Assembly: GCA_023145515.1 (NCBI GenBank)
Contig: JAGLDP010000019.1
Coordinates: 1-36,675, forward strand
Direction of reading: 5' to 3'
Length of the DNA: 36,675 nt
DNA from: Bacteroidales bacterium
GTDB lineage: Bacteria; Bacteroidota; Bacteroidia; Bacteroidales; UBA12481
Below are positions 1 to 36,675 of the stretch, piece after piece. Positions within the stretch are counted from its first letter, which is position 1. Every line of letters begins with the position of its first letter. The notes under the pieces are model-generated. The model was given only the letters and a program-made list of their open reading frames with translations, was not told the DNA's origin and made no database searches. The position numbers and the translations under genes were made by a program.

Positions 1-339
1 ACTCAACCCTCTAGCAAGCAGGTCTTGATTTCTTTTGATCGTGGACTGCTTTCTCCGTGGAATCCTATTTTTATTGTTATTCCAAGCTGCCCGATTTTTA
101 CTATTACTGAAACGAGCATTAGGCTTATTTGAATAGAAGATTTCATCGTCCCATTCATCCACCTGAAAATACCCGCGTTGCTTCTCATCCAACTTGTAGT
201 AAACCGTTCGTATACCTATTCGATAAGATTTCAGATAACCTTTTTTTGTCCAACTATGTAGTGTTGGAAGAGTTATTCTTAGGATATGGGCCGCCTCTAA
301 CCTTGTTATTAATAGCCCGTGTGTTGTATTACTGTGCAT
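1..339 (-). CDS. HTH domain protein (excisionase/MerR-like), partial at window edge
   Basis: My own translation of the minus strand from ATG at 337-339 gives MHSNTTHGLLITRLEAAHILRITLPTLHSWTKKGYLKSYRIGIRTVYYKLDEKQRGYFQVDEWDDEIFYSNKPNARFSNSKNRAAWNNNKNRIPRRKQSTIKRNQDLLARGLS. It is open to the window edge, with in-frame stops just upstream of the ATG. The segment 'EAAHILRITLPTLHSWTKKGYLKSYRIG..VYYK' is a typical HTH_17-like DNA-binding motif. Not in the supplied ORF track. Confidence 0.7.
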   Translation of the reverse strand, partial: MHSNTTHGLLITRLEAAHILRITLPTLHSWTKKGYLKSYRIGIRTVYYKLDEKQRGYFQVDEWDDEIFYSNKPNARFSNSKNRAAWNNNKNRIPRRKQSTIKRNQDLLARGLS

Positions 340-825
340 TACAAAACAAATTTAAATTTATCAGCCCTCCAATTTTCTGCTCTTTGCATGTTGAGAGCTA
401 TCCGTTCCTCAACCTATTGGTATGGACAACACAAAAATACGACCTAATTACAAGTGATTAATATACTGAGAAGGGAGGCATATGTTTGTCCAATAGGTGT
501 AACAAATGCAAAGAACCCTAATATTTCAAGAAAAAAAGGAAGGTGCGTTGATTACAAAAATGACTGTCTGATTTATTCCAGATGCGAGAGAGCCAATTTC
601 ACTTCAACCTAAGATGGAATTCGAAAATACCGTCATAGAAACCAGATTTGGCGATTTTTCTTCGAAAATACTATATTTTTTTCTTTCAAGACAAGCAGAA
701 ATTCGTCCAAAATCCCAAAACCGCCAAGTAAATCAATTCTCAAAAAACTGTCCCCAGCGGTTTTTCGCAAACACCTGTAATAGAGAAGAATAAGTCTATT
801 TGAGGTTTGTGCCCCAGAAAAAAAG

Positions 826-864
826 AAGCGCCCTAAATATCTAGATCAGATAATTAGGGCGCTT
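826..864 (-). terminator. Intrinsic terminator downstream of tRNA-Gln
   Basis: Inverted repeat AAGCGCCCTAA (826-836) / TTAGGGCGCTT (854-864), followed on the minus strand by a T-rich run, directly after the tRNA 3' end. Confidence 0.85.
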
Positions 865-869
865 TTTCG

Positions 870-942
870 TTGTCCGACCAGGGCTCGAACCTGGACTCTT
901 CTGGACCAAAACCAGATGTGTTGCCAATTACACCATCGGACA
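870..942 (-). tRNA. tRNA-Gln (anticodon TTG)
   Basis: Minus strand: TGTCCGA acceptor pairs perfectly with TCGGACA plus discriminator A. Anticodon stem TCTGG/CCAGA with loop TTTTGGT. T-arm CCAGG TTCGAGC CCTGG. CCA is not encoded (ACG follows). Confidence 0.95.
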
Positions 943-1009
943 ATGGGAATGCAAAAATAGACAAATTTTTGAAAATCAAAAAACCCCACCGAAATATTTA
1001 TCAATTACT

Positions 1010-1081
1010 GAATCACAGAATCACAGAATCACAGAATCACCGATCCCCCGATCCCCCGAATCACCGAATCACCGAATCCCC
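1010..1081. repeat. Nine contiguous 8-bp repeat units (GAATCACA/GAATCACC/GATCCCCC/GAATCCCC)
   Basis: Direct reading in 8-bp steps: GAATCACA x3, GAATCACC, GATCCCCC x2, GAATCACC x2, GAATCCCC, exactly 72 bp. Confidence 0.95.
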
Positions 1082-1114
1082 CATTTTCGTATCTTCACCA
1101 CAAATTTCAAACAA

Positions 1115-4100
1115 ATGAAAATATCTTCCTTCAGGTTCCTGAACCTAATACTTGGCTGGATAGCCTTCCTGATAGCCTTTATTACCTTTTATCTGACTAT
1201 GGAACCCACCGTTTCATGGTGGGATGCTGGTGAATTTATTGCTTCTGCTACTAAGCTCGAAGTGGGTCACCCTCCAGGAGCCCCCCTGTTTATGCTCATT
1301 GCACGTGTTTTTGCCTCACTGGCTGGTGAGCCAACGCAAATTGCTAAAATGGTTAACCTGGTTTCTGTGCTGGCCAGCGCTTTTACAGTTATGTTTCTTT
1401 ACTGGACTATCGTACACCTGGCTAGAAAAATGGCTGGCTGGAATAAAGATTATTCACTGACCGAGAAGATTTTTATCTTGGGATCAGGGATGGTTGGAGC
1501 TCTTGTGTTTACTTTTTCTGATTCATTTTGGTTCTCCGCCGTCGAAGGGGAAGTATATGCCCTGTCGTCTTTGTTTACCGCTGTTGTATTCTGGGCCATT
1601 CTGAGGTGGGAAGCTGAAGCAGAAAAATCGTCTGCAACACGCTGGATTTTGCTCATTGCCTACCTTACCGGCTTGTCAATTGGCGTGCATCTGCTTAACC
1701 TCCTGGCAATTCCTGCTATGATTTTTATCTATTATTTTAAAAAATATAAACCAACTCCTAAGGGTATCTTTTATACTTTTTCCCTATCGGTTTTCTTGGT
1801 GTTGGTAATTATGTATGGAATAATTCCGGGACTGGTATTGATGGCATCATGGTTTGAATTATTTTTTATTAATCTGCTTGGACTGCCTTTCAATACCGGG
1901 GTTATCCTGTTTATCGTATTGCTAATAGGTTTTACTGCGCTGGGGATTTATGTAACACATAAAAGAGGCAAGGTGCTGTGGAATACTGTGTTGCTCGCGT
2001 TTACAATGATTGTAATTGGGTATTCATCATATTCTATCCTGGTGATCCGGTCAAACGCAAATACACCTATGGAGCAGAATAATCCGGATGAAGTATTTCG
2101 GATGATCAAGTACCTGAACCGGGATCAGTATGGCGACCGACCTTTGCTTTTCGGACAATATTACACGGCACCGGTGTTATACGGTGAACCTGGAAAGCCA
2201 ACATATACAAGGGTAGATGATAAGTATGAAATTACTGATCATAGGCAAGTACCGGTTTTTGATAAGCGGTTTTTAACCATATTTCCGCGTATGTGGCATA
2301 ATAGTGCACAGCATGCCCAGTCATACAAGGAATGGGCATTGATTAAGGGAAAGCCTATTCAGGTTGAAGGACAGGATGGTGAACTAAAACGTGTGATAAA
2401 ACCAACTTTTACCGAGAATCTCAGGTTTTTCTTTTCATATCAGCTCGGACACATGTATTTCCGTTACTTCATGTGGAATTTTGTGGGTCGTCAGGATGAT
2501 ATTCAGTCGCATGGTGGCATTCTTCATGGAAATTGGCTTAGTGGAATTGGTTTTGTAGATGATGCTCGACTTGGTTCGCAGGAAATGATTCCTGATTCTG
2601 CCCTGAACCATAAATCGCGGAATGTATATTATTTTCTACCTCTATTATTGGGAATAATCGGGGCCGTTTATCAATACCGTAAGGGGAAGAAGGATTTCTG
2701 GGTGATTATGCTCCTATTTGTTTACACCGGAATTGCTATCGTGGTTTATCTTAACCAATGGCCAAATCAACCCCGTGAACGAGATTACGCTTTTGCCGGA
2801 TCATATTATGCTTTTGCGATATGGATTGGATTGGGGATACTGGGATTGATGGGGATCGGCCGTAGACGGAAAGGTGGGCAGAATAATGGGCATAGACGAG
2901 GGTCTGTCACTGTTGCCATGATCACGATACTTGCCGGCTTATGTATTCCGGCCTTAATGGCATCACAAAATTGGGATGATCATGATCGTTCTAATCGTTA
3001 TATGGCCAGAGATTTTGCCTATAATTATCTGAATTCCTGTGCCCCGAATGCTATTCTTTTTACCAATGGTGATAATGATACTTTTCCGCTTTGGTATGCC
3101 CAGGAAGTAGAGGGCGTGCGTACTGATGTGCGTGTGATTTGCCTTCCATACCTGGCTGCTGATTGGTATATTGAGCAGATGTACAGAAAGGTGTACGATT
3201 CAGATCCTATTCCATTTTCACTTGCGAAGCACCAATATCGTATGGGAACACGTGATTATATTCCTGTATTTAAGCGGATTGAGGAAAGACGAGATATTCT
3301 TGAGATTATTGAGTTTGTAGCCTCTGATGATGAAAGAACTAAAGTGCCTCTTCGTGATGGTACTTCGATTGACTATTTGCCAACAAATAAAGTGAGAATG
3401 CTTGTAGATTCTGCTCAGGTGATGAGAACGGGTACAGTGCAACCTGAGGATGCAGATAAAATTGTTTCGGTTATCGAATGGGATTTGAAATCAGGTGGAA
3501 TTGGGAAAAACGACTTGATGATTCTTGACCTGATAGCACACAATAATTGGGAACGTCCGATTTATTTCACCTCAATTATGCATCAGAATATTAATGGCTT
3601 GCAGAATTACTTCCAATTGGATGGCCTGGCTTATCGCTTTGTTCCGATTAATACCGAATCATCAGGAGGGAGGGCCTCACATATTAATACAGATCTGCTT
3701 TATGATCGTTTTATGAATGAATTTAGCTGGGGCCAAATGGACAATCCTGATACCTGGGTTGATTATTATACTCAGCGAACAGTTATGATTCTCAGAATAC
3801 GTTATAACCATACCTTGCTGGCTGAAGCTCTTCTGGCTGAAGGGAAAATCACAAAAGCGGTTGAGGTACTTGACAGGGTTGTGCAGATTATGCCTAAAGA
3901 GCAGTTCCCTTATGAAATCTTTGCTGCTGGTATTGCAGAAACATATTATAAATGTGAAGAAGTTGAAAAAGCTAATGTGCTGATCAATAGTTATCTTCAG
4001 GATGTATACCAGGATTTAGCTTATTATATTGATCTTCAGACTTCTGCAGGTAGTATGCTGGGCGATGAGGCCCAACGGGCTGCATCTATTCTGTCAGAGA

Positions 4101-4189
4101 TCGATAGACTGACCAGAAAGTATGGACAGATTGAAATCGCTGAAAGCATTCAAAGCCGGATAAATGAACTTTTAGGTAATGGTTCATGA
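1115..4189 (+). CDS. DUF2723 family multi-pass membrane protein (TMEM260 / protein O-mannosyltransferase-like)
   Basis: N-terminus 'FYLTMEPTVSWWDAGEFIASATKLEVGHPPGAPLF' is diagnostic of DUF2723; many TM segments; soluble, likely TPR-like C-terminus. Confidence 0.92.
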   Translation: MKISSFRFLNLILGWIAFLIAFITFYLTMEPTVSWWDAGEFIASATKLEVGHPPGAPLFMLIARVFASLAGEPTQIAKMVNLVSVLASAFTVMFLYWTIVHLARKMAGWNKDYSLTEKIFILGSGMVGALVFTFSDSFWFSAVEGEVYALSSLFTAVVFWAILRWEAEAEKSSATRWILLIAYLTGLSIGVHLLNLLAIPAMIFIYYFKKYKPTPKGIFYTFSLSVFLVLVIMYGIIPGLVLMASWFELFFINLLGLPFNTGVILFIVLLIGFTALGIYVTHKRGKVLWNTVLLAFTMIVIGYSSYSILVIRSNANTPMEQNNPDEVFRMIKYLNRDQYGDRPLLFGQYYTAPVLYGEPGKPTYTRVDDKYEITDHRQVPVFDKRFLTIFPRMWHNSAQHAQSYKEWALIKGKPIQVEGQDGELKRVIKPTFTENLRFFFSYQLGHMYFRYFMWNFVGRQDDIQSHGGILHGNWLSGIGFVDDARLGSQEMIPDSALNHKSRNVYYFLPLLLGIIGAVYQYRKGKKDFWVIMLLFVYTGIAIVVYLNQWPNQPRERDYAFAGSYYAFAIWIGLGILGLMGIGRRRKGGQNNGHRRGSVTVAMITILAGLCIPALMASQNWDDHDRSNRYMARDFAYNYLNSCAPNAILFTNGDNDTFPLWYAQEVEGVRTDVRVICLPYLAADWYIEQMYRKVYDSDPIPFSLAKHQYRMGTRDYIPVFKRIEERRDILEIIEFVASDDERTKVPLRDGTSIDYLPTNKVRMLVDSAQVMRTGTVQPEDADKIVSVIEWDLKSGGIGKNDLMILDLIAHNNWERPIYFTSIMHQNINGLQNYFQLDGLAYRFVPINTESSGGRASHINTDLLYDRFMNEFSWGQMDNPDTWVDYYTQRTVMILRIRYNHTLLAEALLAEGKITKAVEVLDRVVQIMPKEQFPYEIFAAGIAETYYKCEEVEKANVLINSYLQDVYQDLAYYIDLQTSAGSMLGDEAQRAASILSEIDRLTRKYGQIEIAESIQSRINELLGNGS

Positions 4190-4857
4190 AAATAAATTTC
4201 AAAAAGAGAATTAAAATCAGACTACTAGCTAGTCCTCCAAAATATCTTCGGTTTTTATACGGACGTACAGTATGGAAGGTTAGCACTAATGAAAATGAGT
4301 TATTCATAACATTTGATGATGGTCCGGTTCCTGAACTAACACCCTGGGTTCTTGATACTCTGAAGAGCTACAATGCAAAGGCAACTTTTTTTTGCGTAGG
4401 TGATAATGTGAGAAAGTATCCTGAACTGTATGATCGTATTCGTAAAGAAGGGCATGGTACAGGTAATCATTCATATAGTCATCTGAATGGATTCAAAGTA
4501 TCACTTCGTCGGTATATAAAGAATGTGTTCGAGGCTAAACGCTATATTGACTCAGATTTATTCAGGCCACCTTATGGTTCGCTGCGATTTTTAACCAGGC
4601 TTATCCTTAAATCCAGGTTTCGTATTATCATGTGGGATATTCTGAGTATGGATTATGATCGTAGCATGAAACCCCGGCAGGTAGTTAGAAATGTGATTGG
4701 AAATGTGACCCCGGGTTCTATCGTTGTTTTCCACGATAACCTGAAAGCAAAAACTAATTTGGAATATACTCTTCCAAGGATTCTGGATTATTATTCCAAA
4801 AGAGGCTACTCTTTCGTAAATTTGCAGGAGAGATTAGAAAACCAAGTAGGCAAGTAA
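4186..4857 (+). CDS. Polysaccharide deacetylase (NodB domain) family protein
   Basis: 'LFITFDDGPVPELTPWVLDTLKSYNAKATFFCVGDNV' and 'GHGTGNHSYSH', 'RPPYG' motifs; ATGA overlap with the upstream gene. Confidence 0.92.
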   Translation: MKINFKKRIKIRLLASPPKYLRFLYGRTVWKVSTNENELFITFDDGPVPELTPWVLDTLKSYNAKATFFCVGDNVRKYPELYDRIRKEGHGTGNHSYSHLNGFKVSLRRYIKNVFEAKRYIDSDLFRPPYGSLRFLTRLILKSRFRIIMWDILSMDYDRSMKPRQVVRNVIGNVTPGSIVVFHDNLKAKTNLEYTLPRILDYYSKRGYSFVNLQERLENQVGK

Positions 4858-4870
4858 GTAATATACTAAC

Positions 4871-6139
4871 ATGAATGTACTAGTTATTGGATCAGGAGGA
4901 CGAGAACATGCTTTGGCATGGAAAATCGCTCAAAGCCCGTTGTTGAATAAACTATATATAGCTCCAGGGAATTCAGGCACAGAGGAACATGGCGAGAATG
5001 TTTCTCTTGACACTAATAATTTTCCCTTAGTGGTTGATTTTCTTCGCGAAAAAAATGTAAAAATGCTTGTGGTTGGTCCTGAAGACCCACTGGTTATGGG
5101 GATTAATGATTATGTCAGAATGCAGCCCGATCTGAAGGATATCAAGGTTGTTGGTCCTAATTCTGAGGCTGCACAATTAGAGGGTAGTAAGGAATTTGCC
5201 AAAGAATTCATGGCACAAAATAATATCCCTACTGCTAAATATGCTAGTTTTTCAATTGAAGATCTGGAGCAAGGAAAAATATTTCTTGATAGCATGGAGG
5301 CTCCATACGTTTTGAAAGCTGATGGCTTGGCCGCTGGCAAAGGGGTGGTAATTCTTGATGATCTTGAAGAAGCAAAGGCTGAATTAGAGAGCATGCTGGG
5401 TGGGAAATTTGGAATGGCTTCAGAAAAGGTTGTTATTGAAGAATTTCTCTCGGGAATTGAATTGTCAGTGTTTGTTCTGACTGATGGAACTCATTATCAC
5501 ATGCTTCCAAATGCCAAGGATTATAAACGGATTGGCGAGGGGGATACCGGATTGAATACCGGGGGGATGGGCGCTATTTCACCTGTTCCTTTTGCAGATG
5601 AAAGTTTTATGAAAAAGGTTCTTGATCGTATTGTGGAGCCTACGATTAATGGATTTAGTGCTTATGGTTTACACTATGAAGGATTTGTTTTCTTTGGTCT
5701 GATTAATGTAGATGGCAACCCATACGTTATTGAATATAATGTGAGATTAGGTGACCCTGAATCAGAGGTTATCATTCCAAGAATTAAGACAGATCTTTTG
5801 GCTTTGATGGCCAAAATGGGAACACCACAATTTGAATCAGCAAAAGTTGAATTTGACCCTCGGGCTGCAACAACAGTGATGCTTGTTTCAGGTGGATATC
5901 CGGAGGGCTATAAAAAGGGCTTAGAAATATCAGGACTAGATATGGTTGAGGGTTCAATAGTATTTCATGCCGGGGCTAAGAATAGTGATGATGGAATTGT
6001 TACCACCGGCGGTAGGGTTATGGCAGTTACCTCAATGGATTCAGAATGGAAGAATGCTCTCATAATGAGCTATGTTAATGCAGCAATGATCCAGTTTGAA
6101 GACATGGATTTCAGGAAGGATATAGGATTTGATTTGTAA
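4871..6139 (+). CDS. purD: Phosphoribosylamine--glycine ligase
   Basis: 'MNVLVIGSGGREHALAWKIAQSP', 'VLKADGLAAGKGVVI', 'NTGGMGAISP', 'EYNVRLGDPE' motifs. Confidence 0.97.
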   Translation: MNVLVIGSGGREHALAWKIAQSPLLNKLYIAPGNSGTEEHGENVSLDTNNFPLVVDFLREKNVKMLVVGPEDPLVMGINDYVRMQPDLKDIKVVGPNSEAAQLEGSKEFAKEFMAQNNIPTAKYASFSIEDLEQGKIFLDSMEAPYVLKADGLAAGKGVVILDDLEEAKAELESMLGGKFGMASEKVVIEEFLSGIELSVFVLTDGTHYHMLPNAKDYKRIGEGDTGLNTGGMGAISPVPFADESFMKKVLDRIVEPTINGFSAYGLHYEGFVFFGLINVDGNPYVIEYNVRLGDPESEVIIPRIKTDLLALMAKMGTPQFESAKVEFDPRAATTVMLVSGGYPEGYKKGLEISGLDMVEGSIVFHAGAKNSDDGIVTTGGRVMAVTSMDSEWKNALIMSYVNAAMIQFEDMDFRKDIGFDL

Positions 6140-6149
6140 ACAAGAATAA

Positions 6150-7136
6150 ATGTTTCCGGCACTAAGATCTCAGCGGGTTTCTATGCAGATTCTACTGCCC
6201 TTAATTGGCTTTCTGCCATTTCTGAGCTTTATAATTGTTCCCGGACTGAATTTGGTCTCAATTCATAATGCCCAGGGATTATCATATAGTATCTTTCGAG
6301 AGAGTACAACAAGTTCACCAAACCTAATGATTTTGGGTTCATATCTGTTGGTGGTATCGTTTAGCTTTATCTTTTTTATTATTAACATCCGCTTTGATAT
6401 TCTTGGTCAACGAAGTGTGATACTATCATATTTCTATCTGTTTTTGGTTTGTACTCCTATGGTTAATATGTATTTTCATCCTGCCGGACTAGGAGGCATA
6501 TTATTATTTGTTGGTTTGCTTTTTATATTTGGTATTTATCACAAAAAAAGACCTTCCTCAAGTATTCTGAATGCTGGGATTTTATTTGGGATTTCTACTT
6601 TGATTTATCCTCCATTTCTGGTTTTCTTTCTGGTTTTCTGGCTTGCTATAGCACGTATGAAGCAACCCTTCTGGAGAGATTTTGCAGTTATCATCATGGG
6701 GTTCTTAATACCAGTATGGCTCTACGGATCTTATCTTTTTCTAAGTCATCAATTGGCTTATGAGTGGATTAGTTTCACACAATGGTTTGAACTCAGACAC
6801 AGCTGGCCGCCAGCTCTTCCAGGCAATTCGATCTTGCATTTGATTTGGATCATCTGGTTGATAATTATGCTGTCAATAGCAATGGGATTGGCTCGCAGCA
6901 GAAAAGATGCCGGACGAAGAATTACCTCAGTATTAATTCAGTTTTTGTGGATGGGTCCTTTGCTTATCTTACTTTTTGAAAGAGTGTCTTTTGAAATATG
7001 GGGCTTAATCAGCATACCTCTGGCAGTATTGTTCTCAATGGCAGTAATAAACTCGCGCAGAAAATGGTTGCCAAGAATTATGATTTTATCAATGATCCTA
7101 TTCCTGCTACTCTTCCAGATTGACAGGCTACTATAA
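6150..7136 (+). CDS. Multi-pass membrane protein of unknown function (possibly DUF6427 family)
   Basis: 328 aa with numerous hydrophobic segments, directly downstream of purD. Family name suggested from memory of general layout only. Confidence 0.65.
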   Translation: MFPALRSQRVSMQILLPLIGFLPFLSFIIVPGLNLVSIHNAQGLSYSIFRESTTSSPNLMILGSYLLVVSFSFIFFIINIRFDILGQRSVILSYFYLFLVCTPMVNMYFHPAGLGGILLFVGLLFIFGIYHKKRPSSSILNAGILFGISTLIYPPFLVFFLVFWLAIARMKQPFWRDFAVIIMGFLIPVWLYGSYLFLSHQLAYEWISFTQWFELRHSWPPALPGNSILHLIWIIWLIIMLSIAMGLARSRKDAGRRITSVLIQFLWMGPLLILLFERVSFEIWGLISIPLAVLFSMAVINSRRKWLPRIMILSMILFLLLFQIDRLL

Positions 7137-7628
7137 GTCCTCAATAAGCTCCGCATCTTCAGAATCCTCATTAAAGCTCTCAAAAACCTGAGACTTACCT
7201 TTGACTTTATCGAGAAATCGCCAGAATCGCTTGTCTTTTACCTCGATTGCTTTAATGCTTCTCTTTAGTTTTTTATCTGAATTGATTTTGTTCTGAATGA
7301 AGCCCTTACAGATTTTATCAAGATGAGAAAGACTAATAATCAGGTCAGAGGCCCATACTTGAAATTGTTTTGACAACACTTTGTCAGTAACAGCAGACTC
7401 ACTACTCAAATAGTTAGGAAGTGTATTGAGAACAAACTCTTCAAACATCCTCCTATGCTTTTTGTCAAGATTAATAATCTCTATGAAATGCTTGTCTGTC
7501 AGAGATATAGCCCCTTTTAGCTTCAGTATTTCCAGAATATCCAGATTTACCTGGATCATCTTTTGATGTTCCCGTATTATCTTGATACTTTCAATCAGAC
7601 TTTTTGGTATAGACTTACCTTGCTCCAT
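7131..7628 (-). CDS. Hypothetical charged/helical protein
   Basis: 165 aa open frame downstream of the carboxylase operon; its stop abuts the convergent stop of the membrane protein (CTATAA). No recognised motif. Confidence 0.65.
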   Translation of the reverse strand: MEQGKSIPKSLIESIKIIREHQKMIQVNLDILEILKLKGAISLTDKHFIEIINLDKKHRRMFEEFVLNTLPNYLSSESAVTDKVLSKQFQVWASDLIISLSHLDKICKGFIQNKINSDKKLKRSIKAIEVKDKRFWRFLDKVKGKSQVFESFNEDSEDAELIEDL

Positions 7629-7648
7629 CTATAGCAAAAGTAGGAATT

Positions 7649-9181
7649 CTATAGCGGAATATTCCCATGTTTTTTAGGTGGATTTGAATAGCTCTTATTT
7701 TTTGTCATATCCAAAGCCTGAATGAGTTTTTTCCGAGTATTTTTCGGGAAGATAATTTCATCTACATAGCCCAGTTCTGCAGCTCTGAACGGATTGGCAA
7801 AGTTCTCTTTATATTCCTCAACAGCTTGTTTTTTACCTTCATCATCAAGATTGCGATACAGTATATTGACGGCTCCATCTGAACCCATTACTGCAATTTC
7901 TCCGCTTGGATATGCATAGTTCACATCAGCTCCAATATGTTTACTTGACATCACGTCGTATGCACCTCCGTAGGCTTTGCGAGTGATTAGAGTGATTTTC
8001 GGGACAGTTGCCTCAGAAAATGCATATAGTAATTTAGCTCCATGCTTAATAATTCCGCCTAATTCTTGATTTGTGCCGGGGAGGAATCCTGGTACATCAA
8101 CAAGAGTAATCAATGGGATGTTAAAGGCATCGCAAAAGCGAACAAAACGGGCAGCTTTAACAGAAGAATTTATATCCAGACAACCCGCAAGGAAAGCGGG
8201 CTGGTTTGCCACAATTCCTACTGATTTTCCATCCATGCGTCCGAATCCCACTATCATGTTTTTAGCGTAATGAGGCTGAACCTCAAGGAAATTATGATTA
8301 TCAACCACTGACAGTATGATTTCCTTCATATCGTAGGGCTTATTAGGATCTTCAGGAACAAGATCACGGAGTTTTTCATCCACCCTGTTAGGATCGTCAT
8401 CAGTTCGTATTACTGGAGGGTCTTCAAGATTATTTGATGGAAGAAATGAGATCAGTTCTCTGATCATCATCATTGCCTGTTCATCATCCTGAGCAGCAAA
8501 ATGCGCCACACCACTTTCAGAATTATGAGTCATTGCTCCTCCTAATTCTTCTTTAGTCACCTCCTCATGGGTAACGGTCTTGATAACATCCGGACCGGTA
8601 ACAAACATATAAGAAGTATCTTTAACCATGAAGATAAAGTCTGTCAGGGCAGGAGAATAAACAGCTCCACCGGCACAAGGTCCTAAAATGGCTGATATTT
8701 GAGGAATAACACCACTGGCCCGGGTATTTCTGAAGAAAATATCTGCATATCCAGCCAGGCTTTGAACCCCTTCCTGAATACGGGCACCACCTGAGTCATT
8801 TAGTCCGATGAGTGGAGCTCCCATTTTCATGGCCAGGTCCATTATCTTGATAACCTTATTGGCATTAGCTCTGCTCATTGTTCCTCCGAAGACAGTAAAA
8901 TCCTGTGCGAAAACGTAAATTAATCGTCCGTCGATTTTCCCATATCCGGTTACTATACCATCACCAGGAATTTTCTTGTCACCCATACCAAAATCTTTAG
9001 TCTGGTGCATCACCAGCTTGTCGATTTCAACAAAGGTTTCGGGATCCATTAAGATGTTAATGCGTTCACGTGCTGTGCTTTTACCAGCATTATGCATTTT
9101 GTCAATACGTGCCTGACCGCCACCTATTTCAGCAGCCTTGTTCAGGTTCTCTAGTTTCTTGAATGTATCTTTTTGTGACAT
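7649..9181 (-). CDS. Acyl-CoA carboxylase carboxyltransferase subunit (propionyl-/methylmalonyl-CoA type)
   Basis: '[23 protein letters not shown]', '[24 protein letters not shown]', '[50 protein letters not shown]'. Confidence 0.95.
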
Positions 9182-9185
9182 AGGG

Positions 9186-9695
9186 TTATTCTATTATTAT
9201 CATTATTTGTCCACCGTCTATAGTGTCGTCATTTTTAACCAGAACCTCCTGTACTATTCCATCAGTACCAGCTTTATATTCGCTTTCCATTTTCATTGCA
9301 GACACAATAACCAGAGTGTCTCCTTGCTTCACCTCTTGTCCGGGCACAGCCATCACACTAACAATTTTACCTGGCATTGGAGCTATAATTTGTTTATCGT
9401 TGGTGGCATCTTCATCTCCTTGTCGTGCACGTGAGTAGCGACTGGCAGCATCTACCAATTCAATTTCATAAGTGCTCAAAATTGTGTTGACTGTATATTT
9501 TTTTGGCTTGTCTCCGGGTATGGTTTCTAAGTTGTATGATTTCCCCTCATGGATAATTGAGTATGCTCCATTTTCTACCATAACGATATTGAGATCATAC
9601 ATTTTGCCATCAACAGAAAAGGTGTACTGATTACCATCCTGCTCGATTAGTTCTACCTGTGATTCTATGTTTTCCTTTGAAATTTCTATTTGCAT
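9186..9695 (-). CDS. Biotin carboxyl carrier protein / biotinyl domain subunit
   Basis: C-terminal '[67 protein letters not shown]' (AMKM biotinylation motif). I prefer the start MQIEISKE at 9695 over the 9749 start in the ORF track, because the latter would overlap the biotin carboxylase. Confidence 0.9.
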
Positions 9696-9706
9696 TTTGT
9701 CAGATT

Positions 9707-11215
9707 TTAGAATCGGTTCATACTGGTTTTTTTTCCAAATTTCTTCCATCCTGACTCCCCATTTGAAGAAACATCTTGATTAAGAGTGTTTTTCAGGCGC
9801 TTCTGATAATCGACCATAGCTACAATCATGGAAATATCAAGGCAATCACTATCACATTTACGTTTTTCAAAGAGGAACGTATCATTCTTCTCGATGAATC
9901 CTGTATCGTATTTTCCTGATATAAAATCAGGGGTTTCCATGATTTTCTCCAGAAACTTTATTGAGGTTTTAATACCTGTAATTTTGTACTCATAGAGAGC
10001 CCTGCGCATACGTTGGATCGCTTCATCACGATTGTTTCCCCATACTATTAGTTTTGAAATCATGGGATCGTAATATATTGGAATCTCAAATCCTTCATAC
10101 ACATATCCATCTTGTCTGACACCCAAACCAAGAGGTTCGGTTAAGTGTTTGATGACTCCCGGACTGGGCATAAAGTTATTATCGGGATCTTCGGCATATA
10201 TTCTGCATTCGATTGCATGTCCTTTTTGAACAACATCTTCTTGTTTCATGGAGAGCTTTTCGCCCTGAGCAACACGGATTTGTTCCTTCACCAGATCAAT
10301 ACCAATGACTCTTTCAGTTATCGGGTGCTCAACCTGCAGACGGGTATTCATTTCAAGAAAGTAGTAATTCAGGTCATTATCAACGAGAAACTCTATAGTT
10401 CCTGCCCCAACATAATTCACTGATTTAGCTGCTGCAACAGCATATTCTCCCATTTCCTGTCTTATTTTCTCAGTCATCAGAGGAGAAGGAGTTTCTTCCA
10501 CTACTTTTTGATGTCGGCGTTGTACTGAGCATTCTCTTTCGCAGAGATGAATAACATTTCCATGTTGATCGGCCAGTATCTGAAATTCAATATGATGCGG
10601 ATTAGCAATGAATTTTTCTACATAAACTGTTCCATCGCCAAAAGACGCCAGAGCTTCAGATTTTGCTGATCTGAGAGACGACAGAATATCCTTTTCATCC
10701 TTCACAAGACGCATTCCTTTGCCCCCACCACCTGCAGATGCTTTTAGCATCACTGGTAATCCGATTTCAGCAACGGTTTTTAATGCCAGCTCATCAGTGT
10801 TAAGGTCGGTATTTGTTCCGGGTACAACAGGCACTCCTGATTTTATCATAGTTTCCCGGGCAGTAATTTTGTCGCCCATAGTGGCAATTACTTCTTTATC
10901 AGGACCAATGAAGATTATGCCTTCATCTTTGCATCTTTGAGAGAAAGTTGCATTCTCAGACAAAAATCCATAACCGGGGTGAATTGCATCTGCACCTGTT
11001 TTTTTTGCTACCTCAATAATCTTATTCTGATCTAAATAAGATTCTGTTGAAGGAGACGGACCAATGTGATATGCTTCATTGGCGTACCTAACGTGCATCG
11101 AGCTACGGTCGGCATCAGAAAAAACGGCTACCGAATGGATGCCCATTTCCCGGCACGACCGCATTACTCTTACTGCGATCTCTCCCCGGTTAGCTACCAA
11201 TACTTTTTTAATCAT
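9707..11215 (-). CDS. Acyl-CoA carboxylase biotin carboxylase subunit
   Basis: 'MIKKVLVANRGEIAVRVMRSCREMGI', 'IHPGYGFLSENATFSQRC', 'KASAGGGGKGMRLV', 'FLEMNTRLQVEHPITERVIGIDLV'. Confidence 0.97.
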   Translation of the reverse strand: MIKKVLVANRGEIAVRVMRSCREMGIHSVAVFSDADRSSMHVRYANEAYHIGPSPSTESYLDQNKIIEVAKKTGADAIHPGYGFLSENATFSQRCKDEGIIFIGPDKEVIATMGDKITARETMIKSGVPVVPGTNTDLNTDELALKTVAEIGLPVMLKASAGGGGKGMRLVKDEKDILSSLRSAKSEALASFGDGTVYVEKFIANPHHIEFQILADQHGNVIHLCERECSVQRRHQKVVEETPSPLMTEKIRQEMGEYAVAAAKSVNYVGAGTIEFLVDNDLNYYFLEMNTRLQVEHPITERVIGIDLVKEQIRVAQGEKLSMKQEDVVQKGHAIECRIYAEDPDNNFMPSPGVIKHLTEPLGLGVRQDGYVYEGFEIPIYYDPMISKLIVWGNNRDEAIQRMRRALYEYKITGIKTSIKFLEKIMETPDFISGKYDTGFIEKNDTFLFEKRKCDSDCLDISMIVAMVDYQKRLKNTLNQDVSSNGESGWKKFGKKTSMNRF

Positions 11216-11310
11216 ACTTTTATTCAGTTAGTAAAAGGTATAGAAACGGCTAAATATATGAATTTTTACATATATTCGTCTTTCTTCACATTTAATCAAA
11301 ATACCAAACA

Positions 11311-12204
11311 ATGAAAATGATGAAAAAATTCACCACTATTCTGCTTGTTGCAATTGCCTCATTTACAGTGCTTGCAGCTCAAACTAGTTACTCTCCTTAT
11401 TACAAGGTAAGCGAATCTACCATGAGCATTGAAAAGGCAATGGAAAAGGTTGCTACATTGCTCACAGAGAAGGGCTTCGAAGTTATAGGAGTCTATCATC
11501 CTGAAGAAAAATCAACTTTAGGAGTTATTGCCTTTACAAGGGATGATCTTAAAAGTGCTGTGATTCCATTGAGAAAACGTGGAATACATGCAGCTGTGTT
11601 ACGTGTTGGTTTTGTTTCCAAAGCTGGAAAAACAACTATTTCTTTTACTAATCCTGACTACTTCAATTACGCCTATCTTCAGGGTGATGTAGATAAGGTC
11701 AGAAGTCTGAGATCTATTAGCTCACAGGTTAAATCAGTTTTTCGGTCAATGGGTTCACTTCGTGGTTTTGGAGGTAGTTTATCTGCTTCAAAGCTCAAAA
11801 AGTACCGCTATATGGTTGGTATGGAAGGATTCAGAAATCCGGTTGAATTGCAATCCTTTTCTTCTTTCAAGACAGGCGTAGCTAAAATTCAAGCTGATCT
11901 GAAAAGGAAAGAGAATAAGTGTGAGCTTATTTATTCAATTATTGATGAGAAAAATAAGGTTGCCATTTTTGGCGTTGGACTTATGGATAAGGAAAAAGGC
12001 GAGCCACATTTTCTTCCAATTATAGGTGAAGATCATGTAGCAGGACTTCCATACGAGATAGTTCTTCAAGGAAAAGATGCAACAATGTTACACGGACGTT
12101 TCAGAATTGCCCTTCACTGGCCAGAGTTGACCATGGGAACATTCTCTAAAATCATGTCAACACCTGGAGCTATCAAGGATTTTATGCAGGCTTTAACTGA
12201 ATAG
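11311..12204 (+). CDS. Secreted DUF302-like domain protein
   Basis: Signal peptide (MKMMKKFTTILLVAIASFTVLAAQ); N-terminal 'SIEKAMEKVATLLTEKGFEVIGVY...AAVLRVGFVSKAGKTTISFTNPDYF' resembles DUF302. Start may be 11317. Confidence 0.55.
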   Translation: MKMMKKFTTILLVAIASFTVLAAQTSYSPYYKVSESTMSIEKAMEKVATLLTEKGFEVIGVYHPEEKSTLGVIAFTRDDLKSAVIPLRKRGIHAAVLRVGFVSKAGKTTISFTNPDYFNYAYLQGDVDKVRSLRSISSQVKSVFRSMGSLRGFGGSLSASKLKKYRYMVGMEGFRNPVELQSFSSFKTGVAKIQADLKRKENKCELIYSIIDEKNKVAIFGVGLMDKEKGEPHFLPIIGEDHVAGLPYEIVLQGKDATMLHGRFRIALHWPELTMGTFSKIMSTPGAIKDFMQALTE

Positions 12205-12213
12205 TTGCCACCA

Positions 12214-15200
12214 ATGAAATACTTACTTGCTTTTCTGGCAGGGTTGTTCCTGATTTCAGTTACTCTGATATCTCAGGAGAGAACCTATACCCGGGAGTTT
12301 AACTCGTGGTATGAAAATGAAAATCTTGATCGGGTGGCTTTTCCCATTGGAGGGATTGGTGCCGGAATGTTCTGTCTTGAAGGCTCAGGTGCCTGGTCGC
12401 ATTTCTCTGTAAGAAACACACCTGATGTATTTAATGAACCTATGTGTTTTGCTGCCCTGCATATCAAAGGGGTGGAAAATGGCTCTAAGGTTCTACAAGG
12501 ACCAGTACCCACATGGAAAATTTTTGGTCCGCCTGGTACCGGTAATGGAAAAGGCGACAGATCCTATGGCTTGCCAAGATTTGATGAGGCCAGGTTTTTG
12601 GCTCGATTCCCTTTTGCTGAGATAGAATTGATAGATGAAGATATTCCTCTGGATGTTAAGATGACAGGATGGAGTCCGTTTACTCCCGGAGATGAGGATA
12701 ATTCAAGTTTGCCGGTCGGATCTGTTGAGTATAGCTTTCACAATTCGAGTGATCAGGTTGTAGACGCAGTTTTTAGCTGGAATACCAAGCAGATTATCAG
12801 GATAGATAATGATAATGAGATTCAGCCTTTTCGTAATGGATTAAAACTATACCAGGCTGGATCTGAAGATCATCCTGAAAACGAAGCATGGTTTGCTGTT
12901 TGGGTTGATGATCCAGCTACAAGCGTCGACCATTGCTGGTTTAGGGGAGATTGGTTTGATGCCCTTACGATGGTATGGAAGCAGGTTGAGTCAGGAGAAT
13001 TGATCAGGAATGAGCCAAAAGGTAAGAATCCACCCGGAGCATCGTTCTTTGTACCTGTTCGCCTTGAGCCCGGAGAAACCCGGGTGATACCCCTGAAGTT
13101 TTGCTGGTATGTGCCAGAAACACAAATGACGGTTGGTGCTGCTGCCCCGCAATCTGGTCCGGCTTTTACAAAAAAGCCATCCTTGGGAGCTACTCCAAAT
13201 CAATCAAATGTTTCAGGATTCGAAGGAAAAGGATTGGTTAATACTTTTGATCCTTATGGTGATGGACAAACAGGAGTGCTTACCTCTTCAGAGTTTACTA
13301 TTGAAAAGGATCTTATTCGTTTCCTGATTGGAGGAGGTGCACAAGAAGGACAAACTTGTGTGAATTTACTTATTGATGAGACTGTTGCTTTTACTGCTGC
13401 TGGTAAGAATGTGGAAACTCTCGATTGGCATGAATGGGATGTATCTAAGCTCCAGGGCCGAAAGGCAAGGATTCAGATTGTTGACAGGGCTACCGGGGGA
13501 TGGGGACACATTAATGTTGATCATCTGACCATGGTAAATAAGGCTCAAGGCTCAGGGCTCAAGGCTCAAGGCACAGGGCTCAAGAATGAAGGTATTATTA
13601 TTGCGGATTTTGAGGGGGGTGACTATTCTGGATGGGAGCTAACTGAAGTGCCTTTGGCTGAAGAAGCTTGTTGTGAGGATGGTGAGGAATGTTGTGATGA
13701 TAGTCCTTATTATAAGTCGTGGTATTCGGGTAGATTTAAATCTATTGATGAAGTGGCTAAGTACTGGAATATCCATTATGATGATTTGCGTAGAACCTCT
13801 ATGCTTTTCAGGGAGTCTTTTTATGCCAGCACTCTGCCACCAGAGGTGATTGAAGCTGTGGCTGCCAACCTATCTATTCTTAAGTCTCCAACCGTATTGC
13901 GACAGACAGACGGAAAAATGTGGGCCTGGGAAGGTTGCAGTGATAACTCTGGTTGCTGCTCTGGAAGTTGTACTCATGTTTGGAACTATGCTCAGGCTAT
14001 TTGTCATCTGTTTCCAGCATTGGAAAGAAGTCTCAGAGAAACAGAATTTTATGTGAGTCAGGATGAGCGTGGACACCAGACTTTCAGATCAAGGTTGCCC
14101 ATATCTCCTGTTGCTCATAATTATCATGCTGCCTCTGATGGCCAGCTAGGTGGAATAATGAAAGTGCATCGTGAGTGGCGAATAAGCGGAGATACAGAAT
14201 GGTTGAAAAGCATTTTCTTCTCTGTTAAGCAGAGTCTGGATTATTGTATGAGTGCCTGGGATCCTGATCAAATCGGAATTTTGGTAGAGCCTCACCATAA
14301 TACTTATGATATTGAATTTTGGGGACCAGATGGAATGTGTGGTAGCTTTTATCTTGGTGCTCTAACTGCTTTTGTTGAGATGAGCAAGGCTTTGGATCAA
14401 CCCATTCAACCCTATCAGGATATTCTTATGAAGGGTAAGAAATTTATGGAAACAGAGCTTTTTGATGGCGAATACTATATTCAAAAAATTCAATGGGAAG
14501 GACTGAGAGCGACATCTCCAACTGAGTTGGATGATGATCAGAAAAGTAGGATCCCTGCCGAAGAAGTTAATCGCCTCTTGAGTGAAGGTCCTAAGTATCA
14601 ATATGGTACAGGATGTCTTTCTGATGGTATTTTGGGAATGTGGATGGCTACCGTATGTGGACTGGATGAAGTGCTTGACAATCAACAGGTGACTTCTCAT
14701 CTGACAGCGATACATCAGAATAATTTGAAATGGGATTTACGCGATCATGCAAACCCTCAGCGACCTACATTCGCATGTGGTGATGATGCAGGCTTATTAC
14801 TTTGCTCATGGCCTAAAGGGGGTGCTCTAAGTCTGCCCTTTGTTTATAGTAATGAGGTTTGGACAGGCATAGAATATCAGGTGGCAAGCCATTTGTTGTT
14901 CAAAGGCGAAATAGAAAAAGGCCTCGATATCGTCAGAGCTTGTCGTGGTCGGTACGATGGTGTTATCCGTAATCCTTTTGATGAGTATGAGTGCGGACAT
15001 TGGTATGCAAGGGCAATGGCCAGTTACGGACTGATTGAAGGACTTACAGGAATCAGGTTTGATGCTGTGGATGGAACGCTATATATTCAATCAAGAATCG
15101 GCGATGATTTTGTAAGTTTTCTCTCCACTGAAACTGGTTTTGCAAACGTAGGACTCAAAGATGGGAAGCCATTTATTGATGTGAAGTGGGGAAGTATTCC

Positions 15201-15225
15201 GGTGAAGAAGATAGTGAATCGGTGA
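12214..15225 (+). CDS. Glycoside hydrolase family 116 (GBA2-like) with inserted beta-sandwich-like domain, secreted
   Basis: 'RVAFPIGGIGAGMFCLEGSGAWSHFSVRN' (GBA2 N-domain), 'SGRFKSIDEVAKYWN', 'STLPPEVIEAVAANLSILKSPTVLRQTDGKMWAWEGC..GCCSGSCTHVWNYAQA', 'EPHHNTYDIEFWGPDGMCGSFYLGAL' (GH116 catalytic). The ATG at 12214 begins a signal peptide; the 12205 TTG start in the track is less likely. Confidence 0.9.
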   Translation: MKYLLAFLAGLFLISVTLISQERTYTREFNSWYENENLDRVAFPIGGIGAGMFCLEGSGAWSHFSVRNTPDVFNEPMCFAALHIKGVENGSKVLQGPVPTWKIFGPPGTGNGKGDRSYGLPRFDEARFLARFPFAEIELIDEDIPLDVKMTGWSPFTPGDEDNSSLPVGSVEYSFHNSSDQVVDAVFSWNTKQIIRIDNDNEIQPFRNGLKLYQAGSEDHPENEAWFAVWVDDPATSVDHCWFRGDWFDALTMVWKQVESGELIRNEPKGKNPPGASFFVPVRLEPGETRVIPLKFCWYVPETQMTVGAAAPQSGPAFTKKPSLGATPNQSNVSGFEGKGLVNTFDPYGDGQTGVLTSSEFTIEKDLIRFLIGGGAQEGQTCVNLLIDETVAFTAAGKNVETLDWHEWDVSKLQGRKARIQIVDRATGGWGHINVDHLTMVNKAQGSGLKAQGTGLKNEGIIIADFEGGDYSGWELTEVPLAEEACCEDGEECCDDSPYYKSWYSGRFKSIDEVAKYWNIHYDDLRRTSMLFRESFYASTLPPEVIEAVAANLSILKSPTVLRQTDGKMWAWEGCSDNSGCCSGSCTHVWNYAQAICHLFPALERSLRETEFYVSQDERGHQTFRSRLPISPVAHNYHAASDGQLGGIMKVHREWRISGDTEWLKSIFFSVKQSLDYCMSAWDPDQIGILVEPHHNTYDIEFWGPDGMCGSFYLGALTAFVEMSKALDQPIQPYQDILMKGKKFMETELFDGEYYIQKIQWEGLRATSPTELDDDQKSRIPAEEVNRLLSEGPKYQYGTGCLSDGILGMWMATVCGLDEVLDNQQVTSHLTAIHQNNLKWDLRDHANPQRPTFACGDDAGLLLCSWPKGGALSLPFVYSNEVWTGIEYQVASHLLFKGEIEKGLDIVRACRGRYDGVIRNPFDEYECGHWYARAMASYGLIEGLTGIRFDAVDGTLYIQSRIGDDFVSFLSTETGFANVGLKDGKPFIDVKWGSIPVKKIVNR
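13540..13581 (+). repeat. Two in-frame copies of a 21-bp direct repeat inside the GH116 CDS
   Basis: AAGGCTCAAGGCTCAGGGCTC followed by AAGGCTCAAGGCACAGGGCTC (one mismatch); encodes KAQGSGL-KAQGTGL. Confidence 0.95.
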
Positions 15226-15244
15226 TTCAGTGATTCAGTGATTG
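15213..15244. repeat. 8-bp periodic repeat (AGTGAATC/GGTGATTC/AGTGATTC/AGTGATTG), reverse orientation of the 1010-1081 family
   Basis: Direct reading in 8-bp steps; contains the GH116 stop codon TGA at 15223-15225. Confidence 0.85.
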
Positions 15245-15414
15245 GTTGGCTTGGTTAATTGGGAGGAGGAGGCTTCATTCAATACTTAATCCTATTTCCT
15301 AGCCTTAAGTTCTATTTTCTTGCATTCTCATTTCACTTTTTTTGTACCAGTAATTTGGTTTTTCACAAATTGAGGTCTACATTTATGTGTTTATTTAACA
15401 CTTAATTATTGTTT

Positions 15415-17316
15415 ATGAAAAAAATTACACTACTTCTACTTGCTATTGGTATGTTCTCTTTTACCAGTAGTTTTGCACAAACCAAAAGCCTGAAGGGTAA
15501 TGGTGAGGTGTTTTATTCCACAACGTTTGACTGGGGGAATCCTGCTGATGAAAAGGGATGGACAGCTCCAGATGGATTTTATTTTGAAGATCCAGATGAC
15601 ACTGGATTCAATTGGCATTGGTATCCTAATGATAGTTTGCATGCTCAGTACGTTAATGAACCCCCCATGGGATCAAGTTCACCTAAAGACGGACACCTTG
15701 CTTTAGAGCTAAACCTCTATAATAATTTCTCTGATGCAAGAATTGATGTGAATAATGCTGTTGTATTTCCAACATTTGATTGTAGTGAACATAGCTCTGT
15801 TATCGTGAGATATGAAACGCAATTTATGTCCTACTCTACAACAGCGGGTATGGAAATGATGATCTCAAATGATGCAGGAGTTCACTGGGCAACATATAAT
15901 GTTGGATTTGGTGGCGGACATAAAGCACGTCCAAATGGTGCTGCTGCAGGTACTGTTGCTATTTTTGAGGCCAATATCTCTGATGTTGCAGCAGGAATGC
16001 CTGAGGTTATTATCAAAATCAATTGGTCATTAACCAGTCTTTATTTTTGGCTAATTGATGATTTCCAATTGCTTGAAGCCTGGGATAATGACTTGCAGAT
16101 GAAATATTTTACCGTAGAATGGGACGATGGTGATGTTGGAACTGTTGAAAGCTATACCCATAACTTACCAATTACTCAAATAGGTGGAGCTCTAACTAAT
16201 TTTGAATCAGCAGTAGTTAATTTTGGTGAAGTGGATCAATGGGGTACTCACCTTAATGTTGATATCAGTAAAAATAATCAGAGTATTTGGAACAATTCAA
16301 CTGAACCAATTGCTTTAGATGTTCTATCGATAGATACAGCCATTGTAGCTGAATCGTTTACACCGACGGAATTTGGGCATTACAAAATCACTTATGATTT
16401 CGCGTCGGAAGAGGATGAACAGACACCTGAAAATGATATCGCTGAAGCATTCTTTAATGTTACAGACTCTCTTTATTCACGTTGTGATGATACCGCAGAG
16501 GAATCCTTCGTTTGGGGACTTGACGCTTATGGTGATGAAGGTATGCCAAATGAGCAACATTTTGTTGGCTCCATATTCCCAATATACGGGGATACCGAGA
16601 TAGATGCTATTTCAGCATTTGTTACTGGTGGACTAGCCGATGGGGAGATTGAATTTAGAATGGCATTGTATGTTTTACCACCTCCAGAAGATGAAGATCA
16701 AACACCACTTGAATGGTTAACTTCTGAGGTTGTTGTACTTGATTCAGCTATGTTTAATACCTGGGTAACTTTGCCTCTGGAAAAGGATGGTGAATCTGAA
16801 TTTCTATTAGAAGGAGACATGTGTTATGCTGGTGTGGAATACTGGAACTGGCATACTGAAAATATTCCTTATAAGAGATATCAGAACTTTGCAATAGGTG
16901 CTGACACAGGAATAGAAGTGAATGATCCTGTTTCTATTGTTAGAGGTGCTCCTGAGAATGATTTCGGACAGGGAATCACACAGGGCAGAAAATTAATGGT
17001 TCGTATGCTTCTTAATGATCATTCAAACATCATTGATGGGGTTGACCTAAGCGGAGCAGCAAGTATGCTTGAGCAAAACTATCCTAATCCATTTGTTGGA
17101 GTTACTAATATCAGCTATGAATTATCGCAATCTAATGACGTTAGTATTGAGATTTCAGATATATCTGGAAGAATTGTCATGATTCTTAATGAAGGCAACA
17201 AACCTGCAGGTGCTCATGCAATTACAATTAGTGCCGACAATCTTGAATCAGGGATTTATTTCTACACTCTGAAGGCCGGGCAATTTACTGAAACTAAGCG
17301 AATGGTGATAAACTAA
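15415..17316 (+). CDS. Secreted T9SS type A sorting domain protein (paralog A)
   Basis: Signal peptide MKKITLLLLAIGMFSFTSSFAQ; C-terminal 'LEQNYPNPFVGVTNISYELSQ...SGIYFYTLKAGQFTETKRMVIN' typical of T9SS cargo. ORF track start is 15409; ATG at 15415 is equally plausible. Confidence 0.88.
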   Translation: MKKITLLLLAIGMFSFTSSFAQTKSLKGNGEVFYSTTFDWGNPADEKGWTAPDGFYFEDPDDTGFNWHWYPNDSLHAQYVNEPPMGSSSPKDGHLALELNLYNNFSDARIDVNNAVVFPTFDCSEHSSVIVRYETQFMSYSTTAGMEMMISNDAGVHWATYNVGFGGGHKARPNGAAAGTVAIFEANISDVAAGMPEVIIKINWSLTSLYFWLIDDFQLLEAWDNDLQMKYFTVEWDDGDVGTVESYTHNLPITQIGGALTNFESAVVNFGEVDQWGTHLNVDISKNNQSIWNNSTEPIALDVLSIDTAIVAESFTPTEFGHYKITYDFASEEDEQTPENDIAEAFFNVTDSLYSRCDDTAEESFVWGLDAYGDEGMPNEQHFVGSIFPIYGDTEIDAISAFVTGGLADGEIEFRMALYVLPPPEDEDQTPLEWLTSEVVVLDSAMFNTWVTLPLEKDGESEFLLEGDMCYAGVEYWNWHTENIPYKRYQNFAIGADTGIEVNDPVSIVRGAPENDFGQGITQGRKLMVRMLLNDHSNIIDGVDLSGAASMLEQNYPNPFVGVTNISYELSQSNDVSIEISDISGRIVMILNEGNKPAGAHAITISADNLESGIYFYTLKAGQFTETKRMVIN

Positions 17317-17338
17317 CGCTTTAAAAAAAAATAGAATT

Positions 17339-17369
17339 AAAAAGCCTTGCCTTGCAGGGCTTTTTTTTT
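17339..17369 (+). terminator. Intrinsic terminator of paralog A
   Basis: AAAAAGCCTTGC-CTT-GCAGGGCTTTTTTTTT hairpin (one G-U pair) with T-run. Confidence 0.9.
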
Positions 17370-17411
17370 CTGTTTATTGTAGTTTAAATCGACTGTTCGA
17401 CTATCAGTTTC

Positions 17412-17443
17412 GGTGATTCAGTGATTCGGTGATTCAGTTATTG
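17412..17443. repeat. Four 8-bp repeat units (GGTGATTC/AGTGATTC/GGTGATTC/AGTTATTG)
   Basis: Direct reading; the last unit contains the minus-strand stop codon (TTA on + at 17438-17440) of the PLP-enzyme gene. Confidence 0.9.
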
Positions 17444-18421
17444 GAAGAGGGCTATTGTTCCTCCTGTGTGCCAGAATAGTACTTTGTCTGTTGGTTTGAA
17501 GAATCCTTTTTCAATGTAAGCCAATAGTCCTGATACAGCTTTGGCACTATAGGTTTGGTCTAATAGGATTCCGGCTTTTTCTGCAAACAGTTTTTCTGCA
17601 ATTAGAGAAGCTTTTGTGGGAACTCCATAAGCTGTTCCCATATAATCAGTTTCAACCTGGATGTCATCATCATTGATAGTAAAAGGCAATTGGAGCTTAT
17701 TGATAATTGGATCAGCAGCAAGGTGGACAGATGCACTTAACTCCTCTGGCGTGCTGTCGGCACTCATTCCAATGATTTTAGCATTCAATCCAAAAAGCTT
17801 TTTTCCCAGAATCAATCCGGCTTGAGTCCCTCCTGATGAGCTGGCATGCAGAATGTAATCAAACGATAATCCTAATTCTTCTTCTTGTACTTTTATTTCC
17901 TGAGCAGCCTTGATAAAGCCCAGGGTTCCGAATTCATCAGATGCCCCCAGGGGAACAATAAGAGGCTTTTTCCCTTCTGCGATTAAAGCATTTGCAAGCT
18001 CCTCCATTTTTGGAATCCTGTCTGTTCGCGTAGGTACAGCATGGATTGTCACTCCTAGCTTTTTGTTAATAAGGTAATTGCCTCTTGCTTGCTCAGGCGT
18101 CTCCCCATTAAGCACAAGAATTACATCAAAACCTTCTTGTCTGGCTACCTGGGCAGTGGTGCGGGCATGATTTGATTGCATCCCTCCCGTGGTTATCAGG
18201 GTATCTACGCCTTGTCTTCTGGCTTCGGCAAAAGTATACTCTAGTTTCCTGAGCTTATTTCCCCAAACAAGTGGTCCGATATAATCGTCTCTCTTGATAA
18301 ATACTCCGGGGCTGGAAGAGGATTTGTTATACAGAAACTTAAGCTCCTGAATAGGTGTATTTAGTGGGGCCAAGGATAATCTGGGAAGTAGATCAAACAG
18401 CTTCTGACTTTTCTCAATCAT
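17438..18421 (-). CDS. PLP-dependent D-cysteine desulfhydrase / ACC deaminase-like protein
   Basis: 'LPRLSLAPLNTPIQEL...GVFIKRDDYIGPLVWGNKLRKLEYTFAEARRQGVDTLITTGGMQSNHARTTAQVA', 'HASSSGGTQAGLILG', 'FWHTGGTIALF'. Confidence 0.92.
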   Translation of the reverse strand: MIEKSQKLFDLLPRLSLAPLNTPIQELKFLYNKSSSSPGVFIKRDDYIGPLVWGNKLRKLEYTFAEARRQGVDTLITTGGMQSNHARTTAQVARQEGFDVILVLNGETPEQARGNYLINKKLGVTIHAVPTRTDRIPKMEELANALIAEGKKPLIVPLGASDEFGTLGFIKAAQEIKVQEEELGLSFDYILHASSSGGTQAGLILGKKLFGLNAKIIGMSADSTPEELSASVHLAADPIINKLQLPFTINDDDIQVETDYMGTAYGVPTKASLIAEKLFAEKAGILLDQTYSAKAVSGLLAYIEKGFFKPTDKVLFWHTGGTIALFQ

Positions 18422-18537
18422 CCCTAAATATACAACTTCTTGTTTTCATAGTCAGATGCTAATCTCACAGGTAATTTGTTTTTACGCAATTTGTCAATTA
18501 CATTTAGCAGCTGTTTATTTAATTAATCTTTTAACCT

Positions 18538-20448
18538 ATGAGAAAAATTTTACTCTTTATGCTAGCTCTTGGTATGTTTTCTTTTACCAGTAGTATGGCA
18601 CAAACCAAAAGTCTGAAAGGTAATGGTGAGACGTTTTACATGACAACCTTCGATTGGGAGGATCCGGCGAATGAAAAAGGCTGGGCTGCTCCGGAAGGAT
18701 TCTATTTCGAGGATCCTGATGATAATGGATTTAATTTTCACTGGACACCTAATGATAGTATAATTGGGACATGGACCAGAGAAGTTCCATGGGAATCTTC
18801 TTCAAAAGAAGATGGTCATCTGGCATTATTACTTGACAATTATAATACCTTGATGGGTACAGAATTGAGTGTCAATAATTCCATAGTTTTCCCAACTTTT
18901 GATTGTTCAGATAAATCATCTGTGATTGTACGATATGAAACCAGTTTCATGTGTTATGCTGGTGCTTGGGAAATGCAGGTGCAGGTTTCAAATGACGCTG
19001 GTGTTCACTGGGCTGCTTATGATGCAGGTTTTGCGTGTGGCCATAAAGACCGTCCGGATGATATCAGTTCAGGACAGGTGGCAATATTTGAAGCTAATAT
19101 TTCAGAAGTTGCTGCAGGGATGTCTGAGGTAATCATTAAGCTTTTCTGGGGAGGAACTACCTGGTATTTCTTGCTGATTGATAACTTTGAATTAGCTGAA
19201 GCCTTTGACAATGACCTTCGTATGGAGCATTATGTGTTAGAATGGGATGATGGAGACGAGAACTCTGTTGAGAGTTATTTCCATAATATTCCAATATCCC
19301 AAATAGGTGGTGCATTCAAAAACTTCGAATCAAGTGTACTGAATTTTGGAGAAGAGGATCAATGGGGAACCTACCTTGAGGTGGATATTTCAAAGAATAG
19401 CCAGAGTATTTGGAATCAGACAACTGATCCTGAAATGATGCCTACGTTGTTCATGGATACTATGAGAGTTCCTGATGTTTTTACCCCGACAGATTTTGGA
19501 CATTATAAGGTTTCTTATGATTTCAAACAGGAAGAAACAGAGCAATCTCCTGAAAACGATATGGCAGATGTCTTCTTTAATGTTACCGATAGTGTATATT
19601 CCAGAACTGATGATACTTCTGAAGAATCTTACGTATACGGATTTGAGGCTTATGGTGCAGAGGGTGTGCCTAATGAGCAACACTTTGTTGGAAGTCAATT
19701 GCCAATTTATGGTGATTGCGAAGTAGATGGTGTATCAGTTTACGTTGCAGGTGGTTTAGCCGATGGCGAAATTGAGTTCCGTGGTGCCTTGTACTGGGTT
19801 CCTCCGGTAGATGAGGATCCTGAAGGATTAGGAGCCATAGAATGGTTGTCTTCAGAGATTGTTGTTCTAGATTCATCTATGCATGATACATGGGTGTATT
19901 TCGAATTTGAAAAAGATGGAGAGTCTGAATTCCTTATGGCAGGAGATAATGTTTATGCTGGTGTAGAGTATTGGAACTGGCATACTGAAGTGGTACCTTA
20001 TAAGCGTTATGAGAACTTTAAAATTGGATCAGATGTTGGCGTTAAGCTAAATGATCCTGTCTCTATAGTGCGTGGAGGTGTTGAAGCAGGATGGGATGAT
20101 GGAACTACTGTTACCAAGAGAAAATTTATGGTGAAGCTTTTCATTAATGATCATAGTAATCGTACAGATGGAGTGAATCTTACTGAGAGTTCAACAGTAT
20201 TGAATCAGAATTATCCAAATCCATTTGTAGGAAGCACAGAAATTAGTTACGATTTAGGCCAGTCGTCAGATGTTACTGTTGATATAACTGATATGACCGG
20301 ACGAGTTGTTCTAAGTCTTGATCAAGGATATAGAGTTGCCGGTACACATACTTGTGCTATTAGTGCAGAGAACCTGGAGGCAGGGATTTATTTCTATACT
20401 TTGAGAGCCGGACAGTTTACAAAAACTATGCGAATGGTGATTAATTAG
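18538..20448 (+). CDS. Secreted T9SS type A sorting domain protein (paralog B)
   Basis: Collinear with the 15415-17316 product over its full length; signal peptide and 'LNQNYPNPFVGSTEISYDLGQ...AGIYFYTLRAGQFTKTMRMVIN'. Confidence 0.9.
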   Translation: MRKILLFMLALGMFSFTSSMAQTKSLKGNGETFYMTTFDWEDPANEKGWAAPEGFYFEDPDDNGFNFHWTPNDSIIGTWTREVPWESSSKEDGHLALLLDNYNTLMGTELSVNNSIVFPTFDCSDKSSVIVRYETSFMCYAGAWEMQVQVSNDAGVHWAAYDAGFACGHKDRPDDISSGQVAIFEANISEVAAGMSEVIIKLFWGGTTWYFLLIDNFELAEAFDNDLRMEHYVLEWDDGDENSVESYFHNIPISQIGGAFKNFESSVLNFGEEDQWGTYLEVDISKNSQSIWNQTTDPEMMPTLFMDTMRVPDVFTPTDFGHYKVSYDFKQEETEQSPENDMADVFFNVTDSVYSRTDDTSEESYVYGFEAYGAEGVPNEQHFVGSQLPIYGDCEVDGVSVYVAGGLADGEIEFRGALYWVPPVDEDPEGLGAIEWLSSEIVVLDSSMHDTWVYFEFEKDGESEFLMAGDNVYAGVEYWNWHTEVVPYKRYENFKIGSDVGVKLNDPVSIVRGGVEAGWDDGTTVTKRKFMVKLFINDHSNRTDGVNLTESSTVLNQNYPNPFVGSTEISYDLGQSSDVTVDITDMTGRVVLSLDQGYRVAGTHTCAISAENLEAGIYFYTLRAGQFTKTMRMVIN

Positions 20449-20468
20449 TACTGTTGAAAAATAGAATT

Positions 20469-20499
20469 AAAAAGCCTTGCTATGCAGGGCTTTTTTTTT
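20469..20499 (+). terminator. Intrinsic terminator of paralog B
   Basis: AAAAAGCCTTGC-TAT-GCAGGGCTTTTTTTTT, nearly identical to the paralog A terminator. Confidence 0.9.
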
Positions 20500-20543
20500 G
20501 ACACTTTTTGTAGTTTAAGCCCTGAAAATAAATCCTTGATAAT

Positions 20544-21440
20544 ATGAATATTCCCGTTATTTGTGTTGAAGAAAAAACAATGGCCGAAGCTTATGAAAAA
20601 GCACTGGTCAGATTGTACAAAGAAGGAACCAAGTTCAGAACTCAGTATGATAAACCTGGTGATCCTCTTAGTATAGATTGTACAGTTAATATCACAATCC
20701 TGGAGCCTGAAACAGATCCGATGATTCATAAGGCCTTTCCGGGAGGTATTGATGACCTGAAAGAATATGTTATGGAGCTCAAAGGCTTCAAAGATGATTG
20801 GGTGAAAAATATGAACGATCCGGATGATACACGATGGGAATATACTTATCATGGCAGACTGGCAGCTTATGGGTCGTGGAAGGAGCTGAAAGATATCTCT
20901 GATAAAGGCTCTTCTTTTGTTGCTGGCTTTACTGTAGATCAGATTGAGCTTGCAATCCAAAAATTGATTGCCCAACCTTTCACCAGACAGGCTCAAATGA
21001 TTACCTGGATGCCCAACCTGGATGCAGAAGTGTATGATTCTCCCTGCCTGCAATCACTATGGTACAGGATACTGGAGGATGAAGATGGCGTTTATTGGTT
21101 AAACTCTAATATCCGTTTTCGGAGTAATGATGCGTGGGGAGCAAACTTTATGAACATGTTCGGATTTGTGCAGTTTACTCGTGAAGTGATTGCTGATGAG
21201 ATTCAAAAAAGAACTGGCAAAACTGTAAAGCTGGGTAGAATGAACTGGCAGGCCGATTCATACCATATCTATGGAAAAGACATTGAAAGTGCTAAAGGAC
21301 TGCTTTTTGACCGCTTAGAAAGCTTGACCTTTGAAGAGCGTACTTATAATTTCCATGATGAATTTATTCAGGAAATGTACCAAATGGCCGAACCAATGGT
21401 TCTTCAAAAGATTAAAAACTACAAGGAACAACATGCCTGA
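20544..21440 (+). CDS. Thymidylate synthase-like protein (non-canonical/archaeal-like TS family)
   Basis: 'EVYDSPCLQSLWYRI' (catalytic Cys region), 'IRFRSNDAWGANFMNMFGFVQFTREVI' (R-S-x-D-like motif), 'ADSYHIYGKDI' (HIY motif). Confidence 0.8.
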   Translation: MNIPVICVEEKTMAEAYEKALVRLYKEGTKFRTQYDKPGDPLSIDCTVNITILEPETDPMIHKAFPGGIDDLKEYVMELKGFKDDWVKNMNDPDDTRWEYTYHGRLAAYGSWKELKDISDKGSSFVAGFTVDQIELAIQKLIAQPFTRQAQMITWMPNLDAEVYDSPCLQSLWYRILEDEDGVYWLNSNIRFRSNDAWGANFMNMFGFVQFTREVIADEIQKRTGKTVKLGRMNWQADSYHIYGKDIESAKGLLFDRLESLTFEERTYNFHDEFIQEMYQMAEPMVLQKIKNYKEQHA

Positions 21441-21843
21441 GAAAGTCTATTTCTGCGGTTCAATACGAGGCGGACGATCAGATAGAGAAATCTATGTCGG
21501 GTTAATCCAACATATTTCACAATACGCTACCGTTCTGACTGAGCATATTGGAGACCTTACAGTAGAAGCTGATCATGAACTAACAGACAAACAGATTCAT
21601 GATCGGGATATGGAATGGCTTGTAGAATCAGACCTGATTATCGCAGAGGTTACCCAAGTCAGCCTGGGCGTAGGGTACGAAATCGGACGGGCATTAGAAA
21701 AAGGAAAACCGATAGTTTGTCTTTATAGAGATGAAGGTAACAAGCGACTTTCAGCCATGATTTCAGGCTGCTCAGCAATCAAAACATTTCATTATTCCAA
21801 CCTGAGCGAAGCCAAAGAAATTCTTGATACTATCCTGGTATAG
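21433..21843 (+). CDS. 2'-deoxynucleoside 5'-monophosphate N-hydrolase-like (DNPH1/RCL, nucleoside deoxyribosyltransferase superfamily)
   Basis: MPEKVYFCGSIRGGRSDREIYVGLIQHISQYATVLTEHIGD...IHDRDMEWLVESDLIIAEVTQVSLGVGYEIGRALEKGKPIVCLYR...LSAMISG closely resembles the remembered human DNPH1/RCL sequence. ATG 21433 preferred over 21331, since it gives an 8-bp overlap with the upstream gene. Confidence 0.88.
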   Translation: MPEKVYFCGSIRGGRSDREIYVGLIQHISQYATVLTEHIGDLTVEADHELTDKQIHDRDMEWLVESDLIIAEVTQVSLGVGYEIGRALEKGKPIVCLYRDEGNKRLSAMISGCSAIKTFHYSNLSEAKEILDTILV

Positions 21844-21888
21844 TTTATACCTTCAACTTTTAATGTTACAATAAAACACCTAATTAAA

Positions 21889-24099
21889 ATGAATATTCGA
21901 TCACGACTTTTGTTGCTGCTCTTTGCGGCTTTTTTATTTACAGCTGCACAGGCACAGAAGCAGAAATTTGACACTTTCAAGGATGCCCTGTTTGCCTCAG
22001 GACAGCTGAACGGACAAGGAGGTCCGGCTAATATGACCTGGATTGAGGGAGGTGCAAAATACTCCTTCACAAAAAATAATCAGGGTGCTCAGGAGATCTG
22101 GACCCACACCATGAAGAATGGGAGGGAAGAAATGGTTTTTACTACAAAAGACCTGGTGGTTCCCGGAACAGAACAGGGTTTTCGCTATGTTTCTTTTCAG
22201 TGGACTAAAGACTTCAAGTATCTGTTTTTTAAAACTAATTTCAGACCAATCTGGAGGAATTCAGGAAATTCTGATTATTTCTCCTGGAGTGTCGAGGAGA
22301 AAAGCCTTTCACTGATCGTGGCATCTGCATTCTCAGCCGAGATTTCACCTGATGGTGCTAAAGTTGGATATGGAAAGGATGGGGAATTGCTTGTGTTTGA
22401 TTTAGCCAGCGGTAAGCATACTCAATTAACTAATGACGCAGCCCTCAATAAGTACAATGGACGTTTTGGCTGGGCCCAGGAGGAGGAATTCGGACTGGTA
22501 CAAGGTTGGATATGGTCGCCTGAAAGTAAATATATGGCTTATTGGCAGACAGATGAAACGGAGGTTCCAATCTATAAGCTGACTGATTTCTCAGGTGATC
22601 ATCCTGAATATATGGAGGTGCCCTATCCTAAGGTTGGTGACCCGATTCCTGTTGTTAAAATAGGTGTTCTGAATACGGCTGATGATAGTCAGAAATGGCT
22701 GAACTTTGACCTTGAAGATGGATATGTTCCAAGGATGTATTGGACTAATGATGCAGATAAACTGGCTGTTGTTTGGTTGAATCGTGAGCAAAACCATTTG
22801 AAATTGTATATGGTTGATGTTGCCAGTGAAACCAAAACTGTTGTGTTGGAAGAGAAGTCACAAGCATGGATTGATGTGTCTGATTTTTTCGGAGGCCGTT
22901 TGCATCATTTCTATTTCCCTGATGAGCTGAAATCATTCTTCTTTATCTCTGAATCAGATGGTTATGCTCACATTTATCATTATGATTATGACGGAAATTT
23001 ACTAAATCAGATCACCAAAGGAGATTTTGAAGTAATCGGAATTGATGCTTTTGATTTGAAAAAAGAAAAAATCTATTTCACTTCAGCCGAAGTATCTCCG
23101 CTTGAGCGTCACCTTTTTGTTGCCAGATTTGATGGATCAAAGAAAAAGCAGCTAACAAGTGAAGCAGGACAACATGCAGTATCTGTTAGTCCTGATGGTA
23201 AGTATTATTTAGATATCTATTCAAATGTATCTACTCCCAAACAGGTTGAAATGTGGAATACCAAGGGAAAGATGATAGGAAAAATGGTGGATAACCAGTC
23301 GGTTCTTGAATTTCTTGAGAAAACTGCATATGCACCAAAAGAATTATTCAGTTTTACTACTGCTGATGGCCAAAAGCTTGATGGATATGTTATTAAGCCT
23401 ATCGACTTTGATCCAAATAAATCCTATCCACTCGTACTAAGCGTATATGGTGGTCCCGGTTCACAGGGAGTTTATAACAGTTGGGAGGGAAATCCCTTTA
23501 CTCAATTTTTGGCTCATAAGGGATATGTTGTGGCCAATGTGAATAACCGGGGCAATGGTGGGTATGGTGACGCGTTTGAGAAATCTGTTTACAAGCAGCT
23601 TGGGTATTATGAAAGCAAAGACTTTGTTGAGACGGCACAGTATTTAGCAAAAACTCATTCATGGCTTGATGGCGAGAGAATGGCTATTTACGGACACAGC
23701 TACGGTGGATATACTTCTGCTTTCACTATGCTCACTCATCCGGGTGTATTCAAAGCTTCAATTGTGGCAGCACCGGTTACAGATCACTTGTTTTATGATT
23801 GTATCTTGACAGAGCGATCAATGGGATTAAAAGAAAATAATGCCGATGGATATAAGCAAAGTTCAGTCATCACTCATGCCGGAAATCTTGAAGGAAAACT
23901 TCTGTTAGCACATTCCCTAATGGATGAAAACGTTCACCCTCAGAATACCTTCCAACTGGTTAACGCCTTTAATATGGCAGGCAAAGATTTTGAATTAAAG
24001 ATTTACCCACCAGGGGCTCACGGCATCGCTACTGATCTTACAACATATTTGTTATTGCAAGAGCAGTATATGAAGTTTTTGGAGACAAATCTGAAGTAG
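21889..24099 (+). CDS. S9 family prolyl dipeptidyl-peptidase (DPP-IV-like), secreted
   Basis: Signal peptide; 'GWIWSPESKYMAYWQTDETEVP', catalytic 'YGHSYGGYTSAFTML', 'HSLMDENVHPQNTFQLVNAF', 'YPPGAHGI'. Confidence 0.95.
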   Translation: MNIRSRLLLLLFAAFLFTAAQAQKQKFDTFKDALFASGQLNGQGGPANMTWIEGGAKYSFTKNNQGAQEIWTHTMKNGREEMVFTTKDLVVPGTEQGFRYVSFQWTKDFKYLFFKTNFRPIWRNSGNSDYFSWSVEEKSLSLIVASAFSAEISPDGAKVGYGKDGELLVFDLASGKHTQLTNDAALNKYNGRFGWAQEEEFGLVQGWIWSPESKYMAYWQTDETEVPIYKLTDFSGDHPEYMEVPYPKVGDPIPVVKIGVLNTADDSQKWLNFDLEDGYVPRMYWTNDADKLAVVWLNREQNHLKLYMVDVASETKTVVLEEKSQAWIDVSDFFGGRLHHFYFPDELKSFFFISESDGYAHIYHYDYDGNLLNQITKGDFEVIGIDAFDLKKEKIYFTSAEVSPLERHLFVARFDGSKKKQLTSEAGQHAVSVSPDGKYYLDIYSNVSTPKQVEMWNTKGKMIGKMVDNQSVLEFLEKTAYAPKELFSFTTADGQKLDGYVIKPIDFDPNKSYPLVLSVYGGPGSQGVYNSWEGNPFTQFLAHKGYVVANVNNRGNGGYGDAFEKSVYKQLGYYESKDFVETAQYLAKTHSWLDGERMAIYGHSYGGYTSAFTMLTHPGVFKASIVAAPVTDHLFYDCILTERSMGLKENNADGYKQSSVITHAGNLEGKLLLAHSLMDENVHPQNTFQLVNAFNMAGKDFELKIYPPGAHGIATDLTTYLLLQEQYMKFLETNLK

Positions 24100-24119
24100 G
24101 AGGCGGCGTCACGTTGGCG

Positions 24120-24557
24120 TCACTCCTCTGTCACAACAATCTTCTCAATCTTATCACCCTGCTGGATAAGGTCAATTACCTCTAAGCCTTCGTACACCTT
24201 TGCGAAGCATGTATGGTTACGATCAAGGTGAGCTGTGTTTGTTCTGGAATGACAAACAAAGAATTGTGAACCTCCTGTATTTCTTCCGGCATGAGCCATT
24301 GAGAGAACGCCGCGATCATGATATTGGTTGTCGCCATCTAATTCACAATCAATGGAGTATCCTGGTCCACCGGCACCTGTGCCATCCGGACATCCGCCCT
24401 GGATTACAAAATCAGGAATTACTCTGTGGAAATTGAGTCCATCGTAATAGCCATCCTTTGATAGCTTGATGAAATTTTCTACTGTTTTTGGTGCGTCTTT
24501 ATCGTAAAACTCTAACTTCATTACACCTTTTGCGGTATGGATCTCTGCTTTTTTCAT
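24120..24557 (-). CDS. Cyclophilin-type peptidylprolyl isomerase
   Basis: 'GYYDGLNFHRVIPDFVIQGGCPDGTGAGGPGYSI', 'GVLSMAHAGRNTGGSQFFV', 'LDRNHTCFAKVYEGLEVID'. Confidence 0.96.
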   Translation of the reverse strand: MKKAEIHTAKGVMKLEFYDKDAPKTVENFIKLSKDGYYDGLNFHRVIPDFVIQGGCPDGTGAGGPGYSIDCELDGDNQYHDRGVLSMAHAGRNTGGSQFFVCHSRTNTAHLDRNHTCFAKVYEGLEVIDLIQQGDKIEKIVVTEE

Positions 24558-24604
24558 TTTCTAAAATATTTGGTGCAAATGTAAGCAAACTGTACAAGAT
24601 GCAG

Positions 24605-26980
24605 CTATTCGTAGCGTAAAGATTTTATTGGGTCTAATCTGGCAGCCCTAATGGATTGCCAGCTGATTGTCAGAAGGGCAATCCCAATCGCCAGAGCTGC
24701 AGCCAGAGGGAAAATCCACCAACTGATATCTGTTTTGTAGGCAAAGCTCATTAGCCATTTATTTAAGGCAAAAATACTCAAGGGGATAGCCAGAACCAGG
24801 GAAATTGTTACCCATTTTAACATATCATAATTCAGCTTTATGACTATGTCAGAAACTAAGGCTCCATTCACTTTTCGAATTCCAATTTCTTTTCTTCTTG
24901 TTAAAGCAACAAAGGCCGACATACCCATTAGTCCGATGCAGGCGATCACGATTGCTACAATCGAGAAGAGAGTAATGAGATCAGTCTGACTTTGCAGTGA
25001 ACCATAATTGTCTTCAATCAATTCATCCACAAATATAGGGTCAAACAAAGCTTCTGGCATGTGAATATCCCAAACCTTCCTGATTTTGGCTAACAATGCC
25101 TGGTTATCTTTCGAGTGATGCCGAATATTCAACTGATAGTAATTCCACCCGTCTGCTTCAGGTTGAACTGATAGTATCAAGGGAAGGATATCCTGATGTA
25201 AGGAGGCAAAATGGAAATCACTAAACACACCAATTACTTCACGTTTGAAATTGCGGTGAATGGTTTTACCTACCGGATCCTCCCAGCCTGCATGGCTAAC
25301 CAGCTTTTGGTTTACCAGAAAGTAGTTCTTTTCTGCATCCATGTCCTTTCTGAAATTCCGTCCGCTTGTTAACTCAATGCCAAAACACTCTAAGAAATCA
25401 TCATCAGCGTAAATTATATTTATCATTTCCGGATCATCCTTGCCTTCAAGAATATAGCCATTTGAAGTAAAGCCTGTGCCTGGAATTTCACTTGACAAAC
25501 TGGCAATTTGAATGTCTGGAATCTTCCTGAGTTCCTCCTTTAATCGAATAACTTCCTCTAATGTGTAGCCTTTCTCGTTGGGCAGGCTGATAATGGATTC
25601 TTTTTCAAAGCCCAGATCTTGATGAAGAACATAATTCGATTGTTTCTGAATCAGGATCAGACAGACGATCAAAAATATGGCTATTGTAAATTGTACAGTA
25701 ACCAGGAGGTTGCGGATGCCATTTCGCGACCTGCCCTTTATTCTTTCTTGCAATCCCTGAGCAGTATTTTGTCCGGCCATAATAAAAGCAGGTATCATTC
25801 CTGATAGAAATCCTGCCAATAAAGAAATGGATAGAATCGATAGTACATATAAAAATGGTTCTCCATACGGTGAGAGTTCAGAACCTGTTAGCTTATTTAA
25901 AAGTGGATATATTATATGTAACACAAATGGAGCCAGTAGTCCGGCGAATATTGATAATAGGATTGATTCAGACAGCATCTGAGCTCTGATTCGGGCGCGA
26001 CTGGCACCAAGTATTTTGCGAATACCCATCTCCTTAAATCGCAAGCTCGTCATAGCTGAAGCCAGATTTATATAATTGATCATAGCCAGAACCAGTATTA
26101 GAAGGGCAATGCTACTAATGACTAATAAATAGCTTATAGTACGATTGCTTGCTTCGTCATACTCAAGCTTTGTGCCTAAATGGATATCTGTAATAGCTTG
26201 TAATTGGAAGTTTAATTTCCAGCCTGCAGATTCGAGTTTCTTGTTGATTATCGGATACAGAAAATCTGGAAACAGAAGATCGATTGACTCTGGCTGGATT
26301 GAGGGATCAAGTTTCAAAAAGCTAAGAAACTGCATTCCTCCTCCCCAGTCAAGATAAATATTTGGATTAGATTCTGCCGTCTTGATGGAAACCAAAATAT
26401 CATAATTAAGATGTGAATTTGTTGGGGAATTTTCACAGATACCGGTAACAAGCCAATTTTCATTTTCTGAGGTTTTTAGATTTCGTCCTACTGGATTTTT
26501 ATTTCCAAAGATTTCTCTTGCAAGGCTCTCCGTGAGCACTACATTTCCGGGAGCCTCGAGCAGACTTTCCGGATTGCCAGTTATCAGCTTAAATCCGAAG
26601 AAGGAGAAAAAATCAGGGTCAACATATCTGACTTCCTCAGATTTTATTACTCTATTTTCATGAATCAGTTTTACCTGATTTGCAGGAGAAACCCGACATC
26701 CATCCTCAATCCCTGGGATAGCCTCAAGAATGGCAGGAATAGCCAGAGCATCGCAATAGCCCTGAGGCATGCTTTTGTCTTTAGAAGTATATGTTGAGGT
26801 GATGCGGTACGTACGATCTGCATCCGGATGAAATATATCAAAGCTTGTCTCATGTCTAAGCAGCATAATCATATAAAGGCAGGCAGTGAGGCCTATGGTC
26901 AGCCCGATAATATTTATCAGCGTATAAGTTTTGTTCTTAATCAGGTTTCTGATGATTAACTTTAGATCTGTTAAGTTCAT
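24605..26980 (-). CDS. FtsX/MacB-type ABC transporter permease
   Basis: 'MNLTDLKLIIRNLIKNKTYTLINIIGLTIGLTACLYMIM', 'SLRFKEMGIRKILGASRARIRAQMLSESILLS', 'RRKEIGIRKVNGAL', C-terminal 'SIRAARLDPIKSLRYE'. Start at 26980 preferred over 27082, which would run into the divergent gene. Confidence 0.93.
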   Translation of the reverse strand: MNLTDLKLIIRNLIKNKTYTLINIIGLTIGLTACLYMIMLLRHETSFDIFHPDADRTYRITSTYTSKDKSMPQGYCDALAIPAILEAIPGIEDGCRVSPANQVKLIHENRVIKSEEVRYVDPDFFSFFGFKLITGNPESLLEAPGNVVLTESLAREIFGNKNPVGRNLKTSENENWLVTGICENSPTNSHLNYDILVSIKTAESNPNIYLDWGGGMQFLSFLKLDPSIQPESIDLLFPDFLYPIINKKLESAGWKLNFQLQAITDIHLGTKLEYDEASNRTISYLLVISSIALLILVLAMINYINLASAMTSLRFKEMGIRKILGASRARIRAQMLSESILLSIFAGLLAPFVLHIIYPLLNKLTGSELSPYGEPFLYVLSILSISLLAGFLSGMIPAFIMAGQNTAQGLQERIKGRSRNGIRNLLVTVQFTIAIFLIVCLILIQKQSNYVLHQDLGFEKESIISLPNEKGYTLEEVIRLKEELRKIPDIQIASLSSEIPGTGFTSNGYILEGKDDPEMINIIYADDDFLECFGIELTSGRNFRKDMDAEKNYFLVNQKLVSHAGWEDPVGKTIHRNFKREVIGVFSDFHFASLHQDILPLILSVQPEADGWNYYQLNIRHHSKDNQALLAKIRKVWDIHMPEALFDPIFVDELIEDNYGSLQSQTDLITLFSIVAIVIACIGLMGMSAFVALTRRKEIGIRKVNGALVSDIVIKLNYDMLKWVTISLVLAIPLSIFALNKWLMSFAYKTDISWWIFPLAAALAIGIALLTISWQSIRAARLDPIKSLRYE

Positions 26981-26998
26981 GATATTGGCTTTGAACTT

Positions 26999-27017
26999 TA
27001 AAGATAAGTTATCTTTA
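26999..27017. promoter_or_regulatory. Perfect 19-bp palindrome in divergent promoter region
   Basis: TAAAGATAA-G-TTATCTTTA reads identically on both strands and contains TATCTTTA, resembling the Bacteroidota -7 box, in both directions. Confidence 0.6.
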
Positions 27018-27021
27018 CATC

Positions 27022-28407
27022 GTGGAGAAAAGTAAACTAAAAAAAGACCTGACAAAAGGGCCCATTGTTCCGCTTCTTGCAAAGCTTACCTGGCCCTTGA
27101 TCTTTGGAATGGCCGGAATGGTTATTTTTAATATGATTGATACCTTCTGGGTAGGGAAACTTGGAGTGCCTGAATTGGCTGCCATTGGTTTTACTTTTCC
27201 TGTTATCATGCTGATTAGCAGCTTGTCTATGGGCTTAGGTATCGGAACGGCTTCTCTGATATCAAGAATGATCGTAAAGGAGTCACGACAAGTGATTCAG
27301 CAATATAGTGTGGATGCAATCAACCTTTCTTTGGTGATTATTATCATTTTTGTAACCCTGGGGCAGCTCACGATTGAACCTCTTTTCATGGTTCTTGGGG
27401 TTACTGAAAACCTTATGCCATTGGTTAAAGAATACATGGTAACGTGGTATTGGGGAATGATTTTTTTGGTAATACCGATGGTTGGTAATAACATATTGCG
27501 CTCAACAGGTGATACTTTCCGTCCGGGTATGATTATGCTGGCGGCTGCAGTATTTAATATGATTCTTGATCCCTTCCTTATATTCGGATGGGGCCCTTTT
27601 CCTCAAATGGGACTTAAAGGAGCTGCTTTGGCAACTGTATTCTCCAGAGCTCTGGGTATGATTATTACTATCTATATTCTGGTTTGGAAAGAGAAGCTAT
27701 TGGGTTTGTATGTCCCACGTCTTAAACACATGCTCAACACCTGGAAGAAGATCCTCTACGTATCAGGACCTGCAGCTCTGGGAATGATGGTAACACCCTT
27801 ATCTATGGCTGTGATTACCCGATTGATTTCTACATTTGGTGAAGAATCTATTGCCGGTTTTGGTGTAGCTATCAGGCTTGAGTCATTTGGATTGTTAATT
27901 ATTCATGCAATGGCTGCTGTAATGACCATTTTTGCTGGACAGAATTGGGGAAAGGGTGAAAAGAAACGAATCTTGTCAGGCCTCAGAATTACATCGGGTT
28001 TTGCTATGGGGTGGGGAGTATTTTTATTTTTGATCAGCATGTTGTTTGCCAATCAGATAGCTGGGATTTTCTCTCAAGATCCTTTGGTAGTGGAGGTTAC
28101 CGCCAGATACATGAAGATACTGGCCCTCAGTTACGGATTTTTGGGGGTAATGATGATGAGCTTGTCAATGCTTAATGGGATTAATAAGCCGATTCTGGCT
28201 ATGTTTACTACTATGACCAGAATGTTTATCTTGTACGTGCCATTAGCATTTCTACTCAGCAAATGGTTCGATCTAAATGGAATCTTCTACGCAGCATTCA
28301 TAGCAAACATTGTAGCAGGCTCCTTAGGAGCAATGTTCTTAATCGCAAAGCTAAAAGTCAAAGGGCTCGACTCCGCTCAGCCACCGACAGTTAGAGTTCC
28401 CGAATAA
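27022..28407 (+). CDS. MATE family efflux transporter
   Basis: 'LTKGPIVPLLAKLTWPLIFGMAGMVIFNMIDTFWVGKLG', 'LRSTGDTFRPGMIMLAAAVFNMILDPFLIFGWG'; GTG start. Confidence 0.93.
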   Translation: MEKSKLKKDLTKGPIVPLLAKLTWPLIFGMAGMVIFNMIDTFWVGKLGVPELAAIGFTFPVIMLISSLSMGLGIGTASLISRMIVKESRQVIQQYSVDAINLSLVIIIIFVTLGQLTIEPLFMVLGVTENLMPLVKEYMVTWYWGMIFLVIPMVGNNILRSTGDTFRPGMIMLAAAVFNMILDPFLIFGWGPFPQMGLKGAALATVFSRALGMIITIYILVWKEKLLGLYVPRLKHMLNTWKKILYVSGPAALGMMVTPLSMAVITRLISTFGEESIAGFGVAIRLESFGLLIIHAMAAVMTIFAGQNWGKGEKKRILSGLRITSGFAMGWGVFLFLISMLFANQIAGIFSQDPLVVEVTARYMKILALSYGFLGVMMMSLSMLNGINKPILAMFTTMTRMFILYVPLAFLLSKWFDLNGIFYAAFIANIVAGSLGAMFLIAKLKVKGLDSAQPPTVRVPE

Positions 28408-28433
28408 CCGAATCACAGAATCACCGAATAACA
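28402..28433. repeat. Four 8-bp repeat units (GAATAACC/GAATCACA/GAATCACC/GAATAACA) bridging a stop and a start codon
   Basis: Direct reading; TAA of the MATE gene at 28405-28407 lies in unit 1, and ATG 28434 of the next gene follows unit 4 immediately. Confidence 0.92.
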
Positions 28434-30299
28434 ATGAGAACAACACTAATAATCACCCTCAGCATTCTCCTCTTAAGTTGCCAACCACAAAGCACTAAAA
28501 TCTTTGTTTCTCCTGATGGCGACCGCTTAAATCCCGGGACTGAAAAATCACCACTGGGCACTATTGAGCAGGCCCAGCGTATGGTTCGGGAGGAAATGGC
28601 AACGAATCCGGAACAAGATATTCGGGTCATTTTGAAGGAGGGTACTTATTTCTTAAGCAAAACTCTGGTGTTTGATGAGCTGAATGGTGGTAGTAATATT
28701 AGCTCTTTAACATACGAAGGAATGCCTGGTCGTGAAATTGTTTTTTCAGGAGGCAGGAGTGTTTCAGGATGGACAGAGTTTGAAGGCATTTGGCAGGTTG
28801 AGGTGCCTGATATTGAATCTATTGAGCAGTTATTTGTGAATGGAGAGAGAGCTGTCAGAGCCAGAATCCCTAACCTTAATGATGATCCTGCCCGCTGGTA
28901 TATGGATTCAATCAAGGTAGTTAAAGACCGGCAGGATAAAACTATGTTACAGGTGGATTTATGGATTCGTGAGCAATATGAACTGCCTGAGCTTTCTCAG
29001 AGTGGTGATTTTGAAATAGTTGTATTCAAAGACTGGGCAACTCTGCGTAAGCAGGTTGCTGCTTATGATCCTGAATCTGGACGACTGGCATTGCTGCCCC
29101 CCTTCGCTCTTTTTGATGGAAGTTACAACAGTCTGCTGGCTCCTTATCTGAACCGTTTTACAGGATATTTGGAGGGACACCCAGCCTTTATCGATCAGCC
29201 AGGGGAATGGGCTTTTGATAAGAAGAGTAAGATCCTTTTTTATAAACCCCTCCCTGATCAATCATTGGATGAATGTGAGGTAATTATTCCCACTATTACT
29301 CAACTGGTTTTGTTGGCAGGAAGTGGTGAGCAAAGAGTTCAAAACCTTCATTTCAGGAATATACATTTTGCGCATTCTGCCTACCAGTTGCCGGAGTTCG
29401 GACATGATGGACGACAAGCTTGTTTTTATTACAATCAGGGAACTGGAATTCCTCTCGAGGAAGCTTTGATTGAAGAAGCTATAAGGGTAGAATGGGCAGA
29501 AAACTGCAGTTTTGTAAATTGTTGGGTGGAACAAACTGGAGCGAATGGAATATTTGTGACCACCGGATCAAAAAACATCCTGATTGATCAAACTATCCTT
29601 GAAGATATTGGGGGAAATCCTCTTATGATTGGTATGGCAAAAGATCCGGGCTTAGAATCAGAAGAATTAGTTAAAGGAATCCGCTTTTCAAATGGAAAGG
29701 TGAGTCGCGGTGGTCGCCATTATGATTCGGCTGTAGGTATATGGATGGGTTTTTGTCGCGATTGTCAGATAATGGGCAATGAAGTGTTTGATCTGCCTTA
29801 CACCGGAATTTCAGTGGGCTGGCAGTGGAATCCGAAATCGACATCTTCAGGGGCCAATTTGATAGAGGGTAACCATATATATGAAGTGATGCAGATGCTG
29901 GGCGATGGGGGAGGAATTTATACTCTTGGTTTCCAGCCGGGGTCGGTTATCCGGAATAATGAAATTCATGATATTCTTCGCTCAGAATTGAATCATGCAT
30001 CGCCTAACAATGGATTGTTTATCGATGAAGGATCAAAAGGCTACCTAATTGAGAGTAACCATATTTACCGGGTTTCACATACATGCATTCGTGGACATAG
30101 AGCTGCTGGTGTTGAGCTTAGAAATAATATTTTTGAGCCTGGTGAATTTCCAGCTGTGAGCCATACACCTCCTTATGGGAAAATGATATTTGCTAACTCT
30201 GATTCAACAATTGTCTGGCCTAACCCGGGTTGGCCTGTTGAGTGGGGCTATCCTGATTCAATAACTGCTTTTACTATGAATGGAAATCAATTTAAATAA
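28434..30299 (+). CDS. Right-handed parallel beta-helix lipoprotein (possible GH141-like / polysaccharide-active)
   Basis: Lipoprotein signal 'ILLLSCQPQ'; 'IFVSPDGDRLNPGTEKSPLGTIEQAQRMVRE', 'VILKEGTYFLSKTLVF'; repeated 'GNHIYEV', 'NNEIHDIL', 'SNHIYRV' beta-helix rungs. Confidence 0.85.
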   Translation: MRTTLIITLSILLLSCQPQSTKIFVSPDGDRLNPGTEKSPLGTIEQAQRMVREEMATNPEQDIRVILKEGTYFLSKTLVFDELNGGSNISSLTYEGMPGREIVFSGGRSVSGWTEFEGIWQVEVPDIESIEQLFVNGERAVRARIPNLNDDPARWYMDSIKVVKDRQDKTMLQVDLWIREQYELPELSQSGDFEIVVFKDWATLRKQVAAYDPESGRLALLPPFALFDGSYNSLLAPYLNRFTGYLEGHPAFIDQPGEWAFDKKSKILFYKPLPDQSLDECEVIIPTITQLVLLAGSGEQRVQNLHFRNIHFAHSAYQLPEFGHDGRQACFYYNQGTGIPLEEALIEEAIRVEWAENCSFVNCWVEQTGANGIFVTTGSKNILIDQTILEDIGGNPLMIGMAKDPGLESEELVKGIRFSNGKVSRGGRHYDSAVGIWMGFCRDCQIMGNEVFDLPYTGISVGWQWNPKSTSSGANLIEGNHIYEVMQMLGDGGGIYTLGFQPGSVIRNNEIHDILRSELNHASPNNGLFIDEGSKGYLIESNHIYRVSHTCIRGHRAAGVELRNNIFEPGEFPAVSHTPPYGKMIFANSDSTIVWPNPGWPVEWGYPDSITAFTMNGNQFK

Positions 30300-30309
30300 G
30301 CCAATTATT

Positions 30310-31656
30310 ATGAGACAAATTATTCTGCTCAGCATTTTGATTTCCTCAATGCTGATTCCGGTGAACGGACAAGATCTGATGTCTGAATTAGACTCTGCAA
30401 TTCTTAATTCATTTGACCAGGATGGCCCTGGTGTAACAGTATTGATTAAGCACAAGGGAGAGTTGATTTACCATAAGGGCTTTGGAATGGCCAATGTTGA
30501 GCAAAATATTAAAATGGATGCCCGACATGTATTCAGGATTGGTTCCATTACAAAGCAATTCACCGCATGTGCTATATTGAAATTGGCTGAGGAGGAAAAG
30601 CTTTCATTGACAGATAATCTTCAAAAATACCTTCCTGATTACCCGACTCAGGGACAGGTAATAACTATTGAGCACTTGCTGACTCACACTTCAGGAATTA
30701 AGAGTTACACAGGCTTGCAAGAATGGACTCCGGAGCTTCAGCGAAAAGATTTCACTCCTCTTGAATTAATTGAATATTTTAAGAGAGATTCCCTTGATTT
30801 CATGCCGGGAGAGCGCTTTATGTATAACAATTCAGGGTACTTTATTTTAGGGTATATTATTGAAAATGTCTCAGGATTGAGCTATGAAGACTATATTGAA
30901 TCCATGTTTTTTAAGCCTCTTGGAATGGATGATTCTCGTTATGATCATCCAGAGGAAATTATCTCAATGCGGGTGGCTGGCTATAATAGAGATGACTCAA
31001 ATCTCCAGAATGCCAACTACTTAAGCATGACCCAACCCTACTCTGCCGGATCACTGATGTCAACTGTTTCTGATCTGTCAAAGTGGTATGAGGCGGTTTT
31101 TTCTTACAAAGTTATTAAAGAAGAAAGCCTTAAAATGGCGCATACAGCTTATGAACTTAATAATGGTAAATCTACAGGATATGGATACGGATGGATTATT
31201 GGAAACCGTCTTGATCGTCGTACAATTGAGCATGGTGGAGGGATAAATGGTTCTTTAACTAAGGACTTGTACTTTCCTGAGGATGATTTATTTATAGTAG
31301 TATTCTCTAACTGTACTTGTTTCCCTCCTGATCCTCTGGCTCTTAAGCTGGGAGCAATAGTTTTGGATGTTGATACATCCAGAAAAGAGATAAGTTTATC
31401 TAATAAACAACTGAAAAGACTTCTTGGTGAATATGAGTTGATGGAGGGATTTGTTCTTACTGTTACTCTAAAGGATAATCAACTGATGATTCAGGCTACT
31501 GGCCAGGGTATCAGTCCGGTTTTCCCTGAATCTGAGTTTAAATTCTTTTCAAAGCTTGTTGATGCTCAAATCGAATTTGTTATGGAGGGAGAAGTAGCCT
31601 CAAGTTTGATTTTATACCAGGGTGGTGCTTCTCTGGAAGGCAAAAAAATCAATTAG
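30310..31656 (+). CDS. Serine hydrolase, beta-lactamase (class C/PBP4-like) family, secreted
   Basis: 'FRIGSITKQFTACAILKLAEE' (SxxK), 'YNNSGYFILGYIIENVSG' (YxN), 'EHGGGINGS' (HxG). ATG 30310 gives a clean signal peptide and avoids overlap with the upstream gene (track start 30280). Confidence 0.93.
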   Translation: MRQIILLSILISSMLIPVNGQDLMSELDSAILNSFDQDGPGVTVLIKHKGELIYHKGFGMANVEQNIKMDARHVFRIGSITKQFTACAILKLAEEEKLSLTDNLQKYLPDYPTQGQVITIEHLLTHTSGIKSYTGLQEWTPELQRKDFTPLELIEYFKRDSLDFMPGERFMYNNSGYFILGYIIENVSGLSYEDYIESMFFKPLGMDDSRYDHPEEIISMRVAGYNRDDSNLQNANYLSMTQPYSAGSLMSTVSDLSKWYEAVFSYKVIKEESLKMAHTAYELNNGKSTGYGYGWIIGNRLDRRTIEHGGGINGSLTKDLYFPEDDLFIVVFSNCTCFPPDPLALKLGAIVLDVDTSRKEISLSNKQLKRLLGEYELMEGFVLTVTLKDNQLMIQATGQGISPVFPESEFKFFSKLVDAQIEFVMEGEVASSLILYQGGASLEGKKIN

Positions 31657-31738
31657 AAAAAGCAGCTAAAGTAATAGCTACGCGAAAATCCCAGACTTCA
31701 GTTGTGTCCCCGGTAAGGCTCCCTGGTTTTCCTTTTTA

Positions 31739-32203
31739 TCACACAAAGTGATACAGGAAGGTGATATCTGCAACGAAAACTGATCTTTTTTGATCCTTGA
31801 TTTCCATTTTTACATGGAGGTGGGCCTTGGCAATCCCTCTTAAATTTACAATAGACAAAAGTTTAACTCTGACACGAACCTTGTCATTAACTCTAACAGG
31901 CTGGCCAAATTTCAACTTATCAATGCCATAATTGACTTGTAGCTTTACATTACGAACTTCCACCAATGAATTCCAGTGACTGGCCAAAAGGGCTACTGTT
32001 AGGTAGCCGTGAGCAATTGTAGTGCCAAATGGAGATTCTTTTGCAGCTCGTAAAGTATCTGTATGTATCCACTGCTGATCATCAGTAGCATCTGCAAAGA
32101 GGTTGATTTGAGCCTGAGTAATTGTTTGGAAGTCAGTTACACCAATCTCTTTTCCAACAAGTGCTTCAAATTCTGTGTAGCTGTTGATAGTCACTTTACT
32201 CAT
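31739..32203 (-). CDS. MaoC family dehydratase
   Basis: 'ITQAQINLFADATDDQQWIHTDTLRAAKESPFGTTIAHGYLTVALLA' hot-dog hydratase motif. Confidence 0.95.
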   Translation of the reverse strand: MSKVTINSYTEFEALVGKEIGVTDFQTITQAQINLFADATDDQQWIHTDTLRAAKESPFGTTIAHGYLTVALLASHWNSLVEVRNVKLQVNYGIDKLKFGQPVRVNDKVRVRVKLLSIVNLRGIAKAHLHVKMEIKDQKRSVFVADITFLYHFV

Positions 32204-32290
32204 ATTTTATTCTTTGATGTGAAGGTGCAATGATAATGATTTTTTGGGAATCGGTTATTTTGTATTTTTATTGTTTTAAAAGATATTATT

Positions 32291-34168
32291 ATGGGATATG
32301 TGCGCTTATTTCTTATTAGTCTTCTGGTATTTCTCTCTTCGGGTATTTTTGTTTTTGCTCAGGATGTTGGGTTTAATGATAATTTGATTACCCGGCCTGA
32401 GCGTACTCAGTATTTGGAGACTTCTTTGCATGTTGATGTGATGCGTTTTGTTAATGCTTTGGATGCTAATAGTGATCTGGTACACCTTGAAATTATGGGT
32501 ACCAGCTATCAGGGTAAAGATTTGCCGCTGGTAATAATGGCTAACCCGAAAGTTGAGAGTCGCGCTGAGGCCATTGCCAGTGGAAAAACATTAATTTATA
32601 TTCAGGGAAATATTCATGGTGGAGAAGTTGAAGGTAAAGAGGCATTAATGATTTTATTGCGTGAAATGGCTTTTGGTACAAAGAACTATCTGCTGGATAA
32701 TCAGATATTGTTGTTTTGTCCGCTTTTTAATCCGGATGGAAATGATGCTTTGGGACCAAACAACAGATCAAATCAGGATGGGAGCCCGTATTTGGCCGGA
32801 AAAAGGACTAACGGGCAGGGCTTTGATCTCAATCGCGATGGATTGAAGCTTGAAACGATTGAAGGTAAGGCTTTGGCTGCTAATGTAATGAATAAGTGGA
32901 ATCCGGATATGTTTGTAGATCTTCATACTACCAACGGAACATGGCATGGATATGCTATTACTTATGCTCCTGGAATTCCATCGGCAGGTCATCAGGGAAC
33001 AATGAATTACATGAATGATAATCTACTGCCCTGGCTCTCAGAAAAGGTTAGGCAGAGAGCAGGCTTTGATACCTTTTGGTATGGTGGCTTTTATGAATAT
33101 CCTCCGAAACATTTTTACGGCATGTATCCAGAACCTCGCTATCTGACAAATAGCTTTGCTTTGAAAAATAAGCTTTCCTTGCTGGTTGAGACTTTCTCTC
33201 ATGATCACTTTGAAAAGCGGATACTTAGTAATGTTAGTTTCCTGACCAGCCTTTTGGAATACACAAACGACCATGCTGATGAGATCAGAGATTTGATATC
33301 AGGAATTGAAAATGAAGTGGTTCAGGAGATTGTGGATACTGGTGGCGACTTGTTGCGAGGAACAGAGTTTGAATATGCAGATCATCCTCCTTCCGGAGAC
33401 TTATTGGCTTATGAAGTAAAATCAGGGAAACATACATCTAAACGATTGTGGTTTAATAATGTGATTCTCCATATTGAACATCAGGCTGCCAGAGAGGCTA
33501 AGGTGCCCAAAGCGTATGTATTTCCTGCAGAAATGACTGAGTTGGCTCAAAAGCTTCAGGAACATGGTGTTGATATTAGTCAATTAGCAAATGAAACAAG
33601 TTATCAGGGAGAACAGTATTCCGTAACGCAATTGAATAATCAAAGCCGCTCGTACCAAGGACATTATCCGGCTTCTCTGGAGGGTGATTTTGACAATGCT
33701 CAGATCTCAATGCCAGCTGATTCATGGTATGTGGATATGGCCCAGCCTCTGGCATATCTGGTATTTTATCTATTAGAGCCTGAAGCTGATGATGGCTTGG
33801 TGTTTTGGAACTATTTTGATGATTATCTGAAGGCAAGGAATGTTGGGACTAACACCGTAGCATTTCCGGTTTTTAAAGTACTTGAAAGTTCAAGTTCCAT
33901 TGATGAGAATTCTGATTCAGATCTGAGCATTACTTTTTACTCTGATCAGAGAGCCTTGGTTCTTCAAGGACTGTCAATTTCGGCCCATTCAAAAACTGTT
34001 GAATTAGTGAGTGCAGGCGGACAAATACTTATTCATCAAAAAATCCCGGTATCTAATAGTTACTTCTATTTGTCTGTGAGTGGTTTAGCCCGGGGGATTT
34101 ATTTTATCAGATATCGCCAGGATGGTGAGATAGTTACAAAGAAAGTTTTTGTGAGTCATGGTGAGTAG
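32291..34168 (+). CDS. M14 family zinc carboxypeptidase-like protein with T9SS sorting domain
   Basis: 'YIQGNIHGGEVEGKEALMILLREMA' (HxxE), 'DLNRDGLKLE', 'DMFVDLHTTNGT'; C-terminal 'GLARGIYFIRYRQDGEIVTKKVFV' sorting-domain-like. Confidence 0.9.
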   Translation: MGYVRLFLISLLVFLSSGIFVFAQDVGFNDNLITRPERTQYLETSLHVDVMRFVNALDANSDLVHLEIMGTSYQGKDLPLVIMANPKVESRAEAIASGKTLIYIQGNIHGGEVEGKEALMILLREMAFGTKNYLLDNQILLFCPLFNPDGNDALGPNNRSNQDGSPYLAGKRTNGQGFDLNRDGLKLETIEGKALAANVMNKWNPDMFVDLHTTNGTWHGYAITYAPGIPSAGHQGTMNYMNDNLLPWLSEKVRQRAGFDTFWYGGFYEYPPKHFYGMYPEPRYLTNSFALKNKLSLLVETFSHDHFEKRILSNVSFLTSLLEYTNDHADEIRDLISGIENEVVQEIVDTGGDLLRGTEFEYADHPPSGDLLAYEVKSGKHTSKRLWFNNVILHIEHQAAREAKVPKAYVFPAEMTELAQKLQEHGVDISQLANETSYQGEQYSVTQLNNQSRSYQGHYPASLEGDFDNAQISMPADSWYVDMAQPLAYLVFYLLEPEADDGLVFWNYFDDYLKARNVGTNTVAFPVFKVLESSSSIDENSDSDLSITFYSDQRALVLQGLSISAHSKTVELVSAGGQILIHQKIPVSNSYFYLSVSGLARGIYFIRYRQDGEIVTKKVFVSHGE

Positions 34169-34184
34169 TCGTGGCCCTTGCGTA

Positions 34185-35954
34185 TTACTGCTGAGCCAGA
34201 ATTAATTTCCAGTACTCTTCCAAGTGCTCATCGTATATATCCCGGGGTGTAGCCTTGTATTTTATGCACAGAGAGGCCGCAATTCCAACCGCCGCTCCCA
34301 TTTGTCCGGTTGTCAGCATTACTCTTGGTCCGCCCAATCCAATGTGAGAACAGCTAAAGCAGCGTCCTGCCATGAATAGGTTTTCAATATCTTTTGAGTA
34401 AAGGCTTCTATAAGGGATGTAATACCGACCGGTATTGTAAAACATTGCGTCAGTGAGAAAATCTGGAATGGATTCATTAAGGATATTCTGAGGATAATGG
34501 ACATCAACTTCACGAATTTCAACTACAACAGAATCAGCGAATTCTCGATTTTCACGTGCATCGTTAAAAGTATAAATATGGTCACCCACTAGCCTCCTTG
34601 ATTCTCTTTTGCCAAGTAGGTGCGACATCCACTCAAGTTTCAGGTTTTCATTTCCAGGTTTTTGTTTTTCATTGTAAAATGATCCGATTATAGCTTTCAG
34701 CATGTGGTCTCTGATTGTTTCAGCATCATCGATTTGATGATAATCCTGGCTAATAAATTCCCAATTCCAGGTTCCTTTTCTTGCTGCATGGCTGCCGGCT
34801 ACTTCCAGTGCCCAAGGTACGGAGGGGAATATGCTGATTGTATCATCTGAACATGTACGCCATAAAACTGATGCTCCCATTACAGCATTATCTGCAACTT
34901 TCGGACTCCATGTTTCGCCGTATTTATCCCAGCCTTCGCCATAAGTATTTGCACTTTCTCTTCCGTAGAAATACTCTGCCCCAGACCAGTAGCCTATCCA
35001 GCCATCACCTGTACAATCAATAAAATAGGGGGCTTCAAAGCGTAATTGCTCACCTGTTGATGTTTCACGAACATCCACAGAAGTGATCTTATGGTTTTTG
35101 GTGACAGTACTGTATGCCCGCCAATTCAGAAATAGCTTGATATTCTTATAGCCCTCAATATTCCGATGTCTTTTTTCGTCATCCTCATAGGCCTCCGGAG
35201 AACCATTGGGATAGTGTTTGGTATCAAGTTTTTTGAGAATGCGTTCAAATTTACCATAGATTCCAAGCGTATGAACACGTATCTCACTACTAGCATTGCC
35301 TCCCAGAACAGGTCGGTCGTGTACCAAAGCAACCTGAAGTCCATGCTCAGCTGCAGAAATGGCTGCTGCACATCCTGCTATACCGCCTCCTACAATAACG
35401 AGGTCATAGTTTTTAACCGTCTCTGGAGTATCCAGGCTACCCAAACGTTTTTTTCTCCAGCGGTTTAATTCGTCTTTTTTGGAGGGGGGAGCCGATTGAT
35501 TCTGAGAGATCCAGATAGCATCACAACGTCCGTTGAAGCCGGTTTTGTCAACTAATCTAAGAGTGTTTTCGCCCTGATCAAGATGCATCTCCCCTGCCTT
35601 TACCCAGCTCCAACTATCAGATTGTCCGAGAGTTACTGGCAATAGTTCATTCTCAATTGCGATTGCAAATTGTCCGGGAGCTTCCCAGTTTCCAGGAGCC
35701 CAGTTCATCGTTCTAAGCCAAATATTATATTGTCCTGATTCAGTAATGTCAATTAGTGTTATTGCATCTACAACCGGTTCACCCATGCCGTGAGCCATCA
35801 GGTAGGGTGAGCCCATTTGTTCAACAAACTGAGGATCAACGATCCATCCTCCTTTTTGCGTAAAGCTCTCAGCTTCAATAAGAATTCCGGATTCTGATTG
35901 GCAGGCAGGCAGAATGCATAAACTGAAAAGACACAATGCGATTAGATTTCTCAT
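34185..35954 (-). CDS. Lipoprotein FAD-dependent oxidoreductase with N-terminal carbohydrate-binding-like domain
   Basis: Lipobox 'CILPACQSES'; 'YDLVIVGGGIAGCAAAISAAEHGLQVALVHDRPVLGGNASSEIRV' (Rossmann FAD); 'NLFMAGRCFSCSHIGLGGPRVMLTTGQMGAAVGIAA'. Confidence 0.88.
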   Translation of the reverse strand: MRNLIALCLFSLCILPACQSESGILIEAESFTQKGGWIVDPQFVEQMGSPYLMAHGMGEPVVDAITLIDITESGQYNIWLRTMNWAPGNWEAPGQFAIAIENELLPVTLGQSDSWSWVKAGEMHLDQGENTLRLVDKTGFNGRCDAIWISQNQSAPPSKKDELNRWRKKRLGSLDTPETVKNYDLVIVGGGIAGCAAAISAAEHGLQVALVHDRPVLGGNASSEIRVHTLGIYGKFERILKKLDTKHYPNGSPEAYEDDEKRHRNIEGYKNIKLFLNWRAYSTVTKNHKITSVDVRETSTGEQLRFEAPYFIDCTGDGWIGYWSGAEYFYGRESANTYGEGWDKYGETWSPKVADNAVMGASVLWRTCSDDTISIFPSVPWALEVAGSHAARKGTWNWEFISQDYHQIDDAETIRDHMLKAIIGSFYNEKQKPGNENLKLEWMSHLLGKRESRRLVGDHIYTFNDARENREFADSVVVEIREVDVHYPQNILNESIPDFLTDAMFYNTGRYYIPYRSLYSKDIENLFMAGRCFSCSHIGLGGPRVMLTTGQMGAAVGIAASLCIKYKATPRDIYDEHLEEYWKLILAQQ

Positions 35955-35972
35955 ATTATTAAATGCTAGATC

Positions 35973-36675
35973 TTATTTAGTTTTTCCTAAAATAAATCTT
36001 CCCAATACTTTAGTGCTGAAGGTTGCGAAGCTTACCACAGATATTGAGCTCAGAGGCATTAGGATAGCAGCCACCACAGGAGAAAGATTACCTGAGAGGG
36101 CAAACGATAAGCCAGCAACATTATAACATAGAGAGATGAAAAAACTCAGTTTAACAATAACTAAACTCTTGTTTGCAAAATGAATAAACCGACTTAAAAG
36201 GCTGAAGGTGCTGGCTTTAATAATAGCATCTCCGGCAGGAGAGAAGTGATACACATCATCTGCAATGGATAAGGCTACATCAGCTTTCATAAATGCTCCG
36301 GCATCATTTAATCCATCACCAATCATCATCACATGATGTCCCTTTTCACGAAGAGAAGAAATGAACGACATCTTATCGTTAGGCTGTTGGTTAAAATGGA
36401 GCTTGTTGTCTTTGAAATATTTTGACAAGTGCTTTCTTTCAGAATCATTATCTCCTGAAAGCAAGTATAACTCGTATTGCTCATTGAGACTACTAACAAC
36501 CGAATGAAATCCTTCACGATATGTATTACTTATTGTGAAATGTCCTTTGATATTTGAATCTATTGATAGGTATACACGTGAAGAGAGACTATCTTCTTCT
36601 GGCGTGGCTGAACCAGCAAATTCAGCTGACCCAAGGCGAATATCACGGTTTTGTACTCGTCCGAATATCCCTCGT
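35973..36675 (-). CDS. ccoI: C-terminal part of heavy-metal P-type ATPase (CcoI/FixI-like), partial at window edge
   Basis: 'MMIGDGLNDAGAFMKADVALSIADDVYHFSPAGDAIIKAS' and 'LSPVVAAILMPLSSISVVSFATFSTK'. The frame stays open upstream of the track's TTG start (RGIFGRVQNRDIRLGSAEFAGSATPEEDSLSSRVYLSIDSNIKGHFTISNTYREGFHSVVSSLNEQYELYLLSGDND) to the window end. Confidence 0.82.
   Translation of the reverse strand, partial: RGIFGRVQNRDIRLGSAEFAGSATPEEDSLSSRVYLSIDSNIKGHFTISNTYREGFHSVVSSLNEQYELYLLSGDNDSERKHLSKYFKDNKLHFNQQPNDKMSFISSLREKGHHVMMIGDGLNDAGAFMKADVALSIADDVYHFSPAGDAIIKASTFSLLSRFIHFANKSLVIVKLSFFISLCYNVAGLSFALSGNLSPVVAAILMPLSSISVVSFATFSTKVLGRFILGKTK

Follow-up and report, generated by a model that had tools for sequence, protein, structure and literature searches.

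Cellular 5-hydroxymethyl-dUMP (hmdUMP) is usually regarded as a product of damage or of phages, and human DNPH1 is regarded as an hmdUMP sanitiser and is a cancer drug target. To our knowledge, dUMP hydroxymethylase has so far been known as a phage enzyme. The closest functional precedents for the gene pair described here are MilA and MilB of the mildiomycin pathway, a CMP hydroxymethylase and an hmCMP N-glycosidase (PMC5175136, PMC4081090), and the thymidylate synthase (TS)/nucleoside 2-deoxyribosyltransferase pair of the bacimethrin operon in Clostridium and Paenibacillus, in which TS-like and PF05014 genes are adjacent (PMC5627462). A preliminary description of the locus, which pointed to TS-superfamily enzymes acting on dUMP or dCMP and to human DNPH1, had left both of them out. 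Researchers have found that hydroxymethylases carry a two-part signature, namely Asp/Glu three residues ahead of the catalytic Cys (Cys-3), which activates the incoming water and where TS has Leu, and Ser/Thr two residues ahead of the catalytic Tyr (Tyr-2); the D145N substitution abolishes hydroxymethylation by the T4 enzyme (Park and colleagues, PMC6400193). In E. coli TS (EcTS), N177 picks uracil over cytosine (PMC8670742), and deoxyribose is selected by Ser167 together with an Arg, positions at which MilA has Ala and Lys (PMC5175136). In human DNPH1, the catalytic residues are Y24, D80 and E104 with E55/H56, and phosphate is bound by S98/S128 (PMC10603095); the main substrate that the enzyme cleaves is hmdUMP (PMC10483697).

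Results

Layout of the gene pair

The window, that is, the whole 36,675-nt stretch of Bacteroidales DNA that was analysed, contains overlapping TS-like and DNPH1-like genes exactly where the preliminary description had placed them:

20544-21440, plus strand: TS-like ORF of 298 aa, ATG start, TGA stop at 21438-21440, PF00303 match; predicted dUMP 5-hydroxymethylase-type enzyme
21433-21843, plus strand: predicted DNPH1/RCL-type 2'-deoxynucleoside 5'-monophosphate N-hydrolase of 136 aa, ATG at 21433, PF05014 and human DNPH1 matches
21433-21440, plus strand: 8 nt shared by both coding sequences, in different frames
21423-21427, plus strand: AAGGA, putative SD-like element read from the sequence, 5 nt upstream of the DNPH1-like ATG

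Given the SD-like AAGGA and the overlap, re-initiation at the DNPH1-like ATG is plausible, and the translational coupling proposed earlier may hold for this locus. Of the relatives, only the nearest one (L032, 85% identity) retains the overlap; a short gap separates the two genes in L033, and in the remaining same-strand loci they lie tens of nt to 2.8 kb apart; thus, coupling, as read from these layouts, is local and no family-wide trait. The GC content of the pair's region showed nothing unusual against its surroundings.

The window also encodes two paralogous T9SS-sorted secreted proteins (15409-17316 and 18538-20448) on either side of a PLP gene (17438-18421, minus strand; D-cysteine-desulfhydrase/ACC-deaminase-like), and in most of the family the TS-like gene is accompanied by a homolog of the second secreted protein. 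In two family members without a TS-like gene, the DNPH1-like gene is either fused in frame to a D-cysteine-desulfhydrase/ACC-deaminase-like PLP protein (G007, L124:517-1932, 471 aa) or directly adjoins one (G004, L126:434-1923). A DNPH1-like domain also lies in frame with a secreted protein that has a T9SS-like tail in G597 (L168:589-1911, 440 aa), possibly through a lost stop codon.

The TS-like protein belongs to a subfamily distinct from ThyA

The PF00303 match of the TS-like protein is weak (2e-7, 30.9 bits) but over the gathering score of 24.3, and the catalytic Cys (C168) is present. The PPCH motif and the C-terminal closing tail of ThyA are absent, and in their place the protein has D-x-P-C-L and, according to both the alignment and an AF2 model (pLDDT 89), a C-terminal helix. 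Foldseek searches with this model, the structure prediction proposed in the preliminary description, returned ThyA structures and MilA at TM about 0.5-0.57. The reported motif 'SPCLQSLWYRI' was found as described, with 'DPPCLQSLWYR' as the subfamily consensus. The departure from PPCH is real in that the His is missing, but it is not diagnostic alone, since B. subtilis TS-A is also without this His; the argument that PPCH loss means a non-TS enzyme was dropped for this reason. With a profile of the TS-like family, the methanogen-virus TS scored 48 bits, phage pyrimidine hydroxymethylases 22-36 and phage ThyA 19. Judged by these sequence features, the protein is a member of a distinct, strongly conserved TS subfamily and is not ThyA.

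The best NCBIfam model was the methanogen TS family TIGR03283, at 100.4 bits under a cut-off of 174.55. The match spans the full length of the protein, N-terminal region included, and the protein exceeds the model in length by about 90 residues. This family is presumably dTMP-forming, and the control M. jannaschii has PF00303 without ThyX, consistent with TIGR03283 being a true TS family. The full-length match to this best curated family thus speaks for an alternative in which the TS-like protein is a second, archaeal-type TS converting dUMP to dTMP, as a backup or under specific conditions, and DNPH1 is a general cleaner of the dNMP pool that became its neighbour by chance. Against this alternative, the score falls well short of the cut-off, and the match is not diagnostic: TIGR03283 is also the top-scoring model for SPO1 gp29, a known dUMP hydroxymethylase, and for a phage protein that carries a pyrimidine hydroxymethylase annotation, so that this match alone cannot separate methylation from hydroxymethylation.

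The distribution of other TS genes bears on the same alternative. The TS-like gene is the only TS gene detected in the window's own assembly, which is 63% complete, and neither thyA nor thyX was found there; a same-genus genome has canonical ThyA at 413 bits together with the TS-like gene. Canonical ThyA of about 400 bits was present in every other family member checked, the TS-like gene being an extra in a subset of them, and no ThyX was found in the same-genus and family relatives. When 50 TS-like-bearing genomes from the collection scan were checked for ThyA and ThyX, 41 had another TS, which was canonical ThyA in 28 and a ThyX match instead in 13 (one weak, 54.7 bits). The nine carriers with neither enzyme, which are MAGs, would fit a second TS of archaeal type, as would a Spirochaetales MAG with no match to either ThyA or ThyX, whose TS-like gene lies between purH-like and glyA genes (G740; L105 2994-7215, with a split purH-like ORF pair, TS-like and glyA (SHMT) in a row on one strand). 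Several of the carriers with neither TS have close ThyX-bearing relatives (G719 beside G717, G742 beside G741), as expected of incomplete MAGs, and incompleteness is therefore the simplest reading. At the subfamily level, the TS-like protein is an extra enzyme and not its genome's thymidylate synthase; a role as sole TS was rejected for the subfamily because relatives and 41 of the 50 carriers also have ThyA or ThyX. With another TS already in so many carriers, we regard a second, archaeal-type TS as unlikely.

A large phage contig (L174, IMGVR_UViG_3300037851_000141, 331 kb) carries canonical ThyA, TS-like and DHFR genes within 4 kb (2001-5902). The presence of ThyA and the TS-like gene together on this jumbo-phage contig suggests that these TS-superfamily enzymes differ in their roles.

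Active site of the TS-like protein

We aligned 38 TS-like members, numbered them from the window protein and mapped them onto EcTS. D165, P167, C168, R193-S194-N195-D196, N204, H241 and Y243 were invariant in 38/38, with EcTS equivalents C146, R166-S167-x-D169, N177, H207 and Y209. In the window, the motifs lie as follows:

21036-21047, plus strand: D165-S-P-C168, candidate hydroxymethylase signature, Asp three residues ahead of the catalytic Cys; D165 and C168 invariant (n=38)
21120-21155, plus strand: R193-S194-N195-D196 ... N204, predicted phosphate/deoxyribose motif and uracil-selecting Asn, equivalent to EcTS R166, S167, D169 and N177
21264-21272, plus strand: H241-I-Y243, predicted 3'-OH binding pair, equivalent to EcTS H207/Y209; invariant in the alignment

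Asp stands at Cys-3 in all hydroxymethylases inspected (SPO1 gp29, T4 gp42, MilA and phage pyrimidine hydroxymethylases), and Leu stands there in the ThyA proteins of the relatives. The comparison with hydroxymethylases that had been suggested for this active site thus reveals hydroxymethylase-type features, namely D165 and the lack of a TS tail. SPO1 gp29 shares with the TS-like protein the D-x-P-C, TRQ, RSND-WGxxxxN and DS-x-H-x-Y motifs and is likewise without the ThyA tail, but its overall similarity is low (22 bits to the TS-like profile) and its role is in phage genome modification. The second part of the signature is absent, as Y100-T101-Y102 of the TS-like protein puts Thr one residue ahead of the Tyr instead of two; SPO1 gp29 also lacks Ser/Thr at Tyr-2. 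A serious caveat is that a methanogen-virus relative of TIGR03283 (136 bits), the sole methanogen-side sequence in the comparison, also has Asp at Cys-3, so that this residue may fail to separate methylating from hydroxymethylating enzymes.

As to the substrate, Asn204 and Ser194, the invariant equivalents of the uracil and deoxyribose determinants Asn177 and Ser167, predict deoxy-uridylate. A MilA-type ribonucleotide specificity was ruled out on residues, the TS-like protein having Ser194 and Arg148 (the equivalent of the deoxyribose-selecting Arg) where MilA has Ala176 and Lys133.

The DNPH1-like partner

The DNPH1/RCL-like identity proposed for the second gene was borne out by a PF05014 match (5e-15) and by strong full-length similarity to the rat RCL (5e-35) and human DNPH1 (1e-32) chains; with 0.25 for MilB, the protein is far closer to DNPH1 than to MilB or deoxyribosyltransferases. 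By alignment, it keeps every catalytic and phosphate-binding residue of human DNPH1: Y6, E37, H38, D59, S77, E83 and S107 correspond to human Y24, E55, H56, D80, S98, E104 and S128, which comprise the triad (Y6, D59, E83), E37/H38 and the phosphate-binding Ser residues (S77, S107). These residues are strongly conserved in the alignment across 21 homologs. Unlike the human and rat enzymes, the window protein is bacterial and operonic with a TS-like gene.

Association of the two genes

The collection scan gave 187 TS-like relatives. The best 80 of these 187 have 66-85% identity to the TS-like protein and belong to Bacteroidota, Verrucomicrobiota, Kiritimatiellota, Fibrobacterota, Ignavibacteriota and Spirochaetota. 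A DNPH1 homolog adjoins the TS-like gene or lies within about 3 kb of it in 21 of the 80 loci, against DNPH1 anywhere in 15 of the 295 genomes of the window's order; the adjacency is therefore beyond chance. DNPH1 is also the only non-trivial recurrent neighbour among the 80 loci. A conserved third partner was rejected, as nothing recurs beyond local synteny, and the AIRS gene adjoining the TS-like gene in L099, considered as purM, looks like selD instead.

It could be argued that the two genes have no functional link and stand side by side in the window's family through synteny inherited from an ancestor. In that family, the T9SS-TS-DNPH1 order is indeed common by descent, and the same-strand arrangement seen in the window's clade forms one clade on the TS tree. 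Against this, a second Bacteroidota clade keeps the genes convergent, mostly tail to tail, in a different gene neighbourhood, and in other families the two genes co-occur unlinked (G577 and 8 of 40 further carriers). In the window's own order, where the TS-like gene is rare (7/295 genomes), DNPH1 occurs in 5/7 TS-like carriers versus 10/288 other genomes (Fisher p = 3e-6, phylogeny not corrected), and the association holds without the window's family (p = 5e-4, relatedness not corrected). We therefore consider unrelated neighbours very unlikely. On the DNPH1 tree, which has many weak branches, the TS-adjacent proteins do not form one clade.

DNPH1 was absent from 32 of the 50 sampled carriers, mostly outside Bacteroidota, and 10 of the 15 DNPH1-bearing genomes in the order are without a TS-like gene. 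Among cultured carriers, Maribellus sediminis and Draconibacterium aestuarii have the two genes at separate places, and Pontiella sulfatireligans has the TS-like gene without DNPH1. DNPH1 is thus an optional partner, a Bacteroidota add-on, and not obligatory. Substitution by another PF05014 enzyme was rejected, because most of the DNPH1-less carriers have no other PF05014 protein. The maker/breaker pair of the preliminary description is accordingly supported in part, as a conserved association, seen in two geometries and with catalytic residues kept, but not as a fixed partnership. The outcome named there as speaking against it, a sole TS combined with an adjacency that is not conserved, is not what we found, as ThyA or ThyX is present in relatives and most carriers and the adjacency recurs.

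Viral contigs hold 10 TS-like loci, some on contigs >300 kb, and two of the viral members (L172, L173) fall inside bacterial diversity on the TS tree. This placement, together with the lack of DNPH1 in most bacterial carriers, would agree with a TS-like enzyme that was acquired by exchange with large phages and supplies hmdUMP, or a different 5-substituted dUMP, as a precursor of DNA or of a metabolite, DNPH1 being only a safety valve in some Bacteroidota. Since genes such as an hmdUMP kinase or a modified-base transferase do not recur beside the bacterial TS-like genes, this alternative as a whole seems distinctly improbable to us. A plasmid- or phage-borne module was rejected: the TS-like protein had no match among plasmids and only partial matches of 25-35% identity among phage records, DNPH1 was absent from the viral sets searched, and no viral TS-like gene adjoins DNPH1. 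On a 78-kb contig called viral, the TS-like gene is preceded upstream by an ORF that looks purM-like on inspection by eye (L175 1839-2810).

Discussion

The logic of the pair is best read, by analogy, as that of MilA/MilB and the bacimethrin pair, moved to deoxyuridylate and with a DNPH1-type hydrolase. As in mildiomycin biosynthesis, a TS-superfamily enzyme is combined with a PF05014 N-glycosidase, here predicted to act one after the other on a 5-hydroxymethyl pyrimidine nucleotide, and MilA likewise has Asp at Cys-3 and no TS C-terminal tail. The differences are that the TS-like determinants predict deoxyribose and uracil, that the partner is DNPH1-type and not MilB-type, and that no antibiotic cluster surrounds the window pair. 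The bacimethrin pair sits in a thiamin-antivitamin operon, and no such genes are present at the window locus. From the methanogen TS family, the protein also differs in that its carriers have another TS.

The gene structure, the subfamily membership, the co-occurrence with ThyA or ThyX, the residue conservation and the association of the two genes are read directly from the sequences; from them we infer the following chemistry, substrate, reaction order and biological role. Cys168 of the TS-like enzyme would attack C6 of dUMP, and a methylene group would be added from methylene-tetrahydrofolate; the exocyclic methylene would then be hydrated, not reduced, by a water molecule activated by Asp165, with hmdUMP and THF as products. 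Cleavage of hmdUMP by the DNPH1-like enzyme would then proceed via a Glu83-glycosyl intermediate to 5-hydroxymethyluracil (hmU) and deoxyribose 5-phosphate. Such a two-enzyme module for hmdUMP, with a putative maker and breaker, is the most economical of the readings considered, and we judge its odds to be about even. The purpose of the pair may be free hmU, just as MilA/MilB yield hmC; alternatively, the cell may make hmdUMP for another use while DNPH1 keeps it out of DNA. Because DNPH1 is often absent, we lean to hmdUMP for another use, with the excess disposed of. No downstream pathway genes for the module were found, and in the open-access literature that we searched there was no description of a TS-like/DNPH1 pair.

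More broadly, it is possible, with a probability somewhat short of even, that a cellular dUMP hydroxymethylase exists in free-living bacteria of several phyla, and that in many Bacteroidota it is combined with a DNPH1 ortholog, which would provide a physiological cycle of hmdUMP or a way to produce free hmU. If this is true, DNPH1 would gain a natural metabolic partner from a bacterial make-and-break pair, and a so far unassigned TS subfamily, present alongside ThyA or ThyX in several phyla, would be accounted for. With two small proteins, deliberate bacterial synthesis of 5-hydroxymethyl-dUMP would become a directly testable question. Our analysis suggests that some ordinary bacteria, and not phages alone, may make and dispose of 5-hydroxymethyl-dUMP.
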